Shown: in pieces, positions 1-64,000 of the stretch
Position numbering within the stretch: position 1 is the first letter of the stretch
Layout: every line of letters begins with the position of its first letter
Assembly: GCA_022842785.1 (NCBI GenBank)
Contig: JALHOW010000007.1
Span: 1 to 64,000 of the forward strand
Reading direction: 5' to 3'
Source: Hyphomicrobiaceae bacterium
GTDB taxonomy: Bacteria > Pseudomonadota > Alphaproteobacteria > Rhizobiales > Hyphomicrobiaceae
Length of the DNA stretch: 64,000 bases
Notes under the pieces: generated by a model
Database searches by the model: none
What the model saw: only the letters and a program-made list of their open reading frames with translations
What the model was told of the DNA's origin: nothing
Position numbers and translations under genes: made by a program

Positions 1-26
1 TTATCGCTTAAATCGAAGCGCGCCAT
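1..26 (-). CDS. IS5-family transposase, N-terminal fragment cut by window edge
   Basis: Only eight codons are visible, reading M-A-R-F-D-L-S-D leftward off the window. This is the opening commonly seen in IS5-family (IS427-like) transposases of alphaproteobacteria. An ATG at 26-24 is preceded on the minus strand by a purine-rich GGGAGGGG about seven bases upstream, a good ribosome binding site. The catalytic DDE region lies outside the window, so integrity cannot be judged. The element's terminal inverted repeat should lie somewhere in 27-115, but I cannot define it without the other end. The identification rests on a very short match plus the Shine-Dalgarno site. Confidence 0.4.
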
Positions 27-115
27 TCCAACCCCTCCCGTCACGGTCGTCCCCGCGCAGGAGTGAATCAGCATTCGCGCCGATACGGAATCCCTTTTAT
101 GAGTACAGAATCTAG

Positions 116-172
116 TCTCGCGCTCCACCGGGAGGGACACCCTCCCGGACCCGCCCGTCTTTTTAATTTGGT
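116..172 (-). repeat. dispersed G-rich repeat (family B), copy 1
   Basis: Read on the minus strand, this segment matches the repeat at 54863-54933: an A-rich lead-in, then CCGGGAGGGTGTCC, CCCGGTGG and a CTAG-containing end. It lies in inverted orientation to copy 2 at 262-335. It contains a strong GGGAGGG...CCCTCCC hairpin that could also stop transcription. No coding function is apparent. Confidence 0.6.
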
Positions 173-224
173 GCGCCAATCGAGAGCTGTGCGCATGACC
201 GCCACGGGCATAGCACTGCGAAGC

Positions 225-260
225 GGTTGCGAAGCACCTCTTCCCAGCAGCCCGCGGCAA
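225..260. repeat. 36-bp exact repeat, copy 1
   Basis: The 36 bases starting GGTTGCGAAGCACCTCTTCC recur exactly at 35857-35892. Both copies lie just beyond the 3' end of a minus-strand gene and beside other GC-rich repeat modules. It is probably part of a composite dispersed intergenic element. It has no plausible reading frame of its own. Confidence 0.8.
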
Positions 261-261
261 G

Positions 262-335
262 CAAACAAAAACGGGGGTTCGGGGGTGTCCCCCGATTGGG
301 GCGTGGGGCCAAGGCCCCGCTCGCGCTGAAAGCGC
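262..335 (+). repeat. dispersed G-rich repeat (family B), copy 2
   Basis: Plus-strand copy with the pattern GGGTGTCCCCC, GGGG, GGGGCcAaGgCCCC and GCTCGCG..AAgCG, aligning with 54863-54933. It abuts the 3' end of the acyl-CoA synthetase/GNAT gene, just as the 54863 copy abuts the 3' end of pheS. The internal GGGGC..GCCCC and GGGTGTCCCCC palindromes would form hairpins, so it may serve as a transcription end signal. Confidence 0.6.
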
Positions 336-338
336 GAA

Positions 339-3035
339 TTACGTCTCCGGCAGATCCACGCCGAGCGGTAGTACAACGTCCCGCATGGTTGGATCATCCG
401 GCACGACTTTGATCTCGAAGCCGAGATCGGCGCACATCCTGAGCATGGTCGTATTCTCGGCGAGGACGTCGCCGCGCAACTCGCCGATGTCCCGAGCGCG
501 CGCGTGCGCAATGAGATGGCTCATGAGCGCCCACCCGAGACCGCGACCTTTGAGGTCCGAGCGCACGAGCACGGCGTACTCGGCGCGCGCGAGGTCGGGA
601 TCGGCGGCGTAGCGCGCGACGCCGAGTAGGTCGCCACTCGTGGGTTCGATGGCGACGAAGGCCATTTCGCGCGCGTAGTCGATCTGCGTGAGGCGGGCGA
701 GGAAGCCGAAACTCAGCCTCTTCATGGGGGCGAGAAAGCGCAGGCGCCGATCGTTCTCCGTGACGTGTGCCATGAACTCGCCGTAGAGCGCCTCGTCCTC
801 GGGCTTGATCGGCCGCAGCAGAATGCCTTTGAGATCGCCAGCGGCAATCTCTTTCTCCCAGTTCGCGGGATAAGGCGCGATGGCCATGGGCACGCGCGGC
901 TCGGCCTGCTCGGACTTGAGCGCGACGCGTGCATCGAGCGCGATCACGCCATTGGGATCGGCGAGCAGGGGATTGATGTCGAGCTCGCGGATTTCAGGGT
1001 TCTCGGCAATGAGTTCGGAAAGCCGGACAAGGGCTGCGGCAATGCCCGCACGATCGGCCGGCGGGCGGTCGCGGTAGCCGTGGAGAAGGCGGTCGATGTG
1101 TGTCTGGCGCATGAGGCGATCGGCGAGGCCGAGGTCGAGCGGCGGCAGTGCGAGCGCAGTATCCGCGACAGCCTCGACCGAAACACCGCCAGCACCGAAC
1201 ATGATGAGCGGGCCGAATGTCTGATCGACGCTCACGCCGAGAATGAGCTCGTGCGCGCCGGGGCGGCGGATCATGGGTGAAAGCGTGAAGCGCAGCGATT
1301 TTGCGTGGGGAACGGCTTTGCGGACGCGTTCCAGCATTCGCTCGGCCTCGCGCACGGCATCGTCGGCCGTCGCGATATTGAGGCGTACGCCGCCGACGTC
1401 GGATTTGTGGATCACGTCCGGCGAGAGGATCTTCAGCACGACTGCGCTGCCCGACGCGACGATGCGCTCGGCTATCGCGCGGACCTCGGCCGTATCGTTG
1501 GCGACCTCCGTCGGGACGATCGGAATGCCGTAGGCCGCCATCAGATCCTTGCCGTCGGCCTCGTTGAGCATCTTCGTGCCCTCGCTGAGAGCCCGCTCGA
1601 TGATGGCGCGTGCTTTGCGCCGATCGACCTTGACGTTGCGATCCATCGCGGGTGGCGTTCGCATGAGCTCGTTCTGAGCACGCGTATAGCGCACGAGCTG
1701 CATGAAGCCACGGGCGGCGGCGGTGGGTGTCTCGTAGGTCGCGATGCGGGCGGCCGAGAACTCCCGGCGCGCTTCCTCCGCGGCGGGATTGCCGAGCCAG
1801 TTCGTCAGCACGGGCTTGTTGGTCTTGCCGGCAGCCCGGCGTTTCTGAAGCGTGTCGACGAGGCGTCCGGCAATGTCCGCGCTCGAAGCCAGTGCCGTCG
1901 GGCAGTTGATGACGAGCAGAGCCGAGGGATCCGGATCATCCAGCAGGACTTCGAATGCGGCGTTGTAGCGATCCGGCGTCGCATCACCGATGATGTCGAC
2001 AGGATTGGCCTTGGACCAGTTCGCCGGCAGCACCGCGGAGAGCTTCTCGCGCGTCGCATCTGCGAGCGGGGCAAGCTCACCATCGTAGTCGGCGAGGCGG
2101 TCGGCCGCGAGCACGCCGGCACCGCCGCCGTTCGTGAGGATCATGAGCTGTTCGCTCGCCAGACGCGGGAGGCGTGTCAGTGTCTCCGCCGCTTCGAAAA
2201 GCTCGTCGAGATCGGCGACGCGCAATACGCCGGCGCGGCGGAAGGCGGCCTCATAGGCATTGTCGGCGCCGGCGAGACGGCCGGTGTGAGATGCGGCCGC
2301 GGCGGCAGATGCGGCGTGGCGCCCAGATTTTACGACGACGACCGGCTTCACGCGCGCGGCGCGGCGGGCCGCCGACATGAACTTCGGCGCGTGCGTGACG
2401 GCTTCCATGTAGAGGAGGATGGCCCTGCTGCGCGTGTCGCCCGCGAGATAGTCGAGCATGTCGCCGAAATCGACATCGCTCATGTCGCCGAGAGATACGA
2501 CGTGCGAGAATCCGATGCGCCGCTCGGCCGCCCAATCGACGATCGCCGTTACCAGCGCGCCGGACTGCGAGAGCAGTACGAGTTCGCCAGCCGCGGGCGC
2601 GATATGCGAGAAGCTCGCGTTGAGACCGATATGAGGCAGGATGAGCCCGATGTTGTTCGGCCCGAGAATGCGAAAGATCTTCTCGCGTCCTGCCTGAAGG
2701 GCGGCGAGCTTCTGCTCGTCGCTGAGCCCCGCCGTGATGACGATGGCGGCCCGCGTGCCGCGCTCGGCGAGCTCGGCGACGATGCCTGGGACGGTCGCGG
2801 GTGGTGTCGCGATGATGGCGACATCCGGCGCGGCGGACAGGTCGCTGATGTTCGGGTGACAGGCGTGGCCCTCGATGGAGCCGTGCTTCGGATTGACGAG
2901 ATAGATGTCGCCCTTGAAGCCGCCGCCGAGCAGATTGCGTGCGACCGTATTGCCGATCGAGCCGGGCCGGGGGCTCGCACCGATGAGGGCGACCGAGCGC
3001 GGCTCCAGCAGCGCGTCGAGATTGCGCATTGTCAT
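339..3035 (-). CDS. NDP-forming acyl-CoA synthetase fused to GNAT acetyltransferase
   Basis: An 898-residue fusion. Residues about 6-135 form a CoA-binding Rossmann domain (VALIGASPRPGSIG at 16-29). A succinyl-CoA-ligase-like region follows, with SHTGRLAG at 249-256 in which H250 matches the phosphohistidine of ADP-forming acetyl-CoA synthetases. An ATP-grasp domain occupies roughly 490-710 and a GNAT domain roughly 720-890 (acetyl-CoA loop GRGLGWAL). The architecture is that of Pat/PatZ-type protein lysine acetyltransferases; in enteric Pat the ligase part is inactive, whereas here the phosphohistidine is kept, so real ligase activity is possible. It lies two bases downstream of the kinase fusion gene and is surely co-transcribed with it. 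The substrate is not deducible. Confidence 0.88.
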   Translation of the reverse strand: MTMRNLDALLEPRSVALIGASPRPGSIGNTVARNLLGGGFKGDIYLVNPKHGSIEGHACHPNISDLSAAPDVAIIATPPATVPGIVAELAERGTRAAIVITAGLSDEQKLAALQAGREKIFRILGPNNIGLILPHIGLNASFSHIAPAAGELVLLSQSGALVTAIVDWAAERRIGFSHVVSLGDMSDVDFGDMLDYLAGDTRSRAILLYMEAVTHAPKFMSAARRAARVKPVVVVKSGRHAASAAAAASHTGRLAGADNAYEAAFRRAGVLRVADLDELFEAAETLTRLPRLASEQLMILTNGGGAGVLAADRLADYDGELAPLADATREKLSAVLPANWSKANPVDIIGDATPDRYNAAFEVLLDDPDPSALLVINCPTALASSADIAGRLVDTLQKRRAAGKTNKPVLTNWLGNPAAEEARREFSAARIATYETPTAAARGFMQLVRYTRAQNELMRTPPAMDRNVKVDRRKARAIIERALSEGTKMLNEADGKDLMAAYGIPIVPTEVANDTAEVRAIAERIVASGSAVVLKILSPDVIHKSDVGGVRLNIATADDAVREAERMLERVRKAVPHAKSLRFTLSPMIRRPGAHELILGVSVDQTFGPLIMFGAGGVSVEAVADTALALPPLDLGLADRLMRQTHIDRLLHGYRDRPPADRAGIAAALVRLSELIAENPEIRELDINPLLADPNGVIALDARVALKSEQAEPRVPMAIAPYPANWEKEIAAGDLKGILLRPIKPEDEALYGEFMAHVTENDRRLRFLAPMKRLSFGFLARLTQIDYAREMAFVAIEPTSGDLLGVARYAADPDLARAEYAVLVRSDLKGRGLGWALMSHLIAHARARDIGELRGDVLAENTTMLRMCADLGFEIKVVPDDPTMRDVVLPLGVDLPET

Positions 3036-3037
3036 CG

Positions 3038-4696
3038 TCAGATCTCCTTGGCGCCTGCGTGGCTGAGCGCTTCAATGAGCGTGGCAGCCTTCGCGCATGT
3101 TTCCTCGAATGGCTGGCTCGCATCGAGCCGATGCCATGTGATGTCGCCGAGATCGTAAGCCAGTTGCTGCGTTACAACGTCTGCGGTGGCGTCGGAGGCA
3201 TCACCTTTGCGCTTGGTCACGCGATCCTTGAGCACGGTGCCCGGTGCATCGAGCCATAGACCGAGGAATGGCGCAGCGTGCTCCTGTGCGACGCGCTCCA
3301 CGGCTGCGCGCTCCTCAGGCGCTGAATGCACTGCATCGACGATCACGGCGTATCCCGTGGCGAGTACGGATGCTGCCTTCTGGTTCAGCATCGCATAGAC
3401 TTTTTGCGTGACAGTGCGTGCGTACGCTTCGTCCGGCAGGCGCTCGGTCTCGCCGATCTGAAAGAGCTTCTTGCGCTCGAGATCGCTGCGCAAATGAATG
3501 GCGCCGGGCGCGACGCCGATTGCTGAGGCAAGGGCTTCAGCGAGCGTGGACTTGCCGCTTCCAGAGAGGCCGCCGACGGCGATCAGAGCCGGACGGGCCG
3601 GAGCCAGATATTGCAGCGCCTGCTCAAGATAGCGTTGCGCGTCGGCCAGCACATCAGGCAAGCTCGTATCAGCACCCGCGATGCGGTGCAGATCGACCAT
3701 GGTGCGAATACCCGCCCTGAGCGTCAAGAAGAGTGGGAAGGCAGCAAGACCGTCCAGATTGCGGGCATCGGCGCGCCAGAGATAGCGGTTGAGGACATCG
3801 TTCGCGCGCGGGCGCAGCTCTCTGTGATCGAGGTCCATGATCAGGAAGGCGAGATCGTAGAGAACGTCGATCGTCGCCAGATCCTCGTCGAACTCGAGAG
3901 CGTCGAAGGGTAACGGCTGCCCATGCCATAGCACCATGTTGCCGAGATGCAGATCTCCGTGGCACCGGCGGCGGAAACCCGCGCGCGCACGTTCGGCAAG
4001 GAGGGGCCGCACGCGGTCCAGGTGCGCGCGAGCCAGATCCGCGAATGTCGCACGGCGCGATTGGATCTGCGCATCGCGGCTTTCGCCGCACGCCTCCGCT
4101 ACATCGGAGATGATCTTATCGAAGCGCGCAATGCCATCAGCCTCTCTGACGACGGGCGCGGCCTCGTGCGCGGCGAACACGACGTCGGCGATCGCCTTGG
4201 CGAGCGGCCGGTCGATGCGCCCATCGACAGCGGCATGGCTCAGCACATCCTCCTGTGCGAAGCGGCGCATGTGGAGCGCGAACTCGACAGTCTCACCGGC
4301 GCCGTCGAAGGCAAGGCCACCGCCCGTCTCACGGGTGATGCGCTTGATGCCGAGATAGATGTCCGGAGCTGCTGGCCAGTTCAGCTCCAGCTCCCGCGCC
4401 AAGGTTGCTTCGCGCGCGGCGAGCGTCGTGAAGTCGAGATAGGGCAAGCGGACGTGCTTCTTGATCTTGAGCACGTCCTCACCGGCCAGGAAGATGCGCG
4501 CGGCGTGCGTCTCGATCACCTCCACACGCTCGGGCCGCTCCGGATAGCTCGACGGATCGGCCAGGAACGCGGTGATCTCCGCTTCGCTTGGGCGTGAGGC
4601 TGCTTCGGGGGCTGTTCGGTTGTTGGGCCCGATGATGCCGCTCCTTATGCTTATTGCAGTGTTGGCACGGTCATTGTGACCAGTGAATACTTTCAA
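3038..4696 (-). CDS. APH-like kinase fused to P-loop (zeta-toxin-like) kinase
   Basis: A 552-residue two-domain protein. The first half resembles aminoglycoside phosphotransferase-type kinases, with the catalytic loop HGDLHLGN (246-253) and DALEFDED (265-272) in place of the metal-binding Asp motif. The second half is an AAA_33/zeta-like P-loop kinase with GGLSGSGKST (375-384). Proteins of this combined type are annotated as bifunctional APH/ATP-binding proteins and occur widely in proteobacteria; their substrate is unknown to me. It is first in an operon with the acyl-CoA synthetase/GNAT gene. The first 35 residues are low in family-like sequence, so a later start is possible. Confidence 0.8.
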   Translation of the reverse strand: MKVFTGHNDRANTAISIRSGIIGPNNRTAPEAASRPSEAEITAFLADPSSYPERPERVEVIETHAARIFLAGEDVLKIKKHVRLPYLDFTTLAAREATLARELELNWPAAPDIYLGIKRITRETGGGLAFDGAGETVEFALHMRRFAQEDVLSHAAVDGRIDRPLAKAIADVVFAAHEAAPVVREADGIARFDKIISDVAEACGESRDAQIQSRRATFADLARAHLDRVRPLLAERARAGFRRRCHGDLHLGNMVLWHGQPLPFDALEFDEDLATIDVLYDLAFLIMDLDHRELRPRANDVLNRYLWRADARNLDGLAAFPLFLTLRAGIRTMVDLHRIAGADTSLPDVLADAQRYLEQALQYLAPARPALIAVGGLSGSGKSTLAEALASAIGVAPGAIHLRSDLERKKLFQIGETERLPDEAYARTVTQKVYAMLNQKAASVLATGYAVIVDAVHSAPEERAAVERVAQEHAAPFLGLWLDAPGTVLKDRVTKRKGDASDATADVVTQQLAYDLGDITWHRLDASQPFEETCAKAATLIEALSHAGAKEI

Positions 4697-4708
4697 GTCG
4701 AGGCGCTT

Positions 4709-4730
4709 TGATGGGCATCAAAGCCCATCA
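4709..4730. promoter_or_regulatory. perfect 8-bp inverted repeat, operator candidate
   Basis: TGATGGGC, six bases, then GCCCATCA form a perfect dyad of 22 bp in the 113-bp space between the divergent kinase-fusion gene and the MaoC gene. Its size and spacing suit a dimeric repressor such as a TetR- or GntR-type protein. No regulator gene is adjacent. A TTGACC hexamer follows at 4741. Confidence 0.4.
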
Positions 4731-4809
4731 GGCGGCCGGTTTGACCGAGCTCGAACCGGCGTGGCAGTCTGCCCGTGAAACAAACGCCCGAATAAGAGAG
4801 GAAGCCCCA

Positions 4810-5670
4810 ATGGCCATGGACGCCGAGAAGCTGCGCAACTGGAAGTTCGAGGACGTCGTCCAGACGTTCACGAAGCGCGACACCATGCTCTATGCACTGG
4901 GCGTCGGTTGCGGCAGCGATCCGCTCGACGAAAGCGACCTCAGGTACGTCTACGAGGATGATCTGGTCGCACTTCCGACCATGGTCACGGTCCTCGGCTA
5001 TCAGGGCTTCTGGCTCAAGGACAGCGGTACCGGAGTCGACTGGCGCAAGGTCGTGCATGGCGAGCAGTCGATCACCATCCACGCACCGGTGCCGACGTCG
5101 GGCACGTTCATCGGTCGCTCGCGCATTACAGGGCTCATCGATAAGGGCAAGGACCGTGGCGCGCTCCTCATCTCCGAGCGCGACATCATCGCGAAGGAGA
5201 GCGGCACGCACATCGCGACACTCGTCTCGACGAGTTTCCTGCGCGGCGATGGTGGTTTCGGTGGGCCTTCGGGACCGACGCCGGCCGTGCATACGCTGCC
5301 CGAAAAGGCACCCGATGCCACGCTCGATATTCCGACACTACCGCGTCAGGCGCTCATCTATCGGCTGTCGGGCGACATGAACCCGCTCCATGCCGATCCC
5401 AAGGTCGCGGCCGTTGCCGGCTTCCGCGCGCCTATCCTGCATGGGCTCTGCTCATTCGGCGTGGCCGGGCGTGCGCTCGCTAGCCTCGCCTGTGGCGGTG
5501 ATGCGAGCCGCATCAAGCACATGCAGGTGCGGTTCTCCTCGCCCATCTACCCGGGGGAAACCATTCGCACGGAGATCTGGCGCAATGGTGCAGAGATCTC
5601 GTTCCGCTCGCGCTGCGTGGAGCGCGATGTCGTGATCCTCAACAACGGGCTGGCGCGCGTCGCGACGTAG
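4810..5670 (+). CDS. MaoC-family (R)-specific enoyl-CoA hydratase
   Basis: A 286-residue double hot-dog protein. The hydratase-2 motif is complete: LSGDMNPLHADP around residues 186-197 with catalytic D189 and H194, followed by FRAPILHGLCSFG. This places it with peroxisomal-type (R)-specific 2-enoyl-CoA hydratases that hydrate trans-2-enoyl-CoA to (R)-3-hydroxyacyl-CoA, in fatty acid or polyester metabolism. The start at 4810 is chosen because AGAGGAAG lies just upstream and because family members begin near here; the frame stays open back to 4708. It is divergent from the kinase/ligase operon. Confidence 0.87.
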   Translation: MAMDAEKLRNWKFEDVVQTFTKRDTMLYALGVGCGSDPLDESDLRYVYEDDLVALPTMVTVLGYQGFWLKDSGTGVDWRKVVHGEQSITIHAPVPTSGTFIGRSRITGLIDKGKDRGALLISERDIIAKESGTHIATLVSTSFLRGDGGFGGPSGPTPAVHTLPEKAPDATLDIPTLPRQALIYRLSGDMNPLHADPKVAAVAGFRAPILHGLCSFGVAGRALASLACGGDASRIKHMQVRFSSPIYPGETIRTEIWRNGAEISFRSRCVERDVVILNNGLARVAT

Positions 5671-5697
5671 AGCGGGCGTGGGGCCGTGGGGCAGGCA

Positions 5698-5725
5698 TCA
5701 TGCCGGCGTCCTATCGCCGGCATGA
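5698..5725. terminator. hairpin between convergent genes
   Basis: An 11-bp perfect stem (TCATGCCGGCG at 5698-5708 pairing with 5715-5725) and a six-base loop sit between the 3' ends of the convergent MaoC and YbjN-type genes. There is no T run on either side, so Rho-independent function is uncertain, but the position fits a bidirectional stop. Confidence 0.5.
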
Positions 5726-5748
5726 ACCGCTCGCCTGCGGTGCTGGTC

Positions 5749-6234
5749 TCAGGTCTTGAAGTTGATGAATGTCAGGAATTCGCGCAAGACGGTCGACCAC
5801 CAACCGACGGTCTCGTCGAAGTTGGCATTGCAGACGCCACCGCGCAGATTGACGTTCAGCTCGATTGTCGCATCGCCGGTCTTGTCGATCGCTGCCTTGC
5901 CGAAGCGCTTGCTCACATTCCACTCGTTCATGTTCTCAACAGTCTGCTTCACCTGTTGCGTGAAGCCGGCGCGGAACTGGACGGAACTGCATTTCTCGCC
6001 GTTCTGGCAGCCATAAAAGTAAATCTGATAACGGGCGCCATGCATCCGGCCATCGATCTTCGGATCGCCGCGGCTGTCGGTGCTGATCTCCGCGGAGCCG
6101 TGGCCACGCGCCAGATGGAAGATGCGGGACGGATCGCTGCCGTCGACGATATTGGAGCACGAAGCTGGTGGGGACTGGGCAGCGGCAGGGCCGATCGAGA
6201 TTACGAGCGCAAGCAACACGGCAAGGAAGTGCAT
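5749..6234 (-). CDS. YbjN-domain exported protein
   Basis: 161 residues from an ATG at 6234 that is preceded by GGGAGGT. The N-terminus MHFLAVLLALVISIGPAAAQ is a classical signal peptide with an AxA-type cleavage site. The rest fits the YbjN family (PF10722): GDPKIDG, YQIYFYGC, a Cys-rich GEKCSS, WNVSKRFGKA and a Trp pair near the end. YbjN proteins have no established enzymatic role and are described loosely as sensory or stress related; this is a secreted version. It is convergent with the MaoC gene and divergent from the monooxygenase gene. The frame stays open to 6375 but that extension lacks family similarity. Confidence 0.72.
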   Translation of the reverse strand: MHFLAVLLALVISIGPAAAQSPPASCSNIVDGSDPSRIFHLARGHGSAEISTDSRGDPKIDGRMHGARYQIYFYGCQNGEKCSSVQFRAGFTQQVKQTVENMNEWNVSKRFGKAAIDKTGDATIELNVNLRGGVCNANFDETVGWWSTVLREFLTFINFKT

Positions 6235-6465
6235 GGGGGACCTCCCGAGGACGATAGTCGGGCGCACTATGCACCTCCGTTTTGTACGATCAAGACGGTG
6301 CGCGACGGCTTCTGCAGCACCGTGGCGCGCCTCCAACACTACCGCATAGGGGCCTGCGCGCCTGCGTATTGACATTGTGGTGGTCGCACGGTCAGCTGGA
6401 ATGAAGACTCCGTATGCGCAGCAACGCGCCTCAAGACCGGGGTCACGCCAGGGAAGGAGCCGATC

Positions 6466-8166
6466 GTGCCGGGCATGGAATCCAAAGAGTCGAGAGGGTC
6501 ACACGCGGAGGCGGGGGCCGGCCGTAGTGCGAGCTACGATGTCGTCATCGTCGGTGCCGGTTTTGGCGGCATGTACATGCTGCACAAGCTGCGCGGGCTT
6601 GGGCTCAGCGCGCGCGTGCTCGACGCGGCAACGGGCGTCGGCGGCACTTGGTACTGGAACCGCTACCCGGGCGCGCGCTGCGATGTCGAAAGCATGCAGT
6701 ATTCGTTCTCCTTCTCGAAGGAGCTGCAACAGGAGTGGCACTGGAGCGAGCGCTTCGCGGGCCAGCCCGAGATCCTCGCCTATGCGAATCACGTCGCCGA
6801 CCGTTTTGATCTTCGCCGCGATATCCAGCTCGAGACGCGAGTGACCGCGGCGCATTACGACGAGAAGACGCGGCGCTGGCAGGTCATGACGGACGGCGGG
6901 GAGCGCTTCTCGGCGCAGTTCTGCGTGATGGCGACCGGCTGTCTTTCGACAGCGAAGCTTCCCGAGATCGCAGGACGCGATTCCTATCGCGGCGCCACCT
7001 ACCACACGGGTTACTGGCCGCACGAGGGTGTCGATCTCACCGGCCTCAACGTCGCCGTGATCGGCACGGGCTCGTCGGCGATCCAGGCCATTCCGGTGAT
7101 GGCCGAGCAGGCCCGGCAGCTCACCGTATTCCAGCGCACGCCCAATTATTCGATCCCCTCGCGCAACGGGCCGATGACGCCGGGCTACGAAGGGCCATGG
7201 AAGTCGGACTATGACAAGCGCCGCGCCAAGGCGCGCACCATGCGCACCGGCATCCTCTACGATGCGAGCGATGCCAACTACGGCGTCAACGACGTCTCCG
7301 CGATGGCCGTGTCGGCTGAAGAGCGCCAGAGGATCTATGAGCAGCGCTGGGAGACTGGCGGCACGTCGTTCATGGCGGCCTTCAACGATCTGATCACCAA
7401 CCAGGACTCGAACGATACGGCCTCCGAGTTCGTGCGCTCGAAGATCCGCAAGATCGTCAAGGATCCTGCGACCGCCGAGATCCTGTGCCCGAAGGACTAT
7501 CCGATCGGCACCAAGCGCATCTGCGTCGATACGAACTACTTCGAGGCCTACAATCGCCCGAACGTCGAGCTCGTTGATCTGAAGGCGACACCGATCGAAG
7601 CCATCACGCCGGCGGGTGTTCGCACGACGGACGGCGAACGCACCTTCGATGCGATCGTCTATGCAACTGGTTTCGATGCCATGACCGGCACGCTCATGAA
7701 CATCGATATCCGCGGTCGCGATGACACCGAGCTTCGCGAGAAGTGGGCTGCCGGTCCGCAGACCTATCTCGGCTTGATGTGCGCGGGTCTGCCAAATCTT
7801 TTCATGATCACGGGGCCGGGCAGTCCTTCGGTACTGAGCAACATGATCCTGTCCATCGAGCAGCATGTGGACTGGCTCGTCGGCGCGCTGGCGCATATGC
7901 GCGCGACGGGCATCGAGACGATGGAGCCGACCACCGATGCCGAAGTTGCCTGGGGGCAGCACGTCAATGAGGCTGGGCATCGCACGCTCTACGTCAAGGC
8001 GGCGTCCTGGTACATGGGCGCCAACGTGGCGGGCAAGCCGCGCGTGTTCATGCCGTATATCGGCGGTGTCGGTATCTACCGCCAGGAGTGCGACGAGGTC
8101 GCGGCCAAGGGCTACGAGGGCTTCGTTCTGACGCCGCGAAACGCAGCGGCCGTTGCGGCGGAATAG
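6466..8166 (+). CDS. Baeyer-Villiger-type flavin monooxygenase
   Basis: 566 residues from a GTG at 6466 with AAGGAG six bases upstream. An FAD-binding GAGFGG (30-35) is followed by GVGGTWYWNRYPGARCDVES, typical of cyclohexanone/phenylacetone monooxygenases. YRGATYHTGYWP (174-185) is the Baeyer-Villiger fingerprint FxGxxxHxxxWP with Tyr for Phe, and GTGSSA (200-205) is the NADPH Rossmann site. The protein should insert oxygen into a ketone using NADPH; the substrate is unknown. It stands alone as a transcription unit and ends in a strong terminator. Confidence 0.87.
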   Translation: MPGMESKESRGSHAEAGAGRSASYDVVIVGAGFGGMYMLHKLRGLGLSARVLDAATGVGGTWYWNRYPGARCDVESMQYSFSFSKELQQEWHWSERFAGQPEILAYANHVADRFDLRRDIQLETRVTAAHYDEKTRRWQVMTDGGERFSAQFCVMATGCLSTAKLPEIAGRDSYRGATYHTGYWPHEGVDLTGLNVAVIGTGSSAIQAIPVMAEQARQLTVFQRTPNYSIPSRNGPMTPGYEGPWKSDYDKRRAKARTMRTGILYDASDANYGVNDVSAMAVSAEERQRIYEQRWETGGTSFMAAFNDLITNQDSNDTASEFVRSKIRKIVKDPATAEILCPKDYPIGTKRICVDTNYFEAYNRPNVELVDLKATPIEAITPAGVRTTDGERTFDAIVYATGFDAMTGTLMNIDIRGRDDTELREKWAAGPQTYLGLMCAGLPNLFMITGPGSPSVLSNMILSIEQHVDWLVGALAHMRATGIETMEPTTDAEVAWGQHVNEAGHRTLYVKAASWYMGANVAGKPRVFMPYIGGVGIYRQECDEVAAKGYEGFVLTPRNAAAVAAE

Positions 8167-8201
8167 AGGGTCAAGGACGTCGCCGTGTTGATCTAATGGA
8201 A

Positions 8202-8232
8202 ACGACCGCTCCGGATGAACCGGAGCGGTCGT
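8202..8232. terminator. bidirectional intrinsic terminator
   Basis: A 13-bp perfect stem (8202-8214 with 8220-8232) and a five-base loop lie between the convergent monooxygenase and Gly/Arg-rich protein genes. Read on the plus strand the stem is followed by a short CGTCATTTT, giving a modest U tract. Confidence 0.75.
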
Positions 8233-8260
8233 CGTCATTTTCACTCTTCGGTTTGATAGG

Positions 8261-8881
8261 CTAGCTGCGGCCGCCGCGACCTTCGCCGCCGCTACCACGA
8301 CCGCCACCGCCGCTACGGCCTTCACCGCCGCCGCTGCGTCCACCGCCGCGGCTCATGCTACCGCGATCGCCGCCACCACTGCGATTGACGCTGCCGCGAT
8401 CACCGCCACTGCGCCCGCGGCTCATGCCATCACGGCTGCCGCCGGACCGGCCATCAAAGCTTCGACGGTCTGATCGCGAGCCGCGATCGCTGTCACGACC
8501 TCGACGCTGCTCACCGCGATCCGAACGACGGCGATCTCCGCGATCATCGCGACGACGGTCGCCGCGATCCCAGTCGCGGTTACGGCGGTGCCAGTCTCGG
8601 TTGTGATAGCGCCAGCCACGCCAGCCCGGAGACCCGCCCCACCCATAACCACGCCTCCAGCCATAGCCGCACCAGTACCAGCCGGGTCCATTCCAGGCAT
8701 CCCAGTAGTAGCACCAGCGACGATCGCCGAAGACGATGACCTGCGTCTTCTGGATCATCGCGTTCGGGTCGATCAGATTCTTCGTGCCGATGCCGCCAGT
8801 GACGGGGGCGGCCTCAGCACTTGTGAACATTGCGCCGGCAACAAGAAAAGCCGTGCCTGCTCCCACACGTCTCCAAGACAT
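8261..8881 (-). CDS. exported Gly/Arg/Ser-rich low-complexity protein
   Basis: 206 residues from an ATG at 8881 with AAGGAG upstream. A signal peptide (MSWRRVGAGTAFLVAGAMF, ending near AEA) is followed by a short ordered part rich in Trp, Tyr and Gly around two Cys residues (WCYYWDAWNGPGWYWCGYG). From about residue 95 to the end it is a long basic low-complexity tail of R, D, G and S with RGSMSRGG-like units. Similar small secreted proteins with such tails are common in Hyphomicrobiales and have no known function. The tail is probably disordered, perhaps binding RNA, DNA or polysaccharide at the cell surface. It is followed by a shared terminator. Confidence 0.72.
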   Translation of the reverse strand: MSWRRVGAGTAFLVAGAMFTSAEAAPVTGGIGTKNLIDPNAMIQKTQVIVFGDRRWCYYWDAWNGPGWYWCGYGWRRGYGWGGSPGWRGWRYHNRDWHRRNRDWDRGDRRRDDRGDRRRSDRGEQRRGRDSDRGSRSDRRSFDGRSGGSRDGMSRGRSGGDRGSVNRSGGGDRGSMSRGGGRSGGGEGRSGGGGRGSGGEGRGGRS

Positions 8882-9057
8882 TGGGTGTCTCCTTCCGCTC
8901 TTCGCGATGGACGACATTGCCGAGCGCGTGTCCCATCGAAGGGACGAAGGCGCTTCGGCGAGACCGCAGTGCGGTACTCGCGCGGCCGGTTCATGGTGAA
9001 CCGGCCGCGCTTGTCGTCTCGATGCTTAGAAACGTGCGAAGGAAAAAAGTGTTCCCG

Positions 9058-12000
9058 CTACTGGACCGCGGTCACTTCGAGCGTGCCCGCGACCGTGCGG
9101 CCGTGAAGGTCGGGACGGTACATGTCCTCGATCGAGGCCGCGGGATGTACGAAGCGGCCCGGTGTGACCGCGCGTACGATGTAGGCCACTGTTGCGGATG
9201 GCTTCACGCCGCTGCTGCGATCCTCGCCCTGGAAGTAGTCGAAGGCCGCGACGAAGCGATCGTCGCGATACTCGGTGTGCGCGGGCTTGCCGGCCGTTTG
9301 CGCCCAGCCAAGGCTCTTCGTCTCGCCGCTGTCGACAAGGCGCGGGTTCTCGATCTCGAAGCCTGCGGGCAGGCGATCGACGAGTAGCACGCGACCGCCG
9401 GTATGCTGTCCTTCGATCTTGAGGACCACGACAACGCGGTCGTTCTGCTTGACGCTCATGTTTGCATTCTCCGCCGTGATGGGGGTGCCATCGAGCGTGT
9501 GATAGCTACGCGAGATCGTGAAGCCCTTCGATGCTGCGGGTTCTGCAGTGAGCGCCGAGCCCGTGACCGAGACGACGGCTGAGACCGGTGCCTCGCCACG
9601 GTTGGCAACCACGAGACCACCGAAGCCAAGATCGGATGCCGCGAGGGAGCGGGTCAGCTCGCCCCGGAAGGGCGTGCCGTTGACCGTGAGGTTTGTCCCC
9701 GCCGAGGCATCACTCAAGGCGCGAGCGGCGAGCAGCATCCAGGCCTGCTCCTGCGTCGAGGTGTAAGTCCGCGTCGCCTTGGCCCGCTCGATGACACGCG
9801 CGAGCTGCGGCGCTTCGCCAACGAGCGTCTTCGTTTCCGAGACGAGCGTCAGAACGGCTGCACCATCGCGCAAGCGTGAGCCGTAGTCGCCGCGGCTTTC
9901 GTCCTTGCTCTCGTCGCCCATGCGGGCGAGGGCAGCGCGGAAGGCCTTCTCGGCGCGCGGCTTGTCGCCGGTCATGGCGAGCGCTGCGCCGATCTGTGCC
10001 TGTGCGAGAGCCGACGAGAAGCGTTCGAGGCGCGTGTCGGCGTAGTAGCGCAGCTCACCCACAGGTGCGCGGCCGTTGCGTGCGAGCACGTAGAGTGCAT
10101 ACGCGCGCGCTTCGCCACCCTTCTCGAAATCCTGCGCATACGAGATGAAGTTGGCGAGGCGATCGAGTGCCTGCGTCAACTGTCGCTCGGGCACGGCATA
10201 GCCGAGTTCTTTCGCGCGCGTCAGGAAGTCGGTGACATAGCCCGTGAGCCAGAGATCAGGCTCGCCGGGCCCCCAGATACCGAACGCGCCGGACGAGTCC
10301 TGCATTTCGAGGACACGCGCGACGGCCTTGTCCACGCGTTCCTTGAGCTGGCTTTCCTCCGCAAGGCCGATGCGCTTTGCAACATCATTGACGTAGAGCA
10401 GCGGCAGCGCGCGGCTCGTCGTCTGCTCGGCGCAGCCATAGGGATAGCGGTCGAGCGAGGCGAGCAGGCCGGGCACATCCATGCCGGCGGATGGGCCGAC
10501 ATTGAGCGCAATGCGCGTACTCGACGGGATCAGGTCCGTGAGCAGATCCTGCGACAGGCTGAGGCGTCCGCCCTTGGCCGCGAGGTTGGCGACGTGCGTG
10601 CGACGGATGTCGTTTGCAGGCGGCATGACCTCCAGCGCCACGCGGCGGCGGACCTCGATGCCGTCAGGTCCGTTGACGCGCACGCTGTAAACATGACGAC
10701 CGAGGCTCGCCGGCTTGATCGCAATGCGCTCCGCCCGGCGCTGGTTCGGCGCGAGGGTCGGATTGCGCTGGGCGAGCGAGGTCGCGAGGCCCTGCGGGTT
10801 TTCCTGTTCGGCGGAGAGCTGGTACGCGGTGTCGGGGCCTTCGATGTTGTGCACATCGATGGCGATGCTGGCTTCGTCGCCGAGGCTCAGAAAGCGCGGT
10901 GCCGTCACGGTGAGCGCGAGCGCATCGCGCACGAGCACATCCGATCCTGCCGAGCCGAGCTTGCCGGCGCTCCACGCAACCGCCATGAGGCGCACAGTGC
11001 CGTTGAAGTCGGGCATGTCAAACTTGGCTTCAGCCGTACCGTCTGCCTTGACCTCGACAATGCCGGAGAACAGCGCGAGCGGTTTCTCGACGGGGGGACT
11101 GCCGCGCATGGACATGCCGCCACCACCTTCACCGTCACCACCCGAGCGGAGCGATCCGCGTGTCGCGCGCATCCCGTCGATGAGGCGACCGTAGAAGTCA
11201 CGGATCTCGACGCCGAGACGGCGCTGCGCGTGGAAGTGGCGCTCAGGGGCGGGCGCCTCGAAGCGCGTCAGGTTCAGGATGCCCATGTCGACGGCCGCGA
11301 TCGTGAGGCGCGCGGCCTCGCCGGCTTTGAGACCCTCGATCTTCACCGGCACGATGAGCGTGCTCGCCGGCTTGATCTTCGCGGGTGCATTGAGCGTCAG
11401 CTTGAGCGTCTCGCTCTCGGTATCGAGGGCGAGCCAGCGCACGCCGATGGCGCGGCTCGGCATGCGCTTCGCACCTTCGTCCATGGCCCGATAGAACATG
11501 GCCGTGACGTAGGCGCCGGGCATCCATTTCGCATCGACAGGCAGCGCGATCTCGCCGCCGCCGGCCGGGATGTCCGCATCCTGCATGGTGAGCAGGCCGC
11601 TCGAAAGCACGGCGAGGCGCACTTTGCCGGCGGCGCGCGTGTTGATGCGCACGCGGGCGGTGTCGCCGGCTTTATAGGTCGGCTTGTCCAGCACGACGTC
11701 GAGCACCTCGGGGCTCTCGGCGTCCTCACTTGCATGCCAACCGACATTGAAGGTCACGCTCGCGACGCCGGGCGCCTTGGGGTCGGCGCTCGTCACCTCG
11801 ATGCGATAGCGGCCCCAGTCGAGCGACGGCGCTTCGATGCGCGCGGGCGTTGCGCCGTCCGAGTTTGCCGTGCCATTCGCGACGCGCTTTGTCGTCGTGA
11901 CGGCTTCGTAGTTCCACTGGCCGTCGCGGCTGTACCACTGCCAGCGCTGATTGAGCTGCAGGATTTCCCACTTGAGTGCCGCGCTCGATTGCGGCTTGCC

Positions 12001-14322
12001 CTCAGTGTTGACGAGTACGGTCTCGAAACGCGCCGCCTCGCCTTCGCCGACCTGTCCGCTCGCGAAGAGCGGCTTGATGCCGACACGGGCTGCACGTGTG
12101 TCAACAGGCAGACGAACACTACGTTCGATCGTGCGTCCGCTCGGCTCGCGCAGGCGAACCATGATCTCGGCTTCGAGAGGCTTGGCTGTCTTCGGTATGG
12201 CCGGAAGGCGCACGCCAATGAGGCCACGGCCGTCGGCGCCCGTCTGGGGCAAGTTTTCGAGCGGCTGGCGCACGGGCATGACCTGCTCGCCGGCAAGGCC
12301 GAACTTATATCCCGCAAGCCCGGGCAGATCGCCCGTTGCCGGACGCACGTTGATGTCGCCTTCCATGGCGAGGCCCGCCGCGGGTGGGCCGTACAGATAG
12401 CGGCCGTTGATCGTAATGGAGGCCGTTTCTTCGATGGCAATGGTCTTCGCCTGCGGTTCCAGGGTCAGCGCGAGGCGCTCCGGTAGGAAATCCTCGACAA
12501 GGAAGGAGGTCTGCGCGAGGGCTTTGCCCTTCTCGTCAAGAAGGAGGCGGGCGCGCCACGTTCCCGTCATCGCGGTCGGGGGAAGCGCGAGCGTCGCAGC
12601 ACGCCCGCCAAGCTGTGGTTCGTTGAGGGCAATGCGGCGATGCTCCACGCCATCCGGCCGCGTCACGATCAGCGTTGCCGGTGTTTCGGATGCAGCACCC
12701 GTGCGATCACGCAACAGCGCGACGAGGTACACGGGCTCGCCGGGACGGTAGACGCCACGATCGGCATAGACGTAGCCGTCGAGGGGACCGGGCTGCTCGC
12801 GGCCTTTCACGCCGCGATCCGTGAGATCGAAAGCCGCAGTCGCGAGATCGAGGAAGGCGTAGTCCTTGTTGCCCTCGGCGACGAGAAGAGCCGGCGCGAG
12901 GCCACCGGTGCCGCGCATGAGGCCTGCATCGAAGCGCACGTAGCCGCGTGCGTCGGTCTTTCCGGTAGCGAGCACTTCATTGTTGCGCGCGACGAGGCGC
13001 ACGGCAATTTCGCCGACGGGCGATGCCGCGCCGAGCGAGCGCACGAACGCGTGGAGGCCATCGTCGCCCGAGAGCGCGGTCAGGCCGAGATCGGAGACGA
13101 TGAACCACTGCGTTGCTGGCGCCTGGTACTCGTTGCGCTTGGCATCGGCAGCGGTGGCGATGGCGAGATAGACGCCCGGTGCGAGATCGGGCAGGGCCTC
13201 GCTGACGGGAATGGCCGTGGTGACATCCTCATTGAGGCGGCTCGCAATCTCGAGTTCGCCTTTCCATACGCGCTGGCCGTTGCGATCGCGAATGGTCTCG
13301 AGCTCATAGCTCTGCACCTGCTTCAGAAAGCCATCGAGCGATGTGGCGCCGGCGAGCGCGCGGTCGCCGATGCGCAGGATCTCGATGTCCGCCTTGCTCG
13401 CATTGACCGAGACGAGCGGGATGCCCTGCTGGCCGCGGTTCGGGAGGACGTAGGCGCGACCGGAAAAGCGCACAGACGGCGCACGGTCGCGCACATAGAC
13501 GGCAATTTCCGACGCCTTGGGCAGGCTCTCGCCGACCGTCGAGGGGAGACCGGCGCGAAGCTGCACTTCATAGCGCTTGCCGTGCTCGAGGCTGTCGATG
13601 CAGAGCTGCTGGCCTTCGACAGTCATGTTCTGCGGCTCGCGCCCATCGACGGCGACGAATTTCTGCAGATCGCCGACGGCACTCGGCAGGCGCTCGGAGA
13701 AGTTGATGCATAGGCGCGGCTCGACGGCATCGGATTCCGATTTGTAGTCGATGACGCGGAAGCCGTGCTCGGCACGCAGCGCGTCGAGCGTGGTGCTGAC
13801 ATCATCGTCATTCACGAGGCGGACGCTCGCAGCGAGGGCCTCGATAGCCGGACGCCACATGGAGCGCGCCTTCAAAGCTTCGCCGAGTGCGGCGAGTGCC
13901 TCGGCGCGTTGCCGGTCGTTCGTCGCCGTCTCGAGCGCGCGATAAGCGGCGCCGGAGGCGTTCACGGGAATGGAGTAGCGTTCTGCGGGGCGCGCCGGAT
14001 CGGGCGTCATGGCGAGAAGAGCCTTGGCCAGACCCGTCCAGGCTGCGGTGTCCTTGGCATCCGTCACGACAGCGGTGGCGAGGTGGCGTGCGGCGACGCG
14101 GGCATCACCGTTGTCCGCGAGAACCTTGAGCCCGGCCTCGCGCTGCTGGCGCGCCGTCTGCTTGCCCGGCTTGAAGGCACCCTTGATGTAGCTCTCGTAG
14201 CGTTCGGCGTCCTTGCTGACGACGGGGTGCGAGAAGAGGGGCTGCGCCTGCTGCGCGATGGCCGGCAGGCTGACGAGGAGCAGAAGACCGAGCACGAAGG
14301 CGATCGGGCGGGCGAAGAACAT
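9058..14322 (-). CDS. bacterial alpha-2-macroglobulin with thioester motif
   Basis: 1754 residues from an ATG at 14322 that begins a signal peptide (MFFARPIAFVLGLLLLVSL ... AIAQ). The N-terminal 250 residues are an alpha-solenoid-like region; macroglobulin beta domains follow (VYADRGVYRPGEPVYLVALL near the middle). The thioester motif C-A-E-Q sits at C1297-Q1300 in YPYGCAEQTTSR, followed by the alpha-alpha toroid domain. Family members are periplasmic traps for proteases, thought to back up penicillin-binding protein 1C. No pbpC gene lies in the window, which is unusual because the two are normally adjacent. No lipobox Cys is visible after the signal peptide, so it may be soluble. Confidence 0.9.
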   Translation of the reverse strand: MFFARPIAFVLGLLLLVSLPAIAQQAQPLFSHPVVSKDAERYESYIKGAFKPGKQTARQQREAGLKVLADNGDARVAARHLATAVVTDAKDTAAWTGLAKALLAMTPDPARPAERYSIPVNASGAAYRALETATNDRQRAEALAALGEALKARSMWRPAIEALAASVRLVNDDDVSTTLDALRAEHGFRVIDYKSESDAVEPRLCINFSERLPSAVGDLQKFVAVDGREPQNMTVEGQQLCIDSLEHGKRYEVQLRAGLPSTVGESLPKASEIAVYVRDRAPSVRFSGRAYVLPNRGQQGIPLVSVNASKADIEILRIGDRALAGATSLDGFLKQVQSYELETIRDRNGQRVWKGELEIASRLNEDVTTAIPVSEALPDLAPGVYLAIATAADAKRNEYQAPATQWFIVSDLGLTALSGDDGLHAFVRSLGAASPVGEIAVRLVARNNEVLATGKTDARGYVRFDAGLMRGTGGLAPALLVAEGNKDYAFLDLATAAFDLTDRGVKGREQPGPLDGYVYADRGVYRPGEPVYLVALLRDRTGAASETPATLIVTRPDGVEHRRIALNEPQLGGRAATLALPPTAMTGTWRARLLLDEKGKALAQTSFLVEDFLPERLALTLEPQAKTIAIEETASITINGRYLYGPPAAGLAMEGDINVRPATGDLPGLAGYKFGLAGEQVMPVRQPLENLPQTGADGRGLIGVRLPAIPKTAKPLEAEIMVRLREPSGRTIERSVRLPVDTRAARVGIKPLFASGQVGEGEAARFETVLVNTEGKPQSSAALKWEILQLNQRWQWYSRDGQWNYEAVTTTKRVANGTANSDGATPARIEAPSLDWGRYRIEVTSADPKAPGVASVTFNVGWHASEDAESPEVLDVVLDKPTYKAGDTARVRINTRAAGKVRLAVLSSGLLTMQDADIPAGGGEIALPVDAKWMPGAYVTAMFYRAMDEGAKRMPSRAIGVRWLALDTESETLKLTLNAPAKIKPASTLIVPVKIEGLKAGEAARLTIAAVDMGILNLTRFEAPAPERHFHAQRRLGVEIRDFYGRLIDGMRATRGSLRSGGDGEGGGGMSMRGSPPVEKPLALFSGIVEVKADGTAEAKFDMPDFNGTVRLMAVAWSAGKLGSAGSDVLVRDALALTVTAPRFLSLGDEASIAIDVHNIEGPDTAYQLSAEQENPQGLATSLAQRNPTLAPNQRRAERIAIKPASLGRHVYSVRVNGPDGIEVRRRVALEVMPPANDIRRTHVANLAAKGGRLSLSQDLLTDLIPSSTRIALNVGPSAGMDVPGLLASLDRYPYGCAEQTTSRALPLLYVNDVAKRIGLAEESQLKERVDKAVARVLEMQDSSGAFGIWGPGEPDLWLTGYVTDFLTRAKELGYAVPERQLTQALDRLANFISYAQDFEKGGEARAYALYVLARNGRAPVGELRYYADTRLERFSSALAQAQIGAALAMTGDKPRAEKAFRAALARMGDESKDESRGDYGSRLRDGAAVLTLVSETKTLVGEAPQLARVIERAKATRTYTSTQEQAWMLLAARALSDASAGTNLTVNGTPFRGELTRSLAASDLGFGGLVVANRGEAPVSAVVSVTGSALTAEPAASKGFTISRSYHTLDGTPITAENANMSVKQNDRVVVVLKIEGQHTGGRVLLVDRLPAGFEIENPRLVDSGETKSLGWAQTAGKPAHTEYRDDRFVAAFDYFQGEDRSSGVKPSATVAYIVRAVTPGRFVHPAASIEDMYRPDLHGRTVAGTLEVTAVQ

Positions 14323-14552
14323 GGGGCGTGATCCCGGGGCACGAGGAATAGGGGCCGGTCGGCGGCGGTTTTGCCTCAAACGGCGAAACCGAGTTCAGCG
14401 CCGGTCGATGACCAATTAATGGCGCTTCGCGCGCAATGCCAGCACGGGCGGAAAGCAGTGCACACCGTGCGATGCGGTCCGGCAAATTCCGGCAAGTTCG
14501 GGCAGCGAGAATAGGCTCGCGAGGTAGCCTCAGGGGCAAACGACGCCAGCGC

Positions 14553-15182
14553 TTATCGCCACATTCGCCCTCGGCGCGAACCGGGCGCTGCTGCTGCTGG
14601 CTGCGGGGTCTCGGGTGTGGGCGGCGCACCCTCGTCCTGGAGCGTGGGTTCGAGCCCAAGCAGCTCGGCCGTGTCACGAGCGCGCCGCACGCGCCCTTCG
14701 ACCTGCGCACCGGCATCGACACTGAGAGATTGATGGTGGATGTCGGCCTCGACTTTGGCGCCGGCCTGGATCTCGACCTGCACGCCGCGGATCGTTCCCA
14801 AGATGACGCCGAAGACCTTCACGCTGTCGCCGGCGACGACGCCTTCGACCGTCCCGACATCGCCGATCACCACTTCGGTGCCACGAACGTCGCCCTGGAT
14901 CCTGCCCTCGACGCGGATCTTGCCTTTCGAGATCACGTGGACGTCCTGGCCGCTTATGGCGAGGTCGGCGCCAATGACGGAGGTGGCCTGCCGGTCATCG
15001 CCAGGGACAGGCACCGGCACAGCCGCAATGGGCGGCTTGGGAGCTTCTCGCTCTCCCGGTGCGGTGACAGGCACGAGGGCCTTCGGCTCCGCCGCGGAAT
15101 AGGGCGGGATCGATGCGGAGGGATCAATTGGCTGTGTCTCGGTTCCGGAATGGGATGCCTCGACACCATTATGAATCGGCAT
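14553..15182 (-). CDS. bactofilin, polymer-forming cytoskeletal protein
   Basis: 209 residues from an ATG at 15182 with AGGAAAG about ten bases upstream. After a Pro-rich N-terminal linker, residues about 75-175 form the DUF583 bactofilin beta-helix, visible as repeated six-residue turns with buried V and I (GKIRVEGRIQGDVRGTEVV, then VGTVEGVVAGDSVKV). Bactofilins polymerise without nucleotide and help localise cell-envelope enzymes. The neighbouring alpha-2-macroglobulin gene is also envelope related and on the same strand, 230 bp downstream. The frame stays open to a GTG at 15242 without a binding site. Confidence 0.85.
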   Translation of the reverse strand: MPIHNGVEASHSGTETQPIDPSASIPPYSAAEPKALVPVTAPGEREAPKPPIAAVPVPVPGDDRQATSVIGADLAISGQDVHVISKGKIRVEGRIQGDVRGTEVVIGDVGTVEGVVAGDSVKVFGVILGTIRGVQVEIQAGAKVEADIHHQSLSVDAGAQVEGRVRRARDTAELLGLEPTLQDEGAPPTPETPQPAAAAPGSRRGRMWR

Positions 15183-15622
15183 GATAAAATGACTTTCCTG
15201 GCTCAATGAAAAACCATTGATGCCTCCTCGAAATCTGATCACGCCGCATGATCAATAATATTCGTAAACGTCCCAACTGGCGGAATCAAGGCCTGTTCAA
15301 TTGCGCTGCGGCGCAGGAGATTTGCCAAAATGCACGGGATCCGGGCGGTGGCCGCCACAGGAATTGGTAACTGATGCCGCGACCAGGATGCCGGCCCCGA
15401 GGTTGACACCGGCCCCGGCTTCGCTCAATAAGGCGCCATCGCAAGCAGGCCCTGGAAACCAGAGCCACCGGTTTGCACGGGTCGCGACCTCCACGGGTGC
15501 GCGGCGGAGGCAGATGCGGTCAACGTCCGTCAGCGAAGGTTCGCTCACGGGCGCGTTTGTGTTTGGCGTGCGCGGGTGCGGTCGGCGGGGTGCGGATTGG
15601 CCAGCGACAAGGAAGTGTAGCG
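15183..15622. other. 440-bp divergent intergenic region with a four-codon upstream ORF
   Basis: The space between the bactofilin and GST genes has an AT-rich patch at about 15245-15270 suited to promoters. On the minus strand a strong GAGGAGG is followed by ATG-GTT-TTT-CAT-TGA (15217-15203), a Met-Val-Phe-His minimal reading frame 21 bases before the bactofilin ATG and out of frame with it. The rest (15290-15600) is GC-rich with no credible gene. Confidence 0.4.
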
Positions 15623-16267
15623 ATGTTGAAGGTCTGGGGACGCAAGACGTCGGTCAATGTCCAGAAGGTCATGTGGGCCGTGGGCGAGCTTGGCCTCGCG
15701 CACCAGCGCTTCGATTATGGCGGCGAGTTCGGCAAGACAGACACGCCCGAGTACATCCAGCTCAATCCCAACCGCCTCGTGCCGACGATCGACGACCATG
15801 GCTTCGTGCTCTGGGAGTCGAGCGCGATCGTGCGCCATTTGGCGCAGCGCTATGGCCGCGGCACGCTCTCGCCGACTGACGAGCAGTCATTCGCGAGGGC
15901 CGATCAATGGATGGATTGGGCACTTTCGACGCTCTATCCCGACATTATCTCAACCTGCTTCATTCAGCTTGTGCGCACGCCTGCCGGTGACCGCAATGAC
16001 GAGGCCGTCGAAGTGGCATCGCAGCGCGTCGGCGAAAAGCTTGCGATCCTCAACCGCCAGCTCGCGCAGCGCACCTATATATTGGGTGAGCAGATCACGG
16101 TCGCCGACATCGCGATCGGTTCGCAGATGTACCGCTACTTCAACCTGCCGATCGAGCGGCCACCGCTCGCAAATGTCGAGGTCTGGTACAAGCGTCTCAC
16201 GCAGCGCCCTGCCTATCAGGCGCACGTGATGATCGACTTCAAGCCCATGATGGTGCCCGGCGCATGA
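15623..16267 (+). CDS. glutathione S-transferase family protein
   Basis: 214 residues from an ATG at 15623 with AAGGAAG upstream. The thioredoxin-like N-terminal domain has NRLVPTIDD with the conserved cis-Pro and WESSAIVRHLAQRY, where E-S-S-A binds the gamma-glutamyl group. The C-terminal helical domain contains LAQRTYILGEQITVADIAIG, the usual N-capping box. It conjugates or reduces substrates with glutathione; the specific role is unknown. It precedes ffh by 35 bases on the same strand and may share its transcript. Confidence 0.85.
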   Translation: MLKVWGRKTSVNVQKVMWAVGELGLAHQRFDYGGEFGKTDTPEYIQLNPNRLVPTIDDHGFVLWESSAIVRHLAQRYGRGTLSPTDEQSFARADQWMDWALSTLYPDIISTCFIQLVRTPAGDRNDEAVEVASQRVGEKLAILNRQLAQRTYILGEQITVADIAIGSQMYRYFNLPIERPPLANVEVWYKRLTQRPAYQAHVMIDFKPMMVPGA

Positions 16268-16302
16268 GCGCGGCGCCTTCCCCGAGAGAGAACTGAGAGG
16301 CC

Positions 16303-17883
16303 ATGTTCGAATCTCTGTCCGATCGGCTTTCTGGCGTCCTCGACAGGCTCACCCGGCGCGGTGCGCTGAGCGATAGCGACGTCAATGAGGCCATGCGCGA
16401 GGTCCGCCGGGCCCTCCTCGAGGCCGACGTGGCGCTCGATGTGGTGCGCTCCTTCACCGACAAGGTGAAGGCCAAGGCCGTCGGCGCCAACGTGGTCAAG
16501 TCGGTCACGCCCGGCCAGATGGTCGTCAAGATCGTGCACGACGAGCTCGTCGAGATGCTGGGCTCCGACAGCCAGCCGATCGATCTTGTGGCGACGCCGC
16601 CCGTGCCGATCATGCTCGTCGGCCTGCAGGGCTCGGGCAAGACGACCACGTGCGCGAAGATCGGTAAGCGCCTTACCGATCGCGACAAGAAGAAGGTGCT
16701 GATGGCCTCGCTCGATACGCGCAGGCCTGCCGCACAGGAGCAGCTGCGTGTGCTCGGCGAGCAGACGGGCGTCGCGACGCTGCCGATCATCGCCGGCCAG
16801 ACGCCGAAGCAGATTGCGGCGCGCGCCATCGAGGCGGGCAAGCTCGGCGGCTACGACGTCGTACTCCTCGATACCGCCGGTCGTATTCACATCGATGAAG
16901 AGTTGATGCAGGAATCGGCGGATGTGCGCGATATCGCGCAGCCGCACGAGACCCTGCTCGTCGCCGACAGCCTGACCGGACAGGACGCTGTCAATCTCGC
17001 GAAGAACTTCAACGAGCGCGTGGGCATCACCGGCATCGTACTAACGCGCGTCGATGGTGATGGCCGCGGCGGTGCTGCGCTCTCCATGCGCGCGGTCACG
17101 GGCAAGCCGATCAAGCTGATCGGTGTGGGTGAGCGCTGGGATGCGCTCGAGGATTTCCATCCGCAGCGCATTGCCGGCCGCATTCTCGGTATGGGCGACG
17201 TTGTCAGCCTCGTCGAGAAAGCCGCTCAGACGATCGACGCCGAGAAGGCGCAGGCCATTGCGCAGAAGATGCGCAAAGGCGAGTTCGATCTCGAGGATCT
17301 CTCCGAGCAGCTGAAGCAGATGCAGAAGCTCGGCGGCATGGGCGGGCTCATGGGCATGATGCCCGGCATGGGCAAGATCAAGCAGCAGATGGCCTCATCA
17401 AACTTCGACGACAAGATGATGAAGCGCCAGGGCGCGATCATCTCATCCATGACACCCTACGAGCGCCGTCATCCGAAGATTCTCGACGGCAAGCGCAAGC
17501 GGCGCATCGCCGCCGGTTCGGGCACGCGGCCCGACGAAGTGAACCGTCTTCTGAAGATGCACCGCCAGATGGCGGACATGATGAAAATGATGGGTAAGAA
17601 CAAGGGCATGATGCAGCGCATGGCCGGTGCCTTCGGGCTTGGCGGCGGGGCGGTGCCCAATGCGGCTGAAGTCGAGCGCATGCAGGCCGAGCTTGCGCGC
17701 CTCGATCCCAAGGCCCTGGAGCAGTTGCCGAAGGACGTGCGCGAACAGCTCGCAGGTGGTGGCGCTCCGACGCCGGCTCTCCCGGGCCTCGGCAAGGCAG
17801 TGCCACGGCTGCCGGGGCTGCCGGGATTGGGCGGTGGTGGACCACGTTTCACCCTGCCGGGCCTCCCTGGAAAGAAGAAGTAG
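16303..17883 (+). CDS. ffh: signal recognition particle GTPase Ffh
   Basis: 526 residues. The N domain is followed by the G domain with GLQGSGKTTT (107-116), DTRRPAAQEQL, DTAGRIHIDEEL and TRVDGDGRGGAAL; the M domain is methionine-rich (MGGLMGMMPGMGKIKQQM, then RHPKIL and a GSG-type RNA-binding loop). It binds 4.5S RNA and signal sequences and delivers ribosomes to FtsY. A Gly/Pro-rich C-terminal extension of about 70 residues (LPGLGKAVPRLPGLPGLGGG) is longer than in E. coli Ffh, as in other Alphaproteobacteria. TGAGAGG precedes the ATG. It is followed two bases later by a GNAT gene. Confidence 0.96.
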   Translation: MFESLSDRLSGVLDRLTRRGALSDSDVNEAMREVRRALLEADVALDVVRSFTDKVKAKAVGANVVKSVTPGQMVVKIVHDELVEMLGSDSQPIDLVATPPVPIMLVGLQGSGKTTTCAKIGKRLTDRDKKKVLMASLDTRRPAAQEQLRVLGEQTGVATLPIIAGQTPKQIAARAIEAGKLGGYDVVLLDTAGRIHIDEELMQESADVRDIAQPHETLLVADSLTGQDAVNLAKNFNERVGITGIVLTRVDGDGRGGAALSMRAVTGKPIKLIGVGERWDALEDFHPQRIAGRILGMGDVVSLVEKAAQTIDAEKAQAIAQKMRKGEFDLEDLSEQLKQMQKLGGMGGLMGMMPGMGKIKQQMASSNFDDKMMKRQGAIISSMTPYERRHPKILDGKRKRRIAAGSGTRPDEVNRLLKMHRQMADMMKMMGKNKGMMQRMAGAFGLGGGAVPNAAEVERMQAELARLDPKALEQLPKDVREQLAGGGAPTPALPGLGKAVPRLPGLPGLGGGGPRFTLPGLPGKKK

Positions 17884-17885
17884 TC

Positions 17886-18392
17886 ATGGCGCCAGTTCTC
17901 GAAACCGAACGGCTGCGCATGCGAGGCTGGTCGGAACAGGATCATGAAGCGTTCGCCGCTCTCCTCGGAGACGAAGAGAGTGCGCGGTTCATCGGGGGAC
18001 CGTGTGATCGGCACGACGCTTGGCGGCGCATGGCGACGCAGATGGGCCACTGGGCGATGCGCGGTTACGGCTCGTGGGTGATCGAAGAGAAGTCGACCGG
18101 CAACTGGGTCGGCTACAGCGGCCTATGGTGCCCCTATGGCTGGCCGGAGCCCGAAGTGATGTGGGGGCTCGTGCCGGCTGCGCGTGGCCGCGGCTATGCA
18201 ACTGAGGCCGCTATGCGCGCGCGTACCTACGCGTATCAGGATCTCGGCTGGCGGAGCGCGATCAGCTTGATCGCTCCCGAAAATCGCGCCTCGCAGAAGG
18301 TTGCCGAACGCCTTGGCGCGAAGCGCGAAGGGAAATTCGAATTGCGGGGTTCCGTCGCTGACGTCTGGCGGCACCCCGCGAATGCAAACTGA
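17886..18392 (+). CDS. GNAT N-acetyltransferase, RimJ/RimL type
   Basis: 168 residues opening with LETERLRMRGWSEQDHEAFA, the standard first strand of Acetyltransf_3 proteins. The acetyl-CoA loop reads VPAARGRGYATEAA, and the C-terminus has NRASQKVAERLGAKREG. Such enzymes acetylate protein N-termini or small amines; the target is unknown. It starts two bases after the ffh stop and lies between ffh and rpsP, so it is expressed with the translation genes, which hints at but does not prove a ribosomal or nascent-protein substrate. Confidence 0.85.
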   Translation: MAPVLETERLRMRGWSEQDHEAFAALLGDEESARFIGGPCDRHDAWRRMATQMGHWAMRGYGSWVIEEKSTGNWVGYSGLWCPYGWPEPEVMWGLVPAARGRGYATEAAMRARTYAYQDLGWRSAISLIAPENRASQKVAERLGAKREGKFELRGSVADVWRHPANAN

Positions 18393-18442
18393 AGTTGACG
18401 TTGTGAAACCCGAAGAACTGAATTGAGAACTGGAGAAACCTC

Positions 18443-18811
18443 ATGTCCGTGAAAATCCGCCTCTCGCGCGGCGGCGCCAAGAAGCGCCCGTACTATTACA
18501 TCGTCGTTGCCGAAGCTGCCGCCCCGCGCGATGGCCGCTATATCGAGCAGATCGGCACCCACAATCCGATGCTGCCGAAGGATCACGCCGATCGCGTGAA
18601 GCTCGATCTCGACCGTGCGAAGCATTGGCTCTCTGTCGGTGCCCAGCCGACGGATCGCGTCGCCCGCTTTCTCGATGCGGCCGGCCTCATGAAGCGCACG
18701 GCGCGCAACAATCCCGAGAAGGCGAAGCCCGGCAAGAAGCGCCTCGAGCGCGAAGCTGCCGCGGCAGAAGCCGCCAAGAAGGCCGCCGAGAGCGGCGAGG
18801 CAGCGGCCTAA
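18443..18811 (+). CDS. rpsP: 30S ribosomal protein S16
   Basis: 122 residues starting [20 protein letters not shown], unmistakable for bS16. After the roughly 80-residue core there is an Ala/Lys-rich basic tail ([19 protein letters not shown]), usual in Alphaproteobacteria. It assembles early into the 30S body. GGAGAAACC precedes the ATG. It is followed by rimM 21 bases on. Confidence 0.97.
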
Positions 18812-18832
18812 GGCCGGCACGGGAGATTGCGC

Positions 18833-19393
18833 ATGGTGGGCGGTGGAGATCAGGACGGGCGCATTCTGCTCGGCCGGATCGTCGCCGCCCATGGCGTGCG
18901 TGGCGAAGTCCTCGTGCGGTCCTATGCGGATGCGCCTGAGGATGTCGGCGCCTATGGCCGGCTTGCCGCGCCAGCGCTCGGGCGGGAACTCGAACTCCGC
19001 GTCCTCCGAGTGACGGCCAAGGGAGTCGTCGCGCGCGTTGCCGGTATCGCTGACAGAAACGCAGCCGAGGCGCTTGCGGGAACCGACCTCTACGTCGATC
19101 GCGCTAAGCTCCCTTCGCCTGCGGAGGATGAGTTCTATCACGCCGATCTTATCGGGCTGGCCGCGGTCGGCCCGGATGGTGCCGAAGTCGGCCGCGTGGT
19201 CGCCGTACACAACTTCGGTGCCGGTGATTTGATCGAGGTCGCTCTTGCAGCCTCGCGGCGTACCGAGCACATACCGTTCAATGATCGCTTCGTGCCGGAG
19301 GTCGATATGGCTGCCGGCAGGATCGTGGTCAACTTGCCGGTGTCGTCCGACGAGCCAGATGCCTTGGACGAGGACGGGCCTCCACAAGCCTAA
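18833..19393 (+). CDS. rimM: ribosome maturation factor RimM
   Basis: 186 residues. The N-terminal RimM domain opens with ILLGRIVAAHGVRGEVLVRSY and the C-terminal PRC barrel contains DEFYHADLIGLAAV and IPFNDRFVPEVDMAAGRIVV. It binds S19 and helps mature the 16S 3' domain. An ATG at 18833 seven bases after GGGAG is preferred over the TTG at 18827. The usual next genes trmD and rplS do not follow; a membrane protein gene comes instead. Confidence 0.95.
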   Translation: MVGGGDQDGRILLGRIVAAHGVRGEVLVRSYADAPEDVGAYGRLAAPALGRELELRVLRVTAKGVVARVAGIADRNAAEALAGTDLYVDRAKLPSPAEDEFYHADLIGLAAVGPDGAEVGRVVAVHNFGAGDLIEVALAASRRTEHIPFNDRFVPEVDMAAGRIVVNLPVSSDEPDALDEDGPPQA

Positions 19394-19484
19394 ATCCAGC
19401 TTCCCGACCTAACGTAGCAGCTTGGTCTATTGACCCGGCAATGGCAGCGCCATGTGCCTGGTTACAGACGAACGGAACGAAGCG

Positions 19485-19515
19485 ATTAGGTGGGCGTTAA
19501 GTCCGCGGACCTAAT
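19485..19515. other. inverted repeat downstream of rimM
   Basis: ATTAGGT (19485-19491) and ACCTAAT (19509-19515) are perfect complements, and GTCCGCGGAC (19501-19510) is itself a palindrome. It sits 90 bases after rimM and 37 bases before the next gene, so it could end the ffh-rimM transcript or act as an operator for the next gene. No T run is present. Confidence 0.3.
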
Positions 19516-19551
19516 ATTCCGCCATCTGAACATGATTACTGGACGACTGCT

Positions 19552-20136
19552 ATGCTTGCGCGCACCGACGACCTTCTCGTGAAAGCTTCCAATGACGACG
19601 GCCGGTTCGTGCGCGTCGTGCGCGCCAAGGCGCGTTGGCGTGCCGTGCTCGGTCTTACGATGGCGGGACTGATGGTCATCGCGCTCGTCGGCGGCATGTT
19701 TCTCCTGACGAGCGAAGCCTTCAGCAAGCCGGACGCCGTGAACCTGGCGCTGGCACAGCCGCTGGCGACGCTCCAGATCGTAGCCGGCCTCATGATGCTT
19801 TCGGCGCTGTTTCTCGTTCCCGTGCGCCGTCTCGTCGCAGACTTCGGCAGCAGGGGCATCGTCGAGATCGACGGCAATACGGTGCGGGTTTCGGAGAAGG
19901 GCCTCTTTTCCGCGCGGAGGTTCCGCGAGCCGCTGGACGCCTACCAGGGTATTGCCCATCGGATGCGGACGACGGTGTCCGGAATTCATCACGAACTCGT
20001 ACTGGTCCATCCTGACGCACGCCGCGACGTGGTCATCGCGCTGGATCGCATGGAGGCTGCGGTCTCGCCGGCCTCGATGATCGCGCGGCTTGGTCTCCCG
20101 GAGATCACGGCCGGAGACCTTGCGCGCCGGCGGTAA
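19552..20136 (+). CDS. hypothetical membrane protein with two TM segments
   Basis: 194 residues, not recognised. A basic N-terminus (KARWRA) leads into a first membrane segment at about 31-53 (VLGLTMAGLMVIALVGGMFLL) and a second at about 70-95 (LATLQIVAGLMMLSALFLVP). The cytosolic C-terminal half is soluble and has the look of a PH-like beta domain (IVEIDGNTVRVSEKGLFS, HELVLVHPDARRDVVIAL). It occupies the place where trmD would be expected. The ATG has only a weak GGACGA upstream. It precedes the Uup-type gene by 42 bases on the same strand. Confidence 0.6.
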   Translation: MLARTDDLLVKASNDDGRFVRVVRAKARWRAVLGLTMAGLMVIALVGGMFLLTSEAFSKPDAVNLALAQPLATLQIVAGLMMLSALFLVPVRRLVADFGSRGIVEIDGNTVRVSEKGLFSARRFREPLDAYQGIAHRMRTTVSGIHHELVLVHPDARRDVVIALDRMEAAVSPASMIARLGLPEITAGDLARRR

Positions 20137-20178
20137 GATCTGTTGGTGCAAGTGGCTTCGTCGCGCTAGATACGCCGC

Positions 20179-22020
20179 ATGGCAATCGAGCTCATCCGGC
20201 TTTCCGGCATTCATCTCACCTTTGGCAGAACAGCGTTGCTCTCCGGCGCCGATGTCAGCGTGCGCGCGGGCGATCGCATCGGCCTCGTCGGGCGAAACGG
20301 CTCCGGCAAGTCGACGCTGCTCAAGATCGCGGCGGGCCTCGTCGCGCCTGATCAGGGAGAGCGCTTCGTCCATCCCGGGGCCCGTGTCGCCTATCTGCCG
20401 CAGGAAGCGGATCTGACGGGTTTTGCCAGCGTCGCGGCCTACGTCGAGGCGGGGCTGGCCGACGGCGAGGGCAGCTACCTCGCACAATCGGCACTCGAGA
20501 TCATGGGGCTCACCGGGAGCGAGGATCCGGCCCAGCTGTCGGGCGGCGAAACACGCCGCGCTGCGATCGCGCGCGCACTCGCCTCGAGCCCCGACATTCT
20601 GCTGCTCGACGAGCCGACCAACCATCTGGATTTGCCGGCGATCGAATGGCTCGAAAAGGAGCTCGGCAGCCTGCGGGCCGCGATCGTTCTGATCAGCCAT
20701 GACCGCCGCTTTCTCGAGACGTTGACGCGTTCGACGATCTGGATCGATCGCGGCATCGCGCGTCCTCTCGACCAGGGCTTTGCGTCCTTCGAGGGGTGGC
20801 GCGACGAGGTGCTCGAACAGGAGGAGCTCGAGCGCCACAAGCTCGATCGTAAGATCGCGCGTGAGGAAAGCTGGATGCACGGTGGCGTCACCGGGCGCCG
20901 CAAGCGCAACGTGCGCCGCGTCGCTGAGCTGCACAATCTGCGCGCCGAGCGCAAAGACGCGCGTGGGCCCGTTGGAAATGTCCGCTTCGCCGTCAGCGAA
21001 GGCGGGACGTCCGGCAAGCTCGTGATCGAGGCCGAGCAGATCTCCAAGGCTTTCGACGAGCGCCCCATCGTGCAGGATCTCTCGCTGCGAATCGCGCGCG
21101 GGGACCGGCTCGGCATCATCGGACCGAACGGTGCCGGCAAAACGACATTGCTTGCCATGCTGACCGGTGCGCTTGCGCCCGACAGCGGCACGGTGAAGCT
21201 CGGCACGAACCTCGAGATGGTGACGCTCGACCAGCGGCGCGAGGAACTGAAGCCAGACTGGACGCTGGCCGACGCGTTGACGGGCGGGCGCGGCGATCAG
21301 GTGATCGTCAATGGCAGCGCGCGGCATGTCATCGGCTACATGAAGGACTTCCTGTTTGCCCCCGAGCAGGCGCGCACGCCTCTGAGCGTGCTCTCAGGTG
21401 GCGAGCGCGGACGGGTCATGCTCGCGCGGGCTCTGGCGCGACCCTCGAACCTGCTCGTGCTCGACGAGCCGACGAACGATCTCGACCTCGAAACGCTCGA
21501 CCTGCTTCAGGAGCTGCTCGCCGACTACGCGGGTACCGTGCTCCTCGTGAGCCACGACCGCGACTTTCTCGATCGCGTGGCGACCGGCGTTATCGTGTCG
21601 GAAGGCGAGGGGCGGTGGATCGAGTATGCGGGCGGCTATTCCGACATGCTCAATCAGCGCGCGAGCAGCAGCGCGGAGGCGGCAGCGAAGTCGCGTGTGG
21701 CGACGCGCCCGGTGGATACAACCGAAGCTACCGCGCAGGAAAGTGCGCCCAACAGCTCGCAGCGCAAGCTCAGCTACAAGCAGACGCAGGCGCTCGAAGC
21801 CCTGCCTAAGCAAATGGCTGCACTGGAAGCAGAAATCGCCGACCTCGGGCGCCGTCTCGCGGATCCGGATCTCTTCAGGCGCGATCCCCAGACGTTTGAC
21901 AAGGCGACCACGCGCCTGTCGCGAGCTGAGGGCGAGTTGTCGGAGGCGGAAAACGCGTGGCTCGAACTCGAGCTGCTGCGTGATGAGATTGCGCAACACC
22001 GCGCGTCATCAAAGCGCTGA
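20179..22020 (+). CDS. uup: ABC-F ATPase, Uup type
   Basis: 613 residues with two ABC modules and no membrane domain. Walker A motifs are GRNGSGKST (39-47) and GPNGAGKTT (about 315-323); signatures are LSGGETRRAAIARAL and LSGGERGRVMLARAL; both Walker B sites end in LDEPTN. The C-terminal stretch after about 535 (YKQTQALEALPKQMAALE...) is the coiled coil that marks Uup among ABC-F proteins. Uup-type factors act on the ribosome or on recombination intermediates. The linker between modules has the ABC-F pattern (LERHKLDRKIAREESW). Confidence 0.9.
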   Translation: MAIELIRLSGIHLTFGRTALLSGADVSVRAGDRIGLVGRNGSGKSTLLKIAAGLVAPDQGERFVHPGARVAYLPQEADLTGFASVAAYVEAGLADGEGSYLAQSALEIMGLTGSEDPAQLSGGETRRAAIARALASSPDILLLDEPTNHLDLPAIEWLEKELGSLRAAIVLISHDRRFLETLTRSTIWIDRGIARPLDQGFASFEGWRDEVLEQEELERHKLDRKIAREESWMHGGVTGRRKRNVRRVAELHNLRAERKDARGPVGNVRFAVSEGGTSGKLVIEAEQISKAFDERPIVQDLSLRIARGDRLGIIGPNGAGKTTLLAMLTGALAPDSGTVKLGTNLEMVTLDQRREELKPDWTLADALTGGRGDQVIVNGSARHVIGYMKDFLFAPEQARTPLSVLSGGERGRVMLARALARPSNLLVLDEPTNDLDLETLDLLQELLADYAGTVLLVSHDRDFLDRVATGVIVSEGEGRWIEYAGGYSDMLNQRASSSAEAAAKSRVATRPVDTTEATAQESAPNSSQRKLSYKQTQALEALPKQMAALEAEIADLGRRLADPDLFRRDPQTFDKATTRLSRAEGELSEAENAWLELELLRDEIAQHRASSKR

Positions 22021-22133
22021 ACTGCCGATTCTCCGGCCCTTTCCTGGTGGCAGTTCGGTCCCAAGCATTGCGAATCGGGCGCCCGCCGAGAACAGTCACA
22101 TTGGGTCGAATCACTGGAGGCGAGCGTGCGGCT

Positions 22134-23933
22134 ATGACACAGACCGCAGCTTACGGCGACGATGCCCTCGATGATCCGGCTGAAGCCGGCTCGGGAGGCT
22201 GGTTGCCTGAGATTGTCGTGCACTTATCGATAATGATCGTGATCGCCGCGCTCGGCATGGCGCTGCGCACGAGCTTTGGGTTTGGCATGGCGTCGTCCAT
22301 CGCCATCGCGCTCAGCGTCTACTGGTGCCTGCTTGTGGTGCATGCGCTGGTGCGTCGCGGACAGGATGCGGCCGATCTCGGTGAGGAAGTCGCTCAGCTC
22401 GCAGATGAGAATGCGGCCTTGCGGCGCCTTGCTGGTATGCCCCGCAACGTCGATGCCGAGCGTGCTCCGCCGCGCCTCGCGGGGCTGACAGCCGAGCGGC
22501 TGCCGCCACGCGTTCTTGATCGCAGCCGCGCGCCCGAAGCCGCGCGCCCGAAAGGGCCCGAGCTGCCGAAGGCAGGGCCCGGACCAAGCAAGCCGGTTGC
22601 GAGTGATCCCGCTCTGCGCGCCAGTGAGCCGGTAAAGGCGAAGCCGACACCCCCGCCTGCGCCGCCGAAGCCGGCAGTCGCCACCGCGCCGCCCCGACAG
22701 GCCAATGGTCTGCCTGCCGCGCGCGAACCGATCGCGCCACCAGCCAGGAAGCCGCCACCACCGCTTGCGGCGACGCGTGTGCCACCGCCGCTCGCGCCTG
22801 CGCGCCCGCGCCCACAGGGACTCGCTGCGCTCGCCGCCGAGAAGCCGGTCGCCAGGGCGCCGGTGGAGATCCCGCGCGAAAGTGCGGAGGCCGAAGATCC
22901 GCGCGCCCAGGACATTGCGATCATGCAGTCCCTCATCAAGGGGCTCGCCGATCAGATCAATGCACCAGCCGCAAAGATCGAGGCGCCGCGCGCGCCAGTT
23001 GCCCCGGCCCCAATGCCGCCCGCCGTCGAGCCGGTGCTTGACGACGTCCCCGTCGAGCCAATGCTCGACAACGTCCAGCAACAGGTAGGTGCGCTGCGTG
23101 ACATGGCCGATGACATGCGCGACAGCCTTGCGCCGCCGCCGGCGGACAGCGTCGTGTCGGCCGGCGCGCGCAGCTTGCACACCGAGCTCGAGCGTGCGCT
23201 CGATGCCGCCCATATCGATGTGTGTGTCGACCCCATTCTCGGTCTCGATGATCGCAGGGCGCGGCACTTCGAGGTGTCGGTGCGCCTGCACGTCGAGGGC
23301 GGCGAGATTCTCGATCCGCGCCACTTCATGGGGGCGCTCACCGGCACCGGCCTGACGCCGCGCATCGAGGCGCTGACGTTCAGTGAGACCATCCGGCTTG
23401 CGGGCGAGTTCGCTGCGCGCGGGGCGGCGGCCGACCTGTTCTCGATTGCCTCAGGCGAGTCGTTGCGCGATGGCGACTTCCACGCGGCACTGGGGGGTGC
23501 GCTCGCGCCGGACGTCCGGTTGGGCGCGCGGCTGGTGATGTCGATCCCGCAGGAGGAAGTGCGCGCGTTCGGTCCTGCCCACTGGCAGGCGCTCGCGGCG
23601 CTCTCCGAGGCTGGCCTGCGCTATGCACTCATCGACGTGGTCGATCTCGATATGGACTTCGAGTGGCTGGCCGCGGAGGGCTTCGAGTTCGTGCGGCTCG
23701 ATGCGGACGTCTTCCTGCAGGGCTTGCCGGCGCCACACGGCATTGTGCCTGCCGCCGACCTCTGCCGGCATCTTTCGGGCCTCGGTTTCACGCTCATCGT
23801 GAGCCGCATTGGCGAGGAGCAGGAACTCGCCGAGGTCCTGGGCTTCGGCGCTCTGCTCGGGCAGGGCCGTCTCTTCGGCGGGCCGCGTCCGATCCGCCAG
23901 GAGCGTCCGGCGCGCCATCCGAGCGCGGCATAG
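22134..23933 (+). CDS. membrane-anchored protein with degenerate EAL domain
   Basis: 599 residues. Two membrane segments (about 24-70) and a short coiled coil (LGEEVAQLADENAALRRL) precede a long Ala/Pro-rich linker (about 120-270). The last 240 residues align with EAL phosphodiesterase domains, but the signature E-A/V-L-x-R reads FEVSVRL and the DDFGTG metal site reads DVVDLDMD, so cyclic-di-GMP hydrolysis is unlikely. It may bind a partner or nucleotide without cleaving it. Start chosen at 22134 because translation upstream is not family-like. It lies 146 bases before the HAD gene on the same strand. Confidence 0.75.
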   Translation: MTQTAAYGDDALDDPAEAGSGGWLPEIVVHLSIMIVIAALGMALRTSFGFGMASSIAIALSVYWCLLVVHALVRRGQDAADLGEEVAQLADENAALRRLAGMPRNVDAERAPPRLAGLTAERLPPRVLDRSRAPEAARPKGPELPKAGPGPSKPVASDPALRASEPVKAKPTPPPAPPKPAVATAPPRQANGLPAAREPIAPPARKPPPPLAATRVPPPLAPARPRPQGLAALAAEKPVARAPVEIPRESAEAEDPRAQDIAIMQSLIKGLADQINAPAAKIEAPRAPVAPAPMPPAVEPVLDDVPVEPMLDNVQQQVGALRDMADDMRDSLAPPPADSVVSAGARSLHTELERALDAAHIDVCVDPILGLDDRRARHFEVSVRLHVEGGEILDPRHFMGALTGTGLTPRIEALTFSETIRLAGEFAARGAAADLFSIASGESLRDGDFHAALGGALAPDVRLGARLVMSIPQEEVRAFGPAHWQALAALSEAGLRYALIDVVDLDMDFEWLAAEGFEFVRLDADVFLQGLPAPHGIVPAADLCRHLSGLGFTLIVSRIGEEQELAEVLGFGALLGQGRLFGGPRPIRQERPARHPSAA

Positions 23934-24078
23934 ACCATGCCGCGCTTCCACCGCTTGAACCGCATGGACGGGCCGGCTAAAGGCACTATGGCAAAAGCCT
24001 GGGGCGGCCCGCAGCGCTCATTCGCGATCGGCGACACCCGCGGGACCGATCAGCCAGATCATCCATCGCGGAGGCGGG

Positions 24079-24948
24079 ATGCAGACCAAGGCCGGCCCGC
24101 ACATTCCCGTGCTGCGCTCGATCGCACCACTCGCACCAACGTGCGACGCCTGGATCAGTGATGTCTGGGGCGTGTTCCATGACGGCGCGCGTCCCTATCC
24201 CGCGGCGAGCGAAGCCTGTGTGAAATTCCGTGCCGGCGGCGGCACGATCGTCCTCGTGAGCAATGCGCCTTCGACGGGTGAAGAAGTGAGCGCGCATCTC
24301 GATGAGCTCGGCGTGCCACGCGCAGCGTACGATGCGATCGTCACCTCAGGCGATGTGACGCGCGTGCTCATTTCGAGCTGGGCCGGGCGACCTGTGCATC
24401 ATCTCGGTCCCGACCGCTATCTCGGCACGTTTGCCGGTCTCGATGTCGCCTTTTCCCCGATCAACGAAGCGGCCGTTGTCGTCTGCACAGGGCTCGTCGA
24501 AGACGAGCGCGAGACGCCTGACGATTACCGTGACCTGCTGGCGGCGATGCGTGCACGCAAGCAACCGATGATCTGCGTGAACCCGGATCTGGTCGTCGAG
24601 CGCGGCGACCGTCTCATCTATTGCGCGGGCGCGCTCGCGGCCGCCTACGAGGCTCTCGGTGGCGAGGTGGCCTATGCCGGAAAGCCGTATCCGCCCATCT
24701 ATGCGCGTGCGCGTGAGCTGATTGCCGCGTCGCGTGGGGCTGCGGTCGAGACGTCGCGCATTCTCGCCATTGGCGATGGCATCAAGACCGATATCGCGGG
24801 CGCGGCGGCGGCAGGGCTGCGCGCCGTTTTCATCGCGAGCGCGCTCCACTTCGAAGCCGGTGAAGCGCTCGACGAGGCGACGCTCGGCCACCTTTTTACC
24901 GGCCATCCGGCTCCGCCAATTGCCGCTCTGCAAGGGCTCGCGTGGTAA
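24079..24948 (+). CDS. HAD hydrolase, TIGR01459 type (class IIA)
   Basis: 289 residues. Motif I reads DAWISDVWGVFHDG with catalytic D28 and the Trp variant typical of TIGR01459; motif II is IVLVSNAPSTGEE; the cap includes VNPDLVVERGDRLIYCAGALA; motifs III/IV are YAGKPYPPIYARA and AIGDGIKTDIAGAAAAG. It should remove phosphate from a small metabolite, with NagD-like relatives acting on sugar phosphates or nucleotides. GGAGGCGG lies before the ATG. Long same-strand association with the EAL-like gene. Confidence 0.86.
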   Translation: MQTKAGPHIPVLRSIAPLAPTCDAWISDVWGVFHDGARPYPAASEACVKFRAGGGTIVLVSNAPSTGEEVSAHLDELGVPRAAYDAIVTSGDVTRVLISSWAGRPVHHLGPDRYLGTFAGLDVAFSPINEAAVVVCTGLVEDERETPDDYRDLLAAMRARKQPMICVNPDLVVERGDRLIYCAGALAAAYEALGGEVAYAGKPYPPIYARARELIAASRGAAVETSRILAIGDGIKTDIAGAAAAGLRAVFIASALHFEAGEALDEATLGHLFTGHPAPPIAALQGLAW

Positions 24949-25001
24949 ACGCGGGTGTTTCCGAGAATCGTGCGTCAAAATTGCTGCAACTGCGAAATCG
25001 A

Positions 25002-25030
25002 TTGACGGGGCGCGGCGGATCACCCATATG
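25002..25030 (+). promoter_or_regulatory. sigma-70-type promoter candidate for the helicase gene
   Basis: TTGACG at 25002-25007 and CATATG at 25025-25030 are 17 bases apart. Transcription from here would give a leader of about 205 bases before the GTG start at 25243, long for this genome. Long structured leaders are known for cold-induced RNA helicases. Confidence 0.4.
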
Positions 25031-25242
25031 TCAGGTGTCGTTCCGCGAGCGCGCCAAGCGCTCTGCTGCTTCGAGATCGGCTCCGTACTGAGATTGCCGC
25101 CGAAGCGTACAGTGTTCTCTCCGGGACGTAATTCGAACCATCAGGCCTTTGCTGCGGTGCGCAGCCCAGGGCCAACAGCGCCCAGAACAGCCTCATTCGT
25201 TGGCTCGATGCCACGCGGCTTGCGCAGAAAGCTATAGACTAA

Positions 25243-27126
25243 GTGACGACCCAGACCTTTGCTGAGCTCGGCCTCGCCGAGCCCCTCCTGCGTGCATTGA
25301 ATGACGCGCAGTACATCCACCCCACACCCATCCAGGCTCAGTCCATTCCGGCGCTCATCGCCGGGCGCGACCTGCTCGGGCTTGCCGAGACCGGTACGGG
25401 CAAGACGGCGGCCTTCGTGCTGCCGCTGCTTCAGCGCCTCGCCGAAGAGGGCGGCCGCCCGCAGCCTGGTTCGCCGCGTGCGCTCATTCTGGCGCCGACG
25501 CGTGAACTCGCCATCCAGATCGGCGAGAGCATTCACGCCTACGGTCGCCATCTGCGCATCTCCCACACGGTCATCTTCGGTGGCGTCGGCCAGCGTCCGC
25601 AGGTCAATGCGCTCGCGCGCGGCGTCGATATCCTAGTTGCCACGCCGGGCCGGCTGATCGATCTGCTCGAGCAGCGTCATCTGCGCCTCAACCAGGTGCG
25701 GACGTTCATCCTCGACGAGGCCGATCGGATGCTCGACATGGGTTTCGTGCGCGACGTGCGCAGGATCCTCAAGGGCGTTCCGACCGAGCGCCATTCGCTG
25801 CTTTTCTCGGCAACCATGCCGAGCGACATCGCGCAGCTTGCTGCCGAGATCCTCAAGAACCCGCTGCGCGTCGAGATCGCGCGTGCCGGCAAGACTGTGG
25901 ATCGTATCGACCAGCAGGTGATCTTCGTTCCTTCGGCGGCAAAACGCGACGTGCTGGCGCGCCTGCTTCAGGATGCTGAAATGCGCCGCGTGATCGTGTT
26001 CACGCGCACCAAGCGCGGCGCGGATCGCGTTTGCCAGGCCATCGAGCACATGGGCGTCGGCGTGCACGCTATCCATGGCAACAAGAGCCAGGGGCAGCGG
26101 CAGTCCGCGCTCGACAGCTTCCGCAAGGGCTTTACGCGTGTCCTCGTCGCGACCGATATCGCGGCGCGTGGCATCGACATCGACGATATCACCCACGTCA
26201 TCAATTACGAGCTGCCCAACATCCCCGAGAGCTACGTGCACCGCATTGGTCGCACCGCGCGCGCGGGCGCAGACGGCATCGCCATCGCGCTTTGCGCGCC
26301 GGACGAGCGGGAATACCTGCGCGATATCGAGCGCCTGACGGGCCGCCGGTTGACCGTTGTGGCCTCGGGCGGCGGCGATCGCGTATCGACGAACGAAGCG
26401 CTGAACCAACCAGTCGAGCACGCGCCTGCCGCTGAGGGCGAGGCGCGCGCCGAGCGAGGTACGCCGCCGCGTCGGGAAGGCCGTGAGAGAGGGCGTCCCG
26501 CGCACGGGGCACGCCCGCGCAATGGCGAGGCACGCCGTGGCGAGCGCGGTGATGCGCCGCGCGGAGAGCGCCGCGAGGGGCATGCGCCTCGCAATGGTGC
26601 GTCGCCTCATCGCGGTAGGGATGGTGCGCCGCGAGGGGATCGTGGTGACCGTTCGGAGCACGCGCCGCGTGGTGAGGCACACGCTCACCGCGGCCGTGAC
26701 AGCGGCCAGCGCGCCGAACATCGCAATGGCGACGGTCGTGGACCACGCGATGGCGCGCCGCGCGCTGATCGTGGTGAGCGCGAGGAGCGTACCTCGCGTG
26801 CCGGTGCGCCCCATCATCGCGGCCGCGACGGTGCTGCACGCGCCGATCATCGCGGCGGAAACGGAAATGGCCATGCCGCCCGGCAGGGCGAACAGCGCCG
26901 CGGCAGCAATGCCCCCCGAAATGGGGATGGGAGCCGCGCAGCCGGTGCGCCACATGGTGGCGAGCCCGGTAAGGATACGCCACAGCCCTGGCGCAACTGG
27001 ACGCGGGGTAGCGGTGTTTCTAGTGGCGAAGCGCGTCGCGACGGCGGAAACGGCCGTCCCACCCGCAAGCGTCCCGACGATCGCCGGCGCGACGGTGGCC
27101 AGAGTAGAGGCCGCGACGCGCGCTGA
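25243..27126 (+). CDS. DEAD-box RNA helicase, RhlE-like, with long basic tail
   Basis: 627 residues from GTG. Core motifs are complete: AETGTGKT (48-55), PTRELAIQI, TPGRLIDLL, DEAD (158-161), SATMP, ARGIDIDD and HRIGRTARAG. From about 395 to the end the protein is a low-complexity R/G/H/D/E tail with repeated RGRDGA, APRGD and HRGRD units, far longer than the E. coli RhlE tail. Such tails bind RNA and promote condensate formation. It acts in ribosome assembly or RNA decay by family analogy. The GTG has no clear ribosome binding site, and a TTG or in-frame alternative cannot be excluded. Confidence 0.9.
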   Translation: MTTQTFAELGLAEPLLRALNDAQYIHPTPIQAQSIPALIAGRDLLGLAETGTGKTAAFVLPLLQRLAEEGGRPQPGSPRALILAPTRELAIQIGESIHAYGRHLRISHTVIFGGVGQRPQVNALARGVDILVATPGRLIDLLEQRHLRLNQVRTFILDEADRMLDMGFVRDVRRILKGVPTERHSLLFSATMPSDIAQLAAEILKNPLRVEIARAGKTVDRIDQQVIFVPSAAKRDVLARLLQDAEMRRVIVFTRTKRGADRVCQAIEHMGVGVHAIHGNKSQGQRQSALDSFRKGFTRVLVATDIAARGIDIDDITHVINYELPNIPESYVHRIGRTARAGADGIAIALCAPDEREYLRDIERLTGRRLTVVASGGGDRVSTNEALNQPVEHAPAAEGEARAERGTPPRREGRERGRPAHGARPRNGEARRGERGDAPRGERREGHAPRNGASPHRGRDGAPRGDRGDRSEHAPRGEAHAHRGRDSGQRAEHRNGDGRGPRDGAPRADRGEREERTSRAGAPHHRGRDGAARADHRGGNGNGHAARQGEQRRGSNAPRNGDGSRAAGAPHGGEPGKDTPQPWRNWTRGSGVSSGEARRDGGNGRPTRKRPDDRRRDGGQSRGRDAR

Positions 27127-27289
27127 GCGAGAGTTCTTCACGAGTACGTCCATGTGGTCGCGTAAGAGTATCTGGCCGCGGCGTGCCAAAAAGCCGATAG
27201 TCGTACCGCCTGTCGCGGGAGCGCGCAGCAAACCGGGTCGCCCGGTGCGCGCCTGCGCGGCGTGTTGGCCGAAGCCGGGGAGCACACTG

Positions 27290-27754
27290 ATGCGTGACGA
27301 GCTGAACGCTGCCATGAAAACTGCCATGCGCGCGCAGGACAAGGCGCGCCTTGGCACGATCCGGCTCATCCTGGCAGCGATCAAGGATCGCGATCTCGGC
27401 ATACAGGGCAAGACGGGCGATGCGGGAGCCGAGGCCTCGCTCGTCAGTGACGCCGACATCGCGCAGCTGCTCGCCACCATGATCAAGCAGCGCCGCGAGA
27501 GCATCCGCATCTATGAGGATGCCGGACGGCTCGAGCTCGCGCAGAAGGAAGCCGAGGAGATCGATGTGATCTCCGAGTTCCTGCCGCGTCAGCTCGACGA
27601 TGACGAAGCGAAGTCGGCCATCCAAGGTGTGATCGCGGAGACCGGCGCGACGAGCGTCAAGGACATGGGCCGCGTCATGGCGGTGCTGCGCGAGCGCTAT
27701 CGTGGCCAGATGGACTTCGCCAAGGCGAGTGCGCTGGTCAAGGAGCTGCTGTAA
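27290..27754 (+). CDS. GatB/YqeY-domain protein
   Basis: 154 residues from an ATG at 27290 with GGGGAG upstream. It opens MRDELNAAMKTAMRAQDKARLG and continues with TIRLILAAIKDRD, QRRESIRIYEDAGRLELAQKE and a C-terminal G-x-x-x-V-M motif, which define the YqeY family. The fold matches the tRNA-recognition tail of GatB; the function is unknown. The same frame is open 800 bases further upstream within the helicase gene, but that part is out-of-frame shadow. It starts 163 bases after the helicase and ends 13 bases before the convergent DUF6644 gene. Confidence 0.88.
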   Translation: MRDELNAAMKTAMRAQDKARLGTIRLILAAIKDRDLGIQGKTGDAGAEASLVSDADIAQLLATMIKQRRESIRIYEDAGRLELAQKEAEEIDVISEFLPRQLDDDEAKSAIQGVIAETGATSVKDMGRVMAVLRERYRGQMDFAKASALVKELL

Positions 27755-27767
27755 GCGACCGCTCTCC

Positions 27768-28259
27768 TCAATTGTAGGCGATGTATCGGCCGAGGCCGAC
27801 GACGCTGAGCCACGTCAGCATGGAGAGAGCGCCGGCAAAGCGCGCAAAGCCCGGCATTGGCGCCTGCGGCCCAAGGGTGTCCAGCGCCCTCACCGCGCGA
27901 CCACCGATAAAGAGCGCGTGCACGACGCCGAAGGCAATCAGCGCCATCTTTATCTGAAAGACTGCATTGAGCGCGACGTGGCTTGCTTCGGCCGTGAACA
28001 GAACGGCGCCCGAGACGAGCACCGCAATGAGCGCCAGGATCGCAGCACGGCGTGCGCCGCGCACGACGCGAGCCGGATCGGAACCGGCAAGGGCGCCCAT
28101 GAGGCGCACATCCATCACCGCGATGGCACCCGCAAACAGGACGATCGCCAGGACGTGAGCGATGTTGGCCGTCGGATAGATCCAGACGGATTGGCGGATC
28201 AGCGCACCGATCTCCGAGGTCTCGAGGGCGATGAGGAAGCCGGGCGCTGCCGAATTCAT
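27768..28259 (-). CDS. DUF6644-type membrane protein
   Basis: 163 residues from an ATG at 28259 that overlaps the upstream stop as TGATG, a translational coupling arrangement. Four hydrophobic segments are visible (TANIAHVLAIVLFAGAIAVM, AAILALIAVLVSGAVLF, FQIKMALIAFGVVHALFI, MLTWLSVVGLGRYI). A His in the first and conserved Arg/Trp residues suggest cofactor binding is possible. The family has no assigned function. It pairs with a DUF6152 gene, an association I have often seen. Confidence 0.68.
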   Translation of the reverse strand: MNSAAPGFLIALETSEIGALIRQSVWIYPTANIAHVLAIVLFAGAIAVMDVRLMGALAGSDPARVVRGARRAAILALIAVLVSGAVLFTAEASHVALNAVFQIKMALIAFGVVHALFIGGRAVRALDTLGPQAPMPGFARFAGALSMLTWLSVVGLGRYIAYN

Positions 28260-28609
28260 CAGCGCATCTCGATGGTTTTGCCGGCGGCCGTGATCCGTTC
28301 GGCGCGCATTTCGTTGGGATCCGCGGTGGAAGGATAGCCATAGGCGGAGACTTCGGCGCCAACCGCCACGAGTTCCGGCATCGCGCCGCGGTTGCGCATG
28401 CGTGACGTCGGGGCAAGCGTCACAGTCCACACTTTGTCGGTGCCCTGCACCGTGATCGTCGCGTGCGGGTTCTCATATTGGGAGGTGAGTATCTTGCCCG
28501 TGACGGTGACTGGGTTCTTCGCATCGTAGCTGCCCCAGCCGTGGTGGGCGAGCAGCAGTGTCGGCCAGGCGCCGACCAGGACTGCCGCAAGTGCCATGCG
28601 CCTGAGCAT
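28259..28609 (-). CDS. DUF6152-type exported protein
   Basis: 116 residues from an ATG at 28609 with GGAGG upstream. A signal peptide (MLRRMALAAVLVGAWPTLLLA) is followed directly by HHGWGSYD at the mature N-terminus, a characteristic of DUF6152, then an OB-like beta region (VTVTGKILTSQYENPHATITV). The N-terminal His pair is a plausible metal ligand. Coupled to the DUF6644 gene by a TGATG overlap, so the two likely act together in the envelope. Function unknown. Confidence 0.7.
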   Translation of the reverse strand: MLRRMALAAVLVGAWPTLLLAHHGWGSYDAKNPVTVTGKILTSQYENPHATITVQGTDKVWTVTLAPTSRMRNRGAMPELVAVGAEVSAYGYPSTADPNEMRAERITAAGKTIEMR

Positions 28610-28688
28610 CGTGAGCCTCCATCGAGCTGTGTACATTTGCAGCATTCTACACACGATCAGTGACGACACGAGTGACAGCGCGGTCGGC

Positions 28689-30041
28689 TCACGAAAGCGT
28701 GCGCGCCGCGTGCTTGTAGCCCATGCGCCGCTCGGGCGGCACGGGATGGCGCCCGGCGACACGAGCGAGGATCAGCGCCACGTCATCGTTCGAGCCGGCG
28801 GCGACGGCGCAGTCGAGGAAGAGCTGCTCGAGCACGTCCTGCTGCGCGTGGCTGCCGCCGAGGCGGTACATGCCGCCGATCGCAGGCCGCATGACACGAG
28901 TCGCTGCTGCAGGCTCGCCCTTGGCACGCAAGAGAATGGCTTCGCTGACCGGTAATGCGTAGTCAGCGACAAGGCGCGCATTGAGCGTACCCGCAGTGGT
29001 GGCGTACGCGCGCATTGCCTCCAGCGCCCGTCCGCCAGCATCAAAGCGGCGCGTTGCCGCGAGTGCCATCATCCAGTGCGGCAGTGTGAAGGGCGAGAGG
29101 CAGTCGCCGATGCGCGCCTCGGCCTTGTCGGCAATCTCGATCCAGCGTTCGCCGACGTCGACGCCCTGACGTTCGAGGCGGAAGAGCATCGACGACGCAT
29201 TCTGGATGTCGATGTAGAGGTCCGGCTGCGCCTCCACGAGCGGAGAGGCGAGGTTGCGGAAGTGGCGGTCGTAGAGATCGAGGACGGTGTCGAATTCGCC
29301 GCGCTCGAAATGATAGAGCCCGCGGTGCCACCACAGATGATGCTTGAGGTTGTTGCCGCCCTCCCAGTGCGGCTCGAGACCTGCGAGCCAGTCGATGCCC
29401 TCGCCGGCGCGGCCTTGCATCTCGAGAATGTGCGCGACGGCATGGGCGGCCCAAAGATCCCCCTTGTCGACGTCGATGGCGTCGCGACCGGCGGACTCCG
29501 CGAGCGTGTAGTTGCCGAGTTCCTCATGCGCGAAGCAGCGGCAGGCGAGCAGCGTTCCCCAGCCGGCGAGGTCCGAGCCGTAGCATGGCAGCGCCTTCTC
29601 GACTTCGCGCGCCATGGCGCCGGGGCGGCCCAGCCAGAACGCATTGAAGTGATGCAGACGCAAGGCCAGGACGTCGCGCGGATGCTCTTCGAGGATCTGC
29701 TCCCAGACGGCGAGCGTGCGGTCCAGGTCGCCATCAATCCAGTGGCGCAGCGCTGCCGCGTGGGCCTTCTCACGTCCGTCTGCGCGTCCGACCAGGCCGC
29801 TGGCTGCTTCCAGGGCGCCTACGGCAGCCGGCACATTGGCCTGCTTGAAGGAAAGCATCATGAGGTAGCCCTTCAGTACGTGACCGAGGGCAAAGTCCGG
29901 ATCGGCGGCGAGCGTCAACTGGAGATTGCTGCTGATGTCCGTCCGGTATCGCAGGTAGCTCAGTACGGTTTTGTTGAAGGCATCGGCTGCCGCCACGCTC
30001 GTGGTGGAAAGGGGCAGGCCGTGCAGATCTGAGTGTGGCAT
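28689..30041 (-). CDS. TTC38-like tetratricopeptide protein
   Basis: 450 residues, all helical. It fits the tetratricopeptide repeat 38 family: FALGHVLKGYLMMLSFK near 50-66, HPRDVLALRLHHFNAFWLGR, GWGTLLACRCFAHEELGNYTLA, and WAAHAVAHILEMQGRAGEG with HLWWHRGLYHFERGE. Conserved His and Trp residues mark this family but no enzyme activity is established. GGAGG precedes the ATG. It lies 79 bases upstream of the DUF6152 gene on the same strand; a shared transcript is possible. Confidence 0.8.
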   Translation of the reverse strand: MPHSDLHGLPLSTTSVAAADAFNKTVLSYLRYRTDISSNLQLTLAADPDFALGHVLKGYLMMLSFKQANVPAAVGALEAASGLVGRADGREKAHAAALRHWIDGDLDRTLAVWEQILEEHPRDVLALRLHHFNAFWLGRPGAMAREVEKALPCYGSDLAGWGTLLACRCFAHEELGNYTLAESAGRDAIDVDKGDLWAAHAVAHILEMQGRAGEGIDWLAGLEPHWEGGNNLKHHLWWHRGLYHFERGEFDTVLDLYDRHFRNLASPLVEAQPDLYIDIQNASSMLFRLERQGVDVGERWIEIADKAEARIGDCLSPFTLPHWMMALAATRRFDAGGRALEAMRAYATTAGTLNARLVADYALPVSEAILLRAKGEPAAATRVMRPAIGGMYRLGGSHAQQDVLEQLFLDCAVAAGSNDDVALILARVAGRHPVPPERRMGYKHAARTLS

Positions 30042-30177
30042 GGGGCCTCCGGACGGCAGTTGATTGCCTCCAAAGAGTAGAGGAGTGGCGCCACGAGGCC
30101 AACTGCGTCGGCGGCCGGTTCACGGCGGAGGTCGAAGGCCCACGTCAGCGCGCAACAGCACGAATTTCCGATGGGAA

Positions 30178-30305
30178 ATTGGAGGGTTAATTTTAATCCA
30201 TTATTAATAAGCTAGCGAGCGTCATGAATGAACTGCTTAATAACTTAATATGTTAATGGCCCGTCCACGTCTCCTGCCTATACACGCATCAGAAGCGTTC
30301 AGTTT
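30178..30305 (+). promoter_or_regulatory. AT-rich upstream region of the first TadG-like gene
   Basis: In a very GC-rich setting this stretch is strikingly AT-rich (TTAATTTTAATCC, ATTATTAATAAG, TTAATAACTTAATATG). It lies just before the GTG at 30321 and surely contains the promoter, but several overlapping TATAAT-like hexamers prevent a unique choice. The similar AT-rich region before the second copy (31925-32045) supports a regulatory role. Confidence 0.45.
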
Positions 30306-30320
30306 TTGCAGGAGACGGCG

Positions 30321-31853
30321 GTGTTCAAGCTCATTAAATCAGCCTCGGGTGTTTTGGCCCGCGCCTGCGCTCGTTTTTCAGGAAAGCCCTTTTCCAGCGA
30401 CGAGCGTGGCTCAGTCGTTATCATGTTTGGCCTCGCGGCGCTCGTGGTCTTCACGCTCGTGGGCGCGGCCGTGGACTATGGTCGGACCATTCTCGCGCGT
30501 GAGCGATTGCAGGCGACCGTAGACAGCGCAGTGCTTGCGGCTGCACGCGTGTGGCAGATCGAGCAAGACATGGACCTCGCCGAGAAAAAGGCGATCGCCT
30601 ACTTCGACGCGATGAAGCCGGAAGGCGTGAATGCGCGCCTCACGTCGCTCGCGCCCGACACCGATATGAATACGATCACGGCGGAAGCCAGTGCCGAGGT
30701 CAAGGTCCCGTTTCTCAGTCTCGTGCTGAACGGTGAGCCGATGAGAGTTGGCACGCGAGCCCAAGCCACATTCTGCGTCGGCTGCCGCAGTGGCGATAAC
30801 GGCGGCGGTAACAATGATGGATACAGCGTCGAGGTCGCCATGATGCTGGACGTCACCGGCTCGATGGCGGGCAGCAAGATCGCCGACCTGAAAGAGGCCG
30901 CGAAGGATCTCGTCAAAATCCTCGTTTGGGACGACCAGAGCGAGTACACGTCGCGCGTTGCGGTGGTGCCGTTCTCGCACGCGGTGAATGCCGGATCTGT
31001 GTTTGGTCCCGTTGTCGCTCACAATCCAGCTTCGAGCCTGGCATTCAACTTCCGCGACGGCAAAGAAAGGACTTGGTATCGGACGAACGCTTACTGTGTC
31101 TCCGAGCGTGGGGGCACGAACGCCTATACCGACGTGACGCCGCTTAGCAACGATCGCTTGCCGCGAGTGTACTACGGAAGCTCCAGCACCAGCAATTGCC
31201 AGCCGACCACGGCGGTGATGCCGCTGACGAATGACAAGACCCTCCTGAACAATACGATCAATGGGCTGGTTGCGTCTGGTTGGACGGGTGGCAACCTCGG
31301 CACATCGTGGGCCTGGTACATGCTCTCTCCGCGCTGGTGGAAAGACATGCCCGCGAACGTCTACCCCGCGCGGCGTCCTTTGGGCGAGACACCGACGCTT
31401 TCGGCGGACTGCAAGCGTACCGACAAGGTGTGCGCGGAGCCTCCGTCATATGAGGGCGTCAAGAAGTACGCCATCCTGATGACGGACGGTGAGTACAACA
31501 TGCAGTTCTGCAATGGTTCGAAGAACGGCACGACGGGCGCCTCGATCCCGGATCGCAACTCGGGTCCCGGCAACGCGGAGAAGGGCAACTGCACGTCGGC
31601 GCTTGGCAGCTCGAATACGCAGGCGTTGGCGTTGTGCACGGGGATGAAGAACTCGGGCATCACCGTCTACACGGTCGGCTTCGGGCTTGGTACGTCGGGA
31701 ACACAGGTGGATATGCTGAGGGCCTGCGCTTCGAGCGACGGCCACTTCAGCAAGCCCGGCAAGCTCTTCTACAACACACAGACAGGTGACGAGCTTCGCA
31801 ACGCTTTCCGCCACATCGCATCTTCGATCTCCCGTATTACCCTCCGCGAGTAG
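30321..31853 (+). CDS. TadG-like pilus assembly protein with VWA domain, copy 1
   Basis: 510 residues from a GTG at 30321 with GGAGA five bases upstream; a TTG at 30306 is less likely. An N-terminal TadE/TadG region, DERGSVVIMFGLAALVVFTL, ends in one membrane helix followed by AVDYGRTILARERLQATVDS. A von Willebrand A domain begins at about residue 170 with MLDVTGSMAGSK, the MIDAS variant D-x-T-G-S. Paired Cys residues (CVGC; others near 285 and 375) suggest disulfides outside the membrane. Related proteins act with Flp/Tad pili or envelope adhesion, but no other tad genes are nearby. It has its own terminator and a paralogue directly downstream. Confidence 0.82.
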   Translation: MFKLIKSASGVLARACARFSGKPFSSDERGSVVIMFGLAALVVFTLVGAAVDYGRTILARERLQATVDSAVLAAARVWQIEQDMDLAEKKAIAYFDAMKPEGVNARLTSLAPDTDMNTITAEASAEVKVPFLSLVLNGEPMRVGTRAQATFCVGCRSGDNGGGNNDGYSVEVAMMLDVTGSMAGSKIADLKEAAKDLVKILVWDDQSEYTSRVAVVPFSHAVNAGSVFGPVVAHNPASSLAFNFRDGKERTWYRTNAYCVSERGGTNAYTDVTPLSNDRLPRVYYGSSSTSNCQPTTAVMPLTNDKTLLNNTINGLVASGWTGGNLGTSWAWYMLSPRWWKDMPANVYPARRPLGETPTLSADCKRTDKVCAEPPSYEGVKKYAILMTDGEYNMQFCNGSKNGTTGASIPDRNSGPGNAEKGNCTSALGSSNTQALALCTGMKNSGITVYTVGFGLGTSGTQVDMLRACASSDGHFSKPGKLFYNTQTGDELRNAFRHIASSISRITLRE

Positions 31854-31871
31854 ACCGTTCTATCGACACAG

Positions 31872-31903
31872 AAAGGAGCGTCTCAACGGCGCTCCTTTTT
31901 CTT
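31872..31903 (+). terminator. intrinsic terminator after TadG-like copy 1
   Basis: AAGGAGCG, a short loop, then CGCTCCTT followed by TTTCTTTT: a perfect 8-bp stem and U tract 19 bases after the stop. Confidence 0.85.
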
Positions 31904-32098
31904 TTGTGTATTGGGTTTCGGGCAACGGAGTATGGCGGACGAAAATGAAACGCCGCTTTTATGTATTATTTACTCAGATGCGACGATTTGAATAAACGAG
32001 AAAATTGCAGATAATTGTCCGGGATCAGATTAGGGGAAAATCAATGGCGGACCTCTATTTGTGATCGTACGGGGCGAATCCTGTGAGAGGTATGCGTC

Positions 32099-33523
32099 AT
32101 GTTCGGCGTTTGGCGGGCTAATCGGATGCAGCGGGCGGCAGCCCCGTTGTGCGGACTGGTGAAGAACGACCGCGGTTCGGTCGCCATCATGTTCGGTCTA
32201 ACAATTTTTGTCTTGTTCACGATTGTCGGAAGCGCCGTGGATTATGGGCGCGCGATGCTCGCACGTGCGCGGCTGCAGGCTGCGGTCGACAGCTCGGTTC
32301 TGGCAGCGGCACGCGTCTGGCAGCTCGAGAACAGTCTCGATCTCGCCGAGGAAAAAGCGCTCGCCCACTTCGACTCGAACAAGCCGACAGAGCCCTCGCG
32401 AGTGGTCGAATTCACGCCCAACATGGTGGATTCGACCTTCACGATGGTTGGCGAGACCGTAGTCCGCACACCCTTCCTGAGCTTCGTCAATCATCCCACC
32501 ATCACGGTCGCGACGCGCGGACAGGCTCTCATTGCCGGCGGTGGCAATGCAGGCACGAACCTCGAGGTCTCGCTGATGCTCGACGTCACGGGCTCGATGG
32601 CGGGCACCAAGATCGAGGATCTGAAGTCGGCTGCGAAGGATCTGATCGACATCGTCGTCTGGGCCGATCAGGCCGAGTTCACCTCGCGTGTGGCTCTGGC
32701 GCCGTTCTCGACCGCCGTCAACGCCGGCGCGCTCGGGCCGTCAGTAGCCTACAATCCGACGTCGAGCCTTTCGTTCAAGCAGCGGAGTGGAGGTAATTCC
32801 ACGCGCCATCGCACGAGCACGTACTGCGTGTCTGAGCGGACTGGAGCGGCCGCGTTCACCGACGCAGCTCCGACAGGCAACGACCGCATCCCGCGCGCCT
32901 ATCAGACGAGCAGCTCTACGGCGTGCATCCCCTCTGCCCCCATCGTTCCGATGACGAGCAACAAGGATACGCTCAAGACGGTCGTCAATGGCTTTACGGC
33001 AAATGGCATGACGGCTGGTCACCTCGGCACCGCGTGGGCCTGGTATCTGTTGTCGCCGAACTGGGCGAATGTGCTTCCTGAGGGGAGTAAGCCGCAGCCC
33101 TATGCCATGCTCCAGCAGGTCGGCGAGAAGGGGCAGCCGCTGCTCAAGAAGGTGGCCGTGCTGATGACGGACGGCGAATACAATCAGCAGTACTGCAACA
33201 GCACGACCGGCGGCACGGCGGGCGCCACCATCCCTGATTACGACACGGGCACGTCCGGTGCGAACTGCAAGGCGCCGAACGGTACGTCGACCAAGCAGGC
33301 GCGCGACATGTGCAAGGCAATGAACGACGCAGGGATCACCGTCTACACCGTCGGCTTCGATCTGCCGGAGCCGAAGGGTGGCAAGGACGCTGACTCGGTC
33401 GTCACGCTGCGCGGCTGCGCCAGCGAGCCTCACATGTTCTACAACACGAAGACGGGCGACGAGTTGCGCAACGCCTTCCGGCACATTGCCACCGCGATCG
33501 CCGCGCCAATCCTCTCGCGCTGA
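32099..33523 (+). CDS. TadG-like pilus assembly protein with VWA domain, copy 2
   Basis: 474 residues, clearly paralogous to the gene at 30321. It has the same plan: NDRGSVAIMFGLTIFVLFTI with one membrane helix, AVDYGRAMLARARLQAAVDS, a VWA domain starting MLDVTGSMAGTKIEDLKSAA, the shared NDRIPRAYQTSSST region, KVAVLMTDGEYNQQYC and an end matching FYNTKTGDELRNAFRHIA. The middle linkers differ most. GAGAGG precedes the ATG by ten bases. It has its own terminator, so the two copies are separately expressed though adjacent. Confidence 0.82.
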   Translation: MFGVWRANRMQRAAAPLCGLVKNDRGSVAIMFGLTIFVLFTIVGSAVDYGRAMLARARLQAAVDSSVLAAARVWQLENSLDLAEEKALAHFDSNKPTEPSRVVEFTPNMVDSTFTMVGETVVRTPFLSFVNHPTITVATRGQALIAGGGNAGTNLEVSLMLDVTGSMAGTKIEDLKSAAKDLIDIVVWADQAEFTSRVALAPFSTAVNAGALGPSVAYNPTSSLSFKQRSGGNSTRHRTSTYCVSERTGAAAFTDAAPTGNDRIPRAYQTSSSTACIPSAPIVPMTSNKDTLKTVVNGFTANGMTAGHLGTAWAWYLLSPNWANVLPEGSKPQPYAMLQQVGEKGQPLLKKVAVLMTDGEYNQQYCNSTTGGTAGATIPDYDTGTSGANCKAPNGTSTKQARDMCKAMNDAGITVYTVGFDLPEPKGGKDADSVVTLRGCASEPHMFYNTKTGDELRNAFRHIATAIAAPILSR

Positions 33524-33547
33524 CGATCAACGTTCCGAATCGAAACA

Positions 33548-33579
33548 CAGGGCACCCTTCGAGGTGCCCTGTTCATTTT
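33548..33579 (+). terminator. intrinsic terminator after TadG-like copy 2
   Basis: CAGGGCACC, loop CTTCGA, GGTGCCCTG, then TTCATTTTT. A nine-base perfect stem and U tract, 25 bases after the stop. It slightly overlaps the 3' end of the convergent thioredoxin-fold gene. Confidence 0.85.
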
Positions 33580-33986
33580 TGCGGGACGCTTTGCGGGCTT
33601 TCTCCGAGCATGACACCGACAGCGCGCAGGAAGATCTCGGGGCCCGTGTAGCCGACGAGGCGATCGATCTCGGTGCCCTCGCGCATGAGGACGACGGTAG
33701 GGATGATCTCGATGGGGGCGGTGAGGCCCATGGTGTCGAGATCGGCGTGGGCTACATCCACAAAGCGAAGAGGCGCGCGATTGGCACGCGCCGTTGCGCG
33801 GTAGGCGGGGACGATCTCGTCGCGCAAGAGCTGGCACATGGGGCACCCGCGCGCCTCGATCACGACCAGTTCGATCGAGGGCACCGGCTCGGTTGCGAGC
33901 TCCATTGCGGCATCGGTCGGCTGCGTCGTGCTGGCCAGCCCCAGGGCGGCGGCGGTTAACAGAGCCAAAGACAGGAATCGGGACAC
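33573..33986 (-). CDS. periplasmic thioredoxin-fold protein
   Basis: 137 residues from a GTG at 33986. A signal peptide (MSRFLSLALLTAAALGLAS) is followed by a thioredoxin-like domain with GCPMCQLL at 47-54, giving an active-site C48-P-M-C51, and IEIIPTVVLM with a cis-Pro. Small secreted redox proteins of this kind keep partner cysteines reduced or oxidised, for example in cytochrome c or sulfur metabolism. No clear ribosome binding site precedes the GTG. No redox partner genes are adjacent. The two Cys-containing TadG-like proteins upstream could be clients, which is only a guess. Confidence 0.72.
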   Translation of the reverse strand: MSRFLSLALLTAAALGLASTTQPTDAAMELATEPVPSIELVVIEARGCPMCQLLRDEIVPAYRATARANRAPLRFVDVAHADLDTMGLTAPIEIIPTVVLMREGTEIDRLVGYTGPEIFLRAVGVMLGESPQSVPQK

Positions 33987-34141
33987 GTGGGCGGCACCGA
34001 ATGATGAACGAGGTTACTGACGCGTAAAATGCACAAACGGGGCCATCTGCAGCGCGCGCGGCGCGGCATTTGTTCGTTGGGCCTTGGAGGGTGCGTTCGG
34101 GCGTCGTAGTGATGGGGCTCCGCAAGCAACAAGGAACGACC

Positions 34142-34417
34142 ATGAGCCTGACGTTCGGGCTGGCCCTTTACTTCATCATCTGGTGGACGGTGCTCTTCGC
34201 CGTGCTGCCCTTCGGCGTGCGCACGCAAGGCGAGGCGGGTGAGGTCGTGCCCGGCACGCCCGCGAGCGCGCCAGTTGCGCCTCGCCTACTCAGGAGTTTC
34301 GCCATCACGACGGTCGTCGCGGGCGGTGTGTTTGCGCTTGTTTATGCGGTTCTGGCGGGCGGGATCGTCGATATCGGCGCGTACTTCCCGAATCCGATGC
34401 CGCCAGGTGCGCGCTGA
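34142..34417 (+). CDS. DUF1467 membrane protein
   Basis: 91 residues from an ATG at 34142 with AAGGAA upstream. Two membrane segments (FGLALYFIIWWTVLFAVLPFGV and ITTVVAGGVFALVYAVLAGG) flank a short loop with RTQGEAGEVVPGTPASAP, the DUF1467 hallmark (GVRTQ...PGTP.SAP). Widespread in Alphaproteobacteria, function unknown. Divergent from the thioredoxin-fold gene. Confidence 0.85.
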   Translation: MSLTFGLALYFIIWWTVLFAVLPFGVRTQGEAGEVVPGTPASAPVAPRLLRSFAITTVVAGGVFALVYAVLAGGIVDIGAYFPNPMPPGAR

Positions 34418-34438
34418 GGTGCGCCAGCGTCCGCGCAC

Positions 34439-34466
34439 AAAAAAAGCAAGGCTGGGAGCCCTGCTT
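34439..34466 (-). terminator. strong minus-strand intrinsic terminator
   Basis: On the minus strand AAGCAGGGCT, loop CCC, AGCCTTGCTT is a ten-pair stem (one G-U) followed by a seven-base T run. There is no minus-strand protein gene to its right within 1.4 kb, so it must end a non-coding transcript, and it sits just after the structured element at 34472-34606. Confidence 0.8.
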
Positions 34467-34606
34467 TCCTGAAGTCCAGTAACGAGGCGGATTGACGGAC
34501 CGCCCTATTGCTAAGCCATTCCCACTAGCGACCGCTTGGGTCGCACACTCGGCTTACACGATCCTCTGTGCCGGGACCGTTGATCCGCCGCCTGCTCCCT
34601 AGACTT
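34439..34606 (-). ncRNA. structured RNA candidate, 6S-like
   Basis: Minus-strand RNA of about 165 bases. Nested helices are: closing stem 34599-34606 with 34472-34479 (eight pairs, one G-U); a stem 34577-34589 with 34486-34498 (11 of 13 pairs, symmetric CA/CA internal loop); a large central bubble (13 and 20 bases); a stem 34551-34556 with 34512-34517; and an apical hairpin 34539-34544 with 34528-34533 (loop five bases). The rod with one big central bubble is the architecture of 6S RNA, which mimics an open promoter and holds sigma-70 RNA polymerase. An intrinsic terminator follows directly. No clear promoter is seen upstream, and 6S identity rests on shape rather than recalled sequence. DUF1467 and SDR genes flank it on the opposite strand. 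Confidence 0.5.
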
Positions 34607-34839
34607 GGGCGATGCGAAGACCTCAGACGTGGTCTCACGGCCCTTTTTTCGTACGCGGGTGTGACACTAGCTCATATGCGACGTCTTGTCAGCCCTTGAA
34701 TGCGCTTGATCCAAGATCGCTCAACGATCGGGTTTTGCAGGACTTTTGCGCCGCAGCATCGGTTTGTGCCATAGGTGATGATGGCCAAACCGGGGCCGCC
34801 GACAGGGCGCCAGCCGCGAGCTTTGGCCGGGAGGAGACG

Positions 34840-35598
34840 ATGGCACAAACAAACGCCGCCGAACGAAAAACCCTGATCCTGACCGGGGCCTCGCGCGGTA
34901 TCGGCCATGCGACCGTCAAGCGCTTCGCGTCGGCTGGCTGGCGGGTCATCACCTGCTCGCGTCACCCCTTTCCTGAAAACTGCCCTTGGGAAATGGGGCC
35001 GGAGGATCACATCCAGGTCGATCTCGCCGATGCCGAGGATACTGCGCGTGCGATCGCCGAAATGCGCCTGCGCCTTGCGGATCAGCGCGGGCATCTGAAC
35101 GCGCTCGTCAACAATGCCGGCATCAGTCCAAAGGGTTCTGCCGGTGTGCGTCTCGGTACGCTCGAGACGCCGCTCGAGGATTGGCAACGCGTGTTCCAGG
35201 TGAACTTCTTCGCACCCGTGCTGCTCGCGCGCGGACTACTTGCGGAGCTCGAGCGCGCAAAGGGCGCTGTCGTCAACGTGACATCGATTGCGGGAAGCCG
35301 TGTGCATCCATTTGCAGGCGCGGCCTATGCGACGTCGAAGTCGGCACTTGCGGGACTGACGCGCGAGATGGCGACGGACTTTGGTGCACGCGGTGTTCGC
35401 GTGAATGCGATTTCACCGGGAGAGATCGACACGTCGATCCTGTCGCCCGGTACCGAGCGCATCGTCAACGAGCAGATTCCGATGCGCCGTCTCGGCGAGC
35501 CCGAGGAAGTCGCCAAGGCGATCTATTTCCTCTGCACGGATCAGTCGAGCTACGTGAACGGCGCCGAGCTGCACATCAACGGCGGGCAGCATGTTTAG
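34840..35598 (+). CDS. short-chain dehydrogenase/reductase
   Basis: 252 residues from an ATG at 34840 with GGGAGGAG upstream. TGASRGIG (15-22) binds NAD(P); NNAG (91-94), S149, Y163 and K167 (YATSK) complete the classical SDR catalytic set, and ISPGEIDTSIL is the PG motif. The end NGAELHINGGQHV is typical. It oxidises an alcohol or reduces a ketone; the substrate is unknown. The frame is open back to 34612 but that leader crosses the RNA candidate's upstream region and is not family-like. Confidence 0.88.
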   Translation: MAQTNAAERKTLILTGASRGIGHATVKRFASAGWRVITCSRHPFPENCPWEMGPEDHIQVDLADAEDTARAIAEMRLRLADQRGHLNALVNNAGISPKGSAGVRLGTLETPLEDWQRVFQVNFFAPVLLARGLLAELERAKGAVVNVTSIAGSRVHPFAGAAYATSKSALAGLTREMATDFGARGVRVNAISPGEIDTSILSPGTERIVNEQIPMRRLGEPEEVAKAIYFLCTDQSSYVNGAELHINGGQHV

Positions 35599-35678
35599 TT
35601 TTTGCCGCGGGCTCGCGTGCGGACCCGTGCGAGGCTCATGCATCTGAGCCTGAAGGTGCGCCGCGAGCGCTCCAGGAT

Positions 35679-35798
35679 CCCCTCTCCCCGCTCTTGCGGG
35701 GAGAGGGTTAGGGTGAGGGGCGGCCGCTTGTGCCAACGTTTGAGTATGCCGCCGCCCCTCATCCTAACCTTCTCCCCGTATAGGACGGGGAGAAGGGA
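35679..35798. repeat. compound palindromic repeat (family A), full unit 1
   Basis: Two hairpins, CCCTCTCCCC...GGGGAGAGGG (35679-35707) and CCTTCTCCCCG...CGGGGAGAAGG (35768-35796), face each other. Between them GGGTTAGGGTGAGGGGCGGC and GCCGCCCCTCATCCTAACC form long inverted arms around a spacer of about 25 bases. The same layout recurs at 50278-50394 in opposite orientation. It lies between two convergent genes (SDR and aldehyde dehydrogenase). Confidence 0.85.
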
Positions 35799-35856
35799 CT
35801 TGTTGCGTTCGCTGCTTGCTCGCGGCTCATTTAGATAGCGGCACTTCGCGATAAGT

Positions 35857-35892
35857 GGTTGCGAAGCACCTCTTCCCAGCAGCCCGCGGCAA
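35857..35892. repeat. 36-bp exact repeat, copy 2
   Basis: Identical to 225-260 over 36 bases. Here it borders the family A repeat on one side and the stop of the aldehyde dehydrogenase gene (35899) on the other. Confidence 0.8.
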
Positions 35893-35898
35893 ACCAAA

Positions 35899-37389
35899 TC
35901 AAGGCGTCATCAAATTCACGGTCACGTTCTTCTTGACCGTGAAGCTGTCGAGCATGCCTTCGAGCGAGAACTCCCGACCGATGCCGCTCTGCTTGACGCC
36001 GCCATACGAGTGACCGGGTGACTGGCCGAGACCCTGGTTGATCTGCACCCATCCGGCTTCGATCGCATGAGCGGTGCGGAGTGCGCGACCGATGTCCTTC
36101 GTCCACACGTAACCGGCGAGACCGTAGTGCGTCTGGTTGGCCATGCGGATGGCTTCCTGCTCGTCCGTCCATTTGATGGCGACGAGCACGGGACCGAAGA
36201 TCTCTTCCTTGGCGAGGCGCCAATCGTTGGCGTCATGCTCGAAGAGCGTCGGCACAGCGAAGAAGCCCTCTGAAAGCGGGCCTTCCTTCGGCGGCAGGCC
36301 ACCGAAGCGCAGCGTCGCGCCGGGCTGTTTGAGTCCTTCCTCGACGTAGCCGCAGACCTTGCGGAACTGCTTCTCGTTGATGATGGCGCCCATGTCGGTG
36401 TCCTCGTCGAGAGGATTGCCGATCTTGAGCTTGGCTGTCTTCTCTGCGAGCTTGTTGAGGAAATCGTCGAAGATGTCGGCGTGCAGGAAGAGGCGCGAAC
36501 CGGCCGTGCACGACTGGCTCTGGCGGGTGAAGCGCATCGCCGAGATGATACCGTCGACGACCCAATCCTCATTCGCATCCGGGTAGACGATCGAGGGGCT
36601 TTTGCCGCCGAGTTCGAGCGAGACCGGCACAATCCGCTCGGAAGCGGCCTTCATCACGAGCTTGCCGACCTCGGTCGAGCCCGTGAAGGAGAGCTTGCGC
36701 ACGCCGGGATGAGCCGAGAGCGCGGCGCCGACTTCCGTGCCATAGCCGGTGATGACGTTGAGCACGCCCTTGGGCATGAACTCCTGGCAGATGCGCGCTA
36801 CCCAGAGAATGCCGAGCGGCGCGTCTTCGGCGGCTTTGAGGACGAGCGTATTGCCGGCGCAGAGTGCGGGCGCGATCTTGAGCGAGCCAAGTAGCACCGG
36901 CGCATTCCACGGGATGATGGCGCCGACGACACCGATCGGCTCGCGCCGCGTGTAGCTCAGTACGTTCTCGCCGAAGGGAATGGTTTCGCCTTTGAGCTCG
37001 CTGGCGAGACCACCGAAGTAGCGGAAGATCTCAGCGACGCCTTTGGCTTCGGGGCGCGCCTGGGTCTTGATGGCATTGCCGGTCTCTTCGGCGACGATCT
37101 TCGCGAGTTCCTCGACGCGGGATTCGATCACGTCGGCTATGCGCGTGAGAAGACGGCCGCGATCGCGTGGCGGCACGCGCATCCACGCGGGGAAGGCAGC
37201 AGTCGCTGCCTTGACGGCGGTGTCGATATCTTCCGCGGTCCCGCGCGGCACGCTGGCGATCGGCTTGCGGTTGGCGGGGTTCAGTACCGTGATGGTCTCG
37301 CGCGCCTTGCCGTCAGTCCACGCGCCGTCGATCAGCATGGTCTCGTGGCGTAGGCTCGTGCCGGTTGTAGGTTTGCTGGTGACTGCCAT
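35899..37389 (-). CDS. aldehyde dehydrogenase
   Basis: 496 residues, full length. NAD-binding and catalytic features are present: IPWNAPVLLG, FTGSTEVGK, general base E259 in LELGGKSP, nucleophile C294 in SQSCTAGSRL, and KEEIFGPVL. It oxidises an aldehyde to a carboxylate with NAD(P)+. AAGGAG precedes the ATG. The downstream neighbours (Trm112, LON domain, thioredoxin) lie upstream on the same strand but are functionally unrelated housekeeping genes. Substrate class cannot be decided; it is closest in feel to betaine/gamma-aminobutyraldehyde-type enzymes. Confidence 0.9.
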   Translation of the reverse strand: MAVTSKPTTGTSLRHETMLIDGAWTDGKARETITVLNPANRKPIASVPRGTAEDIDTAVKAATAAFPAWMRVPPRDRGRLLTRIADVIESRVEELAKIVAEETGNAIKTQARPEAKGVAEIFRYFGGLASELKGETIPFGENVLSYTRREPIGVVGAIIPWNAPVLLGSLKIAPALCAGNTLVLKAAEDAPLGILWVARICQEFMPKGVLNVITGYGTEVGAALSAHPGVRKLSFTGSTEVGKLVMKAASERIVPVSLELGGKSPSIVYPDANEDWVVDGIISAMRFTRQSQSCTAGSRLFLHADIFDDFLNKLAEKTAKLKIGNPLDEDTDMGAIINEKQFRKVCGYVEEGLKQPGATLRFGGLPPKEGPLSEGFFAVPTLFEHDANDWRLAKEEIFGPVLVAIKWTDEQEAIRMANQTHYGLAGYVWTKDIGRALRTAHAIEAGWVQINQGLGQSPGHSYGGVKQSGIGREFSLEGMLDSFTVKKNVTVNLMTP

Positions 37390-37416
37390 GGTGGGCTCCT
37401 TCTTGGATTGTTTGGC

Positions 37417-37623
37417 TCAATCGAGCTGGCGGGCTTCAGAGGGCAGCAGATAGGGGACGCCGCTCTTGATCGGATAGGCAAGGCGGGCTGCGCGACTGAT
37501 CAGTTCCTGTTTCTTCTCGTCGTACTCGAGCGACGTCTTGGTCAATGGGCAGACAAGCAGCTCGAGAAAGCGTGGCGCGGTGCGCTCGGGACCCGGACCA
37601 GACGCTTCGCGAGGCTCATTCAT
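37417..37623 (-). CDS. Trm112-family protein
   Basis: 68 residues: [22 protein letters not shown], then [17 protein letters not shown]. This is the Trm112/YcaR zinc-ribbon-like fold, here with only one of the usual Cys residues (C27), as in many bacterial members. In eukaryotes Trm112 activates methyltransferases; the bacterial role is unclear. It follows the LON-domain gene by 11 bases and is probably co-transcribed. Confidence 0.88.
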
Positions 37624-37634
37624 TACAGCGTCCC

Positions 37635-38318
37635 TTATTGCAGGCGTGAGCTGGGCTTGCCCGTGGGGTCGGCGATCTCCATCTCGGCGAGCGCAATGAG
37701 CGCCGCAGCGCGGTCGGCGAGCGTTCGCGCTTCGAGAAGGGCCTGCTTCTCCGGCGGTGCGAAGGGACCCGCGATGGCGAGCCCGTTCACGAGATCCTCG
37801 TTCTCGGACTGCTGGATGGCCTCCCAGTCCGGCTTCAAGTTGCGTGCATTGAGATAACGCTGCAGGACGGCAAGAAGGTGATCGCGAGGCACGTCCTCGG
37901 CTCCCTGGGCCGGCACGAGATCATCGGCAAAGCGATCATACGAGACGTCGAGCGTGCGATAGGGCGTTCCGCTGTTGGCTTCTTCGCCCGTATCGAAGCG
38001 GCAGATGCCGGTGAGCGTGATCAGAAGGCGTCCGTCCGACTGCTCCTGGAACGCTGAAAGCCGCGCCGCGCAGCCGACGGCCTGCAGCGGTGCCGTGCGC
38101 AAGGAAGGCGAGCCGGTGGTGCCGCCATCGCCAGTCGGCTGGATGATGCCGATGATCCGATCGCCGCGCAGCACATCGTCCACCATCGCGAGGTAACGCG
38201 GCTCGAAGACATTGAGCGGCAGCGTCGTGCGCGGGAGCGTGATCGCGCCGAGCAGCGGGAACACCGGGATGCGCGCCGGCAAGTCCGATGTCGAACGGTA
38301 TTGCTCCAGAAACCTCAC
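37635..38318 (-). CDS. LON N-terminal (substrate-binding) domain protein
   Basis: 227 residues from a GTG at 38318 with AGGAG upstream. It has only the LON N-terminal domain: [34 protein letters not shown], then IGIIQPTG and [24 protein letters not shown]. There is no ATPase or protease part. Such stand-alone domains are frequent in Alphaproteobacteria beside the YbbN-type thioredoxin and Trm112 genes, as here, and have no proven function. Confidence 0.88.
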
Positions 38319-38366
38319 GCCTCACGTACTCCTGTGGCCGACCGAGCCCGCGGTGCGGCCTTCACA

Positions 38367-39278
38367 TTACGCGAACAGCAGCGACGAGAGCCGCCGCCGA
38401 CCGTCGAGCGTTGCTGGGTCCTTGGGACCCCAGGCCTCGAACAGTTCGACGAGCTGCTTGCGCGCCGCTTCGTCGTTCCACTTGCGATCGCGGCGGAAGC
38501 TCTCGAGCAGGTGGCTCACCGCTTCCTCCTTCTCGCCGATGGCGGCGAGCGCCGTCGCGAGGTCGATGCGCGACTGATGATCGGCGGGATTGCTCTCGAC
38601 CTTGCCTTTCAGCTCGCCGAGATTGCCGGTGTCCTGGCCGCGCTTGGCGAGACCGAGAGCGGCGCGCACGCTCGCGAGCGGAGCGGCATCGCGCTTGTCG
38701 GGTGGCGCCAGTTCGAGGGTCTGCTCGGCACGTTCGAGATCGCCGGTCTGAAGGTAACAGCGCGCGAGGCCCGCGAGCGCCTTGATGTTGTCGGCCTCTT
38801 CCTGAAGCACGGCCGCGAAAATCTCGGCGGCCGTCTGGATGTCACCCTCTTCGAAAGCCTTCTCACCTTCGGCAATGGCGTGCTCGAGATCTGCGGCGCC
38901 GGCATCGCCGACGAGGCGATCGACGAATGCCTTGATCTGGCTTTCGGGCTGGGCGCCGGCGAAGCCGTCCACCGGGCGCCCGTCGAGGAAGGCATAGACC
39001 GTCGGGATGGACTGCACGCGGAGCTGCTGGGCGATGGCGGGATGCTCATCGATGTTGATCTTGACGAGACGCACCTTACCGCCGGCGGCCCGTACAACTT
39101 TTTCGATGATGGGTGTGAGCTGCTTGCAGGGGCCGCACCAGGGGGCCCAGAAATCCACGATCACCGGCTGCTCGCGGGACGCCTCGATGACGTCCTTCAT
39201 GAAGCCCGCCGTCGTCGTGTCTTTGATCACGTCTCCGCCGGGGCCGGCTGCCCCAGGGGCCTTCTGGCCGAATTCCAT
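38367..39278 (-). CDS. YbbN/CnoX-type thioredoxin with TPR region
   Basis: 303 residues. An N-terminal thioredoxin domain with WAPWCGPCKQL (active Cys 48 and 51) is followed by tetratricopeptide helices (ALAGLARCYLQTGDLERAEQTL) and a C-terminal FRRDRKWNDEAARKQLVELFEAWG. This layout defines YbbN/CnoX, a holdase that protects GroEL/DnaK clients from oxidation. The intact CGPC, absent from the E. coli protein, suggests true oxidoreductase activity as in Caulobacter. It lies upstream of the LON-domain gene in the same orientation. Confidence 0.9.
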   Translation of the reverse strand: MEFGQKAPGAAGPGGDVIKDTTTAGFMKDVIEASREQPVIVDFWAPWCGPCKQLTPIIEKVVRAAGGKVRLVKINIDEHPAIAQQLRVQSIPTVYAFLDGRPVDGFAGAQPESQIKAFVDRLVGDAGAADLEHAIAEGEKAFEEGDIQTAAEIFAAVLQEEADNIKALAGLARCYLQTGDLERAEQTLELAPPDKRDAAPLASVRAALGLAKRGQDTGNLGELKGKVESNPADHQSRIDLATALAAIGEKEEAVSHLLESFRRDRKWNDEAARKQLVELFEAWGPKDPATLDGRRRLSSLLFA

Positions 39279-39314
39279 ACGTTCAACTCCCGAGATGCGC
39301 GAATTCGCTGTCCG

Positions 39315-39824
39315 TCAGCCGGTCTCGCCGGGTGCATCGATGGCGACAACGAGAGGTTCGTGTCCGGTGGCGCGCATGAAACGCAAAAGATCGTCGCGCG
39401 CGATGCTCGTCGTCGCCGTGTTCACCAGCGGGTGGCAGTTGATCCTTTCATAGCCCATGAGGCGTTCGTCCACCACCACGCTCACGCGCTTCTGATCATC
39501 GTTAATGAGGGCCAAAGCCGTGACCGAGCCCGGGAGAATGCCCAATACCTCCTGCAACAACTCCGGCTTGCCGAAGCTCAGCCGCGCCGCGCCGATCTGC
39601 TTATGCAGGGATTTGAGGTCCACGGGCGTGTGGCTCTCAGCGACGACGAGGAACAGCTTTCCCTTGGCATCCTTGAGGAAGAGGTTCTTGGTGTGACCAC
39701 CCGAGAGGTCGCGCTCCAGGCGCGCACTCTCGGCGACGGTGAACACTGCCTCGTGCTCGACCGTCTCGGTCACGATGCCGAGCTCGGTCAGGCGCGCGAA
39801 CAGCTCGTCTCGTGTAACGGGCAT
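39315..39824 (-). CDS. YbaK/ProX-type aminoacyl-tRNA deacylase
   Basis: 169 residues from an ATG at 39824. VFTVAESARLERDLSGGHTKNLFLKDAKG and LVVAESHTPVDLKSLHKQIGAARLSF match the prolyl-tRNA-editing ProX/YbaK domain, with the conserved K and GGHTKNLF loop; it should clear Ala-tRNA(Pro). It begins 10 bases before the gltD stop (39832) is passed, with GAGGA inside the gltD end, so it is translationally coupled to gltD. The frame extends back to 40043 within gltD as a shadow. Confidence 0.88.
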   Translation of the reverse strand: MPVTRDELFARLTELGIVTETVEHEAVFTVAESARLERDLSGGHTKNLFLKDAKGKLFLVVAESHTPVDLKSLHKQIGAARLSFGKPELLQEVLGILPGSVTALALINDDQKRVSVVVDERLMGYERINCHPLVNTATTSIARDDLLRFMRATGHEPLVVAIDAPGETG

Positions 39825-39831
39825 GAGGTCC

Positions 39832-41277
39832 TCAGCGAGGCAGATCCGTGCGCCCCATGAGATAGCGATCGATCGAGGCCGCGGCTTGCCGGCCCTCACG
39901 GATCGCCCACACGACGAGGCTCTGGCCGCGGCGCATGTCGCCCGCAACGAAGACCTTGTCGCGGCCACGAATGCGGTAGTCGCGCTCGTTGGCTTCGAGG
40001 CCCTTGAAGCGGCCACGTGCGACGACGGGCAGGTCGAGCTCACTCACGACATCGCTCTCGATGGGGCCGGAAAAGCCCATGGCGAGAAGCACGAGATCGG
40101 CGTCGAGCGTGCCCTCGGAGCCGGGGACCGGCTGCAGCTTGTTGTCGACGCGCGTGTAGTGGAGCTTCTTGATCTTGCCGTTCTCGCCGGAGAAGCCCGT
40201 CGTCGAGATCGAGTATTCGACCTCGGCACCCTCGGCCTGGCTCGATGAGATGCGCAGCCTGAGCGGCCAGTGCGGCCAGGAGAGCGACTTGTTCTCCATC
40301 TTCGGCGGCTGCGGCATGATCTCGAGCTGCGTCACGGACTTCGCACCCTGGCGGAAGGATGTGCCGATACAGTCGGAGCCGGTATCACCGCCGCCGATGA
40401 CGATGACGTGCTTGTCCTTGGCGCTGATTTCGCTCGTGCCCTTGGCGACGCCTTCGCCGGATACACGCCGGTTCTGCTGCGGCAGGAAATCCATGGCGTA
40501 GTGAATGCCATCGAGATCGCGGCCCGGTGACTTGGCGAAGAAGTCGAAGGGTTGCTCCGATCCGCCGGTCAGCAGGACGGCGTCATGCGACTTCTTGAGT
40601 GAGGCAACCGTCACCGACTTACCGACATGGGTATTGCAGTGGAAGGTGACGCCCTCGGCTTCCATCTGCTTCACGCGGCGTTCGATGACGACCTTCTCGA
40701 GCTTGAAGTCCGGAATGCCGTAGCGGAGCAGGCCGCCCGGATAGGCGTTCTTCTCGTAGACGTGCACTTCGTGGCCGGTGCGCGCGAGCTGCTGGGCAGC
40801 GGCAAGACCGGCGGGGCCCGAGCCGATGACGGCGACGCGCTTTCCCGTCTTCGTCTCAGCGGGCTGCGGCACCCACTTGTTGCCGTTGTCGGCGAAGGTG
40901 CGCTCGGCGATCGAGTATTCGATCGTCTTGATGGTGACGGGCACGTCCTCGATGTTGAGCGTGCAGGCGGCTTCGCACGGTGCCGGACAAACGCGGCCCG
41001 TGACCTCGGGGAAGTTATTCGTCGAATGGAGGTTGACCGAAGCCGTCGACCACTGACCCTGATAGACGAGATCGTTCCAGTCGGGGATCTGGTTGTTGAT
41101 CGGGCAGCCGTTGTGGCAATAGGGAATGCCGCAATCCATGCAGCGCGCGGCCTGCGTCTTGACTTCGGGCTCCGGCAGCGGCTCGACGAATTCGCGATAG
41201 TGCTTCAGACGCTCCTCGACCGGACGATAGCCGCGGTCGGTGCGGTCAAACTCCATGAAGCCTGTAATCTTACCCAT
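39832..41277 (-). CDS. gltD: glutamate synthase small (beta) subunit
   Basis: 481 residues. The N-terminal Cys-rich domain (C46, C49, C54, C58 in [15 protein letters not shown]) carries an iron-sulfur cluster; [20 protein letters not shown] binds FAD and [10 protein letters not shown] binds NADPH. It passes electrons from NADPH to the GltB subunit for glutamate synthesis from 2-oxoglutarate and glutamine. It lies 41 bases downstream of a GST gene that separates it from gltB, and is followed by the ProX gene. Confidence 0.95.
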
Positions 41278-41318
41278 TTATCTCGCCTCTCGGATCGGCG
41301 TGTATCGGAATTGTTGCT

Positions 41319-41900
41319 TTAGTGGATGCGCAAGCTGTCTTCACAGCGCGCGATCCATTTTCGGATACCTGGTCGCTCGGCGAGATCGAAGCCGCCTTCG
41401 TCTGCCATGCGCGTGTATGCGACGACCGCGATATCGGCGATCGTCGGCGCGGAGCCTGCGAGGTAGTCGTGCCCGGCGAGCTGCTGCTCGATGAAATCGA
41501 GCGCTTTCTCGGCCCGCTCAACGCGCCACGCTTCGCGCTCGGCCTTCGTGCGACCGAGATACTTCATGTGAAAGCGGCACACCGCGACATAGGGCTCGTG
41601 GCTGTACTGCTCCCAGAAGAGCCACTCGTCGATCTTCGCCTGAGCGAAGCCGTCGTCCGGCAGAAGGTGTGAGCCGCGTGCGAGGTAGCGGATGATCGCG
41701 TTCGACTGCGCGAGCGTGCGTCCGTCGTCAAACTCGACGCCTGGCACCTGACCCTGCGGAAACTTCGCGAGGTAGGCGGCGGTGCGCGACTCGCCCTTCA
41801 TGATGTCGATCGGCACCCAGGTGTAGGGGCGGCCGATCGCGTCGGCCGTCCACTTCACCTTCAGGCAGTTGCCCGAGATGGCGTCACCATAGATCTTCAT
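41319..41900 (-). CDS. glutathione S-transferase between gltB and gltD
   Basis: 193 residues. Thioredoxin-like N-terminal half with FPQGQVPGVEFDDG (cis-Pro) and LAQSNAIIRYLARGS, and a helical C-terminal half with AGSAPTIADIAVVAYTRMADEGG. The ATG lies four bases after the gltB stop and its GGAG overlaps the end of gltB, so it is part of the gltB-gltD transcript. A GST inside this operon is not standard in model bacteria; a link to glutamate supply for glutathione is attractive but speculative. Confidence 0.85.
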   Translation of the reverse strand: MKIYGDAISGNCLKVKWTADAIGRPYTWVPIDIMKGESRTAAYLAKFPQGQVPGVEFDDGRTLAQSNAIIRYLARGSHLLPDDGFAQAKIDEWLFWEQYSHEPYVAVCRFHMKYLGRTKAEREAWRVERAEKALDFIEQQLAGHDYLAGSAPTIADIAVVAYTRMADEGGFDLAERPGIRKWIARCEDSLRIH

Positions 41901-41904
41901 GACG

Positions 41905-44900
41905 TCACTCCGCGGGCTTGGCTTTCGCCTTGCCGTTGCCCTTGGGCTGGGCCGCGGCTTTGGGCACGCCGATCTCGATCACGCCGAGGCCAGTGGTGTC
42001 GGCCTCCTGGAGTTTTGCCATCTCGCTCAGAGCGCGGCGGTACTCGATCGGCATGACCTTGCGGAACTTCGCACTCCACTTCGGCCAGTCGGAAAGGATC
42101 TCCTGCGCCTTGGCCGAATTCGTGTAGTGCGCGTGACGCGTTATGAGTGCGTGCAGACGCTCGGCATCCTGCTCCGACATGTTCTGCATGACATCGACGA
42201 GGCCATGGCTCGCGAGATCGCCGCTCTGGTTGGCGAGGCGGCGCATGACTTCCTCTTCCGCAGCAACCGGCTCCAGGTCGACCATGGAGAGATTGCAGCG
42301 CGTGTCGAAATCACCGGCCTCGTCGAGCACGTACGCGACGCCCCCCGACATGCCGGCCGCGAAGTTACGTCCCGTGGGCCCGAGCACGACGACGACACCG
42401 CCCGTCATGTACTCGCAGCAATGATCGCCGGTGCCTTCGACGACCGCATAGGCGCCGGAGTTGCGGACGGCAAAGCGCTCGCCCGCGATGCCGCGGAAGT
42501 AGCACTCGCCGCCGATCGCGCCGTACAGCACGGTGTTACCGACGATCATGCTCTCTTCCGGAACGATGCCGGACTTCGGATCCGGTCGCACGATCAGCTT
42601 GCCGCCCGAAAGGCCCTTACCGACGTAGTCGTTGCCTTCGCCGACGAGATCGAGCGTGACGCCGCGCGCGACCCAAGCGCCGAAGCTCTGGCCGGCAATG
42701 CCCTTGATCGAGAGCCAGATCGAGTCCTCGGCGAGACCGGCATGGCCGTGCGCCTTGGCGACCTCGCCCGAGAGCATGGCACCTGCCGCGCGATCGCGGT
42801 TCGAGATTGCGAACTCGGCTTTGACGGGCTTCTTTGCCTCGATCGCGGACTTGGCAGCCTCGATGAACTTGCGGTCGAGAACCTTGTCGAGGCCATGATC
42901 CTGACGCTCGCAATTGTAGATCGCGACGCCGGCGGGCACGACGGGCTTGTGGAAGAGCTTCTCGAAATCGAGACCGCGTGCCTTCCAGTGGCCGATGGCC
43001 TTGTCCTTGTCGAGGTAATCGGACTGGCCAACCATCTCGTTCACCGAGCGGAAGCCGAGTTCTGCCATGATCTCGCGTACTTCCTCCGCAATGAAGAAGA
43101 AGAAGTTCACGACATGCTCGGGCTGGCCCTTGAAGCGCTTCCTGAGCTCGGGGTCCTGCGTCGCGACGCCGACCGGGCACGTGTTCAAGTGGCACTTGCG
43201 CATCATGATGCAGCCGGCCGCGATGAGCGGCGCAGTCGCAAAGCCGAACTCGTCCGCGCCGAGCAACGCGCCGATGACGACGTCGCGCCCCGTGCGGATG
43301 CCGCCATCGACCTGCACCGCAATGCGCCCGCGCAGGCGGTTCATGACGAGCGTCTGGTGTGTCTCGGCGAGACCGATCTCCCAGGGGCTGCCGGCGTGCT
43401 TGATGGAGGTGAGCGGCGACGCGCCCGTGCCGCCCTCGAAGCCCGAGATGGTCACGTGATCCGCGCGCGCCTTGGCGACGCCCGCCGCGACCGTGCCGAC
43501 GCCGACCTCGGAGACGAGCTTGACCGACACGTCCGCGCTCGGGTTGACGTTCTTCAAGTCATAGATGAGCTGCGCGAGGTCCTCGATCGAATAGATGTCG
43601 TGATGCGGCGGCGGTGAGATGAGGCCGACGCCCGGCGTCGAGTGGCGCACCTTGGCAATGACCTGATCGACCTTGTGGCCGGGCAACTGGCCGCCTTCGC
43701 CGGGCTTGGCACCCTGCGCCATCTTGATCTGCATGAGGTCGGAGTTGACGAGGTACTCCGTCGTCACGCCGAACCGGCCCGAGGCCACCTGCTTGATCGC
43801 CGAGCGCATGCTGTCGCCGTTCGGCATGGGCACGTAGCGGTCGGCTTCCTCGCCGCCTTCGCCCGTGTTCGACTTGCCGCCGATACGGTTCATGGCGATC
43901 GCGAGCGTGGTGTGCGCCTCGCGGCTGATCGAGCCGAAGCTCATCGCACCGGTCGAAAAGCGCTTCACGATCTTCTCTGCCGGCTCGACTTCCTCGATCG
44001 GTACGGGCTTGCGCTTCATCTCCGCAGCGCCCTTGATCCGGAACAGCCCGCGCATGGTCATGAGCTGCTCGGACTGGTCGTTGATCTGCGCCGCGTAGTC
44101 GCGCCACTTCTGCGGGATCTTGCCCGCCATCGCATCCTCGTTGGAGGTCGAACGCACGGCGTGCTGCAGGTCAGCGACAACGCTCGGCCGCCACGAATGC
44201 GACTCGCCGCGCGTGCGGTAGGCATACTCGCCGCCCACTTCGAGCATGTTCTCCAGATAGGGCACATCGCCGAAGGCCTGGCGGTGACGCTCGGCCGTCT
44301 CGCGCGCGATCTGGAAGAGACCGACGCCCTCGATCTGCGTGTGCGTGCCCGTGAAGTACTTCTTCACGAAGCTCGACTTGAGACCGACCGCATCGAAGAT
44401 CTGCGCGCCGCAATAGGACTGATAGGTCGAGATGCCCATCTTGGACATGACCTTGAGCAGCGCCTTGTCGATGGCCTTAATGAAGCGCTTGTTTGCTTCC
44501 TTCACATCGAGCCCGGCATCGAGCTCCGGTGCGAGCTGCTCGACGGTCTCGAAAGCGAGATAAGGATTGATCGCTTCGGCGCCGTAACCCGCGAGTGTCG
44601 CGAACTGGTTTACCTCGTACGCCTCACCCGTCTCGACAACGAGCCCGACCGAGGTCCTGAGACCCTGCCGGATGAGGTGATGGTGCACGGCGGATGTTGC
44701 GAGCAGCGAAGGCACCGGAATGCGATCCGGGCCGGTCGCGCGATCCGACAGGATGATGATGTTGTAGTCGCTGGAGCGGACGGCCTCCTCGGCCTCCGCG
44801 CATACGACATCGAGCGCTGTTGCCATGCCGGCAGCACCGGCTTCGGCGGCGTAGGTGATGTCGATGGTGATCGACGAGAACTGGTTGTCGGCAACTTCGC

Positions 44901-46710
44901 CGATGGCGCGGATGCGCTCCAGGTCCTCGTTCGTCAGGATCGGCTGGTAGACCTCGAGCCGCTTGTGACGCGAGGTGCCCTCGAGATCGAGCAGGTTCGG
45001 CCGCGGCCCGATGAACGAGACGAGGCTCATGACGACTTCTTCGCGGATCGGGTCGATCGGCGGGTTGGTCACCTGCGCGAAGTTCTGCTTGAAGTAGGTG
45101 TGCAGCAGCTTGGGCTTCGACGACAGCGCCGAGATCGGCGTGTCCGTGCCCATGGAGCCGATCGCCTCCTGGCCCGTCTGGACCATCGGGGCCATCAGGA
45201 ACTTCAGGCTCTCCTGCGTGTAGCCGAAGGCCTGCTGGAGATCGAGCAGGCTCACGTTGCTCTTCTTGCGCGGTGCCTTCTTCGGCAGCGGCAGGTCCGA
45301 GACCTGGATCTGCGTGCGCTTTAGCCACTGTTCGTAGGGGTTTTTGCCGGCGATCTCGCGCTTCAGCTCGTCATCGGAAATGATGCGGCCCTCGGCGAGG
45401 TCGATCAGCAGCATCTTGCCTGGCTGAAGGCGCCACTTCTTCGCGATGTTCTCCTCGGGGATCGGCAGCACGCCCGACTCCGAGGACATGATCACGCGAT
45501 CGTCCTTCGTGACGAGATAGCGTGCGGGCCTCAGTCCATTGCGGTCGAGCGTCGCGCCGATCTGGCGACCATCCGTGAAGGTCATGGCGGCCGGGCCGTC
45601 CCACGGCTCGATCATGCAGGCGTGATACTCGTAGAAGGCCTTGCGCTCGGTATCCATGCTTTCATGGCCGGCCCAAGCTTCGGGGATCAGCATCATCGCG
45701 GCGTGCGCGAGGCTGTAGCCGCCCATGACGAGGAACTCGAGGGCATTGTCGAAGCACGCCGTATCGGACTGGCCCTCGTAGGAGATGGGCCAGAGCTTCG
45801 TGATGTCGTCGCCAAAGAGTGGCGAGGAGACGGATGCCTGACGCGCCGCCATCCAGTTCACGTTGCCGCGCAGCGTGTTGATCTCGCCGTTGTGGGCGAC
45901 CATGCGATAGGGATGCGCGAGCTTCCATGAGGGGAAGGTATTCGTCGAAAAACGCTGATGCACGAGTGCCAGCGAGGAGATCACGCGCGGATCGGAGAGG
46001 TCGTTGTAGTAGGCCTTGACCTGCCACGAGAGGAACATGCCCTTGTAGACGAGCGTGCGGCTCGACAGGCTCACTGTGTAGTGGCCAACGTCGCGCTCCT
46101 TGAAGGACTTGAACAGTGCGTTCGAGACGACCTTGCGGATGAGGTAGAGCTTGCGCTCGAACTCGTCCTGGTCGGTCAGGCCCTTCGGCCGGCCGATGAA
46201 GAGCTGCCGATGCACGGGCTCAGCCGCGCGGACGAGGGGAGGAAGGCGGGAGTTGTCGACGGGCACGGTGCGCCAGCCGAGGAACTCGAGGCCTTCTTCG
46301 CGGATGAGGCGCGCCCAGATCTTTTCGCAGTGTGTGCGCAGGCGCTCGTCCTGCGGCATGAACATATGGCCGACACCGTACTGGCCGGGTTCCGGCAGCT
46401 TGATGCCGAGCGCTGCGCACTCGTCCTTGAGAAACGCGTGCGGAATCTGAATGAGAATGCCGGCGCCGTCGCCTGCGCCCGGCTGAGCGCCTTCAGCGCC
46501 GCGGTGCTCGAGGTTCTCGAGAATGGCGAGCGCGTCCGAGACGATCGAGTGGCTCGGGCGATTCTTGAGATCGACAATGAAGCCGACACCGCAGGCATCG
46601 GACTCTCGTTTTGGATCGAAGAGCCCCTGGGCGCGCGGGTTCGCCCAATCCATGACACTGGAGTCGATTCCAGATTGCGCGGCGCTGTTTTCGAGAGGCG
46701 CGTGTGCCAT
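41905..46710 (-). CDS. gltB: glutamate synthase large (alpha) subunit
   Basis: 1601 residues from an ATG at 46710. The class II glutamine amidotransferase begins at C40 (ESDACGVGFIVDL), so about 39 residues must be removed to free this nucleophile. The central and FMN-binding domains follow, with the [3Fe-4S] cysteines C1167, C1173 and C1178 (CIMMRKCHLNTC), and the C-terminal GXGXG beta-helix (GEGNDYVGKGLSGG). Ammonia from glutamine is channelled to 2-oxoglutarate. An upstream ATG at 46842 would lengthen the prosegment to about 83 residues, which is unusual. A 35-bp palindrome lies 183 bp upstream. Confidence 0.95.
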   Translation of the reverse strand: MAHAPLENSAAQSGIDSSVMDWANPRAQGLFDPKRESDACGVGFIVDLKNRPSHSIVSDALAILENLEHRGAEGAQPGAGDGAGILIQIPHAFLKDECAALGIKLPEPGQYGVGHMFMPQDERLRTHCEKIWARLIREEGLEFLGWRTVPVDNSRLPPLVRAAEPVHRQLFIGRPKGLTDQDEFERKLYLIRKVVSNALFKSFKERDVGHYTVSLSSRTLVYKGMFLSWQVKAYYNDLSDPRVISSLALVHQRFSTNTFPSWKLAHPYRMVAHNGEINTLRGNVNWMAARQASVSSPLFGDDITKLWPISYEGQSDTACFDNALEFLVMGGYSLAHAAMMLIPEAWAGHESMDTERKAFYEYHACMIEPWDGPAAMTFTDGRQIGATLDRNGLRPARYLVTKDDRVIMSSESGVLPIPEENIAKKWRLQPGKMLLIDLAEGRIISDDELKREIAGKNPYEQWLKRTQIQVSDLPLPKKAPRKKSNVSLLDLQQAFGYTQESLKFLMAPMVQTGQEAIGSMGTDTPISALSSKPKLLHTYFKQNFAQVTNPPIDPIREEVVMSLVSFIGPRPNLLDLEGTSRHKRLEVYQPILTNEDLERIRAIGEVADNQFSSITIDITYAAEAGAAGMATALDVVCAEAEEAVRSSDYNIIILSDRATGPDRIPVPSLLATSAVHHHLIRQGLRTSVGLVVETGEAYEVNQFATLAGYGAEAINPYLAFETVEQLAPELDAGLDVKEANKRFIKAIDKALLKVMSKMGISTYQSYCGAQIFDAVGLKSSFVKKYFTGTHTQIEGVGLFQIARETAERHRQAFGDVPYLENMLEVGGEYAYRTRGESHSWRPSVVADLQHAVRSTSNEDAMAGKIPQKWRDYAAQINDQSEQLMTMRGLFRIKGAAEMKRKPVPIEEVEPAEKIVKRFSTGAMSFGSISREAHTTLAIAMNRIGGKSNTGEGGEEADRYVPMPNGDSMRSAIKQVASGRFGVTTEYLVNSDLMQIKMAQGAKPGEGGQLPGHKVDQVIAKVRHSTPGVGLISPPPHHDIYSIEDLAQLIYDLKNVNPSADVSVKLVSEVGVGTVAAGVAKARADHVTISGFEGGTGASPLTSIKHAGSPWEIGLAETHQTLVMNRLRGRIAVQVDGGIRTGRDVVIGALLGADEFGFATAPLIAAGCIMMRKCHLNTCPVGVATQDPELRKRFKGQPEHVVNFFFFIAEEVREIMAELGFRSVNEMVGQSDYLDKDKAIGHWKARGLDFEKLFHKPVVPAGVAIYNCERQDHGLDKVLDRKFIEAAKSAIEAKKPVKAEFAISNRDRAAGAMLSGEVAKAHGHAGLAEDSIWLSIKGIAGQSFGAWVARGVTLDLVGEGNDYVGKGLSGGKLIVRPDPKSGIVPEESMIVGNTVLYGAIGGECYFRGIAGERFAVRNSGAYAVVEGTGDHCCEYMTGGVVVVLGPTGRNFAAGMSGGVAYVLDEAGDFDTRCNLSMVDLEPVAAEEEVMRRLANQSGDLASHGLVDVMQNMSEQDAERLHALITRHAHYTNSAKAQEILSDWPKWSAKFRKVMPIEYRRALSEMAKLQEADTTGLGVIEIGVPKAAAQPKGNGKAKAKPAE

Positions 46711-47259
46711 GGTCGGTGATACCCCAAGTCGTCCGAATACGATGTGCCTGAGAGCGCGCTGCCCCATCTTGAGCGGGTTTTGCGCGCCCCGATTCCAGAT
46801 CGCAGGCACGCCAAGTGGCGCCGTGTGACCAGTGATGGCCATCCTGCGTTTAAGTGGGGGAATCAGGCGGTCGGGTCATCGCTTCAACCACACCGTGGCA
46901 TATCTCCGGTTCGGATATGCTACACGGCGGGCAAAGGGTCCTGATCGACGACTTGCTGCCTGCCCCACGAGAGTGGACCACGCCCCCCGAAAATGGCGCC
47001 TTGGGTTGAGGCGCGCGCCGGGCGGTCTGAGCGGACGATCCACACAAAGGACAGGATAGCTGACCTAGTCCACCTTGGAAACGTCAAAGTTTGGGCGGCG
47101 CAGCAAAAAAGTCTCATTCGCGGTGTGGGCGGCAATAATCTGTCGCGCCGTTGGTCATGCATTGATCGGGCGTGGTGCTGTGTGACGCTGCAATATCAGA
47201 TGCTTAGCTGGCGCGGTGGAATTCGCAGGGCGTGCCACGCCATGCAAGATGAGGTTGCC
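46711..47259. other. 549-bp divergent intergenic region upstream of gltB
   Basis: The region separates gltB from a small membrane protein gene. It holds the palindrome at 46893-46927 and probably the gltB promoter, but I see no convincing sigma-70 or sigma-54 (GG-N10-GC) pair at the right distance. The frame open from 46993 on the plus strand lacks family similarity before 47260. No RNA gene is visible. Confidence 0.4.
46893..46927. promoter_or_regulatory. 35-bp imperfect palindrome upstream of gltB
   Basis: Arms CCGTG, GCATAT and CCG pair with CGG, ATATGC and CACGG around a GTT centre, with single mismatched bases. It may be a binding site for a dimeric regulator of the glt operon, or form a hairpin in a leader RNA. 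It does not match the NtrC or Lrp consensus. Confidence 0.4.
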
Positions 47260-47526
47260 ATGGTGAAGGCGGTCGATCGAAGGGTCCCACGAGCCGTCCG
47301 GCTGATCCTCATAAGCTGGGCCATGGGGGCGGGAATCGGCGCACTCGTGACCGCGGCTGCGCTCGGAATGGATGGCTCGATGCTCGGCCAGCTCGTGGCG
47401 TCAAGCAGCCAGCCCTGGATCCCGACCCTGCTCCTTTTCGGCGGCATGATGAGCACGTTTGCCGGCCTCTCGGCCGGCACCGCGATCATGTTGACGGCCG
47501 AGCGGCGCGCCGGGCACGGGAGCTGA
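47260..47526 (+). CDS. small hypothetical membrane protein, two TM segments
   Basis: 88 residues from an ATG at 47260 with GAGG five bases upstream. After a basic start (MVKAVDRRVPRAVR) there are two hydrophobic segments (LILISWAMGAGIGALVTAAAL and IPTLLLFGGMMSTFAGLSAGTAI). Not recognised. It is convergent with the hydroxyacid dehydrogenase gene, two bases apart. Confidence 0.6.
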   Translation: MVKAVDRRVPRAVRLILISWAMGAGIGALVTAAALGMDGSMLGQLVASSSQPWIPTLLLFGGMMSTFAGLSAGTAIMLTAERRAGHGS

Positions 47527-47528
47527 GA

Positions 47529-48503
47529 TCAGAGAAGCTCAGGCACGACCCACAGGGGTGGTTTTCCGCGCGCCACACGCTGGACGTTGTCGAAGGCATT
47601 GCGGAAGCGCGCAATGTGATTGTCGGACGTCGGCCCCGCGAAATGGGCGGTCAGCACCACATTGTCGAGCTGCAGGAGCGGGTTGTCGGCAGGCGGCGGC
47701 TCCTGGTCGAACACATCGAGCCCGGCGCCGAAGATCTTCCCCTCGCTGAGAACTTTGGTGAGTGCCGGCTCGTCAATGACCGGGCCGCGGCTGGTGTTCA
47801 CCAGGATCGCGGTCGGCTTCATGAGGGCCAGTTCACCGGCGCCGATCATGTGGCGCGTGGACTCGTTCAGCGGCACGTTCAGCGAGACGAAATCGCTGGT
47901 GCGCAGCAGTTCCTTGAGCAGGCGGAACTTCACGCCGATCGCGTCCTCCTCGTCCTCCGTCAGGCGGCGGACATCGAAATAGACGATCTTCATGCCGAAG
48001 GCGCGCGCGAGCCGGGCGACCTTCTTGCCGATCGTGCCCAGGCCGATAATTCCGAGCGTTTTGTCGTAGAGCTCGTACATGGCCGGCGCCGGACCGTTGC
48101 CCCGCCAGCGTCCGCCGCGCACGCTCGCGTGCTGCCAGATCACACGGCGCGAGACCGTGAGCATGAGCATGATCGCGTGCTCGGCGACGGAGATCGCATT
48201 GGCGCCGCCGTTGTTGCAGACAGGCACGCCGGCCGCCCGTGCTGCCTCGATATCAACCGCGTCGTAGCCGGCGCTCAAGAGCTGCACGAGCTTGAGCTTG
48301 CGGGCGCCGAGATGAAACGACGGCCCCATCTTCACGTTTGGATAGCAGATCATGTACTCGGCGCTTTCGACAGCGCGCATGAGTTCGGCACCGCCATCGG
48401 GCGCCAGCACCAGCTCAAATCCCGAGGGCGCGAGGGATTGTGCCAGCTCCCCGGTCGCGGGTGACGGGGGCACGAGCACGATCCGCGGCAGAGTGGTGGA
48501 CAT
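47529..48503 (-). CDS. D-2-hydroxyacid dehydrogenase
   Basis: 324 residues from an ATG at 48503 with GAGGAG upstream. It has the NAD-binding GLGTIGK (154-160) and the catalytic triad R239 (NTSRGP), E268 and H287 (LTAHFAG). NNGGANAISVAEHAIMLML is typical of phosphoglycerate dehydrogenase-like enzymes. It reduces a 2-keto acid or oxidises a D-2-hydroxyacid. Divergent from an MFS exporter gene with 218 bp between, so they may be co-regulated. Confidence 0.87.
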   Translation of the reverse strand: MSTTLPRIVLVPPSPATGELAQSLAPSGFELVLAPDGGAELMRAVESAEYMICYPNVKMGPSFHLGARKLKLVQLLSAGYDAVDIEAARAAGVPVCNNGGANAISVAEHAIMLMLTVSRRVIWQHASVRGGRWRGNGPAPAMYELYDKTLGIIGLGTIGKKVARLARAFGMKIVYFDVRRLTEDEEDAIGVKFRLLKELLRTSDFVSLNVPLNESTRHMIGAGELALMKPTAILVNTSRGPVIDEPALTKVLSEGKIFGAGLDVFDQEPPPADNPLLQLDNVVLTAHFAGPTSDNHIARFRNAFDNVQRVARGKPPLWVVPELL

Positions 48504-48721
48504 GGCAGGGCGCTCCTCGATGTGGGTTTGATTGGGAGCCGGTGGCTCCAGGTATTGGAGGCATCCACTATCCTCCTGCTTTCCTGTCCGGACAAGCTCC
48601 CCTGTCGCGGCCGTGAGGCGCGCGCGGCGCAAAGCACCTTGCGGAGGCCGGCATTGTGCGTCAGCTCCCATCGGCCTACGGATGGACTTGGGCCGCGCAC
48701 CGGCAGCCCGCGGGCAGAAGA

Positions 48722-50251
48722 ATGACAGATACAACCGATAGACCCGCGGCTGAGATGGAGATGAGCGCTACGCGGCGCATCCTCATTCTCATCTCGGCGA
48801 TGCTGTCGGTTGCGCTTTACTTCAGCTCGATCCTCGTTGCTTCGACGGTGCTCCCGCAAATGCAGGGGAGCTTCTCGGCGACGCCGGACGAAGTCTCCTG
48901 GACGATGACGTTCAACATTCTGGCGACCGCCATTGCCATGCCCATGACGGGGTGGCTTTCGGCTCGCTTTGGCCGCAGCACCGTGATGATCTGGTCGACC
49001 GGCATCTTCACGGTCTCGACGGCGCTCTGCGGCTTCGCGACGACGCTCGAGGAACAGATCCTCTGGCGCATCGTGCAGGGGGCGGCGGGCGCACCCTGCG
49101 TGCCGCTCGCCCAAACGATCCTGCTCGACACGTTCCCTCCGCGCCAGCATCGCATGGTGCTCGGCATCTACGGCATGGGTGTCGTTCTGGGGCCAATCAT
49201 CGGGCCAGCGCTCGGCGGCTATCTCGCAGAGATCCTCAACTGGCGCTGGGCCTTCTTCCTGCTCATTCCCGTTGGCGTGGTGGCTACGCTCGGGCTTGCG
49301 GCGACGCTTCCACCGGACCGTGGGCAGGGGCCGGTCTACCTGAGTTGGATCGGTTTCATTCTTCTGTCATTGGCGATTGGCGGCCTCCAGCTTGCGCTCT
49401 CTCGCGGCCAGCGGCTCGACTGGTTTGAGTCGACCGAGATCCGCGTCACGCTCTTCGTGTCGGTTGTCGCCTTCTATCTGTTCATTGCGCACAGCCTGAC
49501 CTCGCGACGGCCCTTCCTCGAACTGCGCCTGCTGCGCGACCGCAATTACAGCCTCGGCCTCGCGCTCATCGCCCTCTTCGGCATGTTGAACTTCACGCCC
49601 ATGGTGCTGCTGCCGCCGCTCATGCGGGTCTACATGGGTTATCCGGACGTCCTCGTCGGGCAGGTTGTCGGCGCACGCGGTCTCGGCGGACTGCTCGGTT
49701 TCTTTGCGGTGATCTTCCTGTCGCGGCTCGATCCGCGCATCAGCGTGGGCATCGGCTTTGCGCTGCAGCTCGTTGCCGGTATCTGGCTCATGCGGATCGA
49801 TCTCAACGTGACGCCGTTCGAGCTGGCCGTGAACGGTGCGATCCAAGGCTTGTCGTCGGGCATCATTGTCGTTGCGCTGACACTCGTCACGTTCGCGAAC
49901 ATGCCGCGCGAGAAAATGCCGGAGGCAACGGCGGTCTATCATCTCCTGCGCAATATCGGCGCGAGCCTGTTTATCTCAGTCTGCGTCGCGGAGGTCGTGC
50001 GTTCGACGGGCGTAAACTACGCCGTGCTCACCGAACTCATATCGCCCTACAACCGAACACTCGCACTGCCCTGGGCCGTGGGTCCACTCGACACGTCGAG
50101 TCCTGCCTCGCTCGCGCGTCTCTCCGGCGAGATCTCGCGGCAGGCCGCGATGATTGCGCATCTCAATGCCTTCGGGCTCTACACTGCGGCGGCGGCCGTG
50201 TCGGTGCCGCTGGTGTTGCTCTTGCGGAATGCGAAGAAGGCGGTGGGATAG
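48722..50251 (+). CDS. DHA2-family MFS exporter, EmrB/QacA type
   Basis: 509 residues and about 14 membrane segments. Signatures are ASTVLPQMQGSFSATPDEVSWTMT in the first helices, WLSARFGRSTVMI (motif A) and PLAQTILLDTFPPRQHRMVLGIYGMGVVLGPIIGPALGG (motif C, antiporter), here given as landmarks. It exports lipophilic compounds by proton antiport. EmrB proteins usually pair with an EmrA membrane-fusion protein; none is adjacent. The ATG has only a weak AGAAG upstream. It ends beside a family A repeat. Confidence 0.87.
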   Translation: MTDTTDRPAAEMEMSATRRILILISAMLSVALYFSSILVASTVLPQMQGSFSATPDEVSWTMTFNILATAIAMPMTGWLSARFGRSTVMIWSTGIFTVSTALCGFATTLEEQILWRIVQGAAGAPCVPLAQTILLDTFPPRQHRMVLGIYGMGVVLGPIIGPALGGYLAEILNWRWAFFLLIPVGVVATLGLAATLPPDRGQGPVYLSWIGFILLSLAIGGLQLALSRGQRLDWFESTEIRVTLFVSVVAFYLFIAHSLTSRRPFLELRLLRDRNYSLGLALIALFGMLNFTPMVLLPPLMRVYMGYPDVLVGQVVGARGLGGLLGFFAVIFLSRLDPRISVGIGFALQLVAGIWLMRIDLNVTPFELAVNGAIQGLSSGIIVVALTLVTFANMPREKMPEATAVYHLLRNIGASLFISVCVAEVVRSTGVNYAVLTELISPYNRTLALPWAVGPLDTSSPASLARLSGEISRQAAMIAHLNAFGLYTAAAAVSVPLVLLLRNAKKAVG

Positions 50252-50277
50252 TCGCGGTCGCTGCGCGCCAGACTTCT

Positions 50278-50394
50278 CCTTCTCCCCGTTCTTTACGGGG
50301 AGAAGGTTGGGATGAGGGGCGGCGCCACATACTGACGCTTGTGTTTGCTGCCGCCCCTCACCCTAACCCTCTCCCCGCAGGCGGGGAGAGGGGA
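50278..50394. repeat. compound palindromic repeat (family A), full unit 2
   Basis: CCTTCTCCCCGT...ACGGGGAGAAGG (50278-50306), then GGTTGGGATGAGGGGCGGC, a spacer, GCCGCCCCTCACCCTAACC and CCCTCTCCCCGC...GCGGGGAGAGGG (50367-50392). It is the 35679 unit in reverse orientation: the spacers share CATACT and a CG/TTG core when one is inverted. Lies between convergent genes (MFS exporter and PhoX). Confidence 0.85.
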
Positions 50395-50419
50395 CTGGCT
50401 CGCGCAGCGAATTCTATGA

Positions 50420-52417
50420 TCAGCTCGCGATGCGCCCGCCATCCTTGCGGCGGATGACGAGCACGCTCGGGCGGGGCGGCATGTTCGGCTCGAAGTCCGG
50501 CCAGCGCGTCGAGGGATCTTCGAACGTGGAAGGCCGCGCGAACGGCTTCCACTGACGCGCACCATCCATGCCGGGATGCTGCACGGCGAGGAAGAGCGTC
50601 CCGCCGTCGGGCGTGAACGTCGGCCCGCATATTTCCGCGCCGAAGGGCCCGCGAAAGAAGAGACGCGAGCGGCCGCGAAGGCTGCCCTCTGTATCGACAG
50701 CATAAAGGCCGTCGGCCTTGCCTGTCCTTGGCCAGCCAGAGCCTTGATCCGTTGCGACCCAGAGGCGCCCATCGGCGTCGAAGGCGCAATTGTCGGGACA
50801 GGCGAACCAGCCGTTGCGGCTCGTCGCCGGATTCCACCGTGCGCCGACCTCGGCGATGGTCGGATCACCGCACACGACGAGCAGGTCCCACGTGAAGTGG
50901 CCCGCGGCGTGGTCGCCATCCGGCGGCGTCATCTCGATGATGTGGCCGGAGGTGTTCTCCGCGCGCGGATTGGCGGCGTCGACCTGATCGGTCGTGCGCC
51001 GCGCATTGTTCGTCAGCATGGCATAAACCTTACCCGTGCGCCGATTGGGCTCGACATCCTCGGGACGGTCCATGGGCGTGGCCTTGAGCAGATCCGCAGC
51101 AAGGCGTGCGTCGATCACCACATCGGCTTGCGAATGAAAGCCGTTCTCGGGTGTCAGTGGGCCCTCGCCGAAGACGAGCGGCAGCCAAACGACGGTGCCG
51201 TCCTCGTTGTAGCGCGCGACGGAAAGCGTGCCTTCCGAGAGCAGGCGCATGTTGTGTGCGCGATCGTTCTCACGATAGCGGTCGCGACTGACGAAGCGGT
51301 AGATGTACTCGAAGCGCGCGTCGTCTCCGGAGTAGAGCACGACGCGGCCGTCCTTATTGACGATGCACTCCGCACCTTCGTGACTGAACCGGCCGAGGGC
51401 GGTGTGCTTCACCGGTGTGGAAGTCGGATCGCTCGGATCGATCTCGACGATCCAGCCGAAGCGGTTGGGCTCGTTCGGCTCCTGATCGATGTTGAAGCGC
51501 GGATCGTGGCTGCCCCAGCTGTACCATGTGCTCGGAATGCGGTAGCGCGCTCGGCTGCGCTTCTCAGGGCCTTCGGGCTCGGGCTTATCCTTGGGCCTGT
51601 CCGACATGAAGTAGCCGTGGAAATTCTCTTCCGCTGTCAGGTACGTGCCCCAGGGCGTATGACCCCCGGCGCAATTGTTGAACGTGCCGAGGACGCGAAG
51701 GCCCGCAGGATCGGCGGCAGTGCGCACGCGCGCATGGCCGGCAGCTGGGCCGTCGAAAGTCATGGGCGTCGATGCGGTGATGCGGCGGTTCGCCTCGCCT
51801 TCGAGGACGGGAGTCCAGCGCTCGCCCTCGCGCATGATCTCGACGACGGTCACGCCGTGCGCGGCCATCTCGACGGCGACATGCGCTTGCGTGATCTGCG
51901 AGAAATCCGTGCGTGTGACGCGCTTGATCCCGGCAAACATGACCTCGGGATCGACGTACTCGTGATTGACGCACAGAAGGCCGCGGTCGCCCGCGTTGCC
52001 GAGCGGGAAGAACGCGACGTAGTCGTTGTTGTAGCCGAAGCGTTGCGCCTGCTCTTCGCCGGTCAGCTTGCGCGGATCGAAAGGTGCCATGTCCGGAAAC
52101 AGCGGATCACCCCAGCGAAGCAGTACGTCCGCCGTATAGCCGTCGGCGACGTGGTGGCGCTCGTCCAGGCCTGCGGCAAGCTCACTGAAACTGGCGGATG
52201 AAAGTGTCTCTGCCTGCGCAGGCGTGGAGCCGAGGCCGCCGGCGCCGAAGAGTGTCGTCGCCGCCGTCACGCCCAGGCTGCCCTTGAGGAAATCACGGCG
52301 GCTGAACCGGCGCGCGATCACCGCGCCGATGCTGCGGTCGGTATCCGGATTGACGGGAATGTCGTCGGCGGCCTCGCAGGCGGCTGACTTGCTGTCGTAC
52401 GCGTCATCGTCGTGCAT
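50420..52417 (-). CDS. phoX: PhoX-type alkaline phosphatase (DUF839), Tat-exported
   Basis: 665 residues. A twin-arginine signal (SRRDFLK at 39-45 followed by a hydrophobic stretch to about 70) sends the folded protein to the periplasm. The remaining 590 residues are the PhoX/DUF839 beta-propeller: CVNHEYVDPEV, GVTVVEIMREG, NNCAGGHTPWGTYLTAEENFHGYF and EIDPSDPTS, which supply calcium and iron ligands in PhoX enzymes. It hydrolyses phosphoesters when phosphate is scarce. A single TGTCAC-like half site lies upstream, short of a full Pho box. The gene has only a weak GGGAC before the ATG. Confidence 0.85.
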   Translation of the reverse strand: MHDDDAYDSKSAACEAADDIPVNPDTDRSIGAVIARRFSRRDFLKGSLGVTAATTLFGAGGLGSTPAQAETLSSASFSELAAGLDERHHVADGYTADVLLRWGDPLFPDMAPFDPRKLTGEEQAQRFGYNNDYVAFFPLGNAGDRGLLCVNHEYVDPEVMFAGIKRVTRTDFSQITQAHVAVEMAAHGVTVVEIMREGERWTPVLEGEANRRITASTPMTFDGPAAGHARVRTAADPAGLRVLGTFNNCAGGHTPWGTYLTAEENFHGYFMSDRPKDKPEPEGPEKRSRARYRIPSTWYSWGSHDPRFNIDQEPNEPNRFGWIVEIDPSDPTSTPVKHTALGRFSHEGAECIVNKDGRVVLYSGDDARFEYIYRFVSRDRYRENDRAHNMRLLSEGTLSVARYNEDGTVVWLPLVFGEGPLTPENGFHSQADVVIDARLAADLLKATPMDRPEDVEPNRRTGKVYAMLTNNARRTTDQVDAANPRAENTSGHIIEMTPPDGDHAAGHFTWDLLVVCGDPTIAEVGARWNPATSRNGWFACPDNCAFDADGRLWVATDQGSGWPRTGKADGLYAVDTEGSLRGRSRLFFRGPFGAEICGPTFTPDGGTLFLAVQHPGMDGARQWKPFARPSTFEDPSTRWPDFEPNMPPRPSVLVIRRKDGGRIAS

Positions 52418-52553
52418 CGTTGTGTCCCGCGTGTTGCCGCAGTGGGCGGCTTCCGATCAGGATGACTGAGCTATGGCTCGGAATTTGTGACAATTGAGCG
52501 GGGAGTGGGCGAGCGTGAGGGACAGCGGCAAATGCTGGCGCTCGTAGTGTGGC

Positions 52554-52604
52554 TGCCCCTCACCCCGACCTTCTCCCCATTGAAGACAATGGGAGAGGGA
52601 GAAG
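52554..52604. repeat. family A repeat, half unit
   Basis: GCCCCTCACCCCGACC followed by TTCTCCCCATTG...CAATGGGAGA: one arm and one imperfect hairpin of the family A element. It lies 14 bases from the 3' end of the DegP-type gene. Confidence 0.7.
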
Positions 52605-52617
52605 TGAGCGTCGGTAG

Positions 52618-54111
52618 CTATTCGATTGGCACGGCGACGAAGCGCAGCTCGCCTTTGGCATCCTCGACCCGTAGCAGCACAGCCTTGCGGCCGGCCTTGC
52701 GGATCTTTTCGATGCCGGCTGCGACGTCGGCTACGGAGGCAACGGCATCCGGTCCGGCTTCCACGATGACGTCGCCGACCTTGATGCCGCGCTTGGCAGC
52801 CGGGCTTTGCGGGTCGACTTCCGTCACCACGACGCCCTTCGTCTTGGCATCGAGGCCGTGCTGTTTGCGCAGATCCTCATCGAGCGGCGAGAGCGCGAGG
52901 CCGATCAGCCGTCCGCTCTGCGGCGTATTCTCAGCTGCCGGCTTCTGCTGCGCAGCTTCATCCTCCATGAGGCGCGCAACCGTCACCTTGAGCATCCGGC
53001 GCTCGCCCTTGCGCAGGACCTCGACATCGACCGTCTTGCCGACTGGCGTTTGCGAGACGAGACGCGGCAGCCCGCGCGTCGTCGTGACCTCACGGCCATC
53101 GAAGCGCACGACCACGTCGCCTGCCTCGATGCCCGCCTTTTGCGCCGGGCTGTCCGCCGTGACCGAGGAAATGAGCGCGCCCGAGTTCTCCTTCACGCCG
53201 AGTGTCTCGGCGACGTCCTCGGTGATGCTCTTGATGCGCACGCCGAGCCAGCCGCGCCGCGTCTCGCCGAACTGGCGGAGCTGCTCGATCACCGACATTG
53301 CGGCGTCGGACGGTACGGCGAAACTGATGCCGACCGACCCACCGGTCGGTGAGATGATCGCGGTATTCACGCCAACGACCGTGCCGTCCATGTTGAAGAG
53401 CGGCCCGCCCGAGTTGCCCTTGTTGATGGAAGCATCCGTCTGCAGGTACTCGTCATAGGGCCCTGAGCTGATATCGCGCTGCTTGGCCGAGATGATGCCG
53501 ACGGTCACCGATCCGCCGAGCCCGAAGGGATTGCCGATCGCCATCACCCAATCGCCGACTTTGAGGTCGTTCGAGCTGCCGAAGGCAACCTCGGGAAGCG
53601 GCTTCTTCGGCGTTACTTTGAGCAGCGCGAGATCGGTCTTGGTGTCCCTCCCGATCACGCGGTCGACCTTGAGCTTCGAGCCGTCGTGGAAATTGATGAC
53701 GATCTCGTCGGCGCCCTCGATGACGTGGTTGTTGGTAACGATCAGGCCTTCGCGCCCGTCGATGATGAAGCCCGAGCCGAGCGAGGAAACCTTGCGCTGA
53801 TCATCCGGCTTGCCCTTGCGGTCGAAAAAGTCCTCGAAGAACTGCTCGAAGGGCGAGCCCTTGGGGACCGAGGGAAGCGGCACGCCACTCTGCTTGCCCT
53901 TCACGCTCTGGCTTGTCGAGATGTTGACGACCGCATTGATCAGGCGTTCGGCGAGGGGGGCCACTGATTGCGGACCGCTTCGCGCAGTTGCCTCGATGAC
54001 CGGTACGACGACGGTCATGACCAGCGCGCCCAGAAGCCCGACTGACAGGCGGCGAAGTGCCGTGCTTCGCGCAGTACGGCGGCGGGCTTCACTCATCGAC
54101 GTGACCAGCAT
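52618..54111 (-). CDS. DegP/HtrA-type periplasmic serine protease
   Basis: 497 residues. A long hydrophobic segment (about 20-42) is a signal or anchor. The trypsin-like domain has H129 (TNNHVIEG), D160 (DTKTDLALLKV) and S234 (GNSGGPLF). Two PDZ domains follow (GWLGVRIKSITEDVAE and GLALSPLDEDLRKQHG). It degrades misfolded envelope proteins. The ATG follows GAGGCAAG. A TTGACA hexamer lies about 110 bases upstream on the same strand. The RidA gene is divergent from it. Confidence 0.92.
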   Translation of the reverse strand: MLVTSMSEARRRTARSTALRRLSVGLLGALVMTVVVPVIEATARSGPQSVAPLAERLINAVVNISTSQSVKGKQSGVPLPSVPKGSPFEQFFEDFFDRKGKPDDQRKVSSLGSGFIIDGREGLIVTNNHVIEGADEIVINFHDGSKLKVDRVIGRDTKTDLALLKVTPKKPLPEVAFGSSNDLKVGDWVMAIGNPFGLGGSVTVGIISAKQRDISSGPYDEYLQTDASINKGNSGGPLFNMDGTVVGVNTAIISPTGGSVGISFAVPSDAAMSVIEQLRQFGETRRGWLGVRIKSITEDVAETLGVKENSGALISSVTADSPAQKAGIEAGDVVVRFDGREVTTTRGLPRLVSQTPVGKTVDVEVLRKGERRMLKVTVARLMEDEAAQQKPAAENTPQSGRLIGLALSPLDEDLRKQHGLDAKTKGVVVTEVDPQSPAAKRGIKVGDVIVEAGPDAVASVADVAAGIEKIRKAGRKAVLLRVEDAKGELRFVAVPIE

Positions 54112-54447
54112 GGTCGTTCTTGCCTCGCAGTTGATCGCACGGCTGAATTTCCCGCACCGCGCAGCGCGGCGGGAGGTCCATTAGAGCCTGAAACATCCAT
54201 CCCGCCGGATCCACCACCTGTCAACGTCCGCACTGAGGCGGCGCGGATCACAAGCGCGTTGATCCCCGTTTGGATGGCATTCCGCCCGATATCTGGGCAC
54301 GCACTTGCGTCAACTTGGGGGCAGCGGGAGGCGGAAATGGACTGGATCAAGGCGCCTGTCAGGCGCACCGGCCCCGGATTTCTTGCCTCAACCGCTTATG
54401 CCCCCATATGCCCCTGCAACAACCCTAGAGATAACAGGAGCAGTAAT
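54112..54447. other. 336-bp divergent intergenic region (degP/ridA)
   Basis: On the minus strand a perfect -35 hexamer TTGACA (54224-54219) with ATGGAT 18 bases further is a candidate degP promoter. GCGCCTG-T-CAGGCGC (54352-54366) is a perfect 15-bp palindrome nearer the RidA gene. No gene is visible; the frame open across this region upstream of ridA is not RidA-like. Confidence 0.4.
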
Positions 54448-54846
54448 ATGGCCAAGCGCGACGCGATCTTTCCCGCCGGGCGGCACGCCCTTTACGAGAA
54501 ACACCGCTATTCTGCGGCCATCCGCTCCGGCGATCTACTGTTCGTGTCAGGTCAGGTCGGGAGCCGGCCGGACGGCTCGCCAGAGCCGGACTACGAGAAG
54601 CAGGTCCAGCTTGCTTTCGACAATCTCGCGGCTGTGCTGAAGGCAGCGGGTTGCTCGTTCGACGACATCGTGGATGTGACGACGTTCCATACGGATCCCG
54701 AGAAGCAGCTGAATACCTTCTTGGCTGTGCGCAACAAAGCCCTCGGAGCGGCCCCGTTTACAAACATAACGGCTGTTGGCGTGAACTGGCTCGCGGGCTT
54801 CGACTTCGAGATCAAAGTCATCGCGCGCATTCCGCAGCCAGCCTGA
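54448..54846 (+). CDS. RidA/YjgF-family protein
   Basis: 132 residues from an ATG at 54448 with CAGGAGC upstream. RSGDLLFVSGQVGSRPDG, QVQLAFDNLAAVLKAAGCSFDDIVDVTTFHTD and the C-terminal KVIARIPQP match RidA, but the substrate-binding Arg usually found near residue 105 (R-x-x-VEIE) is not seen, as the region reads FEIKVIARIP. Canonical RidA hydrolyses reactive enamines; this may be a subgroup with another role. Confidence 0.8.
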   Translation: MAKRDAIFPAGRHALYEKHRYSAAIRSGDLLFVSGQVGSRPDGSPEPDYEKQVQLAFDNLAAVLKAAGCSFDDIVDVTTFHTDPEKQLNTFLAVRNKALGAAPFTNITAVGVNWLAGFDFEIKVIARIPQPA

Positions 54847-54862
54847 GGGGCGCGGCAAAGTC

Positions 54863-54933
54863 ATAAAAGAGGGTGGGGCCGGGAGGGTGTCCCCCCCGGT
54901 GGGGTGCGGGGCTAGCCCCGCTCGCGAAGCGAC
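54863..54933 (+). repeat. dispersed G-rich repeat (family B), copy 3
   Basis: Runs CCGGGAGGGTGTCC, CCCGGTGGGGTGCGGGGCTAGCCCC and GCTCGCGAAGCG, matching copies at 116-172 and 262-335. It fills the space between the convergent RidA and pheS genes. GGGGCTAGCCCC is a strong hairpin. Confidence 0.65.
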
Positions 54934-56001
54934 TTAGCTCGAAACACCACCCGCGAGCGTCGGCACGTCGAAGGGCAGGAAGCCGTAATGGCGCAGCCAG
55001 CGCATGTCCGCATTGAACATGTCGCGCAGGTCCGGAATGCCGTACTTCAGCATAGTGATGCGGTCGAGGCCCATGCCGAAGGCGAAACCCTGATAGCGCT
55101 CGGGATCGAGCCCGCAGGCGCGGATCACGTTCGGATGCACCATGCCTGAGCCGAGGATTTCGAGCCAGCGGCCCGGCTTGCCGATCGCGGCGGCATCGAC
55201 ATCCACTTCCATCGACGGCTCGGTGAAGGGGAAGTGCGAAGCGCGGAAGCGCATCTTCACTTCGTCCACCTCGAAGAAGGCCTTGCAGAATTCCTCGAGG
55301 CACCACTTCAGATGGCCGAGGTGCGTCTCCTCGTCGATGACGAGGCCCTCGATCTGGTGGAACATCGGTGTGTGCGTCTGGTCGCTGTCGGAGCGATAGA
55401 CGCGGCCCGGCGCGATGATGCGGATCGGCGGCTTCTGGCTCAGCATCGTGCGGATCTGCACGGGGCTCGTATGCGTGCGCAGAACCATGCGCGAGCCATC
55501 GGCACGCGGCTGCAGGTAGAACGTATCGTGCTCCTGGCGCGCGGGATGCTCGGGCGGGATGTTGAGCTTGGTGAAGTTGAGGTCGTCCGTCTCGATATCC
55601 GGACCTTCGGCGACGGCGAAGCCCATATCGGCGAAGATTTCCGTGACCTCGTCCCAGACCTGGCTCACGGGATGAATGCGTCCCTCAGCCTGCGGCCCGA
55701 GACGCACCGGCAGCGTGACGTCGGCGCGCTCATTGGCGAGGCGCTCGGTCAGCGCTGCCTCCTCGAGCACCGACTTGCGGCTCTCGAGGGCATCGGCAAC
55801 CTTGGTCTTGAGCTGGTTGACCGCCGCGCCGAAGGATTTGCGCTCCTCTGGCGCGAGCTTGCCGAGCTGGCTCATCAGCTCGGACACGCGCCCCTTCTTG
55901 CCGAGCGCGCCGATGCGCACCTGCTCGATGGCGCCGAGGTTATCGGCGCGCGAAATCTCGCCGATCAACTCGGCTTCGAGGGTGTTGAGGTCGGCGGTCA
56001 T
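54934..56001 (-). CDS. pheS: phenylalanine-tRNA ligase alpha subunit
   Basis: 355 residues. An N-terminal coiled coil (residues about 1-85) precedes the class II core with [19 protein letters not shown] (motif 1 area), motif 2 TSPVQIRTM and [10 protein letters not shown], and motif 3 [18 protein letters not shown]. It pairs with PheT to charge tRNA-Phe. It follows rplT on the same strand. No pheT lies downstream; a family B repeat and RidA are there instead. Confidence 0.95.
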
Positions 56002-56031
56002 GGCGAGCCTCGTCTATTTAGGGGACGAGAC

Positions 56032-56397
56032 TTACGCGGCTTTGGCGACGGCCGACTGTGCCTGCTCGACGAGCGCCTTGAAGCCCGCCGGGTCCTTCAC
56101 CGCGACATCGGCCAGCACCTTGCGATCCACCAGAATGCCGGCGACCGACAGGCCATGGATGAAGTTGCCGTAGGTCATGCCGTGCTCGCGGGCGGCGGCA
56201 TTGATGCGCTGGATCCAGAGCGCGCGGAACGTGCGCTTCTTGCGCTTGCGATCGCGATAGCCGTACTGCAGGGCCTTCTCGACGGCCTGCTTGGCGATGC
56301 GGATCGTATTCTTGCGCCGGCCGTAATAGCCTTTGGCGGCGTTCAGGACTTTTTTGTGCTTTGCGTGAGCGGTCACGCCACGCTTGACGCGGGCCAT
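56032..56397 (-). CDS. rplT: 50S ribosomal protein L20
   Basis: 121 residues: [28 protein letters not shown]..., the bL20 sequence, with [23 protein letters not shown]. It organises the 23S 5' domain. AAGGAG precedes the start. Lies between rpmI and pheS; L20 represses this operon in enterobacteria, which cannot be judged here. Confidence 0.97.
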
Positions 56398-56475
56398 GGA
56401 AATTCTCCTTGAGCTTCAGGATCTTGAATAGGACAGCGGCTGAAACGAAATCAGCGGTCGTATGGCCCGATCGCG

Positions 56476-56676
56476 TCAGCGATCATATGGCATGTACTTC
56501 TTGACGATGCCGGCGTCGCTGTCGTTCAGGGTCATGGTGCCACGCGCATTGCGGACGAACTTCGCCGAACGCTTGATCATGCCGTGACGCTTGCCCTGGG
56601 CCGCGGCAAGAACCTTGCCCGTACCCGTGATCTTGAAGCGCTTTTTGGCGCCGCTCTTGGTCTTCATCTTGGGCAT
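56476..56676 (-). CDS. rpmI: 50S ribosomal protein L35
   Basis: 66 residues from an ATG at 56676 ([20 protein letters not shown]) with GGAGAG upstream. The extra ATG at 56688 would add four residues (MESQ) not found in bL35. First gene of the rpmI-rplT-pheS set; infC is not upstream. Confidence 0.96.
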
Positions 56677-56966
56677 TTGGCTCTCCATAGTCTTGAATTT
56701 ACGCAGATTTCTCCGCGCGAGCCCGCGAAATGCAGGCGATGATGCAAAGCATCGAAAGCCGCCACGGCATGCCCCGCCGGGCGGCTCGAACGAGCGGGGT
56801 TATAGTTGAGGCCCAACCCACAAGCAAGTGCCCCAGGCAAGGCGGAGCACGATATGGCGGTTTGCCCGGAACCAGCCTTGAGCTGACGGCCTTATGCCGT
56901 TAACCCTGGCCGCCGGCTTTGCGGGGTGCAAGTCGGGCCGGCGCCCTGCGCGACGGTCACGAGTGC

Positions 56967-58355
56967 ATGAAAGATACTGAGAGACACCAGGAAATGTTCA
57001 ATTTGGCGCTGAACCAGCGCCTCCGGGAGAGTACCGCCGCCAAGTTCCGCGAACGCTTACTGATCTTTGGGCCGGTCGTGGCCTTGATCGTCGCGAGCTT
57101 CTGGTTTGCCTCGCTCTTCGTCCAGCAGGCCCCGCCGAGCCGTATCGCGATCGCGACAGGCGGCCTATCCGGCGCCTACTACGCTTTTGGCGAGCAGTAC
57201 GCGGGCATTCTGGCGCAGTCGCGCGTCGGCCTCGATGTCGAGGCGACGGCAGGCTCGGCCGAGAACGTCGCGCTCTTGAAGAAGCCCGCAGCGGGTGTTC
57301 AGGTGGCGCTCCTCCAGGGTGGCACGACGAACAGTAAGGAAAGCCCGGAGCTGCGCTCGCTCGGGCGGCTCTATCTCGAGCCCATGTGGATCTTCTATCG
57401 CGGCGAGGCGACGCTCGACCGCCTCACGGACATCCGCGGCAAGCGCATCATCGTCGGCGGTGAGGGCAGTGGCACGCGCACGCTCGCGCTCCGATTGCTC
57501 GGCCTCAACGGCATCGACGACAAGAACGCGACCTTCATCACGACGCCGGCGCAGGCGGGCGCCGACATGCTCGTGCGCGGTGAGGCCGATGTCGCGTTCT
57601 TCACGTCCGGCCCCAATGCGACGCTCATCCAGGAGCTGTTGCGCGCGCCGGGCGTGCGCCTCATGAGCCTCACGCACGCCGAGGCCTACGTGCGCAACCT
57701 GCGCTACCTTACGCGCATCGTGCTGCCGAAGGGCGCGATCGACCTCGCGGCGAACCAGCCGCCGGCCGACGTCGAGATGGTGGCGCCCGTCGCCGTGCTC
57801 GCCGCGCACAAGGATCTGCACCCCGCGCTCGTCTCGCTGCTCGTGGAGGCAGCGAAGACTGTGCACGCGCCGGGCGGTCTCTTTCATGAGGTCGGCGAGT
57901 TTCCCAAGGCGCAGGACCCCGAGCTTGAAATGTCGGCGGATGCCGAGCGCGCATACCGCTCCGGTCCGAACTGGCTGAACCGCACGCTACCCTTCTGGTT
58001 CGCGAACTGGATCGAGCGCATGACGGTGCTGCTGCTGCCGCTCATCGGTGTGATGATCCCGCTCGTGAAGGGTGTGCCGGCGCTCTACCGCTGGCAGATC
58101 CGCCGCCGGCTCATCTACTGGTATGGGCGTCTCAAGGCGCTAGAGGCCGTGCTCGCCGAGCGCTCGGCGCCGCAGGATATCGAGCTGCACCGTGCCGAAC
58201 TCGACGTGATCGACGAGGCCGTGCGCAACATCCCGCTGCCGATCTGGTTTGCGGATCAGTACTACATCCTCCGTTCCGCCATCGACCTCGTGCGGCAGCG
58301 CTTGGATGGGGTGGGACGGGGCCGTCGCACCGCCGAGGCGCGGGCGGCGGAGTAG
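56967..58355 (+). CDS. TAXI-family TRAP transporter solute receptor
   Basis: About 462 residues from an ATG at 56967; an ATG at 56994 is equally possible. One membrane helix near residue 40 (LLIFGPVVALIVASFWFASLF) anchors a periplasmic binding domain of the TAXI type (IAIATGGLSGAYYAFGEQYAGIL, RGKRIIVGGEGSGTRTLALRLL). A second helix at about 360 (MTVLLLPLIGVMIPLV) leads to a cytosolic coiled region. Membrane-anchored TAXI proteins are found without TRAP permease genes, as here. The substrate may be a dicarboxylate or glutamate-like compound; this is an inference from the family. Confidence 0.82.
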   Translation: MKDTERHQEMFNLALNQRLRESTAAKFRERLLIFGPVVALIVASFWFASLFVQQAPPSRIAIATGGLSGAYYAFGEQYAGILAQSRVGLDVEATAGSAENVALLKKPAAGVQVALLQGGTTNSKESPELRSLGRLYLEPMWIFYRGEATLDRLTDIRGKRIIVGGEGSGTRTLALRLLGLNGIDDKNATFITTPAQAGADMLVRGEADVAFFTSGPNATLIQELLRAPGVRLMSLTHAEAYVRNLRYLTRIVLPKGAIDLAANQPPADVEMVAPVAVLAAHKDLHPALVSLLVEAAKTVHAPGGLFHEVGEFPKAQDPELEMSADAERAYRSGPNWLNRTLPFWFANWIERMTVLLLPLIGVMIPLVKGVPALYRWQIRRRLIYWYGRLKALEAVLAERSAPQDIELHRAELDVIDEAVRNIPLPIWFADQYYILRSAIDLVRQRLDGVGRGRRTAEARAAE

Positions 58356-58523
58356 GGGTTAGCGGTCGAGCCGGATTTTGCCCGACAGCTCTGCGTGAAC
58401 GGGACGGGGCAGCCTGGACGCAGGCTGTACAGCGTGATCCTATTTGCTAGCCTGGAAATATGCGGCAATTGAACGAGAGATGACTTTTTCCGGATCTACG
58501 CAGTGGTCGCGCAGAAATCTGCA

Positions 58524-59738
58524 ATGGCACACACAAGTTCCACAATGCCTATCTTGGTTCGCGCGTCCGTTTTCGACGACGTCGAAGATAGAAGGATTGT
58601 CACTGCTCTCGTCGACGACTACGTCAACCCGCTTTTGGAGCGCGGCTTTTATCTGCGCACAGAATTGCCGGCCAAGGCGTTGCAGGCCTATCACGTGGAC
58701 TACTACATGGCGCAGGTTGCGAATGGCGGCCACGGGCAGTTCATGGGCAATAGCGGTATGAAACCGCTTCTGCTCGGTGATGTTCGTGAAGGTCTTCGCA
58801 CGATAGGCCTGGAGCCGTACATAAGCATCTTTAATGATATGGAGCGACTTTGGGTCGATCGGCCAGAGCGGGCCCGAGCCATTGCGGGAAATTTTGGATT
58901 TGGAGATCGCGCCAAAGAAGAGACGAGCCTCGATGATCGCTTCTTCAAGAGCGACTGCTACAAAACGCTGATGCCGGCAAATGGGCGCTGGATCAAATCC
59001 TGGCCTGAGCTGAAAATCCTGCCCGACGACAAATTCAGGCCTGCCATCGAGTATCTGATCTTGGAGAATCCGCGGGCCGAAGCCCGAATGTACGCTCGTC
59101 GGCACGAGAACCTTTCGGGAGACCTGTCACAGCCGCTGCAGGTCGCGACCCAGATGCTCGGGCGCAAACTCGGCATTGTGCCATTGAACGCGAGCGGCAT
59201 CGGCGACCCCTCGGCCAAGGCGCCCGACGGCCGTAACGCAATGGGGTGGCACGTCAGTTCCCAGCAACAGCCACTGACGATGTTCCTGGATGAGCGCGAG
59301 GCCGTCCTTTGCGAGCGATATCTGGCCGATGGCCGCAAGCTCACGTATGTGCTGATGAATGAAATCCGTCAGCAGTTGCTGGCAAGCAAAGATCTCAACG
59401 CCACACGCGCATTTACCGACGTCACACACAAGGAGATCGGCCGATTGCCTGTGGCTTTGATTGACGAAGCGATTGAGGTCACCAAACGGGCAGAAATTCT
59501 GGCAGCTGCAGCACTCGCCTGCCAGCGCCTCAAGGACGAACTGCAATCCGTGTCCGTGATGGAAAAGTCTGCCGAGGGAATGTGGATCTGGCGCATCCAG
59601 GCGAAAGCCGCTCACTATTTCCTGGCACTGCCCTCACGGGACATGCTCGTCATAAACAGCAAGTCCAAACCCATGTTCGCGCTGAGCTTCAGCGAGGTTG
59701 AGAAGTTTGCGCGCTTCGTGGCGAGCGGCAGCGCCTGA
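58524..59738 (+). CDS. DUF4375/DMP19-domain protein
   Basis: About 404 residues; ATGs at 58524 and 58545 and a GTG at 58503 are all possible because no ribosome binding site is convincing. The N-terminal part AYHVDYYMAQVANGGHGQFMGNSG matches the DUF4375/DMP19 motif (Y-x-x-Q-x-N-G-G-x-x-Q-F). The C-terminal half is not recognised. Base composition is visibly less GC-rich than its neighbours, suggesting transfer. DMP19-type proteins have been proposed as DNA mimics; this is not established for DUF4375. Stands alone between convergent neighbours. Confidence 0.6.
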   Translation: MAHTSSTMPILVRASVFDDVEDRRIVTALVDDYVNPLLERGFYLRTELPAKALQAYHVDYYMAQVANGGHGQFMGNSGMKPLLLGDVREGLRTIGLEPYISIFNDMERLWVDRPERARAIAGNFGFGDRAKEETSLDDRFFKSDCYKTLMPANGRWIKSWPELKILPDDKFRPAIEYLILENPRAEARMYARRHENLSGDLSQPLQVATQMLGRKLGIVPLNASGIGDPSAKAPDGRNAMGWHVSSQQQPLTMFLDEREAVLCERYLADGRKLTYVLMNEIRQQLLASKDLNATRAFTDVTHKEIGRLPVALIDEAIEVTKRAEILAAAALACQRLKDELQSVSVMEKSAEGMWIWRIQAKAAHYFLALPSRDMLVINSKSKPMFALSFSEVEKFARFVASGSA

Positions 59739-59769
59739 ACGCACTTCGCCGCCTTAAGGCGACCTCCCC

Positions 59770-61296
59770 CTACCTCCGCCCCCCAAAGATCGACTTGATG
59801 ATTGCGTTCTTCACTTGCGTCACGATCGACCGCATGACCGAGCGGCCGACGTCGCGGGTGATCTGCTCGCCCATGGAGCGACCACCGCGTGGGCCGCGGC
59901 CGAAAATCGTCTTGCCGAGTTCGCCGCCCCAGCCGCCGGAATCGGCTTCCTTCACCGCCTTCTCCGCGTCGGCCGCGGCTGCCTCGGCGCGCTTCTGCAG
60001 CATCTCGTAGGCGCTCTCGCGGTCCAGCGCGTCCTCGTACTTGCCCTGAATGGGGCTGCCATCGACGAGCGTCTGGCGCTCGGCGACGGTCACGGGCCCC
60101 ATGCGGCCTGAGGGCGGGCGGATGAGTGTCCGCTGCACCATGGAGGGCTCGCCCTTGTTGTGCAGCACGGAGACGAGCGCCTCGCCGACCTTCAGCTCCT
60201 GGATGACGCGCTCGACGTCGAGCGCGGGATTGGGCCGGAAAGTCTCGGCGGCGGCGCGAATGCCCTTCTGCTCGATGGGCGTGAAGGCGCGCAGCGCGTG
60301 CTGCACGCGATTGCCGAGCTGGGCGGAGACGTTGTTCGGCACATCGCGCGGGTTCTGCGTCACGTAGTACACGCCGACGCCCTTCGAGCGAATGAGGCGC
60401 GTGACGCGCTCGACCTGTTCCAGCAGGGCCTTCGGTGCCTCGCTGAAGAGCAGATGCGCCTCGTCGAAGAAGAAGACGAGCTTGGGTTTGTCGCGATCGC
60501 CAACCTCGGGCAGCTCGTTGAACAGCTCGGACATCATCCAGAGCAGGAACGTCGCGTAGAGGCGCGGCGTGTTCATCAGCTTGTCGGCGGCGAGCAGATT
60601 GACGATGCCGCGGCCGTTCGGCGCCGTGCGGATGAAGTCCTTGATGTCGAGCGCGGGCTCGCCGAAGAAGTGGTTCGCACCCTGCTCCTCCAGCACGAGA
60701 AGGCGGCGCTGCACGGCGCCCGCCGAGGTCGCGGAGACATTGCCGTATTTGGTCTGCAACTCTTTTCCGCGCGTCGCCACGTTGGCGATCATGGCGCGCA
60801 GGTCCTTGAGGTCGAGTAGCGGCAGGTTCTCGTCCTGTGCCACGCGGAACATGATGTTGAGCACGCCCTCCTGCACCTCATTGAGTTCCATGAGGCGCGA
60901 GAGCAGCAGCGGGCCCATGTCCTGCACGGTCGTGCGGATCGGGTGGCCCTGCTGGGCGAAGATGTCCCAGAAGACGACGGGCGTGGCGTGGTTCTCGTAG
61001 TCCTCGAGCCCGATCTCCTCGGCGCGCTTCAGCAGGAAGTCCTTCGGCTCGCCCTTTATGGAGATGCCCGAGAGGTCGCCCTTGATGTCGGCGGCGAATA
61101 CGGGAACGCCCGCGGCTGAGAAGCCCTCGGCGAGAACTTGGAGCGTCACGGTCTTGCCCGTGCCGGTGGCGCCGGTGACGAGGCCGTGGCGGTTGGCGAG
61201 CTTCAGCTCCAGGCATTCCACCCCGCCGCCCTGCTCGGCATTGCTCTGGCCGATGAAGATCAGCCCTTCCTCAAGCTTGGCTGCAGCACTCGTCAT
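59770..61296 (-). CDS. HerA-like ATPase (DUF853, YjgR type)
   Basis: 508 residues from an ATG at 61296 with GGGAG eight bases upstream. Walker A GATGTGKT (42-49), Walker B KLVFFFDEAHLLF, and VYYVTQNPRDVPNNVSAQLGNRVQHALRAF are typical of DUF853 relatives of HerA/FtsK translocases. The C-terminus is Gly/Arg-rich. Role in DNA or nucleoprotein handling is likely but unproven. No NurA-like nuclease is adjacent. Confidence 0.88.
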   Translation of the reverse strand: MTSAAAKLEEGLIFIGQSNAEQGGGVECLELKLANRHGLVTGATGTGKTVTLQVLAEGFSAAGVPVFAADIKGDLSGISIKGEPKDFLLKRAEEIGLEDYENHATPVVFWDIFAQQGHPIRTTVQDMGPLLLSRLMELNEVQEGVLNIMFRVAQDENLPLLDLKDLRAMIANVATRGKELQTKYGNVSATSAGAVQRRLLVLEEQGANHFFGEPALDIKDFIRTAPNGRGIVNLLAADKLMNTPRLYATFLLWMMSELFNELPEVGDRDKPKLVFFFDEAHLLFSEAPKALLEQVERVTRLIRSKGVGVYYVTQNPRDVPNNVSAQLGNRVQHALRAFTPIEQKGIRAAAETFRPNPALDVERVIQELKVGEALVSVLHNKGEPSMVQRTLIRPPSGRMGPVTVAERQTLVDGSPIQGKYEDALDRESAYEMLQKRAEAAAADAEKAVKEADSGGWGGELGKTIFGRGPRGGRSMGEQITRDVGRSVMRSIVTQVKNAIIKSIFGGRR

Positions 61297-61447
61297 GCCC
61301 GTATCTCCCAACCCGTGACCGTGCGGCGCGTGTCCCTGCCGATTCGCTCAGGCAGCGCGGCCCATACCCTGATTGCACGGGCTTTTTGGCAATGCAACGC
61401 AGGCTAGCGATGTAACTGTTTGAAGCTGCGGCGCGTAGGCACCGAGG

Positions 61448-62002
61448 TCACGGCGCGGCGGGTTTGACCGGCTTCGAGAAGGTCTCGAAGAAGATCCCGA
61501 CCAGGTTCTTACCGGTTTTCTCGGCCTCGCGGTGGCTGATATTGGCGTCGAGGGTTGCGCCCTGAGTGAAAACGAGGCGCTGCGACTGTCCCTTGCTGAC
61601 CGCATGGGGGAGCGTGTTGGCGTCCGCCTGCAGGCTGATGCTCCACCCCGGCCGCGTCGCCGGGCTCATGCGCTGGACCTTGACCAGAAGCCAGAGCGCG
61701 TTGGTGGGATCGAAGCCGGCATCGCGCGCCTTCTGCTTGTTCGTCGCGTCCGTATCCTGGGTCGTGAGGGCGACGAAGCGGACATTGGCCGCCTTGGCGA
61801 GGGTGGCGGCTTCTTTGTCGATCGAGGCGCAGAGTTCCTTCGTCCAGGCTTCGGCGGCGATGGGCATGCAGTAGAGGAGCACGCCCGTGACGAGGTCGAG
61901 AGTGCGGGGAGCGGACGGCTTGTCCTGTGCGGATGCGGCGCCGCTCGCGAGCACGGCGAGCGCGGTCACGAAGGCGACGAGTGGTCCGCGGCGCAGCGCC
62001 AT
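61448..62002 (-). CDS. hypothetical exported protein
   Basis: 184 residues from an ATG at 62002 (AGGACAGG upstream); a TTG at 62008 is less likely. Signal peptide MALRRGPLVAFVTALAVLASGAASAQ. Two Cys residues in the mature part (LLYCMPIAAEAWTKELC) could form a disulfide. No domain recognised. Lies on the same strand as the VOC gene but separated by 43 bases. Confidence 0.65.
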   Translation of the reverse strand: MALRRGPLVAFVTALAVLASGAASAQDKPSAPRTLDLVTGVLLYCMPIAAEAWTKELCASIDKEAATLAKAANVRFVALTTQDTDATNKQKARDAGFDPTNALWLLVKVQRMSPATRPGWSISLQADANTLPHAVSKGQSQRLVFTQGATLDANISHREAEKTGKNLVGIFFETFSKPVKPAAP

Positions 62003-62045
62003 GTGCAACCTGTCCTGCCAGTGGTCCCCGAATGGGGCCGATCAT

Positions 62046-62432
62046 TCAAGGATTGGTCAAGCGAGGAAAGTGTACGGCCTCGACGCGGTTACCGTCGGGA
62101 TCGCGGATGAAGGCGCCGAAGTAGGTTGTCATGGAAGCCTTGCGCGGGCCGGGCGGGCCGTCGCATGTCCCGCCCGAGGCGAGGGCGGTTGCATGGAAGG
62201 CCGTGACAGCCTCGGGGCTCGGGGCGCGCAGCGCGATATGGGCGCCGATATCCGCGGCAATCGGCGCCATCTCGGGACGCGCGTTCAGCCAGATCTCGGG
62301 GTAGCGCTTGCCAAAGCCGATGCGGTCCCCGCGGTCGACGAGGCGCGTCAGCTCCAGTGGTGCGAGCACTTCGGCATAGAAAGCGGCGCTCCGTTCGAGG
62401 TCGCGAACGGCGATGGAGAGGTGGTCGATCAT
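62046..62432 (-). CDS. VOC-family (glyoxalase-like) protein
   Basis: 128 residues with paired beta-alpha-beta modules: MIDHLSIAVRDLERSAAFYAEVLAPL, then FGAFIRDPDGNRVEAVHF. Metal ligands appear as H4, H66 and E122 approximately. The family includes glyoxalases, dioxygenases and resistance proteins; the specific role is not deducible. Confidence 0.82.
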   Translation of the reverse strand: MIDHLSIAVRDLERSAAFYAEVLAPLELTRLVDRGDRIGFGKRYPEIWLNARPEMAPIAADIGAHIALRAPSPEAVTAFHATALASGGTCDGPPGPRKASMTTYFGAFIRDPDGNRVEAVHFPRLTNP

Positions 62433-62441
62433 GCGCGCGGC

Positions 62442-62975
62442 TCAGGGCTCGCGCAGATCGGTGAGCGCCCGGTCGAGTGCGCTGGCGAGTTCGCGCCGCT
62501 CATCATCGGTGAGGAAGCTGCCAAGAGCATAGTGCTGGCCGTGCGAGCGCAGGTAGAGCCGGTTGGCGCCGTCGTCCCGCTCGGCGAGATGGGGGCGCGC
62601 CCAATACGGGTTTAGCGCGATTTCCTCACGCGCGCCGTTGGGATGGACACGCGTGAGCTTGAGGTCGGCAGGCGTGATCTCCACGACCTCGAGGCGGCGC
62701 CCGGCGCGGTAGTTGAGCTTGAAGGCGCCGTAGATCATGAGCCCGTCGAGGCCGAAAAAGCCCATGACCGGCCAAGCGCCCATGGCAAGAAAACTCATAC
62801 CGGCGACGAAGCTCACGATGCCGATGAAGCTCATGAGGATGATAAAACCGCGCGGGGAGAGCGAGCGGTGCGGCGTCAGCACGGCGCGGAAACCGCGCGG
62901 CCGTTGCGCACCGCCCTCTTGCATATGGGGGGGATTCTCGTCCATCACCACGCGACCTGCAGTCGATACGCTCAT
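62442..62975 (-). CDS. DUF2244 membrane protein
   Basis: 177 residues with two adjacent membrane segments (GFIILMSFIGIVSFVAGMSFLAMG and AWPVMGFFGLDGLMIYGAF) and the DUF2244 pattern of LTPHRSLSPRGF and HPNGAREEIALNPYWARPHL. Function unknown. Divergent from nth with 19 bases between starts, an arrangement common in Alphaproteobacteria. Confidence 0.87.
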   Translation of the reverse strand: MSVSTAGRVVMDENPPHMQEGGAQRPRGFRAVLTPHRSLSPRGFIILMSFIGIVSFVAGMSFLAMGAWPVMGFFGLDGLMIYGAFKLNYRAGRRLEVVEITPADLKLTRVHPNGAREEIALNPYWARPHLAERDDGANRLYLRSHGQHYALGSFLTDDERRELASALDRALTDLREP

Positions 62976-62994
62976 TCCGGAAACCTAATCCACC

Positions 62995-63765
62995 ATGCCC
63001 CGTCCTGCAAAGTCATCGGTTGCCCGGTCCGGCGCAGGAAAGCCGCTCTCCCGTGCAAAACCCGTGGGAGACGGGGGCCGTTCTCTGCCGCGTCGGCGGG
63101 GTGGCCGGATCGATGCGGCCACAGTTAGCGAGATATTCCAGCGATTTGAGGCCGCCAACCCCCATCCCGAGGGCGAGCTCGAGTACAACAATCCCTTCAC
63201 TCTGCTGGTGGCGGTCGTGCTCTCGGCCCAGGCCACGGACGCGGGCGTGAACAAGGCGACGCGTGCCCTTTTCAAGGCCGCCGACACCCCCGAGAAGATG
63301 GTGGCGCTCGGCGAGGAGCGCGTGCGCGACTACATCAAGACCATCGGGCTCTACCGCAACAAGGCCAAGAACGTCATTGCCTTGAGCGAGCAACTCATCG
63401 CAAAGCATGGTGGCGAGGTCCCGCACGATCGCGAGGCGCTGGAAAGCCTGCCCGGCGTCGGGCGCAAGACGGCGAACGTCGTGCTCAACATCGCCTTCGG
63501 TGAGCCCACCATGGCCGTGGATACTCATGTCTTCCGCGTCTCGAACCGGCTCGGCATTGCACCCGGTAAGACGCCGCTCGCCGTCGAGGAAGGTCTCATG
63601 CAGCGCATTCCGCAGCAATACCTGCAGCACGCCCACCACTGGCTCATCCTGCACGGGCGCTACGTGTGCAAGGCGCAGCGTCCGCGCTGCGAGGCGTGCA
63701 TCATCAGCGATCTCTGCACGGCGCCGGACCGTATCCTGCCGGTAACGCCGCCGGCTCAGGTATGA
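62995..63765 (+). CDS. nth: endonuclease III
   Basis: 256 residues. The helix-hairpin-helix with catalytic lysine is LPGVGRKTANVVLN (K158), the catalytic Asp is D176 (VDTHVFRVSNRLGI) and four Cys (CKAQRPRCEACIISDLC) bind a [4Fe-4S] cluster. It removes oxidised pyrimidines and nicks the AP site. A basic N-terminal extension of about 38 residues is longer than E. coli Nth. Its stop overlaps the ATG of the next gene (ATGA). Confidence 0.95.
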   Translation: MPRPAKSSVARSGAGKPLSRAKPVGDGGRSLPRRRGGRIDAATVSEIFQRFEAANPHPEGELEYNNPFTLLVAVVLSAQATDAGVNKATRALFKAADTPEKMVALGEERVRDYIKTIGLYRNKAKNVIALSEQLIAKHGGEVPHDREALESLPGVGRKTANVVLNIAFGEPTMAVDTHVFRVSNRLGIAPGKTPLAVEEGLMQRIPQQYLQHAHHWLILHGRYVCKAQRPRCEACIISDLCTAPDRILPVTPPAQV

Positions 63766-64000
63766 TCATGGCATCGCCCCCGCGTCCCGCCGTTCGTGGT
63801 CCCGCTGATGCGCCGACATCGGTGGTGATGCAAGCTCTTGATGCCGTCGAGGCCGGCGCGCAGCCGCTGATCGTTGATGAAAGCTCGGGCCAGCTTGCGG
63901 CGGCGCTCCATGCACGCGGTGCGGGGCCGCAAGTGTGGCGCCGGTTTGCAGGGCAAGGCGATACAGGGACGCCATGGCCGGTCGCCTCCGATACCACATC
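63762..64000 (+). CDS. start of an unrecognised gene overlapping nth, possibly a methyltransferase
   Basis: An ATG at 63762 overlaps the nth stop (63763-63765); a second ATG is at 63768. About 79 codons are open to the window edge, with a stretch reading ALDAVEAGAQPLIVDESSG. The tight overlap suggests translational coupling. The start resembles class I methyltransferases of the RsmC type, but the SAM-binding motif lies outside the window. Confidence 0.45.
   Translation, partial: MIMASPPRPAVRGPADAPTSVVMQALDAVEAGAQPLIVDESSGQLAAALHARGAGPQVWRRFAGQGDTGTPWPVASDTT

Follow-up and report, generated by a model that had tools for sequence, protein, structure and literature searches.

A predicted ar9-like small RNA with a conserved block complementary to ar8 (suhB/MmgR) in a Hyphomicrobiaceae genome

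ar9, known since 2007, is an Hfq-binding sRNA conserved in Hyphomicrobiales, and MmgR/suhB (ar8) has roles in carbon storage in Sinorhizobium and in carbon starvation in Caulobacter. In rhizobia ar9 has been detected by Northern blotting and coprecipitated with Hfq, and no established function for it was found in the open-access literature searched. Published reports give the ar9 promoter as gaTGAC-n17-CTA.AT, with Northern bands in three genera and with fliM and smc01800 as predicted targets of sra32 (PMC2245857), and they place SmrC9 of S. meliloti next to proS (PMC2780559, PMC3927594), its other neighbor, SMc01933, reportedly being oriented as the sRNA. SmrC9 is described as binding Hfq and as most abundant in log phase (PMC2848018), and MmgR as Hfq-dependent and building up as cells enter stationary phase in minimal medium (PMC7143759), a timing that would suit antagonism between the two RNAs. 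An experimentally supported sponge of ar8 is described in Caulobacter crescentus, where CrfA uses a G/A-rich stem loop (residues 49-63) to pair with the core of ar8 sRNAs, reducing ar8 and releasing its targets (PMC12559287). No statement that ar9 pairs with ar8 was found in the open-access literature searched.

Predicted gene between DUF1467 and SDR genes

The window, a 64,000-nt stretch of a Hyphomicrobiaceae genome (contig JALHOW010000007.1, positions 1 to 64,000), likely carries a real sRNA gene on the minus strand of the intergenic region between a DUF1467 gene and an SDR gene (Table 1). The anatomy of the gene could be read directly from the DNA: a σ70-like promoter (CTGACA-17-TAGTGT) precedes a conserved block and an intrinsic terminator, and the positions of promoter and terminator predict a transcript of ~218 nt, in which the block begins ~47 nt from the RNA start. 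We infer that this transcript is made in the window organism. Its start was placed from the distance between the -35 box and the published 5' end of sra32 (PMC2245857), set against the A. vitis copy (L279). The initial annotation had put the 5' boundary at 34606, which is probably wrong: conservation within the genus runs on upstream over a hairpin and the promoter, so that the RNA should start near 34656. The promoter spacer was also conserved in part of the family (GTGACAGANGGCCGC; L026, L033, L041 and others), suggestive of a regulator site overlapping the -35/-10 region.

Table 1. Features of the predicted sRNA gene and its neighbors, by position in the window
Feature	Position	Strand	Basis or remark
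Predicted ar9-like sRNA, ~218 nt	34439..34656	-	Predicted start; end at the last T of the terminator
-35 box CTGACA	34687..34692	-	TGACA in 26/26 block-carrying family loci, 67-85 nt upstream of the block
-10 box TAGTGT, 17-nt spacer	34664..34669	-	Invariant T-A columns in family alignment
5' hairpin GGGC...GCCC, before and into the block	34607..34643	-	Fold of the longer transcript and 4-copy alignment
Conserved block GCCCAAGUCUAGGGAG, predicted ar8 (suhB/MmgR) binding site	34595..34610	-	Family conservation and ar8 complementarity
CUGGACUU, partner of the block in the predicted free fold (closing helix)	34472..34479	-	MFE; 7/8 pairs in all 4 genus copies
Rho-independent terminator GCAGGGC-UCCCA-GCCUUGC-U7	34439..34464	-	Conserved in genus
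DUF1467 gene, convergent neighbor, synteny anchor	34142..34417	+	Pfam PF07330, 99.4 bits
SDR gene, other flank, outside the RNA	34840..35598	+	Pfam adh_short_C2, 179.5 bits

The minus strand of 34439-34606 folded with a minimum free energy (MFE) of -75.4 kcal/mol, compared with a mean of -58.6 (SD 3.9) for dinucleotide shuffles (z = -4.3), and none of 200 shuffles did as well. The eight-pair closing helix (AAGUCUAG/CUGGACUU), the long inner stem and the strong terminator hairpin with seven T that had been noticed by the initial annotation were all present in the MFE structure, and the block was mostly paired in the predicted free fold of the RNA. Covariation in relatives, which the initial annotation had named as a check, did not exceed chance in the four same-genus copies: pairing is kept in 91.3% of cells of the proposed fold and both sides had changed in 2 of its 61 pairs, but 89 of 500 shuffles reached that number, so that with this few sequences covariation gives no real support. 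RNAalifold on the 26 block-carrying family loci yielded only a 3-pair mini-hairpin, because the 5' hairpin differs among them in sequence and place.

Relation to ar9 and distribution among relatives

By sequence comparison, the minus strand likely encodes a diverged relative of ar9 (RF02343; SmrC9/sra32 of Sinorhizobium, also SmelC289). The window copy scored 24.4 bits against RF02343, largely from its terminator, and as this is below the cut-off of 45 we use the name ar9-like for it and make no assignment to RF02343. At the place and on the strand of the block, ar9 was found above the cut-off in Allorhizobium (L265, 125 bits), A. vitis (L279, 118 bits) and Labrenzia (L227, 49.3 bits), and below it in L015 (41.4 bits), L218 (41.2 bits) and L224 (37.1 bits). 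The terminated minus-strand RNA of another structured kind, for which the initial annotation had also left room, fits this link to ar9 through related loci. Six of the first ten loci scanned with Rfam, all from other families and either found beside DUF1467 or by our first model, R1, contained ar9, and the other four had no match at E <= 0.5; nine of ten loci in a second set from other families had none at that level either, the exception being L236 (44.0 bits). Twenty loci from the genus and family of the window gave no ar9 match at E <= 1, and RF02343 matched 1 of 385 searched across the class at E <= 0.001, with none above cut-off, and 0 of 14 named control genomes, among them Caulobacter vibrioides. 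Model R2, built solely from the window's family, matched two loci at the place of ar9, the RF02343-positive L227 (E = 4.7e-4) and L224 (E = 0.007), which lies below the RF02343 cut-off, and had no match at E <= 0.1 in L279 and L265, the two strongest ar9 copies. An R2 match in L236 was dropped as a link to ar9, since it did not overlap the ar9 match there.

Gene order in A. vitis (L279) is DUF1467, ar9 on the other strand, and proS; the window RNA likewise stands beside DUF1467 on the opposite strand, but its other neighbor is the SDR gene where A. vitis has proS. With ar9 in A. vitis, Allorhizobium and Labrenzia it shares the DUF1467 side, the strand, a TGACA-17-TA promoter and a GUCUNGGGAG block, and the ar9 set of TGAC-n17-CTA, block and intrinsic terminator recurs in the window as CTGACA-17-TAGTGT, GUCUAGGGAG and U7. 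Similar terminators of the CAAGG..CCUUG type occur in A. vitis and Allorhizobium. Unlike ar9, the window RNA is predicted to be longer (~218 versus 149 nt) and to pair fully with ar8 through its block, whereas other members mostly have one mismatch. The window copy suggests that the Rfam ar9 model stops short of the real range of the family.

Conservation was evident within the genus and family. A blastn search recovered copies from three of the genus's four other genomes and from none of 55 further genomes, and promoter, block and terminator were all conserved in an alignment of the four genus copies. A distant blastn search against plasmids gave no match, and the DUF1467 protein had no relative among viral contigs. 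DUF1467 was matched in 55 of 60 genomes drawn from the family; the block lay beside it, reading toward it, in 26 of these 55 loci, the window's own genome included (at most three substitutions from the 15-nt GCCCAAGTCTAGGGA), and promoter and 15-nt block (GCCCAAGUCUAGGGA) recurred together there in 26 of 55, with the -10 TA invariant. Two family loci whose best block had four substitutions (G020, G063) fall outside this count, and a contig end cuts through one of the 55 (G001), where the block could not be judged. A downstream terminator was present in 10 of the 26 under a strict exact-stem rule, by which the window's own terminator went uncounted because of a G-U pair in its stem; similar GCAAGG..CCTTGC terminators were seen in relatives. 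The block was located elsewhere in two genomes that had none beside DUF1467 (G075, G028). An exact 11-mer (GTCTAGGGAGC) matched 21 of 99 family genomes, indistinguishable from a reversed-pattern control.

A looser rule (at most four substitutions with TGACA upstream, or at most two without TGACA) held in 46 of 80 named DUF1467 loci, the best 80 of 247 relatives, and its members there included Filomicrobium, Bosea, Chelatococcus, Labrenzia, Microvirga, Allorhizobium and Agrobacterium vitis; among the same best 80, the locus was present in H. sulfonivorans and H. zavarzinii (Hyphomicrobium). The spacing from the end of the five-base TGACA to the -10 TA was exactly 17 nt in 66 of 77 compiled loci, some species being counted under two handles (e.g., G067/G504 and G034/G506); two loci had no such promoter in range, and nine gave another or no value, the script having taken an earlier TGAC in several of the nine. 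Across the order, R1 matched 16 of 297 genomes at E <= 0.01, several through the terminator only, and R2 matched 69 of 397 at E <= 0.001, a mix of true members and antisense ar8 (21 loci read). Model R3 matched 72 of 385 across the class at E <= 0.01; many of the 30 loci read by eye were antisense to an ar8, for which reason we claim no ar9 count outside Hyphomicrobiales, and RF00519 (ar8) was found at E <= 0.1 in 11 of 20 R3 loci scanned.

Complementarity to ar8 and competing explanations

What is new is that the conserved block reads as the reverse complement of the core of ar8 (suhB/MmgR, SisA-D), its proposed partner. Our main reading, to which we assign a probability of roughly 70%, is that the window RNA is a diverged Hyphomicrobium homologue of ar9 that acts as a sponge of ar8 in the manner of CrfA, both pairing and function being predicted. 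A housekeeping-type promoter would drive the RNA, an intrinsic terminator would end it, and the RNA would present its purine-rich block, GCCCAAGUCUAGGGAG, for base-pairing, probably on Hfq, with the CUCCCUAGACUUGGGC core of ar8 (suhB/MmgR/Sis), which is also the part bound by CrfA. We infer that such pairing takes place in the cell and would cover the anti-Shine-Dalgarno seed of ar8, the direction and effect of regulation being, as for CrfA in Caulobacter, that the mRNA targets of ar8 are freed.

The proposed partner was scored above cut-off in 57 of 60 family genomes and in 44 of 46 of a second, partly overlapping set, and the window genome has three such copies (G000:C9:78579-78656, G000:C5:374197-374273 and G000:C5:132117-132188; labeled a, b and c below, in no stated order). 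Several relatives had two or three ar8 copies spaced no more than a few hundred bases apart. Complementarity over the 16-nt block is exact for two of the window genome's own three copies and includes one G-U pair for copy c. Every one of the 21 substitutions seen in the family's blocks, which represent six distinct changes, was A>G or C>T, versus 124 of 602 in the flanks, a control compared ungapped and hence noisy; as these are the only changes that keep pairing (G-U) with an unchanged ar8, all family block changes keep the pairing. Changes in ar8 were compensated in Allorhizobium (G476, two), Labrenzia (G478, two), G495, Microvirga (G496), Roseibium (G479, probably the same event as one in G476/G478) and one of three copies in G075. 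One ar8 change was uncompensated (G052), mismatches were retained in G475 and G496, and ar8 insertions broke the ungapped register in G136, G356, G303 and G233. When ar8 was swapped among genomes, 0 of 5000 permutations reached the native pairing over 58 distinct pairs, a difference that disappeared with 23 non-redundant pairs (see below).

Predicted complexes gained 13.7-29.0 kcal/mol over the separate folds in eight pairs from seven genomes, between 0 and 4 of 60 shuffles doing as well. The window RNA gained 15.6 and 13.7 kcal/mol with copies a and c (0 and 4 of 60 shuffles as good), copy b not being part of this set of eight, and the longest single helix beat all 60 shuffles in three of the eight pairs, namely the two window pairs and G504. 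With RNAduplex, 0, 8 and 18 of 500 shuffles were as good as the window RNA paired with copies a, b and c, respectively.

The best-surviving alternative, which we consider unlikely, is that an ar9-like sRNA pairs mainly with mRNAs and owes its match to ar8 to a shared Shine-Dalgarno-like GGGAGG, with no sponge role. This motif does resemble a ribosome site, and mRNA targets of ar9 have been predicted (PMC2245857), but complementarity to ar8 extends past GGGAGG into AAGUCU, GCCC and often GCGG, with 19.07 of 22 columns pairing on average over the 58 distinct ar9/ar8 pairs (from 71 of 77 genomes, six block-carrying genomes for which no ar8 core had been retrieved being left out). A central mismatch opposite the U of ar8, present in 30 of the 58 and outside the family mostly T or C, suits the mRNA-pairing explanation, yet there are compensated changes outside the GGGAGG motif. 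The same explanation also draws on the permutation over 23 non-redundant pairs, which was not significant (2710 of 10000 as high), a comparison in which relatedness and a near-invariant ar8 leave little power.

A functional product of the plus strand, namely a degenerate ar8 (suhB-like) copy ending at TTTTTT (34644-34649), seems very improbable. Positions 34575-34658 do carry CUCCCUAGACUU-GGGC...GCCCUUUUUU, but score only 14.5 bits against RF00519, far under its cut-off of 41, and ar8 would there lie on the strand opposite to the predicted RNA. A comparable T-run (A4+ before G3+ on the minus strand) occurs in 11 of the 26 family loci and is missing in 15, whereas the minus-strand TGACA is found in all 26; the block substitutions preserve pairing for a minus-strand RNA, and the RNA detected by Northern blotting in rhizobia is ar9, on the corresponding strand in A. 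vitis.

The 6S RNA originally proposed for this locus, or a second 6S paralogue mimicking an open promoter to bind RNA polymerase, is scarcely credible and was rejected: the window RNA shares with 6S an elongated predicted fold, with a long MFE structure, closing helix and terminator, but RF00013 had no match at its gathering score (46.4 bits) in the whole window nor up to E = 10 in 34380-34860, the conserved part is a linear block complementary to ar8, the genuine 6S of this genome lies on a different contig (G000:C11:51217-51379, L001 1501-1663; 62 bits, E = 1.4e-11), and the large central bubble of 6S between two long helices, described for this locus with 13 and 20 bases, is absent both from the MFE, with its branched interior, and from the different, likewise branched, fold that RNAalifold gave for the four copies.

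Comparison with CrfA and minor observations

For the sponge reading, CrfA is a comparison of how the RNAs may work and not of descent; CrfA was tested in vivo, and the window RNA is known from sequence. A direct partner makes the function of ar9 testable, and if the reading is true, control of MmgR/suhB would be a two-RNA switch conserved well beyond Caulobacter. A broader proposal, on which we are evenly divided, is that the ar9 lineage is a dedicated sponge that coevolved with ar8 across Hyphomicrobiales and may derive from the antisense of an ar8 copy, CrfA being one case of a class-wide design of ar8 antagonists. The 3' half of ar8, when reverse-complemented, resembles the 5' hairpin and block of the window RNA.

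Seven loci outside Hyphomicrobiales (L354, L355, L360, L362, L364, L367 and L368) were ar8-like on one strand and, by eye, had a TGAC-17-TA-like promoter and a terminator-like hairpin on the antisense strand. The five of these that were scanned scored 35-41 bits against RF00519, just under the cut-off of 41, and all seven are possibly antisense or mirror copies of ar8.

Elsewhere in the window, the only Rfam match at gathering level was an ffh sRNA (RF01793) at 15509-15561 on the plus strand (44.5 bits). Two adjacent similar ORFs of 515 and 474 aa, also on the plus strand (30306-33523), resemble TadE/TadG-type proteins whose middle part is von Willebrand-like, an impression gained from their translations.
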